DNA of 64,000 nucleotides from Elusimicrobiota bacterium. Its GTDB lineage: Bacteria > Elusimicrobiota > Elusimicrobia > UBA1565 > UBA9628. The position numbers and the translations under genes are program-made. Of the stretch, positions 1 to 64,000 are shown one piece after another. The stretch covers positions 1-64,000 of the forward strand of contig JACPFR010000051.1 of assembly GCA_016182905.1 (NCBI GenBank), written 5' to 3'. The notes below the pieces were generated by a model that made no database searches, had not been told where the DNA came from, and saw only the letters and a list, made by a program, of their open reading frames with translations. Numbering within the stretch: position 1 is the first letter of the stretch; each line of letters starts with the position of its first letter.

Positions 1-3000
1 GCCGGGCCGTCCGAGGGCGCAGCGGCCGGGCCGGAAGCCTCGCGGCGCTCGGGGGTGGAGTCCGTGTCCGTCGTAGGCTCCTTGGGAGTTTCGGTGGGAG
101 TCTCCTCCGGGGCGGGGTCCTCGCCGGCCGGCGGACCCTGGGCCGGCTGCTGGGGCGGCTGGTTGTGCACCACCCAGGGGATCTCCTTGCGGCGCGGGTA
201 AGAGGGGGGCGGCGTCGGGACGACCCGGGACGCCAGGCCGACGTAGCCGCTGGCCAGGAGATATTTCCCGGCGCGGCGGAAGACGCCTTCCTTGACGGCC
301 GCGCGCCCTTGGGGCTTCACCTTCTCCCGGACCTTGACCTTTTCCGCCGCGGCGCGGGGCTTCTCGGCCTTCGTGGACTTGGCGCGGAACTCCATCGGGC
401 CGGCGCCGGCCGGCTGCTTGGCGGTCCGCAGGGGGTCGACCTTCTCCTTCATGAAGGCGAACTCCAGCTGCTCGCCGGGCTTCGGGCCTCCCTTCTTCGC
501 GGCGCGGGCCTTCGCCTCGGGCGCGGCGTCCTTCGCCCCGAAGTCGAGCTCGAGCTGCTTGTAGCGCGGCTCCGCGAGGGACGCCTTCCCCTTCCGGGCC
601 TCGAACTCCAGGCCCCGGCTGAGCTGCAGCGGCTCCCGCGCGATCTTCACCGTCTTGGGCTCGGGGTTGCCCTTCATGAACTCGAACTGGAGCTGCTCGC
701 CGGTCTTGGGAGCGGCCGTCTTGGCCGTCCCCTGCTTGACGCCGGCGCCGCCGCCGGTCTCCGCCAGGAGGGGCTCGGGAGCGACGGTCTTCGGGCCGAC
801 GGCCTCCAGGACGGCGGGCTTGGCGGCGGCGGGCGTCAGGATCTCCGCGCTCTTCGCGTCGAGGGTCGTCGCGCTCGCGGGCCCGTTCGCCTCGGCGCGG
901 GTGTTGACCTTGACGTCGGCGGCCTTGAGAGGCTCCAGGCCGCCCTTGCCGGCGAAGGCCTCGCTGGGCTGGCGGAACTCGCGCCACTTCGTGCTCACGA
1001 ACTCCGCCATCCGCGCCATCTTGCCGGGCGGAGGGCCCTTCGCGACGACCGCCTCGACGGCGGCGGGCGCCGCCTGCGCGGCCGGGGTCGCGGGCTTCAC
1101 CGGGGTCGCGGAGCTCACGGGACCGGCCGGCTTGACCGCCTGAGCCGGCCGCACCGCCCTGTCGCCTCCGAAATCCAGGAGCAGCTGGCCGTTCGGCTCG
1201 ACGAGCGGGGCGGAGGGCTTCGCGACGACGGGCTCGGGCGCCGCCGCCTCGGGCTTCGAGCGGAAGCGGTCCATGAGGCGCTTGCCGACCTTGGTCCCGG
1301 CGAGGTCCTTGGCCATCGAACGGCTCATGCCGTAGATGAAGCCGAGGTCGACGATCGCCTTGCCCATCGCGTCGGCCCCGTCCGGGGTGCCGAACTTGGA
1401 GATCGCCTCGTGGATGTTGTGGCCGGTGTCCAGGACGAACGGCACGCCGATGCTGCCGACGACCGTGCCCCTGAAGGTGTTCACGCCGAACTTCGCGAGG
1501 GTCAGCGCGCGGCTCGTGCCCGTCGCGCCCGCCTCGGCGGCCACCGCCGCCTTCGTGCCGAGCGAGGTCGAGAGCTTGCCGAGGGCCGAGAACGCGTACG
1601 GCATGGCCCAGGTCAGGGGGTTCGTCGCCATCTGGCCGAGGGCCTCGCCGCCGGAGGCGATGGCGCCCAGGAAGCCGTGACCGTTGCGGGCCAGCTGCTT
1701 GCCGTAGGTGCCGGCGCCGAACTCGGCGAGCGCGAAGTAGGCCTCCATGTCCGTCGGCGCCATGCTCATCGCCTGCTCGTAGTAGAGGGGGGAATCGACC
1801 GCGGTGACGCCCATCGCCGCCAGGCGCTCCGGGCGCAGCTCCATCACCCGTTTGTTCAGGATCGCCCGCGCGCCCGGGGTCAGCTTCGCCAGGATCTTCT
1901 TCGCCCACTCCTCGAACTTCTCCGGCTCCTTCTCGCCGTCGGGCTGCGGGCCGGCCATCGAGCGGGCCCACGCCGGGTTGCGCGAGCGCGTGGCGATGGA
2001 GTTCAGCTGGGCCAGGTCTCCGGAGACGCTGCTCTCGACGACGTTGACGATGCCCGTGTAGGCGATGTTGCTGACCCAGTTCGAGGCCTCGAGCGTCTGC
2101 TTGAGGACCGGGAGGCTGACGATGCCCTGCGCGAGGGAGAGCGCCGGAGCCGAGCCCGGCTTCTCGCGGACGTCCGCAGCCCCTTCCCATTCGCCCGTCT
2201 TCGGCCACGGATCGGGCCGGCCCGCGCTGAAGGTCTGGCGCTGGTAGAAGAACCGCCGCACCTCGTTCTTGTTGGCGACGTAGTTCGCGGGGTTCCAGCC
2301 GCCGCCCCGGTAGGCGTCCCGCAGCTCGGTGCGCACGTCCTCGCGGAAGATGCGGGTCCCGTCTCCCAGGTACTCGTGCGCCACGCGCGAGGCGCGCAGC
2401 TGGGACGCCTGGTCGTGGGCGTTGCGCATGTTCCACGCGGCGTCGAACTCGACGGCGTTCTGGACGAGGTAGGCCGGCCCCGCCGGCTGGCCCGGCTGCG
2501 CGGTCTTCTCGCCGAAGAAGCCGGTCAGCACGGTGCGCTCGCCGTTCGCCTTCTGCAGGATGAGGGTGAAGACCTTCCGCGCGCCCGGGGCGATGGAGAG
2601 CCGGATCGCGGGCTCGTCGTCGTGCGCGGCCAGCATGTCCGTGACGGCGTTGAAGTTAAGGAAGTCGGCGAACGCCGCCGTCTTGCGCCCGGTCGGATCG
2701 GCCTCGCCGATCGCGGCCAGGATCTCCTTGGAGAGCGCCAGCGCCTGCGCCTTGCGCTTCTCCGGCAGGGCGGGGGAGGTCAGGTCGCCGACGGCCACGT
2801 CCCAGCTCTCCACGGCGTGCCCCTTGAGCACCTGCTGGACGTGCTTCGTGACCTGCTTCAGCGTGCGCCCGTCCTTGAGGACGCGGAAATCGAGCTCGAT
2901 GCTGCCGTCGGGGTTGACCCGGTCCACCTGCATCCGGTAGGGCGCGGTGTTCTGGTCGGTGAACTTGACCTCGCGGCGGTCCTTGGTGATCGTCGCCTCG

Positions 3001-4553
3001 AAGCGGGGGCCCGCGCCCCCCAGCTGCTGGATGACCGCCTCGCCCGTCTCGGAGTTCCCGGTCTCGCGGCGCAGCACCTTGCCGTCCGGCGAGTAGGTCG
3101 TCAGCTCGGTCCGGTGGCGGGCGGGCTCGTACTTCTGCCGCTCGAGGCGGGCCCCGTTGGAGCCGTACTTCTCGGTGACCTGCGTGACGACGTTGCGCGC
3201 GCCGTCGAAGTCCTGCCGGACGATCTCCTTCGCGCCGTTCTTCGCGCGCGCGACGCGGATGGCGCTCTTGTCGTCCGCGGAGAAGGCCGTGAACACCGAG
3301 GCCCCGTCGGGCTGGGGGACCCGCAGCCCGATGAACTCGGTCCCGCCGTGCGTCTCCGACACGACCACGCCGCCGCGCGCGCCGCCGCCCTGGAAGGGGA
3401 TCTCCCACGCGGCGAAGGGCGTTCCGGCGGGCGCGCCGCGCAGCCCGTCGCGGAGGAACTCGCGGTACGTCCACAGCGCCGCCGAGAACTCGGCGAGCTC
3501 GGGGTTGAGCTTGGCGATCCGGTCGAAGCGGCGGGAGATAGCGTCCTCGTCGGTCGGCCACTCGGCCGGCTCGCCGAACGAGCGCGCCAGGCGCGCCTCC
3601 TCCCGGACGAGGTGGTCGACCAGCGCGTCGAGGGTCGTGAAGCCGTCGGGGTTGCCGAGCATCGCCGAGACCGTCTTGCGGCCGAGAGCCTGGAGCGTCT
3701 TGAGCATCTCACCCCGCTCGCCGACGAAGTCCGGGGCTCCGACGCCGGGGGTCCGCTTGCCGACCTCGGCGAGCGCCCTCTGGCCCGCGTCGGCCATCAA
3801 GGCGAGGAAGGGGACCCTCTCCCCGCGCACCTCCACGAGCTCCTGCGACGGCGGGGGCGTCGGGCGGGCCAGGTCGCGGGCCTTCGCCGCGTTCGTGCCC
3901 GGCGCGCCGTCCGGCGTGTAGGTGACCTCGAGGGTCTTGCGGATGGCGCCGAAATCCACGCGCACGCCGGAGGCGGAGGGGCCGGAGACGCCGCCGTAGC
4001 GGCGGTTCAGCCGCTCGAAGATCTCCTCGGCGCTGGCGGGATTCGCGGAGGCCTTCTCGAGGTCGCCGAGCAGGGCGTCGATGTGGAAGAGGGGGTCCTT
4101 GGCCGTCGAGGGGTCCGGCGCGGCCCCGGCGTTCGCGACGGCCTTCGACGTCTCGGCGTCGAGTCCCGCGGCGCCGCCGGTGAGGCGCAGGCTGCGGAGG
4201 ATGACGCTCGCCGTGCGGCCCAGGCGCTCGTCGAGGATCTTCCGGTCCGCCGGCGCGAGCGGGGCGGCGTCGATGCGCGCCTTGAGCTCCTTGCGCTTCT
4301 TGTCGAGCGCGTCGAACGAGGACGGCTGCTCGCCCTTCAGGTGCTTGACCAAAGTCATCTCGAGCTCGCCCAACTGCTCGGCCATCTGCCGTCCCGCGGG
4401 GGTGGTCAGCGAGCCGCTGATGCGCGGGAGGATCGGCTGGACGACGGGGACGGCCACGGCGGGCTGGGTGTCGCCGGCGGGAGCCGACGAGGGGACGGCG
4501 AGCGCAAGGGCGCACGCGGCGAGGAGGGGGGCTCGGCGGCTTCGGGTCCTCAT
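1..4553 (-). CDS. giant exported protein, C-terminus beyond window
   Basis: The reading frame is open from ATG 4553 to the left edge, more than 1,500 codons with no stop. It begins with a basic stretch and a hydrophobic core ending near residue 26 (...VPSSAPAG), a Sec signal peptide. Residues about 30-1050 have the composition of a folded globular protein; no catalytic motif was recognised. A Pro/Ala/Lys-rich low-complexity tail follows from about residue 1080. It holds short repeats of the type QLxLxF or LEF: near residues 1119 (QLLLDF), 1282 (QLQLEF), 1314 (LEF), 1330 (QLELDF), 1359 (QLEFAF) and 1387 (MEF). Only a weak ribosome-binding site precedes the ATG. A consensus promoter and a structured leader lie directly upstream. 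Function unknown; its size and signal peptide suggest a surface or periplasmic role (inference). Confidence 0.8.
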   Translation of the reverse strand, partial: MRTRSRRAPLLAACALALAVPSSAPAGDTQPAVAVPVVQPILPRISGSLTTPAGRQMAEQLGELEMTLVKHLKGEQPSSFDALDKKRKELKARIDAAPLAPADRKILDERLGRTASVILRSLRLTGGAAGLDAETSKAVANAGAAPDPSTAKDPLFHIDALLGDLEKASANPASAEEIFERLNRRYGGVSGPSASGVRVDFGAIRKTLEVTYTPDGAPGTNAAKARDLARPTPPPSQELVEVRGERVPFLALMADAGQRALAEVGKRTPGVGAPDFVGERGEMLKTLQALGRKTVSAMLGNPDGFTTLDALVDHLVREEARLARSFGEPAEWPTDEDAISRRFDRIAKLNPELAEFSAALWTYREFLRDGLRGAPAGTPFAAWEIPFQGGGARGGVVVSETHGGTEFIGLRVPQPDGASVFTAFSADDKSAIRVARAKNGAKEIVRQDFDGARNVVTQVTEKYGSNGARLERQKYEPARHRTELTTYSPDGKVLRRETGNSETGEAVIQQLGGAGPRFEATITKDRREVKFTDQNTAPYRMQVDRVNPDGSIELDFRVLKDGRTLKQVTKHVQQVLKGHAVESWDVAVGDLTSPALPEKRKAQALALSKEILAAIGEADPTGRKTAAFADFLNFNAVTDMLAAHDDEPAIRLSIAPGARKVFTLILQKANGERTVLTGFFGEKTAQPGQPAGPAYLVQNAVEFDAAWNMRNAHDQASQLRASRVAHEYLGDGTRIFREDVRTELRDAYRGGGWNPANYVANKNEVRRFFYQRQTFSAGRPDPWPKTGEWEGAADVREKPGSAPALSLAQGIVSLPVLKQTLEASNWVSNIAYTGIVNVVESSVSGDLAQLNSIATRSRNPAWARSMAGPQPDGEKEPEKFEEWAKKILAKLTPGARAILNKRVMELRPERLAAMGVTAVDSPLYYEQAMSMAPTDMEAYFALAEFGAGTYGKQLARNGHGFLGAIASGGEALGQMATNPLTWAMPYAFSALGKLSTSLGTKAAVAAEAGATGTSRALTLAKFGVNTFRGTVVGSIGVPFVLDTGHNIHEAISKFGTPDGADAMGKAIVDLGFIYGMSRSMAKDLAGTKVGKRLMDRFRSKPEAAAPEPVVAKPSAPLVEPNGQLLLDFGGDRAVRPAQAVKPAGPVSSATPVKPATPAAQAAPAAVEAVVAKGPPPGKMARMAEFVSTKWREFRQPSEAFAGKGGLEPLKAADVKVNTRAEANGPASATTLDAKSAEILTPAAAKPAVLEAVGPKTVAPEPLLAETGGGAGVKQGTAKTAAPKTGEQLQFEFMKGNPEPKTVKIAREPLQLSRGLEFEARKGKASLAEPRYKQLELDFGAKDAAPEAKARAAKKGGPKPGEQLEFAFMKEKVDPLRTAKQPAGAGPMEFRAKSTKAEKPRAAAEKVKVREKVKPQGRAAVKEGVFRRAGKYLLASGYVGLASRVVPTPPPSYPRRKEIPWVVHNQPPQQPAQGPPAGEDPAPEETPTETPKEPTTDTDSTPERREASGPAAAPSDGP

Positions 4554-4566
4554 TGACTTCAGCGTA

Positions 4567-4628
4567 GCCCTGAAAGGCCTAAATCATCAGGGCACTCAGT
4601 CCCACTCACATCTAGGCCTTAAGACCTA
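4567..4628 (-). promoter_or_regulatory. structured 5' leader with pseudoknot-capable helices
   Basis: Read on the minus strand, 4620-4613 (AAGGCCTA) pairs perfectly with 4581-4574 (TAGGCCTT). Strand 4593-4587 (GCCCTGA), inside that loop, pairs perfectly with 4573-4567 (TCAGGGC). The helices interleave as in a pseudoknot and share a continuous 3' strand, so coaxial stacking is possible. A competing hairpin, 4628-4623 (TAGGTC) with 4618-4613 (GGCCTA), uses the same first strand. The element ends 13 nt before the start codon, where a ribosome would dock. It looks like a switchable cis-regulatory RNA. I do not recognise it as a known riboswitch class. Confidence 0.5.
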
Positions 4629-4649
4629 TGAGGCGCGTCGGACGCCGAT

Positions 4650-4677
4650 AGTATAGCCGGGACCCGCGGCGCGTCAA
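4650..4677 (-). promoter_or_regulatory. sigma70-type promoter of the giant exported protein
   Basis: On the minus strand, TTGACG (4677-4672), a 16-bp spacer and TATACT (4655-4650). A start near 4643 gives a leader of about 89 nt containing the structured element. Confidence 0.7.
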
Positions 4678-4695
4678 GGCTTTCCTCTTAACGGC

Positions 4696-5601
4696 TCAGG
4701 ACGGCTTCAGCGTGGCCAGGCGCTCCTCGAGGCGGGCCTGAGCCTTCCCGGCGGGGCCCTCGTCCTTGAGGAGGTGGTACTTGCTCGCCTTGGGGGCGAG
4801 GATGACCAGGAACTTCGCGGGGACGCCGGCGCGCCGGTACGCCGCGACCTTGTGGTGGCCGTCGAGCATGAAGCCGGCCATGAAGGAATGGAGGTTCTTG
4901 ATCGCGCCCTTCTTCACGGCCTCCGGGATGCCGCGCTGGTACATGCCGAGCATGAGCACGCGCGGCCGGTCGCCGTTCTGGATCATCTGCTGATAGATCT
5001 TGATGTACTCCTCCTTCAGCGCCGCGCGGGGCACGAGGGGGATCACGAAATCGAACTGCTTCTCCACGACGCCGGACTCGGGGTGGCGGAACACGCGCGG
5101 GCGGCCGCCCTCGTAGTGCTCCCAGCCGGACAGCAGGCCCTCCTCCTTCGGGTCCTCGATGTCCCAGAGCTCCATGAACTCGCTCTGGAAGAAGTAGGAC
5201 GCCTCGTCGTCGGAGTCGTACGGGCCGGTCAGGTTCACCGAGGTCTCGAAGACCAGGTATTCGCCCTTCTCCATCAGCTCGAGGAGGGGGGCCAGCTCCT
5301 GGACGAGGGACTCGTCGACCGGACGCGGCAGCTGGATCGTCTTGGGGAGGTTGGCGATCTTCTTGTTCGTCGGAAGATGCGGGTCCTGCAGCATCTTGAA
5401 CCAGAAATGGCAAGTGTTGCAGTCGTTGCCGACCTCGAACTTGCGGGCGCCGTTGACCTCGAGGTAGAGGGAGTTCGACTCGCCGTGGCGCTTCTCGATG
5501 GCGATCTTGAAGAAGCCCTTGCCCTGGGGGACCTTGACCTTCACGACGCCGTCGGCGACGGTCGCGACTTCAAGCTTCTGCGGTTCGGATTTAGTGGTCA
5601 C
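4696..5601 (-). CDS. ParB/sulfiredoxin-fold-like protein with CxxCH motif
   Basis: 301 aa from a GTG start at 5601. That start has a strong GGGAGG site 5 nt upstream. The earlier in-frame ATG at 5637 lies inside the likely -10 element (TACAAT, 5641-5636) and is rejected. The C-terminal third contains LDGHHKVAAYRRAG, the nucleotide-binding signature of ParB/sulfiredoxin-like folds. The N-terminal half has a CNTCH motif (Cys61, Cys64, His65), formally a c-type haem-binding motif, but there is no signal peptide, so a metal or redox site is as likely. Single gene, tail to head with the giant exported protein. Function unknown; a chromosome-partitioning role is unlikely without a HTH domain. Confidence 0.8.
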   Translation of the reverse strand: MTTKSEPQKLEVATVADGVVKVKVPQGKGFFKIAIEKRHGESNSLYLEVNGARKFEVGNDCNTCHFWFKMLQDPHLPTNKKIANLPKTIQLPRPVDESLVQELAPLLELMEKGEYLVFETSVNLTGPYDSDDEASYFFQSEFMELWDIEDPKEEGLLSGWEHYEGGRPRVFRHPESGVVEKQFDFVIPLVPRAALKEEYIKIYQQMIQNGDRPRVLMLGMYQRGIPEAVKKGAIKNLHSFMAGFMLDGHHKVAAYRRAGVPAKFLVILAPKASKYHLLKDEGPAGKAQARLEERLATLKPS

Positions 5602-5635
5602 CGTGTCCTCCCGAATAATGGGGCCTCTTCCGTCC

Positions 5636-5664
5636 ATTGTAGCCGATTCCCGTCCTCCCGTCCA
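5636..5664 (-). promoter_or_regulatory. promoter of the ParB/sulfiredoxin-like gene
   Basis: Minus strand TGGACG (5664-5659), 17-bp spacer, TACAAT (5641-5636). A start near 5629 leaves a leader of about 28 nt that contains the GGGAGG site. Confidence 0.5.
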
Positions 5665-5743
5665 GACTCAAAACGGAACGCCGTCGTCGGGCGGCCGCGC
5701 AGGCAATAACCTCGTAACAGGGTTTCCCTATAGTTGGGGGGCA

Positions 5744-8221
5744 ATGGCCATGGACGAGCCGCCCGACAACCAATGGGATGACCGCGCCCTGCGCGAGATC
5801 AACAGCCTCGACGCCGCGCGCCTGGCCATCCGCGGCGCGCTCGCGACCATCCGCGACCTCCAGGACCAGAACGCCGTCCTGAAGGGCCAGGTGCAGGACG
5901 ATTCGTCCAAGCGCAAGGCCCTCGAGAGCCGCATCGCCGAGATGGACGCGCGCCTGGCCGAGTGGCAGGAGCAGGCCCAGAAGTGGGAGCGGGAGGCCGG
6001 CCAGCGCGAGCAGATGATGCAGCGCTGGAAGACCGAGGCCCGCATGGAGGTCCGCGCCGAGGAGCGCGCGCGCGTCGACGCCGACCAGGCCCGGACCGAG
6101 GAGACCTTGGCCCGCCTGCGCGCCGACCTCGTCTCGATGTCCAAGGCGATCAAGGGCAAGGAGGAGGCGTGGGGCGAGCTGCGCCGCATGCTCGACCTGC
6201 GCGACGCCGACATCATCGGCCTCAAGCGCGAGAAGCAGGACATCCTCGCGAAGGTGAAGCTCGACGCCGAGCAGCTCGAGATGCTGCGCGACGCGCGGGA
6301 CCGCGAGATGACCGCGGCCAACCGCCAGCGCGAGCTCGAGATCGCCGACAACGACCGCGAGATCGCCGCCCTCAAGCGCGAGCTCGCCGAGAACAAGATG
6401 GCTTTGGCCGCGCTCGCCCAGGACCGCGAGCTCGGCGTCAAGACGCGAGAGGAGGAGCTCGTCAAGGCGTTCCAGCTCAAGGAGGCCGACCTCGTCGCGC
6501 GCTATCAGAAGCGCGAGGCCGAGCTCCAGGCCCGCTGGTCCGAGCTCGAGACCGGCCTTTGGGCGAAGACGAAGGAGAGCCGCGCGAAGCTCGACGAGGC
6601 CGTGCAGAAGCAGTTCGAGGAGCGCGCCCGCGCGATCGCCGACCGCGCCGCCGAGGTCGAGGCCCTGCTCGCCCGCCGGACGCGCGAGCTCAACGACGAC
6701 CACGAGAAGCGCTGCGCCGAGGCAGAGGCCCACTACGCGGCCGACGAGCGCCGCCTGCTGGCCTCGTGGGCCGAGAAGGAGCGGCGCCTGATCGTCAAGC
6801 TCGACGAGCAGCTCGTCGCGGAGCACGCCTCGATGCAGGCCGCCTGGGCCGACCGCAGCAAGCTGCTCGACGCCGAGCACGCCGAGCGCCTGCGCCAGGT
6901 CGCCGCGAAGATCGAGGAGCTCGAGGCGACGGGGCGCCGCGACCGCTCGCGCCTGCTCGAGGAAGGCGCGCGCAAGGATGCCGAGCGCGTGCGCGCGCAG
7001 GACGACTTCGTCGCGCGCAAGGACGCCGAGCTCGAGAAGGCCCACCAGGAGAAGCTGATCATCCTGGCCGAGCGCGCCCGGGCGCTGGAGGAGGAGGCCA
7101 AGCGCCGCGAGGAGGCCCGGCAGAACGAATACCTGTCGCGCGTCGCCGCGCTCGAGGCCCAGCACGAGCTGCGCCGCGGCGAGCTGCTCGAGGAGCACCG
7201 CAAGACGGTCGAGGCGGAGAAGTTCTCGCTGTCGGCGCAGTACGACCAGCGCCAGCGCGGCCTCGACGAGTCCTACCGCGCCAAGGTCGCCGAGACGGAG
7301 CGCGCCGCCCGCGCGCTGGCCGACCAGCACCAGGCCTGGAAGGAGGCGCTGCGCGAGGAGTACCTGCTCAAGGAGAAGGACCTCGACGCCCGCTGGGCCC
7401 TGCGCGAGGGGGAGTTCGTCAGCCGCTACGAGACCGCGCTCGAGGACCAGCGCCGCGCGTTCACGGCCGAGGCCCTGGAGGCGCGCGCGCGCCTGGAGAA
7501 GCAGCGCGCCCGCATCGAGGGCGAGTCGCTCGCGCGCGAGCAGCACCACCGCGCCGAGAGCGACCGCCGCGAGGCCGAGGCGCTCGCCCGCCACTACCGC
7601 GAGCAGAGCGAGCGCCAGGCCGCCCACGAGGCGCGCCTCTCCGAGCTGCGCCTCGCCCACGACGAGGCCCTGCGCGTGGTGCGAGAGAAGGCCTTCGAGG
7701 ACCTGGCGCGCGAGCGCGCCGGCCTCCAGCAGGACCTCGCCGGCCTCCAGGAGCGGCTCGCGCAGGCGCAGTCGGAGAACGACCGCGCCCGCATCGTCGA
7801 CGCCTCGCGCGCCAAGGAGCTCCAGTCGAGGATCGGCGCCCTCGAGGCCGACCGCGCCGCGCTGACCCGCTCGCTGTCGGCCGTCGAGCTCGAGGCCGCG
7901 TCGCTGCGCGACGCGATCGCCGAGCGCGACCGCATGCGCGACGTCGAGCGCACGCGGCTGGCCGAGGAGGCGAAGCTGATCGCGGCCGCGGGCCTCGCCC
8001 GCGCCCTCGAGGAGGCCGAGCGCGAGCGCGCGAAGGCCCTCGACGAGCGCCGCGTCGAGCTCGAGAAGGCGCACGCCTCGCGGGGCCGCGCGCTGGAAGG
8101 CGCCCTCTCCGAGCGCGCCCGCGTGCTGGACGACAAGGAGCGCCGCCTCGAGGACGAGGCCCTGCGCCTCGAGGAAGCCCGCGCCGCCGCCGAAGCCGCC
8201 CGTCTGAAAAAGCCCACTTGA
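5744..8221 (+). CDS. long coiled-coil protein
   Basis: 825 aa, almost entirely Arg/Glu/Ala/Leu/Gln heptad-like sequence from about residue 25 to the end (blocks such as REAEALARHYREQ), with no signal peptide or membrane segment. This predicts a very long alpha-helical coiled coil, as in bacterial intermediate-filament-like or SMC-arm-like proteins. There is no Walker A or B motif, so it is not an SMC ATPase. The start is ATG 5744 or 5750. A TATAGT hexamer at 5729-5734 sits 9 nt before the first, suggesting a very short leader. Upstream codons in this frame are antisense to the neighbouring gene. A structural or cytoskeletal role is inference. Confidence 0.8.
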   Translation: MAMDEPPDNQWDDRALREINSLDAARLAIRGALATIRDLQDQNAVLKGQVQDDSSKRKALESRIAEMDARLAEWQEQAQKWEREAGQREQMMQRWKTEARMEVRAEERARVDADQARTEETLARLRADLVSMSKAIKGKEEAWGELRRMLDLRDADIIGLKREKQDILAKVKLDAEQLEMLRDARDREMTAANRQRELEIADNDREIAALKRELAENKMALAALAQDRELGVKTREEELVKAFQLKEADLVARYQKREAELQARWSELETGLWAKTKESRAKLDEAVQKQFEERARAIADRAAEVEALLARRTRELNDDHEKRCAEAEAHYAADERRLLASWAEKERRLIVKLDEQLVAEHASMQAAWADRSKLLDAEHAERLRQVAAKIEELEATGRRDRSRLLEEGARKDAERVRAQDDFVARKDAELEKAHQEKLIILAERARALEEEAKRREEARQNEYLSRVAALEAQHELRRGELLEEHRKTVEAEKFSLSAQYDQRQRGLDESYRAKVAETERAARALADQHQAWKEALREEYLLKEKDLDARWALREGEFVSRYETALEDQRRAFTAEALEARARLEKQRARIEGESLAREQHHRAESDRREAEALARHYREQSERQAAHEARLSELRLAHDEALRVVREKAFEDLARERAGLQQDLAGLQERLAQAQSENDRARIVDASRAKELQSRIGALEADRAALTRSLSAVELEAASLRDAIAERDRMRDVERTRLAEEAKLIAAAGLARALEEAERERAKALDERRVELEKAHASRGRALEGALSERARVLDDKERRLEDEALRLEEARAAAEAARLKKPT

Positions 8222-8246
8222 CGGCGGGGGGGACCCGATGTATACT
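8218..8246 (+). promoter_or_regulatory. promoter of the YtxH gene
   Basis: TTGACG (8218-8223), 17-bp spacer, TATACT (8241-8246). The -35 overlaps the stop codon of the coiled-coil gene, so the YtxH gene has its own strong promoter. Confidence 0.8.
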
Positions 8247-8304
8247 CGGCGAGCCGGCGATAAAAGTCGGCGCACCGAGACTTAATTTGAGAGGGCGAAA
8301 CACC

Positions 8305-8580
8305 ATGGGTAGAGATAACGACGGGCTTGGCGGGGCTTTGCTGTTCGTGACCGGCGCCGCGGTCGGCGCCGCTTTGGGCGTGCTGTTCGCGCCGCGCTCG
8401 GGCAACGAGACCCGGGAGCAGTTGGCGGACTGGCTCAAGGAGCGCCGCGAGAAGGGCGCGGACCTTCTGCACACCGTGAAGGACGAGTCGCTCGCGAAGA
8501 AGGAAGCCATCGTCGCCGCCGCCAAGGCCGCGAAGCAGGCCTACGTCGACACCAACTCCAAGCATCACGAGCACGCCTAA
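8305..8580 (+). CDS. YtxH domain protein
   Basis: 91 aa. An N-terminal glycine/alanine-rich membrane segment (ALLFVTGAAVGAALGVLFAP) is followed directly by RSG and a charged helix, the YtxH-family pattern of a small single-pass protein with a cytoplasmic helical tail, often linked to envelope or general stress. The C-terminus is Lys/His rich (NSKHHEHA). A GAGAGGG site lies 9 nt upstream and a consensus promoter drives it. The gene is monocistronic, ended by the hairpin at 8604. Confidence 0.85.
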   Translation: MGRDNDGLGGALLFVTGAAVGAALGVLFAPRSGNETREQLADWLKERREKGADLLHTVKDESLAKKEAIVAAAKAAKQAYVDTNSKHHEHA

Positions 8581-8603
8581 GAGAACGGCGGTCTCGAAGA
8601 AGT

Positions 8604-8631
8604 CGAGGGCTCCCCGCGAGGGGGGCCCTCG
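8604..8631. terminator. bidirectional hairpin terminator
   Basis: CGAGGGC pairs with GCCCTCG around an inner CCCC/GGGG stem, between the convergent YtxH and SDR genes. The flanks are only weakly U-rich on either strand. Confidence 0.55.
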
Positions 8632-9459
8632 CTATTTCGGGCGAGCCCTGCGCACGACGCCGGCCTTCTCGACGAAGCGCAGGTAGGGCAGGCCGCCGAC
8701 GGCGGTCCCCGCGTCGATGACGAGCGTCTCGCCGGCCGCGTAGGTCGTCTGCGGCGCGCACAGGAAGAGCACGGCGTTGGCGACGTCCTCCTCGGTCCCG
8801 AACTTCCGGTTGGGGACGCCCTCGAGAAGGGCCTCGCGCATCCAGGGCTCCGGCCACAGGCGCTCGCGGGACTGCTCCGTGTCGATGAGCCCCGGGCAGA
8901 CGGCGTTGACGCGCACGCCGCGGCCGATCCACTCGACGCCGAGCGTCTTCGTCATCGCCTGCACGCCGGCCTTGGCCGCGGCCGACGGAAGGAAGCCCGG
9001 GGCGCCTGTCCACGCGTACGTCGCGAGCAGGCTCACGATCGCGCCCTCGCCGCGGGGCAGCATGCGCCGGCCGGCCTCGATCGCGCAGTTGAAGCTGCCG
9101 TGCAGGACGATGTCGACGACCTTGCGAAAGCGCACCGAGGTCAGCATCTCGCTCGGCCGCACGAAGTTGGCCGCCGCGCCGTTGACCAGTATGGAGACGG
9201 GGCCGAGCTCGGCCTCGACCCTGTCGAACAGCGCCGCGACGGCCTTGGCGTCGGACACGTCGGTCGCGACGCCGATCGCCCGGCGGCCGGTGGCCTTGCA
9301 TATCTCGGCGGCCGCCGCCTCCAGCCGCTCCCCGTCGCGCGCGGCGAGGGCCACGTCGGCGCCGTGCTCGGCGAAGGCCAGCGCGACGGCCTTGCCGATG
9401 CCCGTGCCGCCGCCCGTCACGACCGCGATCTTCCCGGCGAGCAGATTCTTCTCGTACAT
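8632..9459 (-). CDS. 2,4-dienoyl-CoA reductase-like SDR
   Basis: 275 aa short-chain dehydrogenase. The N-terminal TGGGTGIGKA is the NAD(P)-binding Gly motif and VNGAAANF replaces the usual NNAG. The active site departs from the classical YxxxK. YAWTGAPGF is followed by PSAAAKAGVQAM, putting Tyr 15 residues before Lys as in mitochondrial-type 2,4-dienoyl-CoA reductases. It probably reduces 2,4-dienoyl-CoA during beta-oxidation of unsaturated acyl chains. The start ATG 9459 overlaps the upstream enoyl-CoA hydratase stop (TGATG) and has a GGGAGG site. A longer in-frame ATG at 9975 is antisense-type read-through over the hydratase gene and is rejected. Confidence 0.85.
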   Translation of the reverse strand: MYEKNLLAGKIAVVTGGGTGIGKAVALAFAEHGADVALAARDGERLEAAAAEICKATGRRAIGVATDVSDAKAVAALFDRVEAELGPVSILVNGAAANFVRPSEMLTSVRFRKVVDIVLHGSFNCAIEAGRRMLPRGEGAIVSLLATYAWTGAPGFLPSAAAKAGVQAMTKTLGVEWIGRGVRVNAVCPGLIDTEQSRERLWPEPWMREALLEGVPNRKFGTEEDVANAVLFLCAPQTTYAAGETLVIDAGTAVGGLPYLRFVEKAGVVRRARPK

Positions 9460-10226
9460 CAGTCCTCCCAGCGGGGGCGGCGCTTGTCGCGCATCGCCGC
9501 CATGCCCTCGCGCGCCTCGGCCCCCCCGATGAGGACGCCGAACTCCGCCAGCGAGCGGCTCCACAGCGCCTCGTCGAGGAACGGAGCGTTGAGGCCCTTC
9601 TTGAGCGAGGCGAAGGCCGCGGGGGCGGACTTCGCGAGGCGCTTGGCCAGCGCGAGCGCGCGCTCCGCCACCTCGGCCTCGGGCACGACCTCGTCGACGA
9701 GGCCGGCCGCCAGCGCCTCGGCGGCGCGCAGCGTCTTGCCGCGCAGGACCATCTCCTTGACCACGCGCTGGTCGTTGGCCAGCGCGGACAGGCGCGTCGC
9801 CAGCGCGGGCGTGGGCGTCAGGCCGAGGCGGATCTCGGAGAGCGCGGCCTTCCCGGACTCCTCCGCCATCACGCGCCAGTCGCAGCCCATCGCGACGATC
9901 CAGCCGCCGAGGATGGCGGCCCCGCTCAGGGATCCGACCACCGGCTTCGGGGCGAGGAGGAGGGCGCGATAGCACCCGAGGAGGGACTCGAACGCCCGGG
10001 GCCGCTGGTCCTCGGGCAGGGCCGTGATCTCGCCCAGATCGAGGCCGCTCGAGAAGTACTTCGGCAGGCCCGACGCGAGGACGAGAGCCCGGACCTTCGG
10101 GTCGGCGGCGGCGGCCTCGATCCCGGCGCGCAGCTCCGCGAGCACGGACAGGCCGAGCGTGTTTCCGGGAGGGCGGGTCAAGGTGAGGACGCGGACGGAG
10201 CCCTCGTCGCGCACCGCGAGCGTCAC
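9459..10226 (-). CDS. enoyl-CoA hydratase/isomerase family protein
   Basis: 255 aa crotonase-fold protein from GTG 10226, which overlaps the stop of the upstream gene (GTGA). The oxyanion-hole segments FSSGLDLGE and SGAAILGGWIVAMGCDWR are clear, and SEIRLGLTP matches the region with the family's second catalytic Glu. It probably hydrates 2-enoyl-CoA or isomerises a double bond in fatty-acid breakdown. Coupling to the dienoyl-CoA-reductase-like SDR supports a beta-oxidation role. The exact substrate cannot be read from the sequence. Confidence 0.88.
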   Translation of the reverse strand: MTLAVRDEGSVRVLTLTRPPGNTLGLSVLAELRAGIEAAAADPKVRALVLASGLPKYFSSGLDLGEITALPEDQRPRAFESLLGCYRALLLAPKPVVGSLSGAAILGGWIVAMGCDWRVMAEESGKAALSEIRLGLTPTPALATRLSALANDQRVVKEMVLRGKTLRAAEALAAGLVDEVVPEAEVAERALALAKRLAKSAPAAFASLKKGLNAPFLDEALWSRSLAEFGVLIGGAEAREGMAAMRDKRRPRWED

Positions 10227-11107
10227 TTGCCGCGCCTCGTGATCTTCATCGTCTTCAGCAGGCGGTTGAACGCCCCGAGATAGAGGTCGTAGGACTCGAC
10301 CGGGGCGCTGTAGACGACGGCGTAGTAGGCGTCGGCCGGGAGGGGGATGTAGGCGGTCTTGGACTCGCCCGAGACGAAGGTGACGCGCGCCCTGACCCCG
10401 GCCACCGGCACCAGGCCGCCGTCCTTCGCGCTCGCCCACTCCTTGTCCTTGGCGGCCGCCGCCTCGATGTCGATGAAGGTCGGCTGGGAAGGCTCCACCT
10501 TCGTGATCGTGATCGTCACCGGCTTGCCCGGAGAGCCGTCGTCGAGGGTGAAGGAGAGCGTGGGCACGTCCTCCTTCCACCCGTCGCGCGGCTGGAGCAT
10601 GCGCGGGTACTCGAAGGACAGCTCCGCGGGCACGGTGTAGCGGCGGTACGCGTCCTCGCTGATCGTCTTGATGCGCGAGGATTGCGCCACGCACTGGAAG
10701 GGGTTGAGGGGGTTGCTGGTGCGGACCTTGCGCTTGCCGGGGGGGCAGCCGCGCGTCAGGGGATCCTCGTCCACCTGGCCCGCCTCGAGCGCGGGGGCCT
10801 CCTCGTCGTTCGTGATCGGCGCGAGGTCCGGGTCCGTCTCGCCGGCGAGCATGCGCACGCAGCGGTACTGCTGCAGGCCGTTGGTCGAGACCGCGGCGCG
10901 CGTGCCGCGCGGGCACTTCGGACGGACCTTGAAGCCCTTGGGGCCGGAGACCGCGTCGAAGCCCTTCTTCGCGTCCTCCTTCACGCACTCGAACGGCTGA
11001 TAGGGGTTGCTCGTCAAGGTCCGGTGCGTGCCCTTCGGGCATTCGGAGGGAGTCTCCGCGGCGCGCGCGGCGGACGAGAGGAGCAGCAGGAGCAGGAAGG
11101 CCCTCAT
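10223..11107 (-). CDS. exported protein with three CPxG...CV repeats
   Basis: 294 aa. A signal peptide (MRAFLLLLLLSSAARAAE) is followed by three repeats starting at Cys23, Cys65 and Cys121. Each reads CPxG, then about eight residues, a TSNPxxPF-like stretch and Cys-Val; the paired Cys are exactly 18 residues apart in all three (23/41, 65/83, 121/139), implying three small disulfide-closed modules. The C-terminal half (from about residue 150) is a beta-rich globular domain with ELSFEYPRMLQPRDGW, resembling small periplasmic or PsbP/DUF-type domains, not firmly assigned. Start and stop overlap neighbours by a few nt. Function unknown. Confidence 0.8.
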   Translation of the reverse strand: MRAFLLLLLLSSAARAAETPSECPKGTHRTLTSNPYQPFECVKEDAKKGFDAVSGPKGFKVRPKCPRGTRAAVSTNGLQQYRCVRMLAGETDPDLAPITNDEEAPALEAGQVDEDPLTRGCPPGKRKVRTSNPLNPFQCVAQSSRIKTISEDAYRRYTVPAELSFEYPRMLQPRDGWKEDVPTLSFTLDDGSPGKPVTITITKVEPSQPTFIDIEAAAAKDKEWASAKDGGLVPVAGVRARVTFVSGESKTAYIPLPADAYYAVVYSAPVESYDLYLGAFNRLLKTMKITRRGK

Positions 11108-11553
11108 CAGGCCCTCGCCTTGGCCAGGCCCTGAAGATGGGAGGCCAGCTCGGGGTTGTTCTGGAGGATGTAGCCCATGTCCTCGAACATCAGGCGGAAG
11201 GCCCGCGTCGGGACGATCGCCCGCGCCGACGCCGTGCGCAGGCCGTCGCGGAGCAGGGCCATCTCGCCCAGCAGCGCCTCCTCCCCGAGCGTCGCCACCT
11301 CGGCGCCCGCCGAGCCCATGCTGATCGTCACCGAGACGGACCCGGCGAGGAGGACGAACAGGTCGCGCCCGCTCTCGCCCTGCTCGATGACGAAGTCGTC
11401 CGGGGCGTAGGCGCAGACGCCGCTGCGCGGGAAGATCTTGGCGCACAGCTCGCCGTTGAACTCCGGGAAGAAGTTCTCGAGGCGCAGCACCCGCGCCACG
11501 ACCGCGGCCTCGGGATCGCTCGGGACGGCCCGGGCGGGATTGGCGGACGCCAT
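11107..11553 (-). CDS. cyclic-nucleotide-binding domain protein
   Basis: 148 aa, essentially one cNMP-binding (CAP_ED) beta-roll: DFVIEQGESGRDLFVLLAGSV, then LLGEMALLRDGLRTASARA, the phosphate-binding cassette with its conserved Gly-Glu and Arg. There is no HTH, so it is a stand-alone sensor rather than a CRP transcription factor. It lies 2 nt downstream of pilT and overlaps the next gene, so it may couple cyclic-nucleotide level to pilus retraction (inference). Confidence 0.88.
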   Translation of the reverse strand: MASANPARAVPSDPEAAVVARVLRLENFFPEFNGELCAKIFPRSGVCAYAPDDFVIEQGESGRDLFVLLAGSVSVTISMGSAGAEVATLGEEALLGEMALLRDGLRTASARAIVPTRAFRLMFEDMGYILQNNPELASHLQGLAKARA

Positions 11554-11555
11554 CC

Positions 11556-12614
11556 TCAGCGGTTGAGGAGGTCGGGGTTGCGCATGTGCTCGAGGGCGAC
11601 CTCCTTGGTGATCATCTTCTTCGAATAAAGGTTCTTGATGAACGAGTCCTTCGAGACCATGCCGACCTGGGAGCCGGCCTGGATCGCGTCGTTGATGGCC
11701 TCGAGCTTGTTCTCGCGGATGAGCTGGCGCACCGCGGAGGTCGCGATGAGGATCTCGCAGGCGAGGACCAGCCCCTTGCCGTCGGCGCGGGGGAGGAGCT
11801 CCTGGGAGATCACGGCCTCGAGCGTCATCGCCAGCTGCTCGCGCAGGCTGTCCTGGTCGGCGTTCGGGACCGCGCTCAGGATGCGCTGCGCGGTCTTCGA
11901 GGCGTCGCGCGTGTGCAGGGTGGTCACGACGAGGTGGCCCGTCTCGGCGGCGAGCAGGGCCGCGCGGATGGACTCGGCGTCGCGCATCTCGCCGACGCAG
12001 ATGATGTCGGGGTCCTGGCGCAGCGAGTCGAGGATGCCGATGTCGAAGGTCGGGGTGTCGACGCCGACCTCGCGCTGGACGAAGATCGAGCGGCAGGGCT
12101 TGAACAGGCTCTCGATCGGGTCCTCGATCGTGATGACCTTGCCGGGCTTGCCGGTCTGGTTGATCCACTCGAGCATCGCGGCCATCGTCGTGCTCTTGCC
12201 GGAGCCGGTCGAGCCGGTGACGAAGATGATGCCGGACTTCTTGTGCGCGAGGTTGCCGACGATGGGGGGCAGGCCCAGCGAGGAGAGGGGATAGGTCTTC
12301 GTCGGGATCACGCGGATCGTCGCGCCCGCCGTGCCCGTCGCCATGTACAGGTTGAAGCGGAAGCGGCCGGTCTCCGTGATCGTGTGCGAGAAGTTGACGC
12401 GCAGCTCGCGCTTGAAGGTGTCGCGGTGGAAGTCCTGCAGGTAGGGATCGAGGATCTTCAGGATCGACTCGGAGCTCATCGCCGGATACGGAAGGGCGCC
12501 GATCTCCCCGGCGATGCGCGCGATCGGGGGGATGCCGTGGATCAGGTGGAGGTCGGAGCCTCCGCGAGAGACCACGTCCGCGAGCAAGGTCGGGAGGTCG
12601 ATCGTATCTGCCAT
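11556..12614 (-). CDS. pilT: twitching motility ATPase PilT
   Basis: 352 aa, normal length for PilT. It has an N-terminal PAS-like domain (SRGGSDLHLIHGIPP), Walker A GSTGSGKST, an Asp box (TIEDPIE), Walker B ICVGEMRD and a His box (GHLVVTTLHT). It is the cytoplasmic hexameric ATPase that powers type IV pilus retraction. A promoter sits so close that the transcript should begin within a few nt of the ATG, and there is no Shine-Dalgarno sequence. It heads the minus-strand run with the cNMP-binding protein. No other pilus gene is in the window. Confidence 0.95.
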   Translation of the reverse strand: MADTIDLPTLLADVVSRGGSDLHLIHGIPPIARIAGEIGALPYPAMSSESILKILDPYLQDFHRDTFKRELRVNFSHTITETGRFRFNLYMATGTAGATIRVIPTKTYPLSSLGLPPIVGNLAHKKSGIIFVTGSTGSGKSTTMAAMLEWINQTGKPGKVITIEDPIESLFKPCRSIFVQREVGVDTPTFDIGILDSLRQDPDIICVGEMRDAESIRAALLAAETGHLVVTTLHTRDASKTAQRILSAVPNADQDSLREQLAMTLEAVISQELLPRADGKGLVLACEILIATSAVRQLIRENKLEAINDAIQAGSQVGMVSKDSFIKNLYSKKMITKEVALEHMRNPDLLNR

Positions 12615-12622
12615 ACGGGGGG

Positions 12623-12651
12623 AGGATATAAGGATAGCGGCTCCGCGTCAA
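12623..12651 (-). promoter_or_regulatory. pilT promoter (near-leaderless)
   Basis: Minus strand TTGACG (12651-12646), 17-bp spacer, TATCCT (12628-12623); the start codon follows 8 nt later. Confidence 0.65.
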
Positions 12652-12683
12652 GCCCATGACGGTTAATTGACGGTAAAGCCGAA

Positions 12684-12712
12684 TGCAAACGCGCGGAGAG
12701 CTTTGCTATACT
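12684..12712 (+). promoter_or_regulatory. promoter of tRNA-Asn
   Basis: TATACT at 12707-12712 with a poor TGCAAA -35 at 17-bp spacing; the tRNA starts 9 nt further on. Confidence 0.5.
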
Positions 12713-12721
12713 GTCCCTCGA

Positions 12722-12793
12722 TCCGGGTTAGCTCAATGGTGGAGCAGGCCGCTGTTAACGGCAAGGTTCTAGGTTCGAGTCCTAGACCCGGAG
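12722..12793 (+). tRNA. tRNA-Asn (anticodon GTT)
   Basis: Cloverleaf of 72 nt. Acceptor TCCGGGT pairs with ACCCGGA, discriminator G. The anticodon loop CTGTTAA carries GTT, and the T arm contains GGTTCGAGTCC. CCA is not encoded. It borders the accessory island that follows, a common integration site, but no duplicated tRNA 3' end was found. Confidence 0.95.
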
Positions 12794-12815
12794 CAGATTT
12801 CAGACGCTCGTCAAA

Positions 12816-12850
12816 ATGAGGCCCTTTCGCGGAAGGGCCTCATCTTTTTT
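12816..12850 (+). terminator. Rho-independent terminator of tRNA-Asn
   Basis: ATGAGGCCCTTTC pairs with GAAGGGCCTCAT, followed by CTTTTTT. Confidence 0.9.
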
Positions 12851-12866
12851 GTCCCGACCCGCCCTC

Positions 12867-12905
12867 TTGACATATACTACTAAGTCGCATATACTACCGA
12901 GTAGC
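12867..12905 (+). promoter_or_regulatory. toxin-antitoxin promoter with tandem operator repeats
   Basis: TTGACA (12867-12872), 17-bp spacer, TATACT (12890-12895): a full consensus promoter. Two adjacent 17-bp direct repeats fill it, 12872-12888 and 12889-12905, identical at 14 of 17 positions. The second contains the inverted repeat CTAC-CGA-GTAG. This is the expected autorepressor site for the antitoxin, and the start codon follows directly. Confidence 0.75.
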
Positions 12906-13241
12906 ATGAGACGCCTCTTTGTCGAAGCCCCGCCGTTCAGCAAACGCGTCGACAAAGAAGGACCCGAGGCGCTTCGCAGGATCCAAGACGAACTTCTTGA
13001 AAGGCTTGAGTCCGGGGAGTTCATCCAGGGGACCGGAGGGCTCCAGAAGATTCGCGTAGGCGATGCGGGCCGAGGAAAGGGAAAGCGGGGAGGATTCCGC
13101 GTCATCTATCTGGATTTGCCGGCGCATGAGACGACGTATTTGCTGTATCTGTACGATAAAGGCGAACGGACCGACATCTCTGCCGATGAGAAGGCGATCC
13201 TGAGGGGACTCGCCGCACGGTTGAAAGGAGGAGCAAGATGA
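12906..13241 (+). CDS. RelE/HigB-family toxin
   Basis: 111 aa. FRVIYLDLPAHETTYLLYLYDKGE followed by DISADEKAILRGL is the RelE/HigB core (central beta strands, then a helix with an acidic-Ser motif). It is probably a ribosome-dependent mRNA interferase. The start ATG 12906 is chosen because the promoter places transcription onset within a few nt of it; the longer in-frame ATG at 12816 lies in the tRNA terminator. Toxin first and antitoxin second is the HigBA order. The stop overlaps the antitoxin start (ATGA). Confidence 0.82.
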   Translation: MRRLFVEAPPFSKRVDKEGPEALRRIQDELLERLESGEFIQGTGGLQKIRVGDAGRGKGKRGGFRVIYLDLPAHETTYLLYLYDKGERTDISADEKAILRGLAARLKGGAR

Positions 13242-13558
13242 AGAAGACCAAGATGGGCCAGGAGCTGATCGCGGGTCTTCAGGACGCCGTTGAGCACGCG
13301 CGCGGCGCGAAGAAGCTTCGCGCGACCGCTCTCGAGCTCCCGAAAGCGGCTCCCCATTGGGGCAAGACCAAGATCGCGACCCTGCGCAAGGATCGCTTCC
13401 ACATGAGCCAGCCTGCCTTCGCCGCCGTCCTCAACGTCACGGCCTCCACCATCCGCGCCTGGGAACAAGGGCGCAAAGAGCCTTCCGGCGCGGCGGAACG
13501 CCTGCTCCAGGTCGCGGACAGCGATCCGAGCGTTTTCCAGCGTCTGCCGACGCGGTAG
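13238..13558 (+). CDS. HigA/NadS-type HTH antitoxin
   Basis: 106 aa. The C-terminal half is an XRE-type helix-turn-helix: MSQPAFAAVLNVTASTIRAW then EQGRKEPSGAAERLL. The N-terminal half (GLQDAVEHARGAKKLRAT) is the toxin-binding region typical of NadS/HigA-like antitoxins. It starts within the toxin stop (ATGA), so the two are translationally coupled. It probably binds the tandem repeats in the promoter. A terminator at 13695 closes the unit. Confidence 0.85.
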   Translation: MKKTKMGQELIAGLQDAVEHARGAKKLRATALELPKAAPHWGKTKIATLRKDRFHMSQPAFAAVLNVTASTIRAWEQGRKEPSGAAERLLQVADSDPSVFQRLPTR

Positions 13559-13694
13559 CGCTGTCACGCTAGGATTCGCATCCGCTTAGCGCCTCTTGGC
13601 CCGTTGTGTCGCCTGAAGAAGAACTCATCAAATAAGCCGTCGTCGTTTTGAGGAGCGTCCGACTCGCGGAGAATTTTTCGACGGCGTTGAAAGG
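13559..13694. other. intergenic stretch without recognised gene
   Basis: Between the antitoxin and its terminator. Short open frames on either strand have no recognisable protein features. Confidence 0.6.
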
Positions 13695-13745
13695 GGCCCC
13701 CGCAGGTTGACGAACCGTTAACCCCCGGGGGCCTCTCCTTTTTTT
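13695..13745 (+). terminator. Rho-independent terminator of the toxin-antitoxin operon
   Basis: GGCCCCCG pairs with CGGGGGCC around a loop with an inner GGTT/AACC stem, then CTCTCC and a T run to 13745. Confidence 0.8.
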
Positions 13746-13817
13746 GAGCCTGCAAAACGCCCTCGCGATCGACCCGCATGAGAAAGTTATAATCCCATCG
13801 ACGCCAGGGAGGACGAG

Positions 13818-14441
13818 ATGGTGCAAACCGGGAGGCTCATGAACAGCGGGAGGGTGCCCGACGTCAAGAAGGAGTTGGACAGGGCAAAGACGACAACGTA
13901 TCAGCTCAGGGTGACGCTCCTGGGAACGAATCCACCCATTTGGCGAAGAATCGCGGTCTCAGGGGGGATCAGCCTGGGGCATCTGCATGGCGTCCTTTTG
14001 CAAGCGATGGGTTGGGACGGCGGACACATGCACCTGTTCCATCTCGGCAAGACGGACTACGGCGAGACCCATCCGGAGCTGGAACACGTCGAGGATCAGT
14101 GGGAAGTTCGTCTCTGCGATGTCGCACCCAAGGCGAAGAAGCGTTTCGTCTGGGAGTACGACATGGGCGACACCTGGCTGCATGAGATTTTCGTCGAGAA
14201 GATCGACCCGGCAGCCCCGCCGCTCAAGGGCGCGGCCATCTGTTTGGCCGGAGCCTGGGCCTGTCCGCCCGAGGACTGCGGCGGCGTCTACGGCTACGAG
14301 GACTTTCTGAAGGCCATCCGCGATCCGAAGCATGAGAGTCATGAGGAAATGCTCGAATGGATCGGCGGGGAGTTCGACCCCGAGGCTTTTGATTTAAAGG
14401 AGACGAACAAGGCTCTGAGCAGGCTCAAAGGACCGCGATGA
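13818..14441 (+). CDS. plasmid pRiA4b ORF-3 family protein
   Basis: 207 aa. It contains YQLRVTLLGTNPPIWRRIAV, HMHLFHLGKTDYG, FVWEYDMGDTWLHEI and the C-terminal GGVYGYEDFLKAI, the signature blocks of the pRiA4b ORF-3 family. These proteins are common passengers of plasmids and insertion elements; biochemical role unknown. ATG 13818 has GGGAGG 5 nt upstream and a TATAAT hexamer at 13788-13793. The stop overlaps the next gene (ATGA). Its codon use looks less GC-biased than the core genes nearby, consistent with acquisition (inference). Confidence 0.88.
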   Translation: MVQTGRLMNSGRVPDVKKELDRAKTTTYQLRVTLLGTNPPIWRRIAVSGGISLGHLHGVLLQAMGWDGGHMHLFHLGKTDYGETHPELEHVEDQWEVRLCDVAPKAKKRFVWEYDMGDTWLHEIFVEKIDPAAPPLKGAAICLAGAWACPPEDCGGVYGYEDFLKAIRDPKHESHEEMLEWIGGEFDPEAFDLKETNKALSRLKGPR

Positions 14442-15825
14442 CCCTCGACCAACTTTCCGCCTGGGCCGCCAAGGGCGAATCCGAGACCCAGGAGTTCAAG
14501 CTGACCACCGGCCAGCGCAGCGAGGCCGCGAAGACGGTCTGCGCCATGCTCAATCACAAGGGCGGACGCGTGATCTTCGGCGTCGATCCGAAAGGCCGCG
14601 TCGTCGGCCAAAACGTCACGGACAAGACGGTCGAGGATGTCAGCCAGGAACTTCGACAGATCGATCCCCGGCGCTCCCGTCCATCGAGAGGATTCCGGCG
14701 GGCAACGGCAACGAGGCCATCGTCGTGGCCGCCGAGAAGGGCGCGCGCCGCCCTTACACCTACCGCGGCAAGGCCTATCGCCGAGTCGGCGCCTCGAATC
14801 AGGAACTGGATAGAGACGAGTACAACCGTCTGCTCCTGGAACAGCTTCACGGCGTCTCTCGCTGGGAGAACCAGGCGGCCGAAGGCTGGACGGTCAAGGA
14901 TCTCGATGAGACCGAGATCGTCCGCACTTTGGAAGAGGCCATCCGCCGCGGCCGCGCGGAGGACCCGGGTACGCGCGATCCGCAGCATATCCTGCGCGGT
15001 CTGAAGCTGGCCAAGGACGGGGCTCTCTTTCGCGCCGCCGTCATGCTCTTCGGACGCGAGCAGCGCCTGGCATTGGACTATCCGCAATGCCAACTGCGGC
15101 TGGCGCGCTTCCGCGGCACGGACAAGACCGAGTTCCTGGACAACCGGAAGTTCAACGGCAACGTCTTTGAGCTATTACTGCGAGCAGAACGCTTCATCCG
15201 CGACCATATTCCCGTGGCCGGACGCGTCGTTCCGAATCTATTTGAAAGAGAAGACGATCCGCTTTATCCGCCGCTGGCCTTGCGCGAGGCCCTGGCCAAC
15301 GCCTTCTGCCACCGCGACTACTCGATCGGCGGCGGCTCGGTGGGAGTGGCGATCTTCGATGATCGCCTGGAGATCAGTTCTTCCGGCGAACTGCATTTCG
15401 GCCTGAAGGCCGCGGACCTCTACCAACCGCACGAGTCGTTGCCGTGGAACCCGCTCATCGCCGACGTTCTCTTCCGGCGCGGCATCATCGAGACTTGGGG
15501 CCGCGGCACGCTGAAGATGGCAGAACTGGCCGAGCGCGCCGGACTGCCCCGCCCGGAGATCGAGACGATCCCGGGAGCCGTCGTCGTCCGTTTCCGGCCG
15601 AGCCGCTATCTGCCGCCCCAAAAGGTCGGCCATGATTTGACCGCCCGGCAGAGAATGGTTCTCTCATTGCTGGCGGAGGAATCCATGCGATTGTCGGCCA
15701 TTTATTCCCGCATGAGTGATGGGGTTTCCCTTCGAAATCTTCGGGTCGATTTGGATTTGCTCAGGAAACTCGGTTTAGTCGATTCCCGGGGCCACGGCCA
15801 GGGGGCGCGATGGCATTTGAAATGA
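14438..15825 (+). pseudogene. AlbA_2/Schlafen-type ATP-binding regulator, frameshifted
   Basis: The N-terminal part in one frame (from ATG 14438) has the AlbA_2/Schlafen signature: ESETQEFKLTTGQ, CAMLNHKGGRVIFGVDPKG. The rest continues in another frame: an RGKAYRRVGASNQ strand, ALREALANAFCHRDYSIGG (GHKL-like segment), and a winged-helix end. Homology resumes after the CCCC run at 14666-14669; restoring one C there gives a continuous protein of about 460 residues. Such proteins are often called RecG-like or divergent AAA_4 regulators. The lost base may be a real mutation or a sequencing error. The second half could still be translated from ATG 14725. It starts in the stop of the preceding gene (ATGA). 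Confidence 0.8.
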
Positions 15826-15850
15826 CGATTCCGCCCGATTCTGGCTATTC

Positions 15851-15900
15851 ATGTCCAATTCTGTCCAATCATGTCTAATCCCGTCCCATTCCGTCTCATT
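15851..15900 (+). repeat. five tandem 10-bp repeats
   Basis: Five perfectly phased 10-mers: ATGTCCAATT, CTGTCCAATC, ATGTCTAATC, CCGTCCCATT, CCGTCTCATT, with core GTCYMAT. One repeat per helical turn places every copy on the same DNA face, as in an operator array. TTGACA follows at 15899-15904. The rest of the 15826-16050 gap is AT-rich with no gene seen. Confidence 0.7.
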
Positions 15901-16050
15901 GACAAAAAAGAAATGCATTTTAAAGACTTATACGCTAGAGCTCGCCCGGGCTACAACTGTTAGGAAATTCCGCATAGTTCAAAAAGAGGGCTCCCGAAAC
16001 GCTCAGAGGGAACGGTTGAAGCGCGTGACCCGTAAGAGAGACACAAGATC

Positions 16051-16692
16051 ATGGCTAAAATTCCCGCCGTATCATTGGATGTTTGGAAGGACCTGTATGC
16101 GGAAGCCATGCGCTACGAGTCCATAAAGCCCTGGAACATCCTCTGTGAAGAATCGTTTTTCGGCGTCCAGGACCCGGCTTCCGGGCAACTGGGGTACGGC
16201 TGCGTGTTGGGCGAGATGGGGACTTTCCTGGCGCTCGCGGTCTACCGGGGAGCCGAAGGCTTCAACATCTATCAACGCCTGAAGAACGACGAAATCCCGG
16301 AAGACGAGTCCTTCGCGGCGCAGAACTGCCTGATGGCCCAGTTCGCGGACCGCGAGGAGCTGGAGAAAGCCGACCGGGACAACATCAAGAAGCTGGGATT
16401 GCGCTTTCGCGGCGTCCAAGCGTGGCCGTTGTTTCGCAGCCAACTCCCGAGCAACTCTGAGATGCAGCGCAGCCGCGGCGGGTCCGTTCGACCGCCGCGG
16501 CTCTTTTTCCCGTCGAGGATTCGCCCGCGCGCGGTTAGAACAGCTTTTCGAATTCCGGCGCCAGCTTATACTTGCGGGCCTTCTTGGACGGATCGGCTAT
16601 CGCGAGGAATCCCTGCTCGGTCCATTTTTGGAGAAGCAGGCGCGCGGTCCGGGGTGCGAACGAGAAGAGCATCGATATGTCGCGGCTTGTAA
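16051..16692 (+). pseudogene. DUF7309-like protein, truncated
   Basis: Residues 1-130 resemble the N-terminal part of the DUF7309 family: SIKPWNILCEESFFGVQDP, LGYGCVLGEMGTFLALAVY, CLMAQFADREELEKAD and LGLRFRGVQAWPLFRS. The family then normally continues with a PGY-type segment and another domain. Here the sequence turns abruptly into Arg/Pro-rich read-through that crosses a Rho-independent terminator at 16471 before the stop at 16692, so the natural 3' part was lost. A +2 frame would stop at about 16460, just after the break. A GAGAG site lies 10 nt before ATG 16051. Function unknown. Confidence 0.65.
16471..16508 (+). terminator. Rho-independent terminator
   Basis: AGCCGCGGCGG pairs with CCGCCGCGGCT, followed by CTTTTT. 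It lies inside the open frame of the truncated DUF7309-like gene. Confidence 0.85.
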
Positions 16693-17626
16693 TGGCCTGT
16701 TGCCGGGCGAACAAGGCGAGAGCCCTCCTCTGCCGAGGATCGAGTTTGCGGAGTACGGGAGATTTGTCGGTCTCCCAGCGCGTTTCCGCCGCCTTCGCCT
16801 GCCCCTCGACCTTAGCAAACGCCTCACCCATGCCGGCGACGAAATATTCCAGCCAGGCCGTGATGTCCGCTTCCGCCCGTCCCTGATAATAGTTGTGTGA
16901 AGGGCCTGCCGCGATGGCGGCATAATAGGCCTGGAGATCTCGCGCATAGTACTCTTCAAGCGAGTAGATGCCCTTCAGCCCATAGCCGCCCAAGTGCAGG
17001 ACCAGGTTGGTCAGAAGCCGAGCCGTTCGGCCGTTGCCGTCATAGTAGGGGTGGATGGTCGCGAACTGGTAATGCGCGATCGCCGCGCGCAAGGGGCACG
17101 GGACGACGTCGGCGCTGCGCGACAGCCACTCAACGAGTTCTTTCATGAGGGGGGGCACGTCCTTGGCTTCCGGCGGCATATAGACGATCCGTCCGCTCAA
17201 GCTGTCCTTGATGACGTTCTGGCCGTCCCTGTAAGGCGTCGCGGCGCGCCTCTTTTCTCCCGAACCCATGACTTGACCGTGAATGCTGCGGATATGATCC
17301 TCGGTGATCCGAGCCTCGCGTCTTGCCAGGTCTTCAATTCCGGCAAGGGCTCGGTAGTAGCCTTTGACTTCCTTTTCATCACGCGTCCGACCAGGGAAGT
17401 GCTGATTCTCGACGATGACTAGCTGCACGTCTTTCTCGGTAAGACGATTGCCCTCGATCATCGTGGAGTAATGGGTCGAGAAAAGGCGAGCGGTTTCCCG
17501 GAGGCTGGCGAGAACGGAGGGGGTGATGGGAAGGCCGTTGATCCGCTCTTTGGCACCCTCGAGCTTCGAAAGAGCCCCAGCCAGGTTGTTGGTGATCGTG
17601 TACTTCGGAGTGAAGTTCAGGGGCAT
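16535..17626 (-). CDS. Fic family protein with winged helix
   Basis: 363 aa. The Fic core HPYYDGNGRTARLL (His192, Gly197-Asn198-Gly199-Arg200) is intact, predicting AMP or other nucleotidyl transfer to a protein hydroxyl. The N-terminal helix STMIEGN (Ser54...Glu58) is the class II inhibitory motif, so the enzyme is probably self-inhibited. The C-terminal 90 residues form a winged helix (ITSRDISMLFSFAPRTARLL), allowing DNA binding. A perfect palindrome covers the promoter and start codon, suggesting autorepression. The gene sits at the end of the accessory island. Confidence 0.92.
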   Translation of the reverse strand: MPLNFTPKYTITNNLAGALSKLEGAKERINGLPITPSVLASLRETARLFSTHYSTMIEGNRLTEKDVQLVIVENQHFPGRTRDEKEVKGYYRALAGIEDLARREARITEDHIRSIHGQVMGSGEKRRAATPYRDGQNVIKDSLSGRIVYMPPEAKDVPPLMKELVEWLSRSADVVPCPLRAAIAHYQFATIHPYYDGNGRTARLLTNLVLHLGGYGLKGIYSLEEYYARDLQAYYAAIAAGPSHNYYQGRAEADITAWLEYFVAGMGEAFAKVEGQAKAAETRWETDKSPVLRKLDPRQRRALALFARQQAITSRDISMLFSFAPRTARLLLQKWTEQGFLAIADPSKKARKYKLAPEFEKLF

Positions 17627-17657
17627 AATAATGGCATTACCATGCCATTATTATGCC
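17622..17657 (-). promoter_or_regulatory. 36-bp palindromic operator over the fic start
   Basis: GGCATAATAATGGCAT, four bases, then its exact inverse: 16-bp arms with no mismatch. The arm nearest the gene contains the ATG. The minus-strand TTGAAT (17678-17673), 17-bp spacer and CATAAT (17655-17650) form the promoter, whose -10 lies in the other arm. Confidence 0.75.
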
Positions 17658-17714
17658 GTTAAACCGTCTTTAATTCAAGGGTATAACCCCTTCCTCTCGC
17701 TTTCTTCCCGGCGC

Positions 17715-19136
17715 TCAGCGGCCCTTGCGGAACAGCTGCGCCACGCCGGCGAGCGCCAGCAGGCCGCCGACGGCGCCGAGCGCCAGCAGCGGAAGAGGAT
17801 ACCGCGAGCGCCGCGACGGGGGGAGCGCCTGCGGGTGGTTCTCCGCCCAGTCGCCGAAGGCCAAAGCCATGTCCTCGGGGCCAGGGAGCTGCAGGGCCTT
17901 CTCCCGGATCGGCTGGTAGGCCCGGTCGAGGGCCGCCGCACGGCCGACCGCGTCGAGCGCGCCGGCCTTATCGCCCGCGCCGGCCAGAGCGTAGGCCTTG
18001 TGGAAGTAGGCGGGCGCGTCCTCGGGGCTGGCGTCCAAGGTCGACTGCGCCGAGGCCAGGGCGGAGGAATAGTCGCCGATCCGGTTGAGGATCGCCGTGC
18101 GCCAGCCCCGCGCCGAGGCGTTGCGCGGATCGAGGCGGAGCGCCTGGTCGAGCTCGTCGATCGAGGAGCGCGCGTCCGCCTTCGCCGCACCGACCGCGCG
18201 CGCGGTGAGGTCCCGGGAGAGCAAAGCGCCGACGGCCGGCGTCGCGGAAGGAGCACCGGCCGCGTTTGCGGATCCCGGCGCCTCGCCCGTGGTCCCGCCC
18301 AGGGAGGGGCGTCCCTCGCGCAGGTCCTCGCCGTCGAGGCCGGCGCCGCCCGCGGCGGCCTTCGCCAAAGCGGTCCGGCCCGCGTCCATGCCCGTCAGGC
18401 TCAGGATCGCCTTCGCCTGCCGGTTCTCCGGGTCGAGGACCAGGGCGCTCTGCGCGTCCTTGACGGCGGACTCGACGTCGCCGCTCTCGTACTCCGCGCC
18501 CGCGCGCAGCACGAGGGCGTCGGCGTTGCCGGGGTTGAGGGTCAGGGCCTTGCCGGCCTCCTCTATCGCCGCGGCCGCGTCGCCGTTCTCGAGCGCGACG
18601 TCGCCGGCGTCGACGTGAGTGTAGGAGGGGTCCACCTGGTCGGCGAAGAATACCGTCGAGCTGCCCGTGTAAGCCTTGCCGGCGCGGCGAGGCGCCTTGC
18701 GCACCTCGCGGACCGCGGCCTGGAATACGCGGTAGAAGACGGGGGAGTCGGCGGCCGCCTTGAGCCGGAACTCCTCCTTGAGACGCACGGCCCGCGCGGC
18801 CTCGGCCGCGAGCTGCACGGGGGTCACCTTCGGGTTCTTCGCGTCGCGCGTCTTGCGCGCCCAGGCCGCCTGGTAGCGGAGGAACGAGGAGAACACGTCC
18901 TGAGTCACGGGCACGCGCTGCCCTCCGGAGGAGGGGAGCGCCGTCGCCATGACGGCTATGAAGCGCTCGGCCGCCTCGGGCTCGAGGTCGCGCTTCTCGA
19001 GGTAGCCGCGCAGGGTCTTCAGGCCCGCGTGGTACTGGGCGGCCGTCAGCTCGACCTCGCCGGAGCGGGGCTCGCCCGCCGCCGGCGCGAACGTCGGGAG
19101 GAACGCGAGGGAAACGGCGAGGGTCAGCTTAAACAA
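17715..19136 (-). CDS. exported TPR protein with C-terminal membrane anchor
   Basis: 473 aa from a TTG start. A signal peptide (LTLAVSLAFLPTFAPAAG) precedes a helical region. TPR-like repeats follow at about residues 175-245 (AGDVALENGDAAAAIEEAGK, LNPGNADALVLRAGAEYESG) and 315-410 (LRLDPRNASARGWRTAILN). The C-terminus has one membrane helix (LPLLALGAVGGLLALAGVA) and a basic tail. The protein should lie outside the cytoplasm, anchored by its tail, as a scaffold. The TTG overlaps the stop of a 16-codon reading frame that follows the OPT gene. Confidence 0.75.
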   Translation of the reverse strand: MFKLTLAVSLAFLPTFAPAAGEPRSGEVELTAAQYHAGLKTLRGYLEKRDLEPEAAERFIAVMATALPSSGGQRVPVTQDVFSSFLRYQAAWARKTRDAKNPKVTPVQLAAEAARAVRLKEEFRLKAAADSPVFYRVFQAAVREVRKAPRRAGKAYTGSSTVFFADQVDPSYTHVDAGDVALENGDAAAAIEEAGKALTLNPGNADALVLRAGAEYESGDVESAVKDAQSALVLDPENRQAKAILSLTGMDAGRTALAKAAAGGAGLDGEDLREGRPSLGGTTGEAPGSANAAGAPSATPAVGALLSRDLTARAVGAAKADARSSIDELDQALRLDPRNASARGWRTAILNRIGDYSSALASAQSTLDASPEDAPAYFHKAYALAGAGDKAGALDAVGRAAALDRAYQPIREKALQLPGPEDMALAFGDWAENHPQALPPSRRSRYPLPLLALGAVGGLLALAGVAQLFRKGR

Positions 19137-19179
19137 GTTCGGTGAGAAGCCGCGCGAAGTCGTTGAGCTGTTCCGACAT
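19129..19179 (-). CDS. possible 16-aa coupling ORF
   Basis: MSEQLNDFARLLTELV, from an ATG directly after the OPT stop codon (TAGATG) to a TAA that overlaps the TTG start of the TPR protein. It may only deliver ribosomes to the TTG. No clear ribosome-binding site of its own. Confidence 0.25.
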   Translation of the reverse strand: MSEQLNDFARLLTELV

Positions 19180-20940
19180 CTAAGAGAGGAACCCCAGGAC
19201 GACGAGCGCCGCGATCAGGACGCCGATGAGGCTCTCGCCCGCGATGAACCCGGAGCTGACCGGCACGATGGTCTTCTCCGCGAGCACGGGCCGCTTGCGC
19301 TCCATGGTCAGGGCGATGAGCGCGCCGAGGAACATGGAGATGGTGTTGAAGGCCGGGGTCGTGAACGCCAGCCCCAGGCCCGTCGGAGAGGGGATCATCC
19401 CGCGGTGCTTCGGGAAGGCCTTCTCGACGAGGACGAGGAGGATGCCGAGGACCGCGCCGGCGGCCAGCGCGTACTGCGCGGTCGGATGCAGGGTGTTGAA
19501 GCCTTGCGCCAGGAGGACGGCCACACCCTTCCAGGTCTGCGCTCCGGGCGCGGGCCACTTGTCGGTGCCGAGGAGGTCCGCCGTCGGGATGAGCAGGCGG
19601 TAGGCCGGCACGACGAAGACCGAGCCGGCCACGACGCCGAAGAACTGCGCCCAGAACTGCTGGCGCGGGTCCGCGCCGAGCAGGTAGCCGCTCTTGAGGT
19701 CGGTGAGCAGGTCGGCGGCGTGCAGGCCGACGCCGCCGGTCACGTTGGCCGTCATCAGGTTGGTGGTCATGTTGCCCGGGTCGAGGGCGCCGAAAGTGAT
19801 CTGCGTGATCTTGCCCAGCGCGCCCGTGGGCGTCGTGTCGGTCTCGCCCGTGGCCCGGCAGGCGACGATGGCGATGAAGAAGCTCATCACGACCGAGAGC
19901 AGGCCCATCCAGATCTTGATGCCGAAGAGGAACCACTCGAGGAAGACGACGACGGGGGTCAGGAGGACGAGCCCGGCGAAGAACCAGAGCATGGGGACCT
20001 CCTTGGCGGCCTCGCCGTCGGCGGCGTCGAACGCCCCGGTCACGCTCTTGAAGGCGCGGGCCACCGTGCGCCACTCGAAGGCGAAGGCGAGCAGGCCGCT
20101 GGTCAGGATCATCGCCGAGCCGAACCACACGCTCCAGGCCACGATGTTCTTGTAGCCGAGCTTGGGGTCGATGATCCCGCGCGTGTACAGCATCGGCGCG
20201 ATGATGCCGAAGTTGATGAAAGCGCCGAGGAGCATGCTCCAAGCCGCGCGGAAGCCCATGATCGCGCCGGCGCCCAGCATGATGAGGCTGCCCTCGAAGG
20301 AGAGGGTGTAGTCGGCCAGGGGGCGGCCGGCCAAGGTCGCGAAGGGGACCTTGATCTTCTCCGGCAGGTTCCAGGGCATCCAGGGCGCCTTGGCGTCGCG
20401 CGCGAACGCGACGACGGCGCCCGCGGCGGCGCCCCAGCCGAGGAGCTTGGCCTTGGCGGCGCCCTCGCTGCCCTCCTCGCCGTGGAGGGCCTTCAGGGTC
20501 TCGGCGGCCGCGATGCCGGTGGGGAAGCGGAGCTGCTCGACGTTGATCATCTGCATCTTCATCGGGATGGCCATGACCACGCCGAGCATCGCGATCGAGG
20601 ATATCCAGAAGAACATCGGCCAGCCGGCCATCGGCTGGCCGGTGATCATCATCAGCGCGGGGATGGCGGCGACCGTGCCGCCGCCCGTCATGTAGCCCGC
20701 GGCGCTGGCCACCGACTGCATCGCGTTGTTCTCGAGCATGCCGAAGGCGGTGCGGACGAACTTCAGCTTCAGGAGGATGGTGAAGATCGCGTAGGCGAGT
20801 ATGCCGGCCGTGATCGAGACGCCGATGCTCCAGCCGGTCTTGAGCGCGACGTAGAGGTTGGAGAGGCTCATCAGGCCTCCCAGCAGCATCCCGGCCGCGC
20901 AGGCGCGGACCGTCAGCTGGGTCTTCGAGGGGGAGCTCAT
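19180..20940 (-). CDS. OPT family oligopeptide transporter
   Basis: 586 aa integral membrane protein with about 14-16 hydrophobic segments. Family features include SLSNLYVALKTGWSIG, LRFPTGIAAAE (OPT loop after TM3-4), the cytoplasmic GLHAADLLTDLKSGYLLGAD segment and IPSPTGLGLAF near the end. It should import small peptides or metal-chelate peptides across the inner membrane; substrate unknown. Its ATG lies 6 nt after a TAGAAT -10, in a mirror-symmetric divergent promoter shared with the thioredoxin-like lipoprotein. The 16-codon ORF and the TPR gene follow directly. Confidence 0.93.
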   Translation of the reverse strand: MSSPSKTQLTVRACAAGMLLGGLMSLSNLYVALKTGWSIGVSITAGILAYAIFTILLKLKFVRTAFGMLENNAMQSVASAAGYMTGGGTVAAIPALMMITGQPMAGWPMFFWISSIAMLGVVMAIPMKMQMINVEQLRFPTGIAAAETLKALHGEEGSEGAAKAKLLGWGAAAGAVVAFARDAKAPWMPWNLPEKIKVPFATLAGRPLADYTLSFEGSLIMLGAGAIMGFRAAWSMLLGAFINFGIIAPMLYTRGIIDPKLGYKNIVAWSVWFGSAMILTSGLLAFAFEWRTVARAFKSVTGAFDAADGEAAKEVPMLWFFAGLVLLTPVVVFLEWFLFGIKIWMGLLSVVMSFFIAIVACRATGETDTTPTGALGKITQITFGALDPGNMTTNLMTANVTGGVGLHAADLLTDLKSGYLLGADPRQQFWAQFFGVVAGSVFVVPAYRLLIPTADLLGTDKWPAPGAQTWKGVAVLLAQGFNTLHPTAQYALAAGAVLGILLVLVEKAFPKHRGMIPSPTGLGLAFTTPAFNTISMFLGALIALTMERKRPVLAEKTIVPVSSGFIAGESLIGVLIAALVVLGFLS

Positions 20941-20941
20941 G

Positions 20942-20997
20942 CAGGGATTCTAGCATTGGCGTGTTCATTTTCCGTCCTTTCCCTTTGCTAGAATCCG
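20942..20997. promoter_or_regulatory. mirror-image divergent promoters
   Basis: GGATTCTAGCA (20945-20955) and TGCTAGAATCC (20986-20996) are exact inverses. Each carries an extended -10 (TGcTAGAAT) pointing outward. TAGAAT ends 6 nt before the OPT ATG on the minus strand and 7 nt before the lipoprotein ATG on the plus strand, so both transcripts should be leaderless. No good -35 is visible for either. Confidence 0.65.
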
Positions 20998-21001
20998 GGG
21001 G

Positions 21002-21469
21002 ATGAGAGCCTACGCCTTCGTCGCGGCCGCCGCGCTCCTATTGGCCGCCTGCGGCGGCTCGGAGACCGCGTCCAAGCTCCCGGACGTGCGCCTGCCCACG
21101 TTGGGCGGCCCGCTCGGTCCCTCGCTCGCGTCCTGCGTCACGGAGCGCTGCTTGACCGTCGTCGTCGCCCCGTGGTGCGGCATCTGTCATCAGGTGACCC
21201 CCGACATCGTCCGCCTGCGCCGCTACCTCGACAAGGCGGGCGTCGGCAGCCGCGTCGTCGTCGGCCTCGACGACCTCGAGCCGATCAAGGAGATGGCCGC
21301 CCTCTTCGGCTCGGACGCCCTGCTCGACCCGGGCGGGGCCGTGACGGCCCGCGGCGTCCCCTTGTTCATCGTGACCGACCGCGCGGGCGCGGTCGTCAAG
21401 CGCGTCAGCGGCTTCCCGCGCGGGCTGTCCTCCCCGGAGGAGCTCGCCTCGTTTTTCGGACTTCCATGA
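21002..21469 (+). CDS. thioredoxin-like lipoprotein
   Basis: 155 aa. The signal peptide ends in a lipobox (LLLAAC), predicting lipidation at Cys17. The thioredoxin-fold domain has the active site PWCGIC and a cis-Pro segment (GVPLFIVTD). It should act as a membrane-anchored periplasmic disulfide oxidoreductase; the CGIC dithiol does not by itself show reduction or oxidation. The ATG lies 7 nt after the -10, so the message is probably leaderless. Confidence 0.88.
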
Positions 21470-21497
21470 AGACGCGCGACTTTACAGGAGAAAGACC

Positions 21498-22607
21498 ATG
21501 ATCATCGGAGTGCCCAAGGAAATCAAGAACCGCGAGCACCGCGTCGGCCTCGTCCCCGGCGGCGTGCGCGCCCTCGTCAAGGACGGACACAAGGTCCTCA
21601 TCGAGAAGAGCGCCGGCATCGGCTCCGGCATCACCGACGACGAGTACAAGAGCGCCGGAGCGGCCATCGTCGACAAGAAGCGCCTCTTCGCGGACGCGGA
21701 GATGATCATCAAGGTCAAGGAGCCGCTCGAGGAGGAGTACGGGATGTTCCGCCCCGACCAGATCCTCTACACCTACCTCCACCTGGCCCCGGCCCCGGCG
21801 CTCACGAAGGCCCTGATCAAGGCCAAGATCAAGGGCGTCGCCTACGAGACGATCCAGCTCAAGGACGGCAGCCTCCCGCTGCTGACGCCGATGAGCGAGG
21901 TCGCCGGCAAGATGTCGGTCCAGCTCGGCGCGCAGTTCCTCGAGAAGCACCACGGCGGGCGCGGCGTGCTCCTCGGCGGCGTCCCCGGCGTCGCGCGCGG
22001 CATCGTCACCATCATCGGCGGCGGCGTCGTGGGCATCAACGCGGCGAAGATCGCCATCGGCATGGGCGCGCGCGTGAACATACTCGACGTCTCCGCCCAG
22101 CGCCTCGCCTACCTCGACGACGTGTTCGGCAACTCCGTGTCCACCTTGATGAGCCACGACGAGAACATCTACAACTCCGTCGTCCGCTCCGACCTGCTGA
22201 TCGGGGCCGTGCTGATCCCCGGCGCGAAGGCCCCTTCGCTCGTCACCGAGGAGATGGTCAAGAAGATGAAGCCCGGCTCGGTCATCGTCGACGTCGCCGT
22301 CGACCAGGGCGGCTGCGTCGAGACCGCGGAGGTCACCAGCCACGACAAGCCCGTGATCGTCAAGCACGGCGTCCTGCACTACGCCGTGCCCAACATCCCC
22401 GGAGCGGTCAGCCACACCTCGACGTACGCGCTGACCAACGTCACCCTCAAGTACGCGCGCGACATCGCCCGGTTCGGGCTCGAGGAGGCGGTGCGCCGCG
22501 ACGAGGCCCTGCGCAAGGGCGTCAACGTCTACCGCGGCAAGGTCACGCACGCGGCCGTCGCTTCCTCCGTCGGAGAGAAGCCCGTCGAGATTGCGACCCT
22601 CGTTTAA
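21498..22607 (+). CDS. ald: alanine dehydrogenase
   Basis: 369 aa, full family length. It has [18 protein letters not shown], the substrate residues in IIKVKEP and YLHLAPAP, and the NAD-binding motif [15 protein letters not shown]. It interconverts L-alanine and pyruvate with NAD and ammonia. AGGAGA lies 7 nt before the ATG. The 3' end overlaps the TTG start of the next gene. Confidence 0.96.
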
Positions 22608-24147
22608 GGCGCTGGCGGCAGCGCTCCTCCTCGCGGCGAACGCCCGGGCGGCGAAGCCGCCGGGGGCGTCGTACGACCCCGAGGTCGCGCTGCTCGTCCT
22701 GACGATCCAGAAGCAGAGCGTCGTGCTGCTGAAGGAGGAGCTCGTGCGCCAGGCCGAGTGGCTCGAGCTCGGCGCGATGCAGGTCATGCTCGCCGAGAAG
22801 GTCGACGTGTTCGCCCGCAACGTCGCCGCGGGGCTGACGGCCGACTCGGACATCCTCGAGGACTACCGGGAGCAGATCCTCAAGGTCGACCCGACGGCGA
22901 TCGGCGAGGCCGACAGGCTCGTCGCCGAGATCCGGCGCTATCACGACCTCCTTCCGGGCAAGCCGATGGTGCGGCTGCCCTGGCCGCCGCCGCCGGGCCC
23001 GGTGATGCGGTTCCTCGAGGAGGACGGGATCGGCGCCGACGCGAGCGCGTCCCTCAAGGGCACGCCGGCCATGGACGAGCCCGTCGCCTACGCCGAGCGG
23101 CGCTTCGGCACGACCGGGCCCTTCCTGCGCCGCCGCAAGTGGAACCTCGACTTCTACCTGGGCTCCTTCGGCGACCTGCTGCAGCACTACAAGAAGCTCG
23201 GCTACCGCCGCATCTACCGCCTCCGCTCGCCCTACGTCAGCTACGGCAAGGCGGCGTGGGTGCTGGCGCCCGAGCCCGGCCTGCGGCCGCGCCTCGTCTA
23301 TTCCGACTTCTACGGCCAGGACCTGTTCCTCCACACCCGCGCGCAGTGGGCCATCCTCACGGACCGGGCGAAAGAAGAAGGCCCGACGGTCCGAACCTTG
23401 ACGTGCCCGGACTGCAATTACGTCCTGCCCGGCGTGCGCGCGATGAGATCCCTGCTCGCGACGGTGCCGTACGCCGCGGACACCGTCATCGCCGGCTACG
23501 ACTACCTCTTCGAGCCGCTGTGGAAGGAGAACGTCCTCGGGACCTACGAGAACGACTACTGGCGCCTGGCCTACTACAAGACCGGGCCGACGATCACCGC
23601 GACGGTCGTGGCCCGCCGCACCAACTTCGGGGAGATCCTGGCCGCCTCCCTGACGCCGCTGGTCCGCCGCGGCGCGCGCCGGGTCTACTACGCCGGGCCG
23701 GCCGCGCAGGTCGACGCGAAGCTCGACGCCTACGACCTCATCGTCCCCACGCAGTTCATGATGTTCAGCGGCCGCGCCGTCCCCTTCGAGAACGCGCTCT
23801 CCGGCCGCAAGCGCAGGCCCGCCCTGTTCGCCGCGCTGCCGTCGCCCCTGTTCGCGACCGTGGAGTGGCTCAAGGACGCGCGCCGCCACGGCGTCGTCGC
23901 GTTCGACGGCGAGATGGCGCGGCTGGCCGAGGAGGCCGGGGCCTGGGCCCGCATCCCCGACCACGCCGTCGAGTGCGGCATCGGCGCCGTCCTCGGCGGG
24001 CTGGCCAACCTCCATCCGGAGGAGGACCGCGCCGTGTACACGATCAGCTACGAGAGCCAGACCGGGAAGGAATCGGCCAAGCGGCGCTACCGGGACGCGG
24101 TCCTGGCGAAGATCAAGGAAGCGGGGAGGAAGGAATACGAGGAGTAG
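22591..24147 (+). CDS. exported protein with phosphorylase-like C-terminus
   Basis: 518 aa from TTG 22591, inside the last codons of ald. The first 20 residues ([16 protein letters not shown]) form a signal peptide. The middle (residues 150-300) has a CPDC pair and many aromatic residues. The C-terminal part contains [29 protein letters not shown] and, near residue 437, FDGE. In order and spacing this resembles the nucleoside-phosphorylase-like domain of the 991-aa protein at 44460 (FGELAGDL..., GARNV, VDME). Whether it retains activity is unknown. No ribosome-binding site is obvious; coupling to ald is likely. Confidence 0.7.
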
Positions 24148-24159
24148 CGGCGCCCGGGC

Positions 24160-24978
24160 TTACTTGGGCGCCATGTGGAAGTCGGTCAAGAGAGGATCGC
24201 CGGAGTTCGGCTGCAGCGCGGCGGGCTCGGCGATCAGCGACGACAGCTCCGAGACGATCTCCTTGCGCCGCTCGAGCGGCATGTCGGCGACGCCCTCGGT
24301 GCCCGGATCGAGATAGGACTTCTGGTAGCCCGTCTTCGACAGGGTCACGAGGTAGCCGCGGCCGGCAAGCGCCGGCAGGATGGCCCGATAGCGGCCCTGC
24401 TCGTCGGTCTTGATCTGCGCGCGGGAGTTCGTCTCGTTGTCGGTGAAGATCATGTGCACGCCGGGCACCGGCTTCAGCGTGATCAGGTCGTAGATCGTCC
24501 CGCGCATCTTCCACTCGGTGACGGCCTTGGGGCGCGCGCCCTTCTCGGCCATGATGGAGACGATCCCGGGACCTTCCTCCTCGACGGGCTTCGTCTCCGG
24601 CATTGGGTCCCGGCCCGTCGGGTCGTACCGGCCCGTCCTCTGCTCGTTGACGAGGCCCTGGATGCCGGCGCTGTCGCTGGGCACGACGCCGCCGCCCTTG
24701 ATGAGGGGGGAGGAGGCGCCCGTCGGCTTCAGCGCCTCGACGACGGCGCCCTTCGCGCCCGCTTCGGCGGTGCGCCACAGGTACTGGCTGAACGCCCAGA
24801 TCCCGTAGGCGAGCGCGCCGAAGAACAGGATGGGGATGCCGAAGCTGCGGAAGGTGTCGTTCTGCAGCGCCCCCTTCTCGGGCGCCGCGTCCAGGAACGA
24901 CATCGGGCAATTGGGGCACGACTCCCATTCCGGCTGAAGCTTGGTGCCGCACAGAGGGCACTTCGCCGGCGCGCTCAC
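24160..24978 (-). CDS. zinc-ribbon membrane protein with Ig/carboxypeptidase-reg-like domain
   Basis: 272 aa from GTG. The N-terminal zinc ribbon has CPLCGTKL and CPNC pairs. A single membrane helix follows at about residues 47-66 (FGIPILFFGALAYGIWAF). After a Gly/Pro-rich linker, residues about 150-245 (MRGTIYDLITLKPVPGVHM, TDEQGRYRAILPAL) form a carboxypeptidase-regulatory-like beta domain. It is probably an inner-membrane protein with a cytoplasmic zinc ribbon and an exposed beta domain. It lies 13 nt after serA. A 7-bp inverted repeat at 24149-24172 spans its end and that of the convergent gene. Confidence 0.8.
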   Translation of the reverse strand: MSAPAKCPLCGTKLQPEWESCPNCPMSFLDAAPEKGALQNDTFRSFGIPILFFGALAYGIWAFSQYLWRTAEAGAKGAVVEALKPTGASSPLIKGGGVVPSDSAGIQGLVNEQRTGRYDPTGRDPMPETKPVEEEGPGIVSIMAEKGARPKAVTEWKMRGTIYDLITLKPVPGVHMIFTDNETNSRAQIKTDEQGRYRAILPALAGRGYLVTLSKTGYQKSYLDPGTEGVADMPLERRKEIVSELSSLIAEPAALQPNSGDPLLTDFHMAPK

Positions 24979-24991
24979 GGGCGGACCGCCG

Positions 24992-26587
24992 TCATAGCTC
25001 CACCCAGTGCACGCGGCGTATGCCCTCGACGCGGGTGAGCTCCCCGCGCACGGCCGGGGAGGCGTCCTCGTCCACGTTGAGCACCATGACGGCCTCGCCG
25101 TGGGCGGAGCGGCGGCCGACGCGCATGTCGGCGATGTTCACGCCCGCCTTCCCGAGGCAGGTCCCCACGCGGCCGATCACGCCGGGCGCGTCGGTGTTGG
25201 CGATGACGATCATCTTGCCCTGCGGCCGCACGTCGATGCGCAGGCCGCCGAGCTTTAAAATACGGGGCTCGCCGGGGGCGAGAACGGCGCCCGAGACGGA
25301 GACCGGGCCCTTGTCCGTCGCGGCGGTGAGCGTCAGCATGCGGCGCACGCCCTCGGAGCACTTCGGGTCGGTCGATTCGCCGACCTTGATGCCCCGGTCG
25401 GCGGCGACGGCGGGCGCGGAGATCCAGCTGACGCCCGGGCCCATGATGGGCGTCAGGAATCCTTTGAGGGCCGAGACGCCCAGCGGCCGGCGCTCGGCGC
25501 CCTTGAACTCGCCCTCGAAGGAGCAGGTGAACTCGCTGACGCCGCCCTCGAGCGTCTGGGCGAGGAAGCGGCCCATCGACTCCGCCAGGGGCACCCACTC
25601 GCCGAGAGAGGCGAGCGTCAGCGGGTCGAAGCCGGGCATGTTCAGGGCGTTGGGCGCGATGCCCTTGTCGTGGAAGTCGATGACGGCGGAGGCGAGCTCG
25701 GTCGCCACCCGGCTCTGGGCCTCGGCCGTGGAGGCGCCGAGGTGGGGGGTCAGGATGAGGTTCGGGCAGCCGCGCAGGGGGTTGTCCGCGGGCAGCGGCT
25801 CGGAGTGGAACACGTCGAGGGCGGCGCCGCCGACCTGTCCGGACTTCAGCGCCTCGGCCAGAGCCTGGTCCTCGATCAGCTCGCCGCGCGCGCAGTTGAT
25901 GATCCGCAGGCCCTTCTTCGCTTTCGCCAGCGCCGCCGCGTTGACCATGCCGTTGGTCTTCTCTCCTCCTGGCACGTGGAGCGTGACGAAGTCGGAGCAG
26001 GCCAGCACGTCGAGAAAGGTCATCGGCTCGATGCCGATCTCGCGCGCCTGGGCGTCGGTCACGAACGGATCGAATCCCACGATCTTCATCCCGAAGGACT
26101 GCGCGCGCTTGGCGACCTCGCGGCCGATGCGGCCCAGGCCCACGACGCCGAGGGTCTTGCCGAACAGCTCGACGCCCATGAACTTGCCGCGCTCCCACTT
26201 GCCGGCCTGCGTCGAGGCGTCGGCCCTGGGGACGTGACGCGCGAGAGACAGCATGAGGGCCACCGCGTGCTCGGCCGCGGCCAAGGTGTTGGCCGCGGGC
26301 GCGTTGACGACGGCGATGCCGCGGCGCGTCGCCGCGGGGAGGTCGATATTGTCGACCCCGACGCCGGCGCGGCCGATCAGGCGCAGGTCCGGCGCCTTCG
26401 CGATCCAGTCCGCGGTGATCTTCGTCTCCGAGCGCACGAGCCAGGCGCCGACGCCGGGCAGGGCCTTCTCGAGGTCGTCGGGCTTCGGGGCGATCAGGTA
26501 GACGAGCTCGATGCCGGGATGCGTCTCGAGGGGCTTGAGGCCCGCCGGGTCGATCTTGTCGGTGACGAGGACCTTGAGCTTGAGCAC
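24992..26587 (-). CDS. serA: D-3-phosphoglycerate dehydrogenase
   Basis: 531 aa, the long SerA type. Its catalytic domain has GVVGLGRIGREVA (NAD binding), the catalytic Arg in NCARGELI, Glu in FHSEPLP and His in LTPHLGAST. An allosteric substrate-binding domain follows, then a C-terminal ACT domain (IVIANTDAPGVIGRVGTCL). It performs the first step of serine synthesis, and the ACT domain probably senses serine. The GTG start is one base after the aminotransferase stop, forming a serine-biosynthesis pair. Confidence 0.96.
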   Translation of the reverse strand: MLKLKVLVTDKIDPAGLKPLETHPGIELVYLIAPKPDDLEKALPGVGAWLVRSETKITADWIAKAPDLRLIGRAGVGVDNIDLPAATRRGIAVVNAPAANTLAAAEHAVALMLSLARHVPRADASTQAGKWERGKFMGVELFGKTLGVVGLGRIGREVAKRAQSFGMKIVGFDPFVTDAQAREIGIEPMTFLDVLACSDFVTLHVPGGEKTNGMVNAAALAKAKKGLRIINCARGELIEDQALAEALKSGQVGGAALDVFHSEPLPADNPLRGCPNLILTPHLGASTAEAQSRVATELASAVIDFHDKGIAPNALNMPGFDPLTLASLGEWVPLAESMGRFLAQTLEGGVSEFTCSFEGEFKGAERRPLGVSALKGFLTPIMGPGVSWISAPAVAADRGIKVGESTDPKCSEGVRRMLTLTAATDKGPVSVSGAVLAPGEPRILKLGGLRIDVRPQGKMIVIANTDAPGVIGRVGTCLGKAGVNIADMRVGRRSAHGEAVMVLNVDEDASPAVRGELTRVEGIRRVHWVEL

Positions 26588-26588
26588 T

Positions 26589-27673
26589 CTAGGCCTTGAC
26601 CCCGACCAGGCGCTTGGCCAGCGCGTCCACGCCCGCCTCGATGTCGGACTTGGAGATGTAGCCCATGTGCGCGAGACGGAAGATCTTGCCCTTCAGGTGG
26701 AGCTGGCCGCCCGCGATGGAGATGCCCTCTTCCTTCAGGATGTCGCCGAGCAGCTTCGTGCCGTCGACGCCCGCCGGGAGGACGACGCCGGTCAGGATGT
26801 TGGCGGGGTTCTTCGAGTAGAAGGGAAGGCCGAGCTTGTCCGTGAGCAGCTTGCGCGCGTGGGCGGCCAGGTCGTCGTGCCGCTTCCAGCAGGCTTCCAT
26901 GCCCTCGGCCCGGAGCATCTTGAGAGCCGCGGCCTGGCCGGCCACGATCGAGATCGCGGGCGTCCAGGGCGTCTCCTTGTCGGCGAGCGACTTGCGGATG
27001 AGCTTGTAGTCGAAATTGAACTTGGGCAGCTTGGAGGTCTCGACGGCCTTCCACGCCTTCTCGGAGACGGCCGCGAAGGCGAGGCCCGGAGCGTTCATCA
27101 GACCTTTCTGCGATCCGGTCACCACGCAGTCGAGTCCCCAGGCGTCCGTCTCCAAAGGCTCGCAGGCGAGGCCCGACACGGAGTCCACGACGACGAGGGC
27201 GTCGGACTCCTCATGGACGATCTTCGCGAGCGTCTTGATGTCGTTGAGCACGCCCGTCGAGGTGTCCGTATGCTGCAGGAACACGGCCTTGACGCCCTTG
27301 TTCTCCTTGAGCGCCTTGCGCAGCACCTCGCCGTCGACGGCGGTGCCCCACTCGAACGGCAGGACCAGCGGCTTGAGGCCGAAGGCCTTGTGGATGTTCA
27401 CGAAGCGGTCGCCGAACGCGCCGGTCGTGCAGACGATGGTGAGGTCTCCGGGGGAAAGGAGGTTGATCACCGCCGACTCCATCGCGCCGGTGCCGGAGGC
27501 CGTCATCATCAGCACGGAGCTCTTCGTCCGGTACACGAACTGCATGTCCTCGATGACGGAGACGAACAATCTGCCGAACTCCGCGGTCCGGTGGTGGATC
27601 AACGGGCGGGACATCGCCTCGAGCACGGAGGGGGGAAGAGGCGTCGGGCCCGGCGTGAGCATGATGTTCTTGG

Positions 27674-27677
<4 letters not shown>
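26589..27677 (-). CDS. class V aminotransferase (serine pathway)
   Basis: 362 aa. MLTPGPTPLPPSVLEAM and the PLP lysine in VTGSQKGLMNAPG are class V hallmarks, as in alanine-glyoxylate or serine-pyruvate aminotransferases. Placed directly before serA, it probably acts as the phosphoserine aminotransferase, as known for related archaeal and Thermotoga-type enzymes (inference). ATG 27677 overlaps the lon stop (ATGA). Confidence 0.9.
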
Positions 27678-30096
<2,419 letters not shown>

Positions 30097-30100
<4 letters not shown>

Positions 30101-30723
30101 GGCTTGAACCCCGGGAGGATCTTGCTGACGGGCACGACCTTGTCGACGAGGCCGTACGCGACGGCTTCCTCGGCCGACAGGTAGAAGTTGCGCTCGACGT
30201 CCTTGTCGAGCTTCTCGTAGGGCTGGCCGGTGTGCTTGGCGAGGATCTCCGAGAGGCGCTTGCGGGTGTGGCCCATCTCCTCGCCCTCGATGCGGATGTC
30301 GGTCTCCTGGCCCTGCATCCCGCCGCGGATCAACGGCTGGTGGATCATCACTCGCGCATGAGGAAGGATCAGGCGCTTGCCCTTCGTGCCGGCCGCCAGC
30401 AGCACCGCGCCGAAGCTCATCGCCATGCCCATGCATAAGGTCGAGATGGGGGCGCGGATGAACTGCATCGTGTCGTACACCGCGAGGCCCGCGGTGACCA
30501 TGCCGCCGGGGGAGTTGATGTAGATGTGGATGTCCTTCTCGGAGTCCTCGCCGTCGAGGTACAGGAGCTGGGAGATCAGGAGGTTCGCGGAGTCGGTGGT
30601 CACTGCTCCACCATCACCACCGACGAAGATGATCCGCTCCTTCAGCAGGCGGGAGAAGATGTCGTAGCCGACGGCGGAGCCTTGGTTCCACTTCTCGAGG
30701 ACTTGGGGGAGGATGGCGGGCAT
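30097..30723 (-). CDS. clpP: ClpP protease subunit
   Basis: 208 aa. Catalytic Ser in GMAMSFGAVLLAAG, His in HARVMIHQPL and Asp in the DVERNFYLS region are in place. It forms the ClpP barrel used with a Clp ATPase, none of which is in the window. The start is ATG 30723, 6 nt after a TATCGT -10; the upstream in-frame ATG at 30792 lies before the promoter. The message is probably leaderless. Confidence 0.95.
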
Positions 30724-30729
30724 ATCTAC

Positions 30730-30758
30730 ACGATAGCTTTTCTGGGAATCGGGCTCAA
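30730..30758 (-). promoter_or_regulatory. clpP-lon operon promoter
   Basis: Minus strand TTGAGC (30758-30753), 17-bp spacer, TATCGT (30735-30730). A 10-bp inverted repeat (CGGCGTGCCG) with loop CCAA at 30773-30796 lies just upstream and may bind a regulator. Confidence 0.6.
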
Positions 30759-30833
30759 GTGCGGGCAAGCGACGGCGTGCCGCCAACGGCACGCCGACTA
30801 TTCCCGGTGCGAGTTCGCGTGCTCTTCAAGGCA

Positions 30834-30866
30834 CAAAAAAGGCGCCGGCGAGCTCTCGCCGGCGCC
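30834..30866 (-). terminator. Rho-independent terminator of tig
   Basis: On the minus strand GGCGCCGGCGAG pairs with CTCGCCGGCGCC and is followed by a T6 run. Confidence 0.92.
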
Positions 30867-30885
30867 TGTGGGCCGTCCCCGGGCC

Positions 30886-32166
30886 TTAAGCCTTGGCTTC
30901 GGTGTAGACGGCCTTCTCCTTGAGCAGGTTGAGCGTCTTGCGCTCGCGGATCATGTGGGAGATCTGGTCCTTGCGCTTGGAGAATATCTCGGTCAGCTCT
31001 TTCTTCTTCGCCTCGTTCTCGGCGTCCTTGAGGCCGGCCTCGAGCTCGGAGGCGAGCTCGGCGTCGGTGACCTCGATCTTCTCCTTCTCGGCGATCGCGG
31101 ACATCACGAAGGCGAGGCGGACCTCGTCTTCGGCCTTCGGCTGGAGCTTCGCGCGAAGGTCGTTGAGCACCTTGTCGGAGAGCTGGGTGGCGCCCATCAG
31201 TTGGCGGCGCATGCGGTCCATCATGCCCTCGAGCTGGCGCTCGACCATGGAGGGAGGCAGGGCGAACACGTTCGCCTTCACCAGCGCCTCCTCGATCTGG
31301 CGCACCACGTCGGACTCGGAGGCGGACTTGACCTCGCGGTCGAGGACTTCCTTCAGCTTGCCCTTGAGCTCGTCGAGGCTCTCCATGCCCATGTCCTTGG
31401 CGAACTCGGCGTCGAGGGCCGGAAGCACCTTGGTCTTGATCTCGGTGACGGTGACCGTGAGGTCCGTCTCCTTGCCGCCGAGCTTCACCTTGATCGTCTT
31501 CGTCTCGCCGCGCTTCATGCCCTTGAGGCCTTGGCTCAGGCCCTCGACGCTCTGCTCGGACGACATATCCACGAGCTCGGAGGTCCCCTTCGCGTTCGGC
31601 AGGGCCTTGCCGCCCTGGGAGGCGGAATAGTCGATGACGACGAAGTTCTTCTCGCCGACCGTCTCGTCCTTGGCGACGTCGAGCCGCGCCTGCGCGTCGC
31701 GGAGCTCCTCGATGCGCTTGTCGAGGGCGGCCGCGTCGGCCGCCTGAGGCTTGCGGGTCACGGGGATCTTGAGGTAGTCCTTGGCGACGGGGGTCGGAGC
31801 GATCTCCGCCTGGACCGTGATGACCAGGGGCTCGCCGTCCTTCCACTTCACGTCGGAGACCGTCGGGGTCTCGACGACGCGCAGCTTCAGGTCCTCGAGG
31901 GCGGCGGGCACGTGCTTGCGGATCAGGGCGTCGATGGCCTCCTCCCGCGCGCGGCCGGCGAAGTGCTGCTTGACGATGTCGAGCGGCGCCTTGCCGGCGC
32001 GGAAGCCGGGGATGCGGGCCAGGGACTGCAGGCGCATCAGCGCGGTCTGGGACTGGTCGGTCACTTCCTGCGGAGCGACCTCGACGGAGAGCGTGACGAC
32101 GCAGCCCTCCTCCTTGAGCTTCTTGAACTTCGGCTTGTCCGACTTCAGCGCTGAGAAGATCCCCAT
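30886..32166 (-). CDS. tig: trigger factor
   Basis: 426 aa, normal for trigger factor. It has the N-terminal ribosome-binding domain (IPGFRAGKAPLDIVKQHF, containing the GFRxGKxP signature), a FKBP-type peptidyl-prolyl isomerase domain at about residues 150-235 (NFVVIDYSASQGGK), and a helical C-terminal chaperone domain. It is the ribosome-bound folding chaperone. ATG 32166 has GGAGG 4 nt upstream; a longer in-frame start would lie within tRNA-Leu. Read-through from tRNA-Leu is possible. Confidence 0.95.
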   Translation of the reverse strand: MGIFSALKSDKPKFKKLKEEGCVVTLSVEVAPQEVTDQSQTALMRLQSLARIPGFRAGKAPLDIVKQHFAGRAREEAIDALIRKHVPAALEDLKLRVVETPTVSDVKWKDGEPLVITVQAEIAPTPVAKDYLKIPVTRKPQAADAAALDKRIEELRDAQARLDVAKDETVGEKNFVVIDYSASQGGKALPNAKGTSELVDMSSEQSVEGLSQGLKGMKRGETKTIKVKLGGKETDLTVTVTEIKTKVLPALDAEFAKDMGMESLDELKGKLKEVLDREVKSASESDVVRQIEEALVKANVFALPPSMVERQLEGMMDRMRRQLMGATQLSDKVLNDLRAKLQPKAEDEVRLAFVMSAIAEKEKIEVTDAELASELEAGLKDAENEAKKKELTEIFSKRKDQISHMIRERKTLNLLKEKAVYTEAKA

Positions 32167-32190
32167 GTTGCCTCCGGCGAGGGTCTGGAA

Positions 32191-32271
32191 TGGGCGAGGG
32201 GGGACTCGAACCCCCACGCCTTTCGGCACACGGTCCTAAGCCGTGCGCGTCTGCCGTTCCGCCACTCGCCC
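32191..32271 (-). tRNA. tRNA-Leu (anticodon TAG)
   Basis: 81 nt on the minus strand with a long variable arm. Acceptor GGGCGAG pairs with CTCGCCC, discriminator A. The anticodon loop CTTAGGA carries TAG. It lies 24 bp upstream of tig on the same strand. Confidence 0.93.
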
Positions 32272-32306
32272 GTTATTAAAAGAAAGGACCGAGGAACGCT
32301 CGGTCC
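32272..32306 (-). terminator. terminator between tRNA-Lys and tRNA-Leu
   Basis: On the minus strand GGACCGAG pairs with CTCGGTCC, followed by TTTCTTTTAAT. Confidence 0.7.
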
Positions 32307-32327
32307 CGCCCGTCGTGAGATAAATTT

Positions 32328-32399
32328 TGGACCGGGTGGGGATCGAACCCACGACCTTACGCTTAAGAGGCGTTTGCTCTACCGCTGAGCTACCGATCC
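32328..32399 (-). tRNA. tRNA-Lys (anticodon CTT)
   Basis: 72 nt on the minus strand. Acceptor GGATCGG pairs with CCGGTCC (one G-U), discriminator A. The anticodon loop CTCTTAA carries CTT. The outermost anticodon-stem pair appears to be A-A. Confidence 0.92.
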
Positions 32400-32410
32400 G
32401 TCGGAAGAGG

Positions 32411-32440
32411 ATGATAGCAAAATCCGTAAAATAAATCCAA
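32411..32440 (-). promoter_or_regulatory. promoter of tRNA-Lys
   Basis: Minus strand TTGGAT (32440-32435), 18-bp spacer, TATCAT (32416-32411). Confidence 0.55.
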
Positions 32441-32443
32441 CTC

Positions 32444-32472
32444 TTGACGCCGGGGCCTCGGGAGGGTACTCT
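32444..32472 (+). promoter_or_regulatory. upstream promoter of the GYF-protein operon
   Basis: TTGACG (32444-32449), 17-bp spacer, TACTCT (32467-32472). A second possible -10, TATAAT at 32526-32531, lies 10 nt before the start codon. Confidence 0.55.
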
Positions 32473-32541
32473 TGAAGGGATGCGAGGGTTAACAATTCCG
32501 ACACCGAGCGGACGCGTCCCTCCTTTATAATCGTAGGACCC

Positions 32542-34272
32542 ATGAAATATTGGATCTTCCAGAACAATCAGGTGCTGGGCCCTTACGCGCCCGACGAGAT
32601 GGAGAAGATCTCGGTCTTCTCCCCCGAGAGCCTCGTCTGCCCGGAAGGAAGACGCGGGACCAGCATGGGCGATTGGCAGCGCGCCGGCATGGTGCCCGAT
32701 CTCTCGGTGGCGCTGGTGCGCGCGAGCGCTCACGGGGGCAAGACCTCGGTGCTCTCGATCGCTGGCCTGCCCCCGGAGCCGACGCTCAAGGATCTCGCCC
32801 AGCTCGGGAGCATCCAGGAGAAGGTAGCCGTGCTCGAGGAGGTCGTGCTCCAGCTGCAGGAAGGGCTGCGCGCGAAGGACGCCGAGCTCTCCTCCGTGCA
32901 TCAGGAGCTCGCCGGCAAGAGCCGCGAGGCCAGCGAGATCCGCAGCGAGGCCGTGGCTCGCCTGCGCGAGTCCGAGGAGCTCAAGCGCCAGATCGCCGGG
33001 CTCGAGGAGCGCCTCGCCTCCGTGCGCCTGCTGAGCGAGACGCTCGACAAGGCCGTGGAGGAGGAGAAGCGCGTCGAGAGCGACGTGGAGAAGCAGGGCC
33101 AGACCTTGACCGGCCTCGCCAAGGACGTCGAGGAGCTCCGCCGCCAGCTCGAGGAATCCAAGGCCCGCCAAGCGGAACTGGCGGCCGAGGCCGCCTCCGC
33201 CGCCGCGTCCGCCGCGGTCGCGGCGAAGGCGCAGCAGCCGCCGATGTCGCCTATGTCCGCGCCCAAGCCGGGCCCGGCGCCGACGCCGTTCACCGACATC
33301 GCGCCGCCGCCTCCGCCCGCCGCGAGCGCTCAGCCCGTTCCCGTGCCGGCCATGGAGTTCCCGACGAACGAGGTCTCGCCGCTGCCCTCCTTCGAAGCCT
33401 CGATGCCCCCGGCCGCCGCCGAGGCCCCGGGCTCCGCTCCGAACTTCGATCCGACGGCGTTCGCGGACGCGTCCGGCGGCGCGCTCGCGCCCGACGCGGC
33501 GCCTCTGCCGTCCGCCGAGGCGGAGCCGCCCGGCGTCTCGGCCCCTCCTCCTCCCGCCAAGGGGAAGAAAGCGCTGATGATCGGAGCCGTCCTCGGCGCG
33601 GCCGCGCTGGGAGTCCTCGCCGTCATGGGCGGGTTCGTGCCCGGCCTGCGCAAGCCGAAGGCGCCCCCCGAGGTGCTCGAGCCGGCGCCTCTGCCTCCGC
33701 CCGAGCCGGCGCCCGCGCCGGCCGCCGCGCCCGACCCCCGCGAACTCGCCGTCGCGTTCGCCAAGGCCTGGCCGCTGCCCGGCGAGCGCACGCTCGAGCG
33801 CGCGCTCGAGGACCTCGCCCCGTCCGCGGGGAACCTCTCGCCGTGGATGGCGGATCCGCTCGCCGGCAGCCGCGTCCAGGTCAATTACTTCGCCCGCAGC
33901 TCGGCTCCGGGCGCGCCTACGATCGCCTACGAGTTCGAGGTGGACCTCGACGGCAAGACCTTGATCGGCCGCAACGCCGCCGCCAAGTCGGTGCTGACCG
34001 GCAAGGCCGCGGCGCCGCCCGCGCCGCCGAAGCCCAAGCCCGTGAAGGTCAAGCCGAAGGCGCCGGTGAAGGCGCCGGAGGAGGACACGCTCGACTCGAT
34101 GCTCGGAGACGCGCCTCCGTCCGAGCCCGCCCTCGAGGAGTCCGCCGAAGAGCCGGCCAAGCCCGCCCGTCCCAGCCCCGCAAAGCGCGCGGCGAAGGCG
34201 AGGGGTGCCAAGTCCCCGGCCGACTCGGCGCCGGCCGACGAGACGCTTTTGGACGACCTGTTGAAGGAGTGA
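32542..34272 (+). CDS. GYF_2-domain membrane protein with coiled coil
   Basis: 576 aa. The N-terminus MKYWIFQNNQVLGPYAPDEM is a GYF_2-type domain. A coiled coil covers about residues 90-220. A long Pro/Ala-rich linker leads to one membrane helix at about residues 347-368 (LMIGAVLGAAALGVLAVMGG). A second small domain (about 395-485, AVAFAKAWPLPGERTL) and a Lys/Pro-rich tail ending in an acidic LLDDLLKE follow. The N-terminal half is probably cytoplasmic. It is the first gene of a four-gene run with the SpoIID-like gene, suggesting an envelope role (inference). Confidence 0.78.
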   Translation: MKYWIFQNNQVLGPYAPDEMEKISVFSPESLVCPEGRRGTSMGDWQRAGMVPDLSVALVRASAHGGKTSVLSIAGLPPEPTLKDLAQLGSIQEKVAVLEEVVLQLQEGLRAKDAELSSVHQELAGKSREASEIRSEAVARLRESEELKRQIAGLEERLASVRLLSETLDKAVEEEKRVESDVEKQGQTLTGLAKDVEELRRQLEESKARQAELAAEAASAAASAAVAAKAQQPPMSPMSAPKPGPAPTPFTDIAPPPPPAASAQPVPVPAMEFPTNEVSPLPSFEASMPPAAAEAPGSAPNFDPTAFADASGGALAPDAAPLPSAEAEPPGVSAPPPPAKGKKALMIGAVLGAAALGVLAVMGGFVPGLRKPKAPPEVLEPAPLPPPEPAPAPAAAPDPRELAVAFAKAWPLPGERTLERALEDLAPSAGNLSPWMADPLAGSRVQVNYFARSSAPGAPTIAYEFEVDLDGKTLIGRNAAAKSVLTGKAAAPPAPPKPKPVKVKPKAPVKAPEEDTLDSMLGDAPPSEPALEESAEEPAKPARPSPAKRAAKARGAKSPADSAPADETLLDDLLKE

Positions 34273-34273
34273 C

Positions 34274-34825
34274 ATGGACCTAGTCCCAGGACTCAAGCAG
34301 CTCGAAGGCACGCTGTCCCTGACGGCCGACCGCATCAGCATCGTCAAGTCCAAGCTCGAGGACCTGCTGTTCCGCGCCCAGAAGATCTCCGCCGCGGCGA
34401 AGAACAACATGAAGGACAACGACACGATGTACGGCTACGACCTTCAGAACTTCCGCCGGGACCTGCGCACGTTCGGCATGGACCTCTCGGGCCTGACCGG
34501 GCTGCTGGCCGGGATGGAGCGCATCGCCGAGTACGACGTCGCCGCCGGGAAGTTCGCCACGGGCGTGATGCGCGCCTCCTCGCGCGTCTCCAACTCGATG
34601 AAGACCCTGCACGACATGTCCTTGCTCGCGCATCAGCACATCCGCCAGAACGACCAGAAGATCCTCGCCTGGTACATCGCCCAGGAGATCGAGGAGATGA
34701 TGCAGAAGTGCGCGGGCCTGCCCGCGATCGCCAACAAGATCGTCATCCTGACCACGACGGAGAAGCCGGGAGCGAAGCCGCCGGAGAGCCCCGCTCCCGA
34801 GCCGCCGCCGACGAAGCCGGCCTAA
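34274..34825 (+). CDS. hypothetical helical protein
   Basis: 183 aa, mostly helical with heptad-like spacing and no signal peptide or membrane segment. It ends in a Pro-rich tail (PPESPAPEPPPTKPA). No family recognised. It starts 1 nt after the stop of the GYF_2 gene, so the two are probably cotranslated partners. Confidence 0.75.
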   Translation: MDLVPGLKQLEGTLSLTADRISIVKSKLEDLLFRAQKISAAAKNNMKDNDTMYGYDLQNFRRDLRTFGMDLSGLTGLLAGMERIAEYDVAAGKFATGVMRASSRVSNSMKTLHDMSLLAHQHIRQNDQKILAWYIAQEIEEMMQKCAGLPAIANKIVILTTTEKPGAKPPESPAPEPPPTKPA

Positions 34826-34830
34826 GGCCC

Positions 34831-35292
34831 ATGGACCTCCTGCTCCGCCTGCTCGAGCGCCGCGTCATCATCGTCGGCTCGGTCATCCTGGCCGCCGTCT
34901 GGGCCGGCGGGCGCTGGGGAGGCTACGCGCAGGGCCGGGCCGACCTCATGATGCACCCGCCCGCCGAGGCCTCCTCGCCGCTGGCCGCCGACATCATCAA
35001 GACGTCCGAGGCCCGCGAGTCGGCGAAGCTCAAAGGGCTGCACCGCGCCGTCAGCGCCGAGATCGCGGCCGCCAAGGCCAACGGCTTCAACGTCGACAAG
35101 TTCCAGCGCCTCGCCGACAACGCGCTCGGCCTCGACACGCCGGCGTACCGCTCCGCGGCCGTCGAGCGCCTCAATAAACTGCGCCTCGCCATACCCCAGA
35201 AGAAGGAGTCATTCCGGCCCGCCGCGGCCGAGGACATGAACCCCGACGTGTTCGACACGCCCCGGCCGAAAGGCAAGGCCGCGCGCCGATGA
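34831..35292 (+). CDS. small single-pass membrane protein
   Basis: 153 aa. One N-terminal membrane helix (VIIVGSVILAAVWAGG) is followed by a helical, probably periplasmic domain. No family recognised. ATG 34831 lies 5 nt after the preceding stop; the longer in-frame start at 34708 runs over the previous gene and is rejected. The stop overlaps the next start (ATGA). Confidence 0.75.
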   Translation: MDLLLRLLERRVIIVGSVILAAVWAGGRWGGYAQGRADLMMHPPAEASSPLAADIIKTSEARESAKLKGLHRAVSAEIAAAKANGFNVDKFQRLADNALGLDTPAYRSAAVERLNKLRLAIPQKKESFRPAAAEDMNPDVFDTPRPKGKAARR

Positions 35293-37460
35293 GGAAAGCG
35301 GCGGCGGTCCTCCTGGCGCTCTCCGGCGCCCTTCTCCCGCCGGCCGCCCGCGCGGCCGCCGACGCCGCCGAGGCCGTCTCCACGGCGAGAGGAGCCTTCC
35401 TCGCCGGGCGCCACGAGGACGCCGAGAGCGCGTGGCGGTACCTGTCCGAGCTCGGCGTCGCCGCGCCCGAGCCCGAGATCAACCTCGCCCTGACTTTGCG
35501 CGACCTGGGCCAGCACGAGGCGGCCACCGCCCAGTGGCTGAAAGCCTCGCTCCTGGAAGGCGCCGACGGGTTCTCCTGGAACCAGCGCGCCTGGTCCTAC
35601 CTCGCGACGGGCCGCCAGCGCGAGGCGCGGGACGCCTTCACGAGGGCCATCGACCGGTCGTCGACGACGGCCATGCAGGCCGAGGCCAACGTCGGGCTCG
35701 GGCTGTCATACATCCTCGACGCCAAGCCCAAGGCCGCGGAGGCCCCGCTGCGGCGCGCGGGCATCTCCGGGCCGTACGCGATCTCCGTCTCCGCCCAGCT
35801 CACCGCCGAGGCGGCCTTGATGAGCGGCGACCGCCAGACGGCGCTCACCTACCTGCGCCAGGCAGTCGACGTGGACCCGGCGAACAACGAGGCGCTGCGC
35901 GGCCTCGCCAAGGCGCTGGCCGCGGCGGGGGACAACCGCGCGGCCTGGCGCGCCTACAAGAAGGTCCTCTCGCTCGACGCGAAGGACGCCGACGCGCGCA
36001 AGGCCTACGACAAGGCCGGCCGCTTCATCACCGGCGACCTCGACGCCGCCGCCGGCGTGCGCCGCATCGCGCGGCCCGTGCTCGACCCCGAGCGCACCGA
36101 CACGCCCGTGCCGGCCGACACCCGCCCGATCCGGGTCGGATTGTACGGCGCGCCCGACGGGCGGCCGGCGGTGATGACGCGCGCGTACGTCATGTCGAAC
36201 AGCCCTTTCAAGGTGAACTCCGTGTCCCACGGCGTCCTGCGCGACAACGGCCGCCCGTTCGACCAGTGGGAGATCGATTTCCGCCCCGAGAACGGCCTCG
36301 TCGAGGTGCGCGACGCCTCGAGGAACATCCTCTTCACCTCGAAGACGCCGTTCTCCTTCGTGCCCGACGCCAAGCGCGGGTCCGTCCTCATCAAGACCGC
36401 CAAGATCACGGACCAGATCGGCGTGGACCCCGGAGACCGGGAGGTGCGCGGCTCGGTCGAGGTCGTACCCAATCCCTGGGGCTTCCGGCTCGTGCAGGTC
36501 GCGCCCGTCGAGCAGTACCTGATCGGCGTCGTCTCCCTGCTCCTGCCGATCGACAGCCCTCCGCAGGCGCTGCGCGCCCAGGCCGTCGTCTCCCGGACCG
36601 CAGCGTACTGGGCGGCGGAGAACCGGGAGGAGACGCTCGAGCGCTGCGACCTGCTCGACGACGACTCCACCCAGCGCACCATCGGCGTCAGCGGCGAGAT
36701 GACCTCCGCCGCCGAGGCCGTGGTCGACACCGAGGGCATCGCGCTCGCGCTCAAAGGACGCGCTGCCCGCGTCCTCCAGCACGTCGACAGCGGCGGCACC
36801 ACGGAGGACGGCGCCGAGACCGGCGAGCCGGGCCTCGAGCACCTCGTCTCGGTGCAGGACTCCGCCCATCCGAGCATCCCCTGGCGCACGCCCGTCGAGC
36901 TCGAGCGCTACACTCACGAGTCGCCGCCTCAAGGCCTCTTCAGCGAGGCCGCGGCCGTGGCGACGCCGAACGCCACGCGCTGGATGCGCGTCATCGACGC
37001 GCGCGAGATGCGCCTGCGCGTCGAGCGCCGCAAGGACCTGGGCACGATCCGCCGCGTGCGCGTGGCGGGACGCACCCGGTCCGGGCGCGTGCGCGCGCTC
37101 GAGGTGATCGGGACGGACGGCGCCGCGCTGTACTCCGGCCGCAAGGAGATCGACGAGCTCCTGGGGCCGAACTCGCTGCGCTCCACGCTCTTCACCGTGC
37201 AGCCCTTGATGGACGGCAAGCGCCTCTCGCGCCTGATCCTCTGGGGCGCCGGAACCGGCGCCGGGCTCGGCTTCCCGCGCGGCGGCGCCCTCGGTCAGGC
37301 CGCCCTCGGCGCGCCCTGGAGGGAGATCGTCCGCCACTACTTCCCGCGCCTCGAGGTGAAGGACTTCCTCCATCCCGAGGCCCCGAAGGCGGCCGTTCCC
37401 GCCGCCGTCGGCCCCTACAAGCGCACGCTCGACTTCCACAAGAAGCCCAAGAGCAAGTAG
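35289..37460 (+). CDS. exported TPR-SpoIID/LytB-domain protein, catalytic site degenerate
   Basis: 723 aa. Signal peptide, TPR-type repeats (about residues 25-245), a beta-rich region, then a SpoIID/LytB-like domain from about residue 410 (VEQYLIGVVSLLLP, ALRAQAVVSRTAAYW). Active SpoIID enzymes, which cleave denuded peptidoglycan, have Glu in GVVxxEMP. Here that position is Leu (GVVSLLLP). The following Cys/His metal-site region is also changed (CDLLDDDSTQ). It may therefore bind glycan without cleaving it. It ends the GYF operon. Confidence 0.82.
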   Translation: MRKAAAVLLALSGALLPPAARAAADAAEAVSTARGAFLAGRHEDAESAWRYLSELGVAAPEPEINLALTLRDLGQHEAATAQWLKASLLEGADGFSWNQRAWSYLATGRQREARDAFTRAIDRSSTTAMQAEANVGLGLSYILDAKPKAAEAPLRRAGISGPYAISVSAQLTAEAALMSGDRQTALTYLRQAVDVDPANNEALRGLAKALAAAGDNRAAWRAYKKVLSLDAKDADARKAYDKAGRFITGDLDAAAGVRRIARPVLDPERTDTPVPADTRPIRVGLYGAPDGRPAVMTRAYVMSNSPFKVNSVSHGVLRDNGRPFDQWEIDFRPENGLVEVRDASRNILFTSKTPFSFVPDAKRGSVLIKTAKITDQIGVDPGDREVRGSVEVVPNPWGFRLVQVAPVEQYLIGVVSLLLPIDSPPQALRAQAVVSRTAAYWAAENREETLERCDLLDDDSTQRTIGVSGEMTSAAEAVVDTEGIALALKGRAARVLQHVDSGGTTEDGAETGEPGLEHLVSVQDSAHPSIPWRTPVELERYTHESPPQGLFSEAAAVATPNATRWMRVIDAREMRLRVERRKDLGTIRRVRVAGRTRSGRVRALEVIGTDGAALYSGRKEIDELLGPNSLRSTLFTVQPLMDGKRLSRLILWGAGTGAGLGFPRGGALGQAALGAPWREIVRHYFPRLEVKDFLHPEAPKAAVPAAVGPYKRTLDFHKKPKSK

Positions 37461-37466
37461 TATCAT
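37461..37466 (+). promoter_or_regulatory. -10 element of the GT4 gene
   Basis: TATCAT, 7 nt before ATG 37474. The upstream ATG at 37465 overlaps this hexamer. Confidence 0.5.
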
Positions 37467-37473
37467 GGGCCCC

Positions 37474-38613
37474 ATGCCCGTCAAGGTCGTCCACCTCGTC
37501 ACCCGCCTCGATCTCGGCGGCGCCCAGCAGAACACGCTGCATACCGTCCGGAACCTGGACCGCGACGCCTATGAGCCCCTCCTCGTTTGCGGCCGCGGCG
37601 GGATCCTGGATGAAGAAGTCCTCTCCGATCCCTCGATCAAGGTCGTCTGGGTGGACTCGCTGCTCCGGGACATCTCTCCGTTCTACGACCTTCTGGCCCT
37701 GCTCGAGCTCGCCAGGATCTTCCTCGCGGAGCGGCCCGCCGTCCTGCACACGCACAGCTCCAAGGCCGGCATACTCGGCCGCCTCGCCGCCGTGCTCGCG
37801 GGCGTCCCCGTCGTCGTGCACACCTACCACGGCTTCGGCTTCCACGACCGCCAGCCGGCGTTCGTCAAGAACCTCTACGTCTTCCTGGAGCGGCTCTGCG
37901 CCCGGTTCACGGACGCGCTGGTCTTCGTCTCCAAGGCGAACGTCGACTATGCGGCCGCCCACGACATCGTGCGGCCGAAGGACGCCGTCCTCATCCGCTC
38001 CGGCGTCGCGCTGGCGGGCCTGCCGGCGCCCGTGGACGCGGCCAAGCTCAAGATGTCCGCCGGCGTCGGAATGCACAAGCTCCTCGTCGTATCGGTCGGG
38101 AACCTCAAGCCCCAAAAGAACGCGGGGGACTTCGTGGCCGCCGCGGCGAAGGTCCTCGCCGAGGCGCCCGAGGCGCGCTTCGTCTTCCTCGGCGACGGCC
38201 CCCAGCGCCGCGCGCTCGAGGCCCGCGCCTTCGCGCTCGGCCTCGAGGGCAAGGTCCTGTTCCTCGGCTGGCGCCGCGACGCGGCGCAATGGCTGGCGGC
38301 GGCGGACGTCTTCGTCATGACCTCGCTCTGGGAGGGGCTGCCCCGCGCGCTCGTCGAGGCGATGAGGTCGGGCCTGCCCGCGGTGTGCTACGCGACCGAC
38401 GGCGTCACGGATCTCATCAAGGACGGCGAGAACGGGTTCATGGTCGAGCCCGGGGACCACGCCGCGCTCGCGCGGCGCGTGACGGAGCTGCTGAAGGACG
38501 AGTCCCTGCGCGAGCGCCTCGGCGCCGCGGCGGCGGCCGCGATCGGCCCGGAGTTCGACATCGACGGGATGGTCCGCTCCCAGGAGGCGCTTTACGCCCG
38601 CCTCCTTCGCTGA
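37474..38613 (+). CDS. GT4-family glycosyltransferase
   Basis: 379 aa. The GT-B fold has an N-terminal Gly-rich loop (RLDLGGAQQN), the acceptor-side HTHSSKAGILGR, and the C-terminal donor-site motif DVFVMTSLWEGLPRALVEAM with the conserved EX7E. It is a retaining transferase for cell-surface glycan or lipid-linked sugar; substrate unknown. ATG 37474 is preferred over 37465 because the latter overlaps a TATCAT -10. The stop lies 1-20 nt before the patatin-like coding region. Confidence 0.9.
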   Translation: MPVKVVHLVTRLDLGGAQQNTLHTVRNLDRDAYEPLLVCGRGGILDEEVLSDPSIKVVWVDSLLRDISPFYDLLALLELARIFLAERPAVLHTHSSKAGILGRLAAVLAGVPVVVHTYHGFGFHDRQPAFVKNLYVFLERLCARFTDALVFVSKANVDYAAAHDIVRPKDAVLIRSGVALAGLPAPVDAAKLKMSAGVGMHKLLVVSVGNLKPQKNAGDFVAAAAKVLAEAPEARFVFLGDGPQRRALEARAFALGLEGKVLFLGWRRDAAQWLAAADVFVMTSLWEGLPRALVEAMRSGLPAVCYATDGVTDLIKDGENGFMVEPGDHAALARRVTELLKDESLRERLGAAAAAAIGPEFDIDGMVRSQEALYARLLR

Positions 38614-39451
38614 GCCGTTCGGCATCTTCCTTCAGGGAGGGGGAGCGCTCGGCGCCTGGCAGGCCGCGGCGCTCGAGGCGCTGGTCGCCCGGGGCCTGCG
38701 CTTCGACGTCGTCATGGGCTACAGCATCGGGGCGATCAACGGCTCCGCGCTCGCCTTCGAGCGCCTGCCCGAGGCGATGTCCCGCTGGCGCTCCCTCGGC
38801 GCCGGCGCCTTGCGCCTGAGCCCGCGGCTGAGCCCTTTCTCCCTGTTCTCCGCCGAGCCCCTGCGCGCCTTCCTCGGCGCCGCGCGCGACGAGGCGGCGG
38901 CCATGGCCGCCCTGCGCGCGGACTTCACCATCGTCACCGCCTGCCCGGCCGAGGGCTCCCCGCTCAACGCCCGCTTCACGCCCGGCGGCCGGGACGGATG
39001 GGACGGGCCGCTGATCGAGCACGCCGCGGGCAGCTGCGCGATCCCTCTCGCCTTCCCGCCCGTGGACCTCGAGTACCGCGGCCGCCGCCGCCGCCTCATC
39101 GACGGGGGCGTGCCGATGCCGCTGCCGCTCGACCTCTCGCCGCTCGCCGCCTGCGCCGACGTGCTCGTCCTCGAGATGGTCCGCGCCGACGAGGTCGGCA
39201 GGCGCTGGTGGACTCCGTGGCGCGGCCTCGACCAGCGCTGCCGCGACGCGGGCCGCGGCCTCGTCGACGAGGGCCTTCAGCCCCTCCTCCTCTCGGACCG
39301 CCCGCCGCGCGTGCATCGCCTCGCGCCCTCCCGGCGCCTCGAGCCGATGATGCTCGATTTCCGGGCCGCCGGCCTCGCCAAGATGCTCGCCCACGGCGCC
39401 GAGGACGCCGCCTCCTTCCTCGACGACCCCTCCTCATTCCAGGTCCGCTAA
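38594..39451 (+). CDS. patatin-like phospholipase, start codon unclear
   Basis: The family oxyanion-hole motif FLQGGGALGAWQAAALEALV begins at about 38627, followed by the nucleophile elbow GYSIGAING (Ser at about 38723) and the second catalytic Asp in IDGGVP. It hydrolyses acyl esters of lipids. The frame has no ATG, GTG or TTG between the stop at 38492 and the ATG at 38714, yet homology starts about 90 nt before that ATG. An AGGAGG site at 38582-38587 is spaced 6 nt from an ACG at 38594, which is used here as a provisional start. Alternatives are a +1 frameshift from the GT4 gene or a sequencing error. Confidence 0.72.
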   Translation, partial: TPASFAEPFGIFLQGGGALGAWQAAALEALVARGLRFDVVMGYSIGAINGSALAFERLPEAMSRWRSLGAGALRLSPRLSPFSLFSAEPLRAFLGAARDEAAAMAALRADFTIVTACPAEGSPLNARFTPGGRDGWDGPLIEHAAGSCAIPLAFPPVDLEYRGRRRRLIDGGVPMPLPLDLSPLAACADVLVLEMVRADEVGRRWWTPWRGLDQRCRDAGRGLVDEGLQPLLLSDRPPRVHRLAPSRRLEPMMLDFRAAGLAKMLAHGAEDAASFLDDPSSFQVR

Positions 39452-39470
39452 AATTGCTTTAATTCGCGGA

Positions 39471-40979
39471 ATGGATATCTCGCGGCGTTCCTTCATCAAG
39501 TGGGTCATCGCCGGCGCCGCCTCGGCCTCGCCGTTCGGCTGCGCGCCCCAAGGCAAGGTCGAAGGCCCCGGCTCCGCCTCCATCCCCGGGGCCCGGCTCG
39601 GCAGCGAGAGCAACAAGGTCTGCCACGACGTCCGCGACGGCCTGCTCAAGTCCCTGCCGCCGCCCTCGCGAGACCTCGACGTCGTCGTCGTCGGCGGCGG
39701 CTCCTCCGGCCTCGCCGCCGCCGAGCGCTGCTTCGGCTCGGACTTCCTCATGCTCGAGAAGGACGACCACGTCGGCGGCAACTGCTGGACCGAGACCTGG
39801 GAAGGCCTGAACTACTGCACCGGCTCGGCCTGGCTCTCCCTGGAGAACGAGGAGGTCAAGGCCCTGTTCAAGCGCTGGAACGTCAACCCGCCGATCATCA
39901 AGGGCAACGACTCCGCCCACTGGGACGGGAAGTGGATCAAGGACTTCTGGAACAGCGACCCCGACTATCCGAGCTACGCCCAGCTCCCCTATCCCAAGCC
40001 CGTGCAGGACGACTTCCGCCGCTTCATCCGCGACACCGCCAAGCTCGACCGAGTCAAGGACGCCGCGAAGCTCGACGCGATGACCTTCGCCGACCTGTTC
40101 TCCGGCTACGACGGCCGCGTCCAGAAGTACTGGGACTACTTCGGCCCGTCCAACTGGGGCGCGGCCACGAAGGACACCTCCGCCTTGGTCGGCCTGCACG
40201 CCGTGCACGAGTGGGCCCCCTGCGAGCGCCGCACCTTCGAGGGCGGCCTGGGCATGGTCACCCGCCAGCTGTTCGCCGGCTTCCCCGAGGACCAGAAGAA
40301 GCGCTTCGTCACCGGCGCGGCCGTGTTCGCCGTCCGCCGCGAGGGCAAACGGGCGCTCGTCTCCTTCATGAAGGACGGCCGCCCGGAGACGGTGCGCGCC
40401 AAGGCCGTCGTCATGGCCATCCCCAAGTACATGGCCCGCCACGTCGTCGCGGACATCCCCGAGGAGCAGGCCAAGGCCATGAAGGCGATGCGCTACGCGC
40501 CCTACCTCGTCTACAACCTCTGCTTCGACAAGGTCGTCTGGAACCTCAACTACGACAACTGGGCCGTCGGCGCCCGCCACTTCACCGACTTCATCCCCGC
40601 CGACTGGGTCACTCACGCCGACGGGGGGGACCTGGACCGCAAGCAGGTCGTCACCGTGTACGCCCCCAAGACCGAGGCCGCGCGCGCCGACCTGCTCGAC
40701 GACGAGGAGGTCCTCGGGGAGGCGCACGCGACCGCCGACGAGCTCCTGACCATGTTCCCGGGCTGGGCCGACCACCTGCGCGAGGTCCGCGTCTACCGCC
40801 GCGGCCACCCCATGCCGATGTCGGCCCCCGGCTCCTTCTCGCGCCTGCAGCCCGTGACCCGGCGCGACATGGCCCCGATCTACTTCTCGCACTCGGACAA
40901 CAGCGGCACCGTTTCCGACATGTACGAGGCCGCGCTCGGCGCCATCAAGGCGGCGGCCAAAGCGTTGCAACACGTGTGA
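39471..40979 (+). CDS. Tat-exported FAD/NAD-binding oxidoreductase lipoprotein
   Basis: 502 aa. The N-terminus has a perfect twin-arginine motif (SRRSFIK), a hydrophobic stretch and a lipobox-like SPFGC, predicting Tat export and lipid anchoring. The FAD-binding [14 protein letters not shown] and the amine-oxidase-like second half ([19 protein letters not shown]) mark an amine oxidase/phytoene-desaturase-type flavoprotein. Substrate unknown; folding before export fits cofactor insertion in the cytoplasm. The ATG lies 7 nt after TTTAAT (39458-39463). Confidence 0.88.
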
Positions 40980-41028
40980 GCTTAATAGTCTTATTTCCAT
41001 CACAACAGCGTCACCTAGAGAGGATCAC

Positions 41029-42378
41029 ATGCCCAAGTACACCGTCCCCGCCGGAACCAAGATCGGCTACAAGAACGGCAAGCTCGAAGTCCCCGACAAC
41101 CCGATCATCCCCTTCTTCCCGGGAGACGGCACCGGCCTCGACCTCTGGAAGGCCACCAAGATCGTCCTCGACGGCGCCGTCGACAAGGCCTACGGCGGCA
41201 AGCGCAAGATCGCCTGGATGGAGGTCTACGCCGGCCTCACCGCGCTGAAGGCCTACGACAAGGACACCGTCCTCCCCGAGGAGACGGTCGCCGCGTTCAA
41301 GGAGTTCCGCGTCGGCCTCAAGGGACCGCTGACCACGCCCGCCGGCTCCTTCAAGTTCGTCTGCCTCGACTGCGCCGCCGAGCTGATGGACCGCCCGGCC
41401 GCCTGCCCGAAGTGCAAGTCGGAGTGGATCACGCCCCGCTTCCGCTCGGTCAACGTCGGCCTGCGCCAGAAGCTCGACCTGTACGCCTGCGTGCGCCCCG
41501 TGCGCTGGTTCAAAGGCGTCCCGTGCCCCGTCAAGGACCCGTCGAAGCTCGACATCGTGATCTTCCGCGAGAACACCGAGGACATCTACGCCGGCATCGA
41601 GTTCCAGCAGGGCACGCCGGAGAACAAGAAGGTCTACGACTTCCTGACCAACGAGATGAAGGTCAAGATCCCGTTCCCCGACAGCGGCATCGGCATCAAG
41701 CCGATCTCCAAGACCGGATCGCAGAGACTCATCCGCATGGCGATCAAGTACGCCATCGCCCACAAGCGCACCTCCGTCACCCTCGTGCACAAGGGGAACA
41801 TCCAGAAGTTCACCGAAGGCGCGTTCCGCGACTGGGGCTATGAAGTGGCCAAGGCCGAGTTCCGCGACCAGATCGTGACCGAGGCCGAGCTGTGGGACGA
41901 CCTCAACGGGAAGATGCCGGCCGGCAAGATCCTCATCAAGGACCGCATCGCCGACCAGACCTTCCAGCAGCTGCTGCTCCGCCCGGACGAGTACTCGGTC
42001 ATCGCGACCCCGAACCTGAACGGCGACTACCTGTCGGACGCGGCGGTCGCGCAGGTCGGCGGCCTCGGCATCGGACCGGGCGCCAACATCGGCGACGGCG
42101 TGGCGATCTTCGAGGCGACGCACGGCACGGCCCCGAAGTACACCAACAAGGACATGGTCAACCCGGGCTCCCTCATCCTCTCCGGCGTGATGATGCTCGA
42201 GCACATGGGCTGGCAGGAAGCCGCGGACCTGATCATCAAGGGCCTCGAGGCGACCATCCAGGCCAAGACCGTGACCTACGACTTCGAGCGCCAGATGCAG
42301 GGCGCGACGAAGATCAAGTGCTCCGAGTTCGGCCAGGCGATCGTCAAGAACATGGACAAGACGGCCGTCGCCGCCTAA
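41029..42378 (+). CDS. icd: NADP-dependent isocitrate dehydrogenase with inserted zinc knuckle
   Basis: 449 aa. [11 protein letters not shown] at the N-terminus, substrate Ser140 in RSVNVGLRQ, the [11 protein letters not shown] coenzyme loop (Lys-Tyr predicts NADP) and [13 protein letters not shown] identify the enzyme that oxidises isocitrate to 2-oxoglutarate. Between GPLTTPAGS and RSVNVGLRQ, where related enzymes have only a few residues, there is an insertion of about 30 residues with CLDC (Cys112, 115) and CPKC (Cys126, 129), a zinc-ribbon pattern. AGAGAGGAT precedes the ATG. A strong terminator follows. Confidence 0.95.
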
Positions 42379-42396
42379 AGTCCGATCGACAAAAGA

Positions 42397-42430
42397 GGCC
42401 GGCGCTCGCACGAGCGCCGGCCTTACGCTT
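42397..42430 (+). terminator. Rho-independent terminator of icd
   Basis: GGCCGGCGCTCG pairs with CGAGCGCCGGCC, followed by TTACGCTTT; between convergent icd and hicA. Confidence 0.8.
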
Positions 42431-42444
42431 TATCGGGGATGAAC

Positions 42445-42648
42445 CTACCAAGTCTTCGGATCGATCTCCGCCTGACGCAGGATTTCTCGAAGCAGGGGTT
42501 CACCGATGTCGCCCCTGTGAGGATTGGGGACACGAAGCTTCAGTCCGCCCTTGACCATGAACTGATGCTTGGCGCCCGCATATGGCCCGTCGAACCCGTG
42601 CTCGCGCAGCTTCTCGACGAGTTCGCGCCGTTTGAGCGGCTTAGGCAC
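42445..42648 (-). CDS. hicA: HicA toxin
   Basis: 67 aa from GTG 42648. The double-stranded-RNA-binding-like fold has GAKHQFMVKGGLKLRVPNP, with the catalytic His in KHQF, and GEPLLREILRQAEI. It is a type II toxin that cleaves mRNA. It overlaps the end of HicB by 8 nt, so antitoxin and toxin are cotranslated. Confidence 0.88.
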   Translation of the reverse strand: MPKPLKRRELVEKLREHGFDGPYAGAKHQFMVKGGLKLRVPNPHRGDIGEPLLREILRQAEIDPKTW

Positions 42649-42889
42649 GCGTGAGTTCGGGAAGTGTCAAGCGCTTGCCGCGTACGGCCGGCAGGGCCTC
42701 ATCGCTTCTCAGCTTGAGGACGATCCAGTCTTCAAGCACTTCCCGCAGGGCTTCCCGGCACTTCTTCGCCGTCTTGGCGCTGGCCCAAACGCCCTTGAAA
42801 CCAGGGATCTCGCCGAAGCAAGTCTTGTCTTCCAGGGTTTTGAAGCGTGCGCTGGCCACCGCAGCGTCGATATACGAGGAAAGGCCCAT
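42641..42889 (-). CDS. hicB: HicB-type antitoxin
   Basis: 82 aa. FGEIPGFKGVWASAKT and REALREVLEDWIVLKL match the RNase-H-like HicB fold. It lacks the C-terminal HTH or ribbon-helix-helix domain of longer HicBs, so autoregulation would need another factor. ATG 42889 is 6 nt after TACACT, so the message is probably leaderless; a longer in-frame start at 42946 precedes that -10. Confidence 0.85.
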   Translation of the reverse strand: MGLSSYIDAAVASARFKTLEDKTCFGEIPGFKGVWASAKTAKKCREALREVLEDWIVLKLRSDEALPAVRGKRLTLPELTRA

Positions 42890-42895
42890 GCCTCC

Positions 42896-42924
42896 AGTGT
42901 AACAGGGCCGTTCTCTGAATTCAA
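42896..42924 (-). promoter_or_regulatory. hicBA promoter (leaderless)
   Basis: Minus strand TTGAAT (42924-42919), 17-bp spacer, TACACT (42901-42896), then 6 nt to the ATG. Confidence 0.7.
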
Positions 42925-43025
42925 GCATCCTTAGAATCCCGCTCATGATCAGCCGCTGACTTCGCGGACCTCCATTATCATACGATCGAGGCGCCCAAAA
43001 AGTTCCATCGCTCCATAAAAAACGG

Positions 43026-43031
43026 TAGAAT
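43026..43031 (+). promoter_or_regulatory. -10 element of the GT2 gene
   Basis: TAGAAT, 7 nt before the GTG start; a weak TTCCAT lies at the -35 position (43003-43008). Confidence 0.5.
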
Positions 43032-43038
43032 CGCCGCG

Positions 43039-43992
43039 GTGAGCGCCAAGCCCTACCTGTCGGCCCTGATCCCGGTCTACAATGAAGAGGAGAACCTGCC
43101 CGCGTTGGGGGAGGAGGTCTCAGCCGCGCTCAACGCCCTGGGCAAGCCCTACGAGGTCATCCTCGTCGACGACGGCTCCAAGGACCGGTCCTACGACGAG
43201 CTTCTCAAGCTCGTCGAGAAATACCCCGATTTCAAGGCCGTCCGCCTCGGCCGCAACGCCGGCCAGACCGCCGCGATGCTCGCCGGCATCCAGCACGCCT
43301 CGGGCGAGTTGATCGTCTGCCTCGACGCCGACATGCAGAACGACGCGCGCGACGTGCCGAAGCTCATCGCCAAGCTCAACGAGGGTTACGACTGCGTCTC
43401 CGGCTGGCGCAAGGACCGACAGGACCGCTTCCTCGACCGGAAGCTGCCGTCGATCATCGCGAACAACTTCATCTCCTACGTGACCGGCGTGCACCTGCAC
43501 GACTACGGCTGCACGCTCAAGCTCTACCGGGCCCAGTACCTCAAGCCGCTGCGCCTGTACGGCGAGATGCACCGCTTCGTGCCCGCCTTGGCCGGCTTCC
43601 TCGGCGCGCGCGTGGCCGAGGTCCCGGTCAACCACCGCGCCCGCACGCGCGGCGTCTCTAAGTACGGCATCTCGCGCACCTTCAAGGTCCTGCTCGACCT
43701 CATGACGGTCAAGTTCATGGACTCCTACCTCGGCAAGCCGATCTACCTGTTCGGCGGCGGGGGAGTGCTGATGGGCCTGCTCGGCGTGGCCTTCGGCCTC
43801 GACACCCTGTACAAGAAGTTCTACCTGGGCATCTTCGTCAAGGACCAGCCCCTGTTCCAGGTCGCGATCTTCTGCCTGCTCATCGGCTTCCAGATGGTGC
43901 TCATCGGCCTCCTGGCCGAGATCCTCGTGCGCATCTACTACGACCTCAAGGACATGAGGCCGTACTTCGTCCGCGAGACCGCGGGCTTCTGA
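43039..43992 (+). CDS. GT2-family glycosyltransferase (dolichol-phosphate-mannose/ArnC type)
   Basis: 317 aa from GTG. The GT-A fold has LIPVYNEEENLP, LVDDGSKD and the metal-binding DADMQ. RKDRQDRFLDRKLPS and the NHRARTRGVSKY loop are typical of polyprenyl-phosphate glycosyltransferases. Two membrane helices end the protein (FGGGGVLMGLLGVAFGLD, AIFCLLIGFQMVLIGLLA). It attaches a sugar to a polyprenyl-phosphate carrier at the inner membrane; the sugar is unknown. Confidence 0.92.
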   Translation: MSAKPYLSALIPVYNEEENLPALGEEVSAALNALGKPYEVILVDDGSKDRSYDELLKLVEKYPDFKAVRLGRNAGQTAAMLAGIQHASGELIVCLDADMQNDARDVPKLIAKLNEGYDCVSGWRKDRQDRFLDRKLPSIIANNFISYVTGVHLHDYGCTLKLYRAQYLKPLRLYGEMHRFVPALAGFLGARVAEVPVNHRARTRGVSKYGISRTFKVLLDLMTVKFMDSYLGKPIYLFGGGGVLMGLLGVAFGLDTLYKKFYLGIFVKDQPLFQVAIFCLLIGFQMVLIGLLAEILVRIYYDLKDMRPYFVRETAGF

Positions 43993-44021
43993 ACGCCCCG
44001 CCGCCGCCAGGACTCTCCCGA

Positions 44022-44050
44022 TTGACCGACTAACGGATTGTTAGTAGCCT
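44022..44050 (+). promoter_or_regulatory. promoter-operator of the first winged-helix regulator
   Basis: TTGACC (44022-44027), 17-bp spacer, TAGCCT (44045-44050), then 7 nt to the ATG. The spacer contains the inverted repeat ACTAAC-GGATT-GTTAGT (44029-44045), a likely autorepressor site. Confidence 0.7.
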
Positions 44051-44057
44051 CAAGGAC

Positions 44058-44384
44058 ATGATCCGGGAACTGCTGGCCCACAGCGACTATGTCCGGGTCC
44101 TGAGCGCGCTCGAACGCCGTCCGATGCGATTCGGCGCGCTGCAGAAGGAACTCGAGCTGCATCCGCCGCAGATCGCGCGAGCCCTCAGGTTCTTGACGAA
44201 GTCCAAGATGGTCGAGCTTACGGCCGCCGACACCGCCACGGGGATATACGTCCCCATCTATGTCCTCACGGACCGCGGCGAAGCGATGACCGAGGTTCTC
44301 ATGGCCTTCATCATAGCCCTCAATCGCCGCCGGTCTCGCCTAGGAGACGAGTACTTGTCCGACATCCGCGCCTGGCGGCACTGA
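44058..44384 (+). CDS. winged-helix transcriptional regulator (paralog 1)
   Basis: 108 aa. LLAHSDYVRVLSALERRPMR is followed by FGALQKELELHPPQIARALR, a helix-turn-helix, and then a wing (MVELTAADTATGIYVPIYVL), as in HxlR/ArsR-like regulators. It is paralogous to the 47506 protein (HSDYVRVLSALERRPMRFG against HKDYLRILQAIRHKPMRFG). It precedes the 991-aa exported protein. The promoter palindrome between the -35 and -10 suggests autorepression. No metal or ligand site was recognised. Confidence 0.8.
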   Translation: MIRELLAHSDYVRVLSALERRPMRFGALQKELELHPPQIARALRFLTKSKMVELTAADTATGIYVPIYVLTDRGEAMTEVLMAFIIALNRRRSRLGDEYLSDIRAWRH

Positions 44385-44459
44385 AGGGCCGAACGGCCCG
44401 GCCTGCGTAGGCTGAATGCCTCAGGCGCAAGGCCCGATTACCCCATAGAATAAGGGTTC

Positions 44460-47435
44460 ATGCGCTCCTGGTCCCTTCTCGCCGCGCTCCTCGTCGCCGC
44501 CCAGACGGCGGACGCCGCCCTCGTCGTGCGGCCCGGCCCCGCCGCCCTCGGCGCCTCGGCCGTCGGCGCCTCCGCGGCCTCCTACGCGATCCAGGTGCCC
44601 CAGTGGACGGCCGCGTTCGACGCCTTCCTCGCGGCTCCGGCCCCGAACGCCGACGCGGTCAGGGCCGTCTCGCGCCTTCTCGAGACCGCCGATCCCCGGG
44701 ACCCGCGGCTCGCGCCTCTCGCCCAAGCCCTGCAGGCCGCCGTCGCCCCGATCCTCGCCCGCCCCGTCCACGCCAAGTCGACCCGGCAGGACCTCGAGGC
44801 CGCCGACCTCAAGTTCGAGGTGCTCAACTATCCCGCAGTCCGCGCGTTGCTCAGCGAGGAGCAGCAGAGCAAGGTCGGCGCCGCGTCGTGGGCCATCAGC
44901 CGGAACATCTGGACCAAGAGCAGCGACCGCTGGGTCGCGCGCAAGCGAAGCCTCGACAAGACCATCGCGGCGATCGCCAAGGAGCTCGGCGCCGAGCGCC
45001 CGGCCTTCGCGGACGAGCCCGCGCCCGTCGCCGGCCCCGGGCCCGACCTCGCCGTCGAGGTCCTGACGGGGGATATCCGAGAGGCCCGGGCCGACGCCGT
45101 CCTCACCACGGTCCAGCGCAAGAAGCTCTGCAACGGCGGCGTCAACGCCGCGATCAAGGCCGCCGACGGCTGCTTCGCCGCCCGGCTCGCGAAAGCCCCC
45201 AGGCTCGAGGACGGTAAGTCCCTGCTCGCGCGCGGCGACGGGAAAGGCCCGATCGAGAACGTCCTGTTCGTCGCCGACAAGTACGAGAAGCCGCTGTCCG
45301 ACATCGTCTACGAAGGCCTGCGCGCCGCCGACGCGAACGGCCTGAAGTCGCTCGCCGTGCCCGCCCTGCGCGCCGGCTCCGTGTTCGGCGCCGTCGAGCG
45401 CACCTACCTGGAGGTGGCCGCCGAGATCCGCCGCGGCGTCGAGCGCTTCCTCGCCGGGGCGCGGACCTCGCTCGAGAAGATCTCCTTCGTCGTGCACAAG
45501 GACGAGAAGCTCGCGACCCAGCTGCAGAACGCCTTCGCGGAACGGACCGAACGGGAGCGCTCGCTGCGGACCGACCTGCGCGAGGCCAAGCTGTCGGGGA
45601 AGGGCTTCGTCCTGACGCCCCGGGAGACGGCGGTCGCGGACCGACGCTCGCCGATCTACGGGAGCCTGCTCGAGCCGTGGAGCCTCAAGCACCTTCTCGT
45701 CCCGCACAAGCCGGTCAAGATCGGGGAGATCGAGGACCGCGCCGCGTTCTCCAAGCCCGTGACCTCGGTGCTGAACATGCCGGTGAAGATGCCGGGCTCC
45801 GAGATCAAGGTTCCCGAGGAGCTGGCCCAGTTCCGGGAGTTTTTACGGAAGATCATCGACCACGAGAAGGCGGTCAACCCCGACTTCGACGAGTTCTACA
45901 TGTACCTGACCGTGGACCAGCACGCGGTGAAGGCGGGGACCACGCATCGACGGCCCGGGGTGCACATCGACGGCGTGCAGGGCGTCCGGTATAAGGTGAA
46001 GCTTCCTCCGGAGCATCTGTACTCGGCGAGCGACCGCCTGGGGACCGTGTTCTATGACCAGCCCTTCGACCTGACCGCCCTCGACCCGGCCAAGCAGCAC
46101 GTCCACGCCGAGCTCGAGCGCCAGGCGAAGGAGGCGAACGCGCGCGCGACGCCCGATTTCGACATCGCCTTCTGGGACTCCTACTCGGTGCACCGCGCCG
46201 ACGTCGCGAAAGCGGACTTCATGCGCACCTTCATCCGCGTCGAGTTCAGCAAGAAGCAGTACGACAGCGAGGGCGACACCCACAACCCTCTGTTCGAGTA
46301 CGACTGGAAGCCGGTGGCGCGGCCCATCCCGGCGGGACTCGACGACAGGCCGCTGCCGCCCGGCGGCTTCACCGAGGGCTACGACCCGGAGTTGAACGGC
46401 CTCGAACCTGGACAGGCGCACACGGTCAAGGATCTTCCGAAGTGGGTGAAGGACAACATCGGGACGACGAACGGCAAACGGTATTTCGTGGTCGAGGGAG
46501 ACTCTCAGGAAGCGCGGCGGACGCTGGAGACGGACGGGTGGACCTTGCGGGAGCCTTACGCGAAAGAGACCGGCTTTCACATGGTTTACGACGCGACGAC
46601 GCCCAACGGCGAAGCCGTGAACCTCATCCTCGGCGTCAACGGCGCGAGCCGGGTCGTCCACCTGCAGAGCTTTTTGAAGCTCGCCGGAGTCCCGGCTGCG
46701 GACGTGCTCACCCGGCGCGGGTTCCGCTCGTGGAAGCCGGAGTACAAGGCGGCCTTCGAGGCGCTGGGGCACGTGCCCGACCTCGTCGTGTACGGCCTGA
46801 CCAGGCCGGCGGTGCGGTCTCTGATCGAGGAGACGCCGGAGATGGCCGCGTTCTGGAAGGACTTCAACGCCAAGAAGACCGAGCCGGCGCCCGAGAACGA
46901 CATCTCGCGAAGGCCGATGAAGGTCATCGAGCTCGAGGACGGGCGCAAGGTCTGGTTCTTCATGCCCCTGTTCGGCGAGTTGGCGGGGGACCTGATGGAG
47001 GCCGTGCTCGAGCACGGCGCCCGGAACGTCGCGGTCATGAGCGCGGCCGGCTCGCTCGACCCGGAGGCGAACCTCGGCGACTGGTTCGAGCCGAAGGCCG
47101 GCTCGCACCTGACCATGCCGACCTCCAACACGCAGACTTTGGCCTGGGTCGCGGAGATGACCGCGCGCGGCGTGCGCACCGTGGACATGGAGCACGCCCA
47201 CATCGTCGATGCCTTCGCGGCCCACCCCGGCGCGGCGCTCACGATCGATTACCTGGTGTCCGACGTGATGACCGGCCCCCGGCGCACCGACCTCACCGAG
47301 ACGCGCATCGGGAAGATCGCGGGCCTCGCCGAGAAGGCGGCGGCGATCGTCGCCCGCGCGCTCGGCCTTCCGCCCCGCGCCCTGCGCGCGCGCTCCGCCG
47401 CGAACGTCTTTTTCCCGCCCATAGGAGGGAACTAA
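44460..47435 (+). CDS. exported Macro + Fe/2OG-oxygenase-like + phosphorylase-like protein
   Basis: 991 aa. The signal peptide SWSLLAALLVAAQTADA comes first. Residues about 195-355 are Macro-domain-like (VEVLTGDIREARADAVLTT, GGVNAAIKAADG, SLAVPALRAGSVFGA), a fold that binds ADP-ribose. Residues about 380-625 have the double-stranded beta-helix oxygenase pattern: HxD (His502-Asp504) in GVHIDGVQG, distal His578 in SVHRAD, then Arg595, ending THNPLFEYDW. Residues about 800-960 resemble nucleoside phosphorylase (GARNVAVMSAAGSLDPEANL, GVRTVDMEHAHIVDAF with Asp909-Glu911). The domain calls are by motif and uncertain, but their combination in an exported protein is unusual. TAGAAT lies 8 nt before the ATG. 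Confidence 0.78.
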   Translation: MRSWSLLAALLVAAQTADAALVVRPGPAALGASAVGASAASYAIQVPQWTAAFDAFLAAPAPNADAVRAVSRLLETADPRDPRLAPLAQALQAAVAPILARPVHAKSTRQDLEAADLKFEVLNYPAVRALLSEEQQSKVGAASWAISRNIWTKSSDRWVARKRSLDKTIAAIAKELGAERPAFADEPAPVAGPGPDLAVEVLTGDIREARADAVLTTVQRKKLCNGGVNAAIKAADGCFAARLAKAPRLEDGKSLLARGDGKGPIENVLFVADKYEKPLSDIVYEGLRAADANGLKSLAVPALRAGSVFGAVERTYLEVAAEIRRGVERFLAGARTSLEKISFVVHKDEKLATQLQNAFAERTERERSLRTDLREAKLSGKGFVLTPRETAVADRRSPIYGSLLEPWSLKHLLVPHKPVKIGEIEDRAAFSKPVTSVLNMPVKMPGSEIKVPEELAQFREFLRKIIDHEKAVNPDFDEFYMYLTVDQHAVKAGTTHRRPGVHIDGVQGVRYKVKLPPEHLYSASDRLGTVFYDQPFDLTALDPAKQHVHAELERQAKEANARATPDFDIAFWDSYSVHRADVAKADFMRTFIRVEFSKKQYDSEGDTHNPLFEYDWKPVARPIPAGLDDRPLPPGGFTEGYDPELNGLEPGQAHTVKDLPKWVKDNIGTTNGKRYFVVEGDSQEARRTLETDGWTLREPYAKETGFHMVYDATTPNGEAVNLILGVNGASRVVHLQSFLKLAGVPAADVLTRRGFRSWKPEYKAAFEALGHVPDLVVYGLTRPAVRSLIEETPEMAAFWKDFNAKKTEPAPENDISRRPMKVIELEDGRKVWFFMPLFGELAGDLMEAVLEHGARNVAVMSAAGSLDPEANLGDWFEPKAGSHLTMPTSNTQTLAWVAEMTARGVRTVDMEHAHIVDAFAAHPGAALTIDYLVSDVMTGPRRTDLTETRIGKIAGLAEKAAAIVARALGLPPRALRARSAANVFFPPIGGN

Positions 47436-47470
47436 ATGGAGGCCTCATTCGTATGATAGGTGGGAGGCCA

Positions 47471-47499
47471 TTGACATACTTACATTATGTAAGCATACT
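47471..47499 (+). promoter_or_regulatory. promoter-operator of the second winged-helix regulator
   Basis: TTGACA (47471-47476), 17-bp spacer, CATACT (47494-47499), then 6 nt to the ATG. The spacer holds CTTACAT-T-ATGTAAG (47479-47493), extending to 10-bp arms with one mismatch. Confidence 0.75.
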
Positions 47500-47505
47500 A
47501 TCGGC

Positions 47506-47832
47506 ATGATCATGGAATTGATGGCGCACAAGGACTATCTCCGGATCTTGCAGGCGATCCGGCACAAACCCATGCGGTTCGGGGAGTTGCAGAGAAGCCT
47601 CGCCCTTAATCCCGCGCAGGTGGACCGCGCCGTCAAATTCCTGCGCAAAGGGCTGTGGATCGTTCCCCGCGTCGCGGCCTCAGCCAAAGGGCGCATGCTC
47701 GTCGAATACGAACTGGGAAAGCGGGGAAAGGCATTCCTGGAAACGCTCAGGGACTTCAGCGCTAGCGCGGTCCGTCATAAGGCCGAACTCGGCGCGGCAG
47801 CCGTAGCCGAGCTTCAGGACTGCTGCCGCTGA
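47506..47832 (+). CDS. winged-helix transcriptional regulator (paralog 2)
   Basis: 108 aa. MAHKDYLRILQAIRHKPMR and FGELQRSLALNPAQVDRAVK form the helix-turn-helix, followed by a wing (IVPRVAASAKGRMLVEYELG). It is a clear paralog of the 44058 regulator. It is the first gene of a pair with the next gene (4-nt gap). The palindrome inside the promoter spacer suggests autorepression. Confidence 0.82.
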   Translation: MIMELMAHKDYLRILQAIRHKPMRFGELQRSLALNPAQVDRAVKFLRKGLWIVPRVAASAKGRMLVEYELGKRGKAFLETLRDFSASAVRHKAELGAAAVAELQDCCR

Positions 47833-47836
47833 GCCT

Positions 47837-48328
47837 ATGGCCGTCGTCTACCTTCTCGGGCCGGGCATGTGGGACGGAGGGAAGCGGACGTCTGACGATC
47901 AGAGCCCGCTGCTGGTCCGCCGCTCTATCGCGAAGACTCTCGGGGCGAACGGTCATCAAGTCGTTTTGATGGAGGATGATCCTGACCGCATCGGTGAAGA
48001 TCTCATCGAGAAGTTCGACCGGCTCTTGCGCCATAAAGTGACGGACGTCGTCCTCTACTGGCCGCCCTTGGCCAAGATGCAGACGACCTACGATGAGTTG
48101 ATCCTGCTTTGCGACCGGCGAGATTTCCTGAAGAAAGAGAAGATTCGGCTTTGGGCGCTGCACCACTCGTCCGTCGCGACGATCACGAAAGACGAGTTCA
48201 AAGTATTGGAAACTGGAAGCCGAAGCCGCTACCTGACCGCCGTCGCGCGCCTGGGCCTTCGCCCCTTGGAGTGGACTTCCGACGACGACCTGGCAGAGCA
48301 AACCGGCCTTCTCGCGGCGGAGCTGTAA
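47837..48328 (+). CDS. hypothetical Rossmann-like protein paired with winged-helix regulator
   Basis: 163 aa, no signal peptide. An N-terminal strand with a GP turn (VVYLLGPGMWDGG), a helix (RRSIAKTLGANGHQVVLMED), a strand ending in a Pro pair (TDVVLYWPPLAKMQT) and TTYDELILLCDRRDFL give an alternating alpha/beta pattern. It loosely recalls the nucleoside deoxyribosyltransferase/TIR fold, with Asp-Glu in the YDEL position. Not firmly assigned; function unknown. Translated with the preceding regulator. Confidence 0.6.
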   Translation: MAVVYLLGPGMWDGGKRTSDDQSPLLVRRSIAKTLGANGHQVVLMEDDPDRIGEDLIEKFDRLLRHKVTDVVLYWPPLAKMQTTYDELILLCDRRDFLKKEKIRLWALHHSSVATITKDEFKVLETGSRSRYLTAVARLGLRPLEWTSDDDLAEQTGLLAAEL

Positions 48329-48373
48329 CCCGTTCTATCGCGCCCGTCCCAAATCGGCTATACTCGGCGCGTT

Positions 48374-49021
48374 ATGGGTAAATTTTTCGCGCTCGTGATC
48401 GCCGTCGTCACCGTCGTCTGGCTCGCGCCGATGTGCGCGGACCTGCCGTCCGACCTGTCCACGTTGCCGGTCCCCGCTGCTCCGGCCGCGCCCGTCGCGT
48501 CCACCGTGACGGCGCCCGCGCCCGTCGCCGCGCCCGTCGCCGCGCCCGTCGCCGAACCCGCTCCGGCCCCCGCTCGCGCCGCGGTCCCGCTGTCGCCGGT
48601 GACGATCGCGACCTACCGCTCGCGCTCGATGTTCCCCGTGGAGGGGGAGAGCTACGTCGTCTCGGTGCTGCGCAAGAACCACGCCGAGGTCCGCGCCGAG
48701 GGCGTGCGGCTGACCGTGGCCGCCCGAGTGAAGGGCGAGGTCATGGAGCGCGCCGAGAGCGGCCCCGGACAAAGGCTCGCGCCCGGCGCCGACTCCTACT
48801 TCGGCCTGCCCGTCACAACCGAGGTCTTCGATTACCTCCTCGACGGCCCCGAGGACAAGCGCAACTGGCTCGAGTGGGTGCTGACCTACCGCCTGGAGAG
48901 CGACGCCCCCGGGACGACGCGCTGCTTCGGCCTGCGGGCGCTGCCGCGCCGGCGCGAGCCCTCGGGGCTCACCTGGATCCCGCTCGGGCAGACGCTCAAG
49001 TGCCCGCCCCCTCTCCCCTGA
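48374..49021 (+). CDS. hypothetical protein with signal/anchor and Pro-Ala linker
   Basis: 215 aa. The N-terminal hydrophobic segment (FFALVIAVVTVVWLAPM) is an uncleaved anchor or signal peptide. A Pro/Ala/Val linker of about 40 residues with repeats of APVAAPVA follows, then a globular beta-rich domain (residues about 75-215, PVTIATYRSRSMFPVEG, TYRLESDAPGTTRC). No family recognised. TATACT (48359-48364) lies 9 nt before the ATG. Confidence 0.7.
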   Translation: MGKFFALVIAVVTVVWLAPMCADLPSDLSTLPVPAAPAAPVASTVTAPAPVAAPVAAPVAEPAPAPARAAVPLSPVTIATYRSRSMFPVEGESYVVSVLRKNHAEVRAEGVRLTVAARVKGEVMERAESGPGQRLAPGADSYFGLPVTTEVFDYLLDGPEDKRNWLEWVLTYRLESDAPGTTRCFGLRALPRRREPSGLTWIPLGQTLKCPPPLP

Positions 49022-49033
49022 TCTATTCTCGGT

Positions 49034-49065
49034 GATATTCGCTCTTCCCGGGACGAGCGAATATC
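49034..49065. repeat. 11-bp inverted repeat
   Basis: GATATTCGCTC and GAGCGAATATC are exact inverses around a 10-nt loop, with no T run. It lies between the anchored protein and the DUF177 gene and could be a hairpin or an operator. Confidence 0.5.
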
Positions 49066-49096
49066 TATCCCCGTAGATAAGTGATAACATGGGCTC

Positions 49097-49597
49097 ATGA
49101 GCTCGGATTTCAAGTTCCCGCTGACGGACGTGAAGGAGAACGGCCGCCTGGCCGTGAACGCCAAGACGCCGCCGGAGACCTTCCCCGACGCCCTGAGCGA
49201 AGGGGCCCTCGTGGGCCCGGTCAAGCTCGAAGGCGAGATCCTCGCCGTCGACGACGAGGCCGCGTTCACCGGCACCGCGAAGGGGAAATGGAAGTTCGAG
49301 TGCACGCGCTGCCTCAAGCCCGTCGAGCAGGCCTGGAGCACGCCGATCGAGGTGATGGTGCCCATCGACGGCGGCCCGATGGACCTCACCGACGAGGTGC
49401 GCCAGTCCATCGCCCTCATCCAGCCGATGAAGATCCTGTGCAAGCCCGACTGCAAGGGGCTGTGCGAGGTCTGCAGGAAGGACCGCAACGTGGCGGAATG
49501 CGGCCACCCCGAGGGCGGCGCCGGGGACGGCGTCCCGGGAGGGGGATTCTCCAATACGCGAAAGCCCCGATTGACCCCTCGCCCTCATAAAGGCTAA
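49097..49597 (+). CDS. yceD: YceD/DUF177 family protein
   Basis: 166 aa. The cysteine pairs CTRC (in FECTRCLKPVEQ) and CKPDCKGLCEVC are the family's zinc-binding pattern. The family is nearly always next to rpmF, as here, and is linked to 23S rRNA accumulation or ribosome assembly in plants and bacteria. TAACAT (49085-49090) lies 6 nt before the ATG, so the message is probably leaderless. Confidence 0.9.
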   Translation: MSSDFKFPLTDVKENGRLAVNAKTPPETFPDALSEGALVGPVKLEGEILAVDDEAAFTGTAKGKWKFECTRCLKPVEQAWSTPIEVMVPIDGGPMDLTDEVRQSIALIQPMKILCKPDCKGLCEVCRKDRNVAECGHPEGGAGDGVPGGGFSNTRKPRLTPRPHKG

Positions 49598-49628
49598 AAT
49601 CAGCCTTCTCCACAAATAGAGGAATACA

Positions 49629-49850
49629 ATGCCCAATCCGAAACGTAAACACACGCGTTCCCGCCGCGACAGCCGCCGCTCCGCCAACTGGAAGCTCGAG
49701 GCCGTGCCTCTGAGCAAGGACAAGGACGGCCGCTGGCACCGCCCGCACACGATCAGCGCCGACGGCTACTACAACGGCGTGCTCGTGCGCCCGCCGAAGA
49801 CGAAGAAGAAGGGCGCGCAGCCCGAAGGCGGCGAAGAAGGAAAGCAGTAA
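49629..49850 (+). CDS. rpmF: 50S ribosomal protein L32
   Basis: 73 aa. MPNPKRKHTRSRRDSRRSAN is the L32 N-terminus. The zinc-type Cys residues are absent, so this is the Cys-free form. AGAGGA lies 6 nt before the ATG. It sits between DUF177 and plsX, the usual order. Confidence 0.93.
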   Translation: MPNPKRKHTRSRRDSRRSANWKLEAVPLSKDKDGRWHRPHTISADGYYNGVLVRPPKTKKKGAQPEGGEEGKQ

Positions 49851-49869
49851 GACTTTACACAGACCTCGC

Positions 49870-50892
49870 GTGAGGATAGCGCTCGACGCCGTCGGCGGCG
49901 ACTTCGGACTGCCCCCCAACATCGAAGGGGCGATCCAGGCCGCGAACGCCTTCGGCGTCGAGCTGCTTCTCACGGGACCGGCCGACAAGATCCGCGCGGA
50001 GCTCTCCGCGCGCGGCATCGCCGAGGGCGACCCTCGGTTCGAGATCGTCGACGCTCCGTCGACGGTCGGCATGGACGAGGACCCCGCGGCGGCCTGCCGG
50101 GCCAAGCCCGGCGCGTCCATCATGATCGCCGCGAAGATGGCGGCCGAAGGACGCGCCGCCGGCTTCGTGTCGGCGGGCAACTCCGGCGCGACGATGGTCG
50201 CGGCCCTGTTCCATTTCAAGCGCGTGCCCGGCGTCCTGCGGCCCGCGATCGCGTGCCCCATCCCGACGGCGAAGGGCGTGACCGTCATGCTCGACGCCGG
50301 CGCCAACGTGGACTGCAAGCCCTGGCACCTCGTGCAGTTCGCGATGATGGGATCCCTGCTCGCCCGCCACGTCTACGGGATCAAGGAGCCCACCGTCGGC
50401 CTGCTGTCCATCGGCGAAGAGGAGGGGAAGGGCAACGATCTGGCCAAAGAGGCCTTTCCGTTGCTTAGAGGCGCTGGAGTGAACTTTTACGGCTGCGTCG
50501 AGGGACGGGACGTGCCCGCCGGCAAGACCGACGTCGTGGTCTGCGACGGGTTCGTCGGCAACGTCCTGATCAAGACGATGGAAGGCACCGCGATGGCCAT
50601 GATGGCCCAGCTCAAGACCGAGCTGATGGCGTCCTGGGCCTACCGCCTGCCGCTGCTCTTCCTGCGCGGTCCGTTTTCGCGCCTGAAGCGGAAAATGAGC
50701 TACGATGAGTACGGCGGCGCGCCCCTGGTCGGAGTCAACGGCGTCGCCATCGTCAGCCACGGGTCGTCGAACGCGCGCGCGATCGCCAACGCGATCCGCG
50801 TCGCCGCCAAGATCGCCGAGGCCGGCGTGCCGGCAGCTTTGAAGGAGGTCGTGGCCCGGACGGGCGCGCCCGAGGAGAAAGTGACTCTATGA
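49870..50892 (+). CDS. plsX: phosphate acyltransferase PlsX
   Basis: 340 aa from GTG. RIALDAVGGDFGLPPNIEGA, SAGNSGATMVAALF and GFVGNVLIKTMEG are PlsX signatures. It converts acyl-ACP and phosphate to acyl-phosphate at the membrane, the donor for phospholipid synthesis. The stop overlaps the fabG start (ATGA). Confidence 0.96.
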   Translation: MRIALDAVGGDFGLPPNIEGAIQAANAFGVELLLTGPADKIRAELSARGIAEGDPRFEIVDAPSTVGMDEDPAAACRAKPGASIMIAAKMAAEGRAAGFVSAGNSGATMVAALFHFKRVPGVLRPAIACPIPTAKGVTVMLDAGANVDCKPWHLVQFAMMGSLLARHVYGIKEPTVGLLSIGEEEGKGNDLAKEAFPLLRGAGVNFYGCVEGRDVPAGKTDVVVCDGFVGNVLIKTMEGTAMAMMAQLKTELMASWAYRLPLLFLRGPFSRLKRKMSYDEYGGAPLVGVNGVAIVSHGSSNARAIANAIRVAAKIAEAGVPAALKEVVARTGAPEEKVTL

Positions 50893-51680
50893 ATACGACC
50901 ACCGAAACCGCTCCGCGCCCCGTCCCGACGACGGGGATCCGCCTGAAGGACAAGGTCGCGATCATCACCGGCTCCGCGCAAGGCATCGGCTACACCACGG
51001 CCGAGCTCTTCATCGCCGAAGGCGCCAAGGTCGTCGTCGTCGACGTCAACGCCGAGCTGACCGCCAAGTCCGCCGCCGCGCTCGCCGGAGGGGACGCGTC
51101 CAAGACCCTCGGCGTCGCCTGCGACGTCACCAAGTTCGACCAGTGCGAGGCCGTCGTGAAGGCCGCGGTTGAAAAATTCGGGAAAATTGATATATTGGTC
51201 AACAACGCGGGAATCACCAAGGACAACCTGCTGATGCGGATGTCCGAGTCGGACTGGGACGTGGTGATGAACGTGAACTTGAAGGGCGCCTTCAACTTCA
51301 TCAAGGCCTGCATCCGGCCGATGATGAAGGCCCACTACGGACGCATCGTCAACATCGCGTCCGTGATCGGGCAGGAAGGCAACGCCGGACAGGCCAACTA
51401 CTCGGCCTCGAAGGGCGGCCTGATCTCGATGACGAAGTCGGTCGCACGGGAGTTCGCCTCCCGCAGCATCACGGCGAACGCGGTCGCTCCGGGATTCATC
51501 AAGACGCGGATGACCGAGGTCATCCCCGAGGAGATGAAGGCGAAGCTCATCGAGAAGATCCTTCTCGGACGGATGGGCGAGCCCTCGGACGTCGCTCGCG
51601 CGGTCCTGTTCTTGTCGTCGGACGAAGCGTCGTACGTCACCGGCCACGTGCTGAACGTGAACGGCGGCGGATACATGTAA
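50889..51680 (+). CDS. fabG: 3-oxoacyl-ACP reductase FabG
   Basis: 263 aa. Rossmann Gly motif [16 protein letters not shown] ([11 protein letters not shown]), catalytic Ser in [10 protein letters not shown] and YSASK. It reduces 3-oxoacyl-ACP with NADPH in fatty-acid synthesis. It is translationally coupled to plsX (ATGA) and precedes acpP by 16 nt. Confidence 0.95.
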
Positions 51681-51696
51681 CAAGGAGACAGACATC

Positions 51697-51942
51697 ATGG
51701 CTGATGCCAACATCGCGGACCGCGTGAAGCAGATCATCGTCGAGCAGCTCGGCGTGGACGCCGCTGAAGTGACCCCGACGGCTCATTTCGTCAACGACCT
51801 CGGCGCGGACTCGCTCGACACCGTCGAGCTCGTCATGGCGCTCGAGGAAGAGTTCGACACCGAGATCCCCGACGAGCAGGCCGAGAAGATCCAGACGGTC
51901 GGCCAGGCGATCGACTACATCTCGGCTCACGCCAAGAAGTAA
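51697..51942 (+). CDS. acpP: acyl carrier protein
   Basis: 81 aa, acidic. The phosphopantetheine Ser is in [18 protein letters not shown]. It carries the growing acyl chain. AAGGAGA precedes the ATG; it lies between fabG and rnc, as in many genomes. Confidence 0.96.
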
Positions 51943-51956
51943 GGGCGATAGCTCCG

Positions 51957-52631
51957 ATGCCTCGACCTCTCGAAGAGGTCGTCGGGTACCGGTTCAAGGA
52001 CGCCGGGCTGCTCAAGAAGGCGCTGACGCATAAGTCTTACGCCAGCGAGAGCGGGTCCGGGGTCTACAACGAGCGCTTGGAGTTCCTGGGCGACAGCGTG
52101 CTGGCTTCGGTCGTCGCGCACGCGGTCTACGAGGGCTATCCGGACGAGCCCGAGGGGAACCTCTCTAAGAAGAAGTCCCTGCTCGTCTCGAGGCCAAGCC
52201 TCGCCCTGTGGGGCGAGGAGCTGGGCATCGGAGCTTATCTCCACCTCGGCGTCGGCGAGGAGAACACCGGCGGACGCACGCGGCAAAGCCTTCTCGCGAA
52301 CGCCGTCGAGGCCCTGATCGGGGCGATCTACCTCGACGGCGGCTACGAGACGGCGGCGAAGTTCATCCGCAAGTGGTACGCGGACCGGCACGGGAGCCTG
52401 CTCGAGACCGATCACAAGAGCCGGCTTCAGGAGCTCCTTCAGAAGCGGCACAAGTCGCCGCCGACGTACGAAACGACCTCGTCGACGGGCCCGGACCACG
52501 ACAAGGTCTTCCAGATCTCGGTCCGGCTCGGCGAGCGAGAGCTCGGCCGGGGCGCCGGCAAGAGCAAGAAGGAAGCGGAGCAGGCCGCGGCAAGCGACGC
52601 GCTCCGGAAGATGGACAGGGGGGAGTCATGA
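51957..52631 (+). CDS. rnc: ribonuclease III
   Basis: 224 aa. The catalytic NERLEFLGDSVL motif and the second acidic site in NAVEALIGAIYLDGG are intact. A C-terminal double-stranded-RNA-binding domain (KSRLQELLQK, GKSKKEAEQAAASDAL) follows. It processes rRNA and structured RNAs. The stop overlaps the next start (ATGA). Confidence 0.96.
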   Translation: MPRPLEEVVGYRFKDAGLLKKALTHKSYASESGSGVYNERLEFLGDSVLASVVAHAVYEGYPDEPEGNLSKKKSLLVSRPSLALWGEELGIGAYLHLGVGEENTGGRTRQSLLANAVEALIGAIYLDGGYETAAKFIRKWYADRHGSLLETDHKSRLQELLQKRHKSPPTYETTSSTGPDHDKVFQISVRLGERELGRGAGKSKKEAEQAAASDALRKMDRGES

Positions 52632-53881
52632 GCTACATCTACGAATTGACCGAGCAGCAGAAGGAGATCCAGGATTTGGCGTGGCAGATCGCGCTCCGCG
52701 ACATCAAGCCGGTCCGCGAGTCGTTCGATGAGCAGGAGAAGTTCCCCTGGGACGTGGTCAAGAAGATGGCCGCGGCCGACCTGTACTCGGTCTACCTGCC
52801 CGAGGCGTACGGCGGCATGGGCGGCGGCCTGAAGGAGCAGGTGCTCGTCATCGAGCAGCTCTCCCGCGCGTGCGGCGGCATCGCCCTCGCCTTCGCGGCC
52901 TCCGGCCTCGGCGTGCTCCCGATCCTGCTGCTGGGCAACCCCGAGCAGCGCGCCCGCTTCATCCCCGACCTCGCGTCCGGCAAGAAGCTCGCCGCCTTCT
53001 CCATCACCGAGGCCAACGCCGGCTCCGACGCGACGGCGACGGAGTGCACGGCGAAGCTCGACGGCGACCACTACGTCTTGAACGGCTCGAAGATCTTCGT
53101 CTCCAACGGCGAGGTCGCCGAGACCTACGTCGTCTTCGCGACCACCAACCGCTCCCGCGGCGCCCGCGGCGTCACCGCCTTCGTCGTCGAGAAAGGCACG
53201 CCGGGCTTCGGCTTCGGCAAGAAGGAGCACAAGATGGGCATCCGGGCCAACCCGACCTATCAGATCGACTTCGTCAACTGCCGCGTCCCGGTGAAGAACC
53301 GCCTGTACAAGGAAGGCTACGGCCTGTTCACGGCGCAGACCACCTTCGACTGCTCGCGCCCCGGCGTGGCGGCGCAGGCCCTCGGCATCGCGCAGGGCGC
53401 GCTCGACGAGACGGTGGCCTACATCCGCCAGCGCCGCCAGTTCGGCCAGCCGATCTCGAGCTTCCAGGCGATCCAGCACATGATGGCCAACTGCGCCACG
53501 CAGATCGAGATGAGCCGCGCGCTGCTGTACACCACGGCGAACGCGATGGACAAGTACATGCTCCCCGTCTACAAGAAGGCGATCGACGAGAACGCGATCG
53601 TCTACGACGTCCTGCAGGCCGGCGACGGCAAGCGCTGGACGAAGGAGTCGGCTATGTGCAAGCTCTCCTGCTCGGATACCGCGATGTTCGTCACCAACGA
53701 GTGCGTCCAGATGTGCGGCGGCATCGGGTATATGAGGGACTTCCCGGTGGAGAAGTACATGCGCGACGCGAAGATCACGCAGATCTACGAAGGCACCAAC
53801 CAGATCCAGCGCAACGAGATCGCCGCGATGATGATCAAGGAAGCCGCCTCCGCGACGAAGCCGGAAGCCGTGGCCGCCTAA
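52628..53881 (+). CDS. acyl-CoA dehydrogenase
   Basis: 417 aa. FAD-binding AFSITEANAGSDATAT, YIRQRRQFGQPISSFQ and the catalytic Glu in QIYEGTNQIQR mark a short- to medium-chain-type acyl-CoA dehydrogenase. It makes the 2-enoyl-CoA of beta-oxidation or an acyl-CoA catabolic step. ATG 52628 overlaps the rnc stop. The hydratase and dienoyl-CoA-reductase-like genes at 8.6-10.2 kb could use its product. Confidence 0.94.
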   Translation: MSYIYELTEQQKEIQDLAWQIALRDIKPVRESFDEQEKFPWDVVKKMAAADLYSVYLPEAYGGMGGGLKEQVLVIEQLSRACGGIALAFAASGLGVLPILLLGNPEQRARFIPDLASGKKLAAFSITEANAGSDATATECTAKLDGDHYVLNGSKIFVSNGEVAETYVVFATTNRSRGARGVTAFVVEKGTPGFGFGKKEHKMGIRANPTYQIDFVNCRVPVKNRLYKEGYGLFTAQTTFDCSRPGVAAQALGIAQGALDETVAYIRQRRQFGQPISSFQAIQHMMANCATQIEMSRALLYTTANAMDKYMLPVYKKAIDENAIVYDVLQAGDGKRWTKESAMCKLSCSDTAMFVTNECVQMCGGIGYMRDFPVEKYMRDAKITQIYEGTNQIQRNEIAAMMIKEAASATKPEAVAA

Positions 53882-56323
53882 ATGCCGAACCTGGACCGGG
53901 AGTTCCTCGGCTGCGGAAGAAGAATCGCGGCCGGGGGCTCCGGCCCGGGGGTGCAGGCCGCCCTCCTGGGCGCGCCGCCGGTCTACGCGCCGGACCGGCC
54001 TTTCGACACGCGCCATATCTATCTCGATCTGAGCGTCGACTTCGATCGCCGCCGTCTTTCGGGATTCTGCCGTACGACCGTCAGCGCGCGCCGCGCCGGG
54101 CTGCGGTCCCTGTCGTTCGACGCGATCGATCTCAAGGTCACGAAGGTCCTCTTCGACGGCAAGCCCGCCCGCTTCAAGAACGCCGACAAGAAGCTCGTCG
54201 TCACCTCGCCGAAGATCCTCGCCGAGGACGAGGCGCACGACGTCGAAGTGCATTACTCGGTCACGAACCCCGAGGCCGGCCTCCATTTCGTGAAGAGCCC
54301 CGAGCAGATGTGGTCCCAGAGCCAGCCGGAGGACGCGCGCCGATGGTTCCCCTGCCACGACACCCCGGGAGAGAAGGCCACCTCGGAAGTGCGGGCCACG
54401 GTGCCCGCGGGCTTCCGGGCGGTCTCCAACGGGATCCTGATCGACGAGTCGAAAGGCGGGACGAAGCACGTTTATCACTGGAAGCTGGACCGGCCGCACT
54501 CGATCTACCTGATCACGCTCGCCGTCGCGCGCTTCGCCGAGGTCGTGGAGGACTGGGACGGGATCCCCGTCGTCTACTACTGCGAGAAGGGGCGCGAGGG
54601 CGACGCCCGCCGCGGCTTCGGCAAGACCGCCGCGGCGATGAGGATCTTCTCCGAGAAGACCGGCGTGCGCTACCCGTACGCGCGCTACGCGCAGGTCGCT
54701 GTGGCCGAGTATCCGGGCGGGATGGAGCACACGACGGCCACGACGCAGACCGACGCCTGCCTCATCGACGAGCAGGCGTTCGCCGACCACGACCTCGACA
54801 CCTTGGTCGCGCACGAGCTCGCCCATCAGTGGTTCGGCGACCTCGTCACCTGCGCCGAGTGGCCTCACGCCTGGCTCAACGAGGGCTTCGCGACCTACTC
54901 CGAGGTCGTATTCCTCGAGGCCGACCGCGGCCATGACGAGGCCCTGTACGAGCTCCTCCTGAACCGGCGCGTGTACCTCGACGAGGACTCGGGACGCTAT
55001 CGCCGGCCGATCGTGTGCCGCACCTACACGGACCCGTGGACGATCTTCGACCGGCACCTGTACGAGAAGGGCTGCTGGGTCCTGCGCATGCTCCACCTCG
55101 AGCTCGGCGACAAGCTGTTCTGGAAGGGCGTCGGGCACTGGCTCAAAAAGCACAAGGACGGAATCGCGGAAACCCAGGACCTGGTCGCCGCGTTCGAGGA
55201 AGCGACTGGAAGAAACCTGCAGGGTTTCTTCGATCAATGGGTGTACCGCGGCGGCCATCCTGCCCTGCGCCTGCGCTGGTCCTGGGACGAGAAGAGCAAG
55301 CGCGGGGAACTCCACCTCACGCAGACGCAGGACGTCTCCGACGCCCACCCCGCGTACAAGCTCAAGGCGAAGATCCGGGTGACGGGCCGGGGCTGGTCCC
55401 GGGACTTCACCGAGACGGTCGAAGCGAAGGAGCACCGCTTCGTCTGGACCTTGCCCGGCGAGCCGCTCGACGTGGAGTTCGATCCAGAGCTGGAACTGTT
55501 ATCTTCCATAAAGTTCGCCAAGCCGCAGGCGATGTGGCTCCGCCAGCTGCGCGCAGGCAAGACCTCGGCCTCCCGCGCGCAGGCGGCCTCCGCCGTCGCC
55601 GCCTGGGGCGGGGAGAAGGCCGTCGCCGAGCTCGAGGCCGCCGCCAAGCGCGAGAAGTTCTGGGGCGCCGCGGCCGAGATCGTCGAGGCCCTGGGCTCCG
55701 TCGCCGGCCCGCGCACGGCCCCGGCGCTGCGGCGCCTCCTGGCTTCGGGGCCCGCGAACCCCAAGGTCCGCCGCGTGATCGTCGACCAGCTCGGACGCCG
55801 GGGCGGGCCCGCCGACGCCGCCCTGTTCGCGCCGCTCGCGCGCTCCGGCCGCAGCCTGCTCGTGCGCGCCGAGGCCACCCGGGCCCTCGGCCGCCTCGAC
55901 TACCGCCGGTACCGCGGGATCATCGAGACGAACCTCAAGGCGAAGACCTACCGCGACGGCGTCGCCGCGGCGGCCGTCGCCGCGATCGCCGCGTCCCGCG
56001 ACCCGGGCGCGGCGAAGAAGCTCCTCGCGATCGTGAAGCCCGCGCACCGTTTCGGCGCGCGCGTCGCCGCGATCCGCGCGCTGGCCGAGTACGCGCCGGC
56101 GACGCCGGACGCCGTGCCCGCCCTGGTCGGGCTGCTGACGGAATCCGACGAGCGCGTCAGCCTCATCGCCTGCGCCGCCCTGGGCCGGACGAACGACGAG
56201 CGCGCCCTGCCCGCCCTCGAGAAGGCCGCGAAGTCCGCGGGGAACCCCCGCATCCGGGTCTACGCGACGGAAGCCGTCGCGCGCATCAAGGCCGGCGCCA
56301 AGACCAAGTCCAAGCTCGTCTAG
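53882..56323 (+). CDS. M1 family aminopeptidase with HEAT-like C-terminus
   Basis: 813 aa. The zinc site HELAHQWFGD plus Glu in NEGFATYSE is intact. The exopeptidase loop reads GGMEH rather than the textbook GAMEN. An Ig-like segment and a C-terminal array of HEAT-like helices (about 535-800, VAAWGGEKAVAELEAAAKR) follow. No signal peptide, so it is probably cytoplasmic, trimming N-terminal residues of peptides. The ATG directly follows the acyl-CoA dehydrogenase stop (TAAATG). It ends in CTAG, shared with the convergent PorV-like gene. Confidence 0.94.
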   Translation: MPNLDREFLGCGRRIAAGGSGPGVQAALLGAPPVYAPDRPFDTRHIYLDLSVDFDRRRLSGFCRTTVSARRAGLRSLSFDAIDLKVTKVLFDGKPARFKNADKKLVVTSPKILAEDEAHDVEVHYSVTNPEAGLHFVKSPEQMWSQSQPEDARRWFPCHDTPGEKATSEVRATVPAGFRAVSNGILIDESKGGTKHVYHWKLDRPHSIYLITLAVARFAEVVEDWDGIPVVYYCEKGREGDARRGFGKTAAAMRIFSEKTGVRYPYARYAQVAVAEYPGGMEHTTATTQTDACLIDEQAFADHDLDTLVAHELAHQWFGDLVTCAEWPHAWLNEGFATYSEVVFLEADRGHDEALYELLLNRRVYLDEDSGRYRRPIVCRTYTDPWTIFDRHLYEKGCWVLRMLHLELGDKLFWKGVGHWLKKHKDGIAETQDLVAAFEEATGRNLQGFFDQWVYRGGHPALRLRWSWDEKSKRGELHLTQTQDVSDAHPAYKLKAKIRVTGRGWSRDFTETVEAKEHRFVWTLPGEPLDVEFDPELELLSSIKFAKPQAMWLRQLRAGKTSASRAQAASAVAAWGGEKAVAELEAAAKREKFWGAAAEIVEALGSVAGPRTAPALRRLLASGPANPKVRRVIVDQLGRRGGPADAALFAPLARSGRSLLVRAEATRALGRLDYRRYRGIIETNLKAKTYRDGVAAAAVAAIAASRDPGAAKKLLAIVKPAHRFGARVAAIRALAEYAPATPDAVPALVGLLTESDERVSLIACAALGRTNDERALPALEKAAKSAGNPRIRVYATEAVARIKAGAKTKSKLV

Positions 56324-57375
56324 CTCTTCCGTCCGAAGCGCCACCCGAGGCTCAGGCGGAACGCCTCGCCGAGCTGGCCGAGCGGCTGGAACGCGAGGTC
56401 GAAGGAGAAGCCGTTGACGCGCGCGCCCGCGCCGACCGTCAGCCCCGACAGGACGCCGAGATCGGGGACGGAGCGCCCCTGGAAGCCGACGCGGCCGACG
56501 GCATGCACGCCCTTGGACACCGCGCGGTCCCATTCGGCGCCCAGCTTCGCGTACGGACGGGCGTGCAGCGGCGCCACCGCCTCGAGCGCCGTCACGACGC
56601 GCCCACGCTCGGGCTCCCAGTCGTGCGCCGCCGCCAGGGAGAGCTCGAACGGCAGGGGCTCCGACTGGCCGATGAAGCGCAGCTTGCCTCCGGCGTTGCG
56701 GAAGGCCCAGGCCAGGGCCAGAGCGGGCCGCGTCGAGGGCCGGTAGACCACGCCGCCGTCGCCGCTGGCGGTCGCCGCTTTGCGGGTCCCGAGGGTCTCG
56801 TTGACGACCTTGATCGCGGCGCCGGCGCGGAAGGTCCCGGTCCAGGGCTCCCGCTCCTCCTCGTCCTCGAAGCGGCGCGCGGCGCCGGGAAGGTTCCACG
56901 AGTCCCGGAAGTAGCCGCGGTCCTTCGTGAGGGCGTCCTCCTCGCTGAAGGCGCGCGCGTAGGCGAAGGAGAACGCCTCCGAATGAGGGGCGAACGAGCC
57001 GCGGGCGACGCCCACGTTGTCGATCTGCTCGATCGAGCCCTGGCTCAGGCGGGTGAAGGCGAACCCGAATACTCCGCCCGACCAGTCCACCGGCAGCGCG
57101 AGCGCGGCGTAGTCGTGGTGGACCGACGCGGGGAGCTCCGCGCGCGAGTAGGCCAGCTCCAGGCCGCGAGCCCCGGCGAGACCGCCGGGGTTCCAATAGA
57201 CGGCCTCCGGCCCCTCGGCGCTGGCGGTCATCGCCTCGCCCATGCCGAGGGCCCGGGCGCCGGCCCCGATCTTCAGGAACTGCGCGCCGTTGACGCCCGC
57301 GTCGGTCTGGAACGCGGCGGAGGCGGGCCTCGCGAGGGCTCCGAGGAGCAGGACGACGGTCATCACAGGCCTCAC
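56320..57375 (-). CDS. PorV/PorQ (UPF0164)-like outer-membrane protein
   Basis: 351 aa from GTG 57375, which overlaps the protease stop (GTGA). A short signal peptide (VVLLLGALARPASA) precedes QFLKIGAGARALGMGEA and AVYWNPGGLAG, hallmark turns of the PorV/UPF0164 family. Alternating beta strands to a final Trp-Arg-Phe (LSLGWRFGR) predict a FadL-like barrel. In type IX secretion PorV shuttles cargo with a C-terminal sorting domain. Coupling to a protease with such a tail supports a secretion link (inference). The in-frame upstream frame to 58434 is antisense to the protease and is rejected. Confidence 0.85.
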   Translation of the reverse strand: MRPVMTVVLLLGALARPASAAFQTDAGVNGAQFLKIGAGARALGMGEAMTASAEGPEAVYWNPGGLAGARGLELAYSRAELPASVHHDYAALALPVDWSGGVFGFAFTRLSQGSIEQIDNVGVARGSFAPHSEAFSFAYARAFSEEDALTKDRGYFRDSWNLPGAARRFEDEEEREPWTGTFRAGAAIKVVNETLGTRKAATASGDGGVVYRPSTRPALALAWAFRNAGGKLRFIGQSEPLPFELSLAAAHDWEPERGRVVTALEAVAPLHARPYAKLGAEWDRAVSKGVHAVGRVGFQGRSVPDLGVLSGLTVGAGARVNGFSFDLAFQPLGQLGEAFRLSLGWRFGRKS

Positions 57376-60300
57376 CGGATCACCGCCACGCGCCGGACCT
57401 TGCGCGCCCCGCCGCCCTCGATGAGGGCGTAATAGGTGCCGCTGGCGACGCTGCGCCCGGACTTGTTGCGCCCGTCCCAGGTCAGGACGCCGTTGGCGCC
57501 CGCCGTGCCTTCCCAGACCTGCTCCCCGGTCAGGGACATCAGACGGACGGTCGTGCCGGCGGGGTAGTTCGCGAAGGTCAGGGCCTGCGCGCCGTACGCG
57601 CCGTTCGGCGCGCCGATCTCCCAGGGCTGGGGGAACACGACGCCGTCCGCGACCGAGGCGCCGGCCGCGGCGAAGAAGGGGGAGTAGGAGGAGAAATGGT
57701 CGAGGGTCGCGATGATCTGGTTCCCGCTCGTGTCCACGGCGGACGGCACCATGACCCAGAGCGCCGACGCGTCGTCGTAGCGCGCGATCAGCAGGCGCCG
57801 CGGGTCGGAGTCCGGAGCCAGCTGCAGCGGGTCGTACGTCAGGATCAGCCGCACCGGCTTCAGGGGCTGCAGCCCGCCCGCGGAGATGTCGACGCCGACG
57901 GCGTTGCCGAGCGCGGTCAGGCCCGCCACCGAACTGCGCGGGTTCGACAGGTCGAGGGTCACGCCCGACAGCATCGTGACGACGGTGCCGGGCGGGAAGG
58001 TGCCGGGCTCGATCTGGGCCGCGACGGAGGGGACGACGGCGAACGCCGAGGGCAAGGTCAGGGTCAAGGTCCCGCCGGCGACAGTGCCGGAGGACAGCGT
58101 CGGAGCGGTGGTCCGCGTCGAGCCGATGACGAGGTAGTTCGGGTTCCCTTCCTGGTCGAGGGAGGCCACGCGCGTGTAGTAGACCGTGCCGTAGCTCAGG
58201 CCGGCGAAGTTCGCCGTCGCGGCGCCGGCCGCCACGGAGCTCGAGCGTATGATAGTCCCGAAGGCCGGGTCGGCCGACAGCTCCGCCAGGTAGCCCTGGC
58301 AGGCCGAGGCCTGGGGCGCCAGCGGCAGCGCGGTCCACGCCACCGTCACGCTCGCCACGCCGACCAGCGGGAACGGAGCCGCCGCCGCGGCGGGCGCGTT
58401 GGCCAGGGTCGAGGCCGAGCCGATCGTCGTCCACGGTCCGTCCGGCGTCGGCGCGTTGAGGCTCAACGCGCGCACGCGCAGATAATAGAGGGTGTTCGGG
58501 CTCAGGCCCGAGACCGCGGCGAACGCGTTGGCCGTCGTCGAGGAACCCGCGACGACAGAGAAGTTCGCCAGCGCCGAGGCCTGGACGGTGAAGCTCGTCC
58601 CCGGCCCGAGCGTCGCCGTCGTCCAGCTCGTGTAGAGGGTCCCGGTCGAGCGCGAGAAGACGGCGGAGGCGGGCGCGCCCGGCGCGACCACGGTGGTCGC
58701 CGTCGACACGGCGCCGGTGTAAGCGGTCGGGGTCCCCGAGAGGTTCAGGGCCGCGACGTCGGCGAAATAGAGGCGGTTGGAGCTCAGGCCGCTGAACGAG
58801 GCCGAGACGCCGGTGGTGTTAACGCTGGCCGTCACCGGCGAGAACGAGGCGCTGGTCGCCACTCGCACCGTATACACCGTCCCGGCCGGGTTGCCGCCCG
58901 AGTTGAAGCTGAAGGTGAACCCGTCCGCGGCCTGGTTGGAGAAGGGCTGGCCCGGCAAAGTCGGATCGAGCACGAAAGTGGGCGTGGACCCGAAGGCCGC
59001 GTAATCGCTCGTGATCCCGGCGTGGGAGATCGCGATCGCGCGGGCGTAGTAGAGGGTGTTCGGCGTCAGACCGGAGAACGCGGCGAAGCCGTTGCGAGTG
59101 GTCGACGAGGCGGCGATCGCGGCGAAGTCCGCGGTCGCCGAGGCCTCGGCCCGGTACTGGGTGCCGGCCGTGTTGCCGCCCGACGACCATTGCACAGTGA
59201 AGCCCGTCTGGGAGACCCCGAGGTAAGGGGCGGTCGACGGCGCGGGAGCGGCCGCCAAGGTCACGGTCGGCGCGCCGGGGATGAGGTACGGGCCGCCGGT
59301 CGCCGCGACGCGGAAGTAGTAGCTCGCGTTCGTCGACATGCCGGTGAAGATCGCGTAGAAGTTCTTCGTCGCGCTGCTCAGCACGACCCCGGCGAAAGAG
59401 GGGGAGGTCGAGGCGTCCGCGACGTAGGTGACGCCCGAGGCGTTGCCGGCGCCGTTCCAGTCGAACCGGATCGAGGAGACGGTCGCGCCGCTGAACTGAG
59501 GGCTGATCGGGGCGACGAGGTCGGTCAAGGTCGTCGCGCCGACCGGGCCGGTCGAGGTCGCCGCCCCGAAGTAGTTCAGCGTCGCCTGGCGGAAATAGTA
59601 GGTGGTCAGCGGCGCCAGTCCGGTGACGGCGATCGAGGTGTCCGCGCGGTTCAGAGTCAGGGCCGCGAACTGGGTCCCGCTCCCGTCGGCCGCCGTCGAG
59701 GCCGTGACCGCGTACCCCCAGCACGAGAGCGCCGCCGGGGCCGCCGGGCACGCGGTCCAGGAGACGGTCACACTGTCGACGTGCGGCGCCGCCGTCGGCA
59801 GGGCCGCCGGCGGCGCGGCCAAGGTCGAGGTGCTGATGAAGGCGCCGGGGCCGTCCACGCCTCCCCCGCTGCCTTTGACGAGCACTCCCGTCGTCGTGTT
59901 CGCCGCCAGGCCGGTGTGGACGTAGGGGGGCTGGACGCCCGACGCGAAGCGCACGGTCGGGTTCGTCGAATAATAAAGCGAGTAGGCGTCCGCTCCGACG
60001 ACCGAGCTCCAGCTCCAGGTGACCGAGCTCGGGCCGAGAGTCGTCGCCGTCAAGCCCGTCGGAGGGGACACGGGCTGAGGGCTCGACGCGGCCTTGCCGT
60101 AGCCCCACGAATACGAGGGCACGATCCCCGTGGCGCCGTCGGACCGCGCCTGGGCGCGCAGGATGCCGCGCAGGTCGGACACGGTGCGGGTCGGCCCGTA
60201 CTGCAGGCGGGCGGCGAGTATTCCCGTCACGACCGGCGCCGCCATGCTCGTCCCGCGCAGGATGCGGTGGCGGTCGTCGGTCAGGACGAGGTTGTCGCCG

Positions 60301-61976
60301 GGATAGGCCGTCGTCGCCGCCGACAGGGCCGCCGCGATCACGTCCCCGGGTGCCACGACCTCCGGCTGCTGGCGCAGGTCGCGCGTGGGTCCCTGGGAGC
60401 TGAACGAGGACAGATAGCCCAGCGAGGCCTGGCTCGTGAAGTTGTAGGTGAACCCGTCGGTGGCGTCCCAGTACTTCTTCGACGCGTACGAGCCGACGCC
60501 GAAGACGTTCTGCGCGCACGCCGGCTCTCCGAGGGTCCGGGTGTTGTCGACGTACGAGGCGAAGCTGACGGCCTGGCCCGCCGGGTCCACCCAGCCGTCG
60601 ACCCGCCCGCTCCCGCCGTTGACGGTGCGCGTCAGCGTCACGGAGATCGTCGGGACCGTGACCCAGGGGGACCGGTTGACGCGGACGTAGATGAGCTCGT
60701 CGCCGTTGGGATGGCCGACGTCCGTGCTGTTGTAGATCTGGACGAGATGCCCGCCCAAGGTCGTCGACTGGATCGAGTTGTGGGCCGCGACGAGGCTTCC
60801 GCTGACGCCGCCCAGCACCACCTCGGCCGTGTAGTGGTCGGCGCCCGGCACCCAGAACTCGAGCTCCGCGTCCTGGCCCGAGTAAGCGACGTCGACGTCG
60901 GCCACGAAGCCCGCCGTGCCGCCGGGGTTGACGTCCGCCCCGGCGTGGGGCTTGGCCGCCCCGTCGTTGCCCATCGCGACGACGACCGGCGTGTTCGCCG
61001 CGAGGGCGCCGAGCGCGGATTCGAAGCCGGACGTCCCGTCATGGGGGCCGGATTGGGTGCCGAGACTCAGGTTGACGACCGCGCGTTTGCCCTCCCCCGC
61101 GGCCCGGGCGATGATGTAGGCGACGCCGTCCACGACGTCGGCGGTGTCGAACGTGGTGCGCACGACGATGAGGTCCGCGCTCGGCGCGATCCCTTTGAAC
61201 GTCCCGGAGGGGATGGAGCCGCCCGTGCCGGTGCCGTCGCCCGCCGCGATCGAGGCGACGTGAGTGCCGTGCCCGTCGGCGTCCTCGGTGTTGATCGTCC
61301 CGCCCCCGCCCTGGATCTTGGTCGTGAGCTGCGACTGCGTGTATTGCGCGCCGTAGTTGTAGCCGGAGGGGAAAGGCCCGCCGGCGTGGGAGCTGATCGT
61401 CTGGTCCCAGAGGTAGAGGATGCGGGACGTGCTCGTCCCGGGGTAGGTGTTGTCGACCATGAAATCCCGGTGCGTGTAATCGATGCCCGTGTCGACGATG
61501 CCGACGACGACGCCCGAGCCCGTCGCGCCGGCGAGGTCGGTCGCCGCGGCCCCGTAGATCGTGCCGAGGGCGACGCCCGACGCCGTCGAGCTCGAGCGGA
61601 CGGCGTCCATGAACGGGCGGGTCCGCACGCCGGCGTCGATCTTCCGCACGCGGCCGTCGGCGGCGAGGGCGTCAAGCGAGGCGTCGTCGGCGCGCGCGGT
61701 GACGACGTCGCCGGCCTGGGTGCCGAATTCGGCGTTCGGGAAGGCCGCGCGCAGGGCCGCGAGCGGCGTGCCGGGGGCGACCCGGATGAGCACGGACTGG
61801 CGCGGGCCCGCGGCGGCGCCGCCCGCGCCGGCCGGAGCGTAGCCTCCGGCGGAGACGGCGCGGCGCGCGCGGATGCGCGCGTCGATCTTCGCGGTTCGAG
61901 CGGACGCGACCGTCGCCCCGGCGAGGGACGCGGCCAGCACCGCCCCGAGCATCGCCGTCCTGCGCGGGAGAGCCAT
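57372..61976 (-). CDS. secreted subtilisin-like protease with Fn3 repeats and FlgD/T9SS-like tail
   Basis: 1,534 aa. Signal peptide, propeptide-like segment, then an S8 catalytic domain: Asp162 in VVGIVDTGIDYTH, His236 in DGHGTHVASIAAGDG, Ser577 in GTSMAAPVVTGILAARLQYG. About six fibronectin-type-III-like repeats of about 85 residues follow (start TSTVTAS... ends LSPNTLYYLRVRAL type). The last 90 residues (TVRLMSLTGEQVWEG, WDGRNKSGRSVASGTYYALI) are a FlgD-Ig/type-IX-sorting-like domain. The promoter is so close that ATG 61976 would be leaderless. The second Met (61952) has AGGA 5 nt upstream and is a good alternative start. Confidence 0.93.
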   Translation of the reverse strand: MALPRRTAMLGAVLAASLAGATVASARTAKIDARIRARRAVSAGGYAPAGAGGAAAGPRQSVLIRVAPGTPLAALRAAFPNAEFGTQAGDVVTARADDASLDALAADGRVRKIDAGVRTRPFMDAVRSSSTASGVALGTIYGAAATDLAGATGSGVVVGIVDTGIDYTHRDFMVDNTYPGTSTSRILYLWDQTISSHAGGPFPSGYNYGAQYTQSQLTTKIQGGGGTINTEDADGHGTHVASIAAGDGTGTGGSIPSGTFKGIAPSADLIVVRTTFDTADVVDGVAYIIARAAGEGKRAVVNLSLGTQSGPHDGTSGFESALGALAANTPVVVAMGNDGAAKPHAGADVNPGGTAGFVADVDVAYSGQDAELEFWVPGADHYTAEVVLGGVSGSLVAAHNSIQSTTLGGHLVQIYNSTDVGHPNGDELIYVRVNRSPWVTVPTISVTLTRTVNGGSGRVDGWVDPAGQAVSFASYVDNTRTLGEPACAQNVFGVGSYASKKYWDATDGFTYNFTSQASLGYLSSFSSQGPTRDLRQQPEVVAPGDVIAAALSAATTAYPGDNLVLTDDRHRILRGTSMAAPVVTGILAARLQYGPTRTVSDLRGILRAQARSDGATGIVPSYSWGYGKAASSPQPVSPPTGLTATTLGPSSVTWSWSSVVGADAYSLYYSTNPTVRFASGVQPPYVHTGLAANTTTGVLVKGSGGGVDGPGAFISTSTLAAPPAALPTAAPHVDSVTVSWTACPAAPAALSCWGYAVTASTAADGSGTQFAALTLNRADTSIAVTGLAPLTTYYFRQATLNYFGAATSTGPVGATTLTDLVAPISPQFSGATVSSIRFDWNGAGNASGVTYVADASTSPSFAGVVLSSATKNFYAIFTGMSTNASYYFRVAATGGPYLIPGAPTVTLAAAPAPSTAPYLGVSQTGFTVQWSSGGNTAGTQYRAEASATADFAAIAASSTTRNGFAAFSGLTPNTLYYARAIAISHAGITSDYAAFGSTPTFVLDPTLPGQPFSNQAADGFTFSFNSGGNPAGTVYTVRVATSASFSPVTASVNTTGVSASFSGLSSNRLYFADVAALNLSGTPTAYTGAVSTATTVVAPGAPASAVFSRSTGTLYTSWTTATLGPGTSFTVQASALANFSVVAGSSTTANAFAAVSGLSPNTLYYLRVRALSLNAPTPDGPWTTIGSASTLANAPAAAAAPFPLVGVASVTVAWTALPLAPQASACQGYLAELSADPAFGTIIRSSSVAAGAATANFAGLSYGTVYYTRVASLDQEGNPNYLVIGSTRTTAPTLSSGTVAGGTLTLTLPSAFAVVPSVAAQIEPGTFPPGTVVTMLSGVTLDLSNPRSSVAGLTALGNAVGVDISAGGLQPLKPVRLILTYDPLQLAPDSDPRRLLIARYDDASALWVMVPSAVDTSGNQIIATLDHFSSYSPFFAAAGASVADGVVFPQPWEIGAPNGAYGAQALTFANYPAGTTVRLMSLTGEQVWEGTAGANGVLTWDGRNKSGRSVASGTYYALIEGGGARKVRRVAVIR

Positions 61977-61985
61977 CTCCGTCCA

Positions 61986-62013
61986 GGATAACCCCGGGCA
62001 CCTCCCCTGTCAA
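61986..62013 (-). promoter_or_regulatory. protease promoter
   Basis: Minus strand TTGACA (62013-62008), 16-bp spacer, TTATCC (61991-61986). A start near 61979 is 3 nt before ATG 61976 and 27 nt before ATG 61952. Confidence 0.65.
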
Positions 62014-62030
62014 TGCCGTACATATTAAGA

Positions 62031-62066
62031 GGAAGGCCCCGGAATCAGGAGACTCCGGGGCCTTCC
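62031..62066 (-). terminator. terminator of the response regulator
   Basis: A 13-bp perfect stem (GGAAGGCCCCGGA with its inverse) directly after the response-regulator gene on the minus strand, followed by a short TCTT tail. Confidence 0.75.
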
Positions 62067-62085
62067 ACTCGAGGAACGAAGCGCG

Positions 62086-62769
62086 CTAGTCGGCTTTCTC
62101 GGCGGAGATCAGGCCCATGTCGATGCCTTTGACCACGGCCTCGGTCCGGTTCGACACGCTCAGCTTCTGGAACATGCTGTTGAGGTGGTTCTTGATCGTC
62201 TTGACGCTGCAGGCGAGCGAGGCGGCGATCTCCTTGTTGGACTGGCCCTGCCCGAGGTTGGAGAGGACCTTGATCTCGGTCTTCGTCAGCGCGACGAGGC
62301 TGGCCTCGGAGTTCGCGGAGCCCATCTGGCGCAGGCCGTCGATGAGCTTGCTCATCACGGGCTGCGGGATCATCACGCCCGAGTTCGCGAAGGTCTTCAG
62401 CGCGTTGACGAGTTCGGCCGCGGGGAGCATCTTCGAGAGATAGCCGTTCGCGCCGGCCTGGATGGCCTCCATCACGTGGGCCTCGTCCTCATAAGAAGAA
62501 AGGATCAGCACGTTCGTGGTCGGACAGTCCTTGTGGATCTGCCGCGTGGCCTCGATGCCGTCCATGTGGGGGAGCTTGATGTCGAGGAGGATCACGTTCG
62601 GCTTCAGCTTCTTGACGAGGCGCAGCGCCTCGCGGCCGTCGGCGGCCTCGCCGATGACGGAGATGTTCTTCTCGTTCTCGAGGAGGTCCTTGATGCCCTC
62701 GCGGAACAGCGTCTGGTCGTCTGCGATGACGACGGTGATCTTTTTCGCGACGGTGATCTTCTTGGCCAT
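62086..62769 (-). CDS. NarL/LuxR-type response regulator
   Basis: 227 aa. Receiver domain with DD in VVIADDQTLF, phospho-Asp in LLDIKLPHMDG, Thr/Ser-Lys in YLSKML; then a LuxR-type helix-turn-helix (LTKTEIKVLSNLGQGQSNKE, NRTEAVVKGIDMGL). It should be phosphorylated by an unlinked histidine kinase and regulate transcription. The first residues AKKITV are repeated in tandem. The gene is divergent from tRNA-Met. Confidence 0.93.
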   Translation of the reverse strand: MAKKITVAKKITVVIADDQTLFREGIKDLLENEKNISVIGEAADGREALRLVKKLKPNVILLDIKLPHMDGIEATRQIHKDCPTTNVLILSSYEDEAHVMEAIQAGANGYLSKMLPAAELVNALKTFANSGVMIPQPVMSKLIDGLRQMGSANSEASLVALTKTEIKVLSNLGQGQSNKEIAASLACSVKTIKNHLNSMFQKLSVSNRTEAVVKGIDMGLISAEKAD

Positions 62770-62799
62770 GAGTCATAGTACACAATTCGCCGCGACTTG

Positions 62800-62808
62800 T
62801 GATACAAT
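62800..62808 (+). promoter_or_regulatory. extended -10 promoter of tRNA-Met
   Basis: TGATACAAT: an extended -10 (TGnTACAAT), 11 nt before the tRNA 5' end; no consensus -35. Confidence 0.55.
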
Positions 62809-62819
62809 GTCGACCTTCC

Positions 62820-62891
62820 GGCGCCGTAGCTCAGTGGTAGAGCGGGCGTTTCATAAGCGCCATGTCGGAAGTTCGATCCTTCCCGGCGCCA
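62820..62891 (+). tRNA. tRNA-Met (anticodon CAT), elongator or Ile-lysidine type
   Basis: 72 nt. GGCGCCG pairs with CGGCGCC, discriminator A. The anticodon loop TTCATAA carries CAT. The 1-72 pair is G-C, so this is not an initiator; elongator Met or a lysidine-modified Ile tRNA are both possible. CCA is not encoded. Confidence 0.92.
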
Positions 62892-62913
62892 AGATTTGGA
62901 AGACGCGCAAGAC

Positions 62914-62960
62914 GCCCGGACGTTGACCTAGGTCAATGTTCGGGCATGTCATTTCTGTTT
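62914..62960 (+). terminator. hairpin after tRNA-Met
   Basis: GCCCGGACGTTGACC can pair over 14-15 positions with GGTCAATGTTCGGGC. The two G-T positions are G-U pairs only in plus-strand RNA, which indicates a plus-strand transcript. A loose T-rich tail follows. The core TTGACCTAGGTCAA is a 14-bp perfect palindrome. Confidence 0.55.
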
Positions 62961-63009
62961 AAATGCGTTGACTTTAGTGTGAACTCAGCCGGACCAAGGA
63001 GAACTACAC

Positions 63010-63192
63010 ATGGCCGAAGCCCTCGTTGTCGCCAGCAAGGTGAAGAAGCTGGTCAAGGAAGCCGGACTCCGCACCGGCGGGGATTACATCGACGCCCTGT
63101 CCGCGAAGATCGAGGCGGCCGTCAAGGCGTCGATCCAGAAAGTCCAGGCCGAAGGAAAGAAGAAGACTCTCGGCATCGAAGACCTCGCCTAA
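63010..63192 (+). CDS. bacterial histone (single histone-fold protein)
   Basis: 60 aa. EALVVASKVKKLVKEAG, then DYIDALSAKIEAAVKASIQK and GKKKTLGIEDLA form three helices in the histone-fold order, closely resembling the bacterial histone of Bdellovibrio (VVTSKVKKLIKEKG, ...ADGRKTVMARDI). Short loops with basic residues and no tails are typical. It should dimerise and coat DNA. AAGGAG lies 8 nt before ATG 63010. It is compact and monocistronic. Confidence 0.88.
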   Translation: MAEALVVASKVKKLVKEAGLRTGGDYIDALSAKIEAAVKASIQKVQAEGKKKTLGIEDLA

Positions 63193-63203
63193 GGCTATTG
63201 GGC

Positions 63204-64000
63204 ATGCGCTCGTTCAGGGACTTCATGGAGTCCGCGCTATACGACCCTGAACGGGGCTATTATTCCGTCCGCGAGAAGGCCGCGGATTTCTACACCGCTC
63301 CCGAACTGCACCCCGCCTTTGGAGCGGTGCTGGCCGACAGGCTGGCGCTCCTCCTCGAGCGGGCAGCGGGGAACGCGCCGGACCGCGTCCTTAATATCGT
63401 CGAGGCCGGATGCGGGGACGGGACTTTAGCCTGCCAAGTCGCGCGGCGGCTCCGCGAAAAGCACCCGGGCCTCGCGGCCCGGGTGTCTTTCGTCCTGGTC
63501 GAGCGCGGACGCAAGGACCTGACGACGGCGATCCGCCGCCTCACCGCGTTCGGCATGCCCGTCGCGGCCTGCACCGAGATCGGGAAGCTCCCGCCCTTCG
63601 CCGGCGTGCTGTACTCCAACGAGCTGCTCGACGCCCTGCCGGTGCACCTGCTCGAGGCGCGCGGCGGGAAGATCCAGGAGGTCTTCGTCGACGAGGGGAA
63701 CCGCGAGGTATGCGGCCCGCTGTCCCGGCCCGAGCTCGAGCCTCACGCCGCCGCGCTCGCCGGACGCCTTCAGGAAGGGGAGCGGCACGCGGTGAGCCTC
63801 GAGGCCAAGGCCTGGCTCTCCGCCGCGGCCGCCCGCGTCGAGGAGGGGTTCATCGTCTCCATCGACTACGGCAAGCGCTTCGCGCCCGGCGCCGCCAACC
63901 CTCCGCGCGCGTTCCACCGCCACGCCGTGGAGACCGAGCTCACGCGCGAGCCCGGAGCCCGGGACCTCACCGCGTCCGTGGACTTCGAGGCGCTGATCGG
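63204..64000 (+). CDS. MidA/Ndufaf7-type SAM methyltransferase, truncated by window
   Basis: The frame is open from ATG 63204 to the right edge. FRDFMESALYDPERGYYSV, DFYTAPELHPAFGAVLAD, IVEAGCGDGTLACQVARR (SAM-binding loop) and YSNELLDALPVHLL are MidA/Ndufaf7 signatures; the mitochondrial homolog methylates an arginine of complex I. The bacterial substrate is unclear. It follows the histone gene by 11 nt, so the two may be cotranscribed. Confidence 0.9.
   Translation, partial: MRSFRDFMESALYDPERGYYSVREKAADFYTAPELHPAFGAVLADRLALLLERAAGNAPDRVLNIVEAGCGDGTLACQVARRLREKHPGLAARVSFVLVERGRKDLTTAIRRLTAFGMPVAACTEIGKLPPFAGVLYSNELLDALPVHLLEARGGKIQEVFVDEGNREVCGPLSRPELEPHAAALAGRLQEGERHAVSLEAKAWLSAAAARVEEGFIVSIDYGKRFAPGAANPPRAFHRHAVETELTREPGARDLTASVDFEALI

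Follow-up and report, generated by a model that had tools for sequence, protein, structure and literature searches.

The question raised by this locus is what a single, probably exported polypeptide would do with an ADP-ribose-type, an oxygenase-type and a nucleoside-type domain set one behind the other. Its gene lies in the window (the whole 64,000-nucleotide stretch of Elusimicrobiota DNA analysed here), and the first-pass annotation of that sequence had proposed that one Sec-exported protein combines a macro-like, a Fe/2OG-oxygenase-like and a nucleoside-phosphorylase-like domain, all related to NAD or nucleoside chemistry. The three-domain polypeptide is present as described; the gene, its parts and two flanking genes are as follows.

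44460..47435, + strand: whole gene of a modular, predicted exported protein, 991 aa, ATG start (open reading frame, orthologs, pN/pS)
44460..44516, + strand: predicted signal peptide MRSWSLLAALLVAAQTADA, residues 1-19, Sec/SPase-I type (sequence; equivalent leaders in inspected family members)
44577..44990, + strand: helical N-terminal module, residues ~40-177 (reciprocal HMMs; AlphaFold helices)
45045..45545, + strand: macro-like domain, residues ~196-362 (profile search, AlphaFold/Foldseek)
45582..46355, + strand: Fe/2OG-oxygenase-like domain, residues ~375-632, PHROG 1843-like (homologs, alignment, AlphaFold model, tree)
45963..45974, + strand: H502-I-D504-G505, predicted metal-ligand motif (invariance in homologs)
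46191..46193, + strand: distal His578, predicted third metal ligand (invariance in homologs)
46224..46226, + strand: Arg589, expected 2-oxoglutarate carboxylate ligand (invariance in homologs)
46386..46769, + strand: alpha/beta domain, residues ~643-770 (comparison with relatives, AlphaFold model)
46773..47354, + strand: phosphorylase-superfamily (PNP/UDP)-like domain, residues ~772-965 (PF01048 match, motifs, relatives)
44058..44384, + strand: flanking winged-HTH (HxlR/ArsR-like) gene, 108 aa, accessory cargo (sequence, locus comparison)
47506..47832, + strand: second winged-HTH gene, paralogous to the first and 39% identical to it (sequence, locus comparison)

Orthologs of the 991-residue protein occur in G014 (63% identity), G001 (71%; this copy is cut by the assembly) and G011 (65%), and remoter relatives have only parts of it in common. 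The GTDB relatives of the host MAG are groundwater 'Elusimicrobia bacterium' records. Over the whole gene, comparison with G014 gives a pN/pS of 0.50 and comparison with G001 one of 0.49, and the ratio lies below 1 in every segment: ~0.8 in the N-terminal module, which evolves fastest, 0.56-0.59 in the macro-like, 0.24-0.28 in the oxygenase-like and 0.49 in the PNP-like part. The gene is therefore real and under purifying selection, with the oxygenase part the most constrained, and its presence, orthologs and constraint, together with the positions of the motifs and the macro region, make the order of the three domains more than a product of chance. Frameshifts in the PNP part break up the ortholog of G011 (L019:8516-11460; complete genome CP096137), the mark either of a decaying copy or of sequencing errors. 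The fold families themselves are already known; what appears new is the architecture, the family defined by the N-terminal module and the assignment of PHROG 1843 to the Fe/2OG type, none of which was found reported in the literature or family libraries searched.

Export was part of the original proposal, and the leader argues for it: the predicted cleavage, MRSWSLLAALLVAAQTADA|A, falls after residue 19, and signal-peptide-like n- and h-regions stand at the corresponding start of all 20 relatives inspected (proteins with the N-terminal module or with the same modules), many of them ending AxA-like. The protein thus probably leaves the cytoplasm by the Sec route. Behind the leader, the N-terminal module is modeled by AlphaFold as confident helices (pLDDT ~90). 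HMMs built from macro-bearing proteins only, with the signal peptide removed, also match proteins whose payloads are unrelated (E=3e-13 to 1e-6), and HMMs built from the unrelated-payload proteins match the macro-bearing set in turn (E=2.5e-18 to 5e-13); chance as an explanation of these matches is ruled out by reversed and shuffled decoys, which gave none. Among 341 genomes searched across the phylum, 22 have the module at E<=0.01, some matches being marginal, and the source genome has one family member. None of the known trafficking domains of Pfam is related to the module.

What the module carries differs from protein to protein. Common to ~20 exported, otherwise different Elusimicrobiota proteins, it precedes, by Pfam, FGE-like (E=1.6e-48), ABC1 kinase plus Rce1 protease (6e-29 and 3e-7) and transglutaminase-like (2e-6) payloads and a Hanks Ser/Thr kinase (E=5e-33; the module match is weak there); WD40-like, nucleotidyltransferase-like and YrbL-kinase-like payloads complete the range, the last again with a weak module match. 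Two of these genes deserve mention in their own right: L070:5204-9001 (G036:C10) places an ATP-dependent enzyme, the ABC1 kinase with its Rce1 protease, behind a signal peptide, and L190:3438-6266 (G019:C40) does the same with the Hanks-type kinase. The module can thus serve as the marker of one family of secreted enzymes, in a phylum about which little is known, and as a handle for searching out their functions.

The gene occupies a syntenic spot at which the cargo varies. The conserved order is amine oxidase-like, IDH, GT2, cargo, u215, YceD-like, plsX and fabG, and the cargo between GT2 and u215 is the gene of the 991-residue protein in G000, G014 and G011. In G003 and G009, GT2 adjoins u215 with nothing between; in G006 it adjoins YceD; in G016 the spot holds a single HTH gene, and in G017 other genes. 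The gene is thus accessory, the spot being empty or otherwise filled in close relatives. More broadly, the cargo of the GT2-to-YceD/plsX/fabG interval (window 43989-49097; L214, L215, L218, L219) varies across the genus. Such hotspot-like presence and absence, rapid evolution, a constant N-terminal part followed by variable C-terminal modules, and an oxygenase family held in common with phages are also what one would look for in a contact-dependent or secreted toxin-like weapon, or an anti-phage conflict protein, with the N-module for trafficking and the C-terminal modules as warheads. That such a weapon is at hand is nevertheless improbable: no toxin domain, repeat region, pre-toxin processing domain or immunity gene is recognised, the neighbours being HTH and housekeeping genes; PADLOC matches neither the window protein nor two relatives; and payloads such as the FGE-like and WD40 domains are not toxin-like.

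The macro fold proposed for the first of the three domains is borne out by the fold search. The family profile matches macroH2A1.1 at E=7e-6 and NCBIfam macro models match at 4e-6, while in Foldseek YmdB, TTHA0132 and the macro domains of macroH2A and PARP14 match at E ~1e-8 to 1e-6, and many of the single-domain matches reach a TM-score, taken over the target, of 0.7-0.8. The GDI motif (204-206) and the glycine loop VPALRAGSVFGAVE (300-313) are kept, and Q219, C224, G227 and N229 are invariant across the macro-like domains of the family. In alignment, Gln219 and Asn229 occupy the positions of the Asn and Asp of YmdB, which we take to be the catalytic residues of the ADP-ribosyl/O-acetyl-ADP-ribose hydrolase. 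Hydrolysis is not supported because of this replacement; judged by its sequence, the pocket probably binds an ADP-ribose-like ligand rather than carrying out the classic reaction.

The C-terminal domain was annotated as nucleoside-phosphorylase-like with a VDME motif; the motif and a (weak) superfamily relationship hold up, phosphorolysis does not. PF01048 scores E=0.0034 on the window protein (17.3 bits, under the 25.1-bit Pfam cut-off) and E=6.4e-7 on the homologous module of L026 in G042 (29.4 bits, over it), which aligns with uridine phosphorylase. VDME (908-911) and VSD (933-935), corresponding to the ribose-binding V(D/E)ME and catalytic SD motifs, are kept; in the uridine phosphorylase alignment the Arg before GTTG, which presumably binds phosphate, is replaced, and the GxG loop is absent. 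With the ribose-binding Glu and catalytic Asp retained and the phosphate site lost, the domain is therefore better read as a nucleosidase-like enzyme or a nucleoside sensor than as a phosphorylase. A segment of ~23 residues present in L020 and L026 is deleted from the window copy, and the AlphaFold model is weak over this part (pLDDT 34-87). In the window gene and the relatives nearest to it, the PNP-like module comes together with the alpha/beta domain at 643-770; the PNP-like module has no plasmid or phage match. L026:10479-14570 is itself unusual, joining a signal peptide and a radical SAM CxxxCxxC domain to the same PNP-like module in what is apparently an exported radical SAM protein.

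The oxygenase-like domain is where constraint and invariance coincide. His502, Asp504 and His578, named in the first-pass annotation, are correctly placed, and Arg589, at H+11 relative to the distal His578, joins them: the invariant set of 11 diverse aligned rows includes H502, D504, G505, H578, R589 and N609, the HxD/H/R set is invariant in plasmid and phage homologs at ~24-35% identity, and His, Asp, His and Arg are kept in all phage/IMG-VR rows placed in the alignment. A single-sequence AlphaFold model reached a pLDDT of 39. In the model from 51 rows the region is mostly above pLDDT 90; a helix precedes the first core strand, and H502, H578 and R589 each have a strand of their own, the strands following one another as expected for a double-stranded beta-helix (DSBH). 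Pfam and NCBIfam have no match in the region, the PDB searched by sequence with the oxygenase profile gives none, and the 50 Foldseek matches listed against the PDB are macro-type, with none to the oxygenase domain. The best BFVD matches are apparently uncharacterised phage proteins, the first of them an Orpheovirus protein whose 405-column alignment may extend past the domain. These residues and their order suggest that the domain is probably catalytic and of the Fe(II)/2-oxoglutarate type.

The kin of this domain are found on mobile elements. By tblastn they include plasmid genes of Candidatus Megaera polyxenophila (7e-28) and Rhizobium leguminosarum (9e-23) and a gene of Salicola phage SCTP-2 (5e-29); PHROG 1843, listed as of 'unknown function' and with no published function in the literature searched, matches at E=1e-24. 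An IMG/VR scan seeded with two phage members yields 67 loci; viral-contig scans that used A1 and A2, two Elusimicrobiota profiles, and two single relatives yield no relatives. In a tree, all seven copies from Elusimicrobiota fall into one clade (100/99) that adjoins plasmid and jumbo-phage genes on long branches. Within the phylum the domain occurs in 7 genomes, in an exported modular protein wherever the gene start is available, and there is no standalone copy among 341 genomes. The active-site residues of a family spread through phages and plasmids can now be named, as predictions. Some individual genes merit a separate remark. Erythrobacter phage XM05 gene 57 (L083:4007-4672), annotated 'DNA endonuclease V', probably wrongly, is a PHROG 1843-like HxD...H...R protein; the plasmid of the ciliate endosymbiont Megaera encodes a 413-aa homolog with a unique N-terminal extension (L079:5548-6789); and a second exported 2OG-oxygenase fusion, L195:1-2838 (G036:C48), reads in one frame from a signal peptide and Ala-rich linker through a PF10014-like 2OG oxygenase to a TerC-like membrane domain (by eye). 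The phage neighbourhoods of PHROG 1843 homologs contain no consistent functional partner and NAD-salvage-type neighbours are rare; at L113, L114, L117 and L122 the phage gene adjoins NMN-adenylyltransferase-like and nicotinamide phosphoribosyltransferase-like genes, as judged by eye from sequence.

The notion that three such domains in series would make up a periplasmic or cell-surface housekeeping enzyme, scavenging extracellular NAD, ADP-ribose or nucleosides, comes close to the first-pass annotation and has some points in its favor: the macro and PNP-like parts are nucleotide-type folds, and some phage homologs of the oxygenase adjoin NAD-salvage-like genes, as just noted. Against it, that adjacency is rare, being seen at 4 of 67 loci, of which three are near-identical; the domains do not co-travel, macro and PNP each being found in proteins that lack the other; the macro hydrolase and phosphate-site residues are replaced; and the gene is sporadic and missing from most relatives, unlike a scavenging pathway. 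A scavenging role is accordingly given little likelihood. The broader proposal, that the domains serve one NAD or nucleoside pathway, finds no support either, because relatives recombine them variously with nucleotidyltransferase, transglutaminase and radical SAM domains and because the N-module also carries kinases.

A further alternative makes the hydrophobic N-terminus a membrane anchor or vestigial signal, the protein cytoplasmic-side or inactive, and the mosaics the product of neutral fusions in a lineage that tends to have large proteins. Payloads that need cytoplasmic cofactors (ATP, 2OG and, in the radical SAM relative L026, SAM), altered catalytic residues in the macro and PNP parts and the frameshifted G011 copy would all fit. 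It is hard to reconcile with leader-like n- and h-regions in every relative inspected, many with AxA-type ends, with an oxygenase site perfectly kept and constrained, or with pN/pS below 1 in all segments, and is judged unlikely.

The reading preferred here, which we hold to be about evenly poised, is that of a Sec-exported, modular, effector-like secreted protein with interchangeable payload domains. It is favored because leaders are found family-wide, the first domain has a macro fold, the HxD/H/R set is invariant and constrained, one N-module is shared by different payloads, the locus is accessory and the N-module is the fastest-evolving part. The signal peptide and the lineage-specific helical module would carry exchangeable payloads out of the cytoplasm: first a macro-fold pocket, probably for an ADP-ribose-like ligand, that has lost the usual hydrolase residues; second a probably catalytic Fe(II)/2-oxoglutarate oxygenase which, we infer, was captured once from a phage- or plasmid-borne family; and third a phosphorylase-superfamily domain serving as nucleosidase-like enzyme or nucleoside sensor. 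Once released from the cell, the protein would act inside another cell, or inside host or prey cytoplasm, where 2-oxoglutarate and nucleotides are supplied. The free combination of domains and the sibling payloads needing ATP, SAM or 2OG would favor such a compartment over periplasmic NAD scavenging. Several considerations count against an effector-like protein: little O2, Fe(II) or 2-oxoglutarate would be available outside a cell; the source genome has a single family member; the PNP model is weak and its ~23-residue segment deleted; and the oxygenase has no PDB match among those listed. That there is an entire Elusimicrobiota effector family, in which enzymes of cytosolic type (protein kinases, ABC1 kinase, nucleotidyltransferase, macro, phage-captured Fe/2OG oxygenase, PNP-like) are brought into other cells by the signal peptide and helical module, the oxygenase here modifying a target in the recipient, is a more ambitious proposal and is considered less likely than not. 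Either would be a rare instance in which chemistry that depends on cofactors and normally belongs to the cytosol takes place outside the cytoplasm, and raises the question of the target compartment.

Comparison with known systems can be made domain by domain. The macro-like domain resembles those of E. coli YmdB, macroH2A1.1, AF1521, MacroD2 and PARP14 in fold (Foldseek E ~1e-7, TM-score over the target 0.7-0.8), GDI and Gly loop; it differs from them in the change of Asn/Asp to Gln219/Asn229, in the extra invariant Cys224 and in being fused and, by prediction, exported. With PF01048 (uridine and purine nucleoside phosphorylases, MTA/SAH nucleosidase) the C-terminal domain shares the core strand-helix order, the SAAG/GTAG loop, VDME and VSD, whereas the phosphate-binding Arg/Gly loop is not kept, a segment is deleted and an alpha/beta domain is fused to it. 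The oxygenase domain has the HxD...H...R order of the Fe(II)/2OG families PF10014 and PF13640, and short hhalign matches, which are not significant, fall on active-site positions; in contrast to members of those families it is not in Pfam and has no significant profile match (hhalign probability <1%, similarly low for the macro, PNP-like and N-module controls). PHROG 1843 proteins are its homologs across the domain; to these belong sequences such as Salicola phage SCTP-2 gp386 (E=1e-24 to 5e-29), with the same invariant HxDG/H/R, but the phage proteins are standalone, of ~220-240 aa, and lack a signal peptide and macro or PNP parts. As a whole, the protein departs from polymorphic toxins and secreted modular effectors in having no recognised toxin, processing or immunity parts and an N-module unrelated to known Pfam trafficking domains; what it has in common with them is a constant N-terminal export region followed by exchangeable C-terminal enzyme modules.
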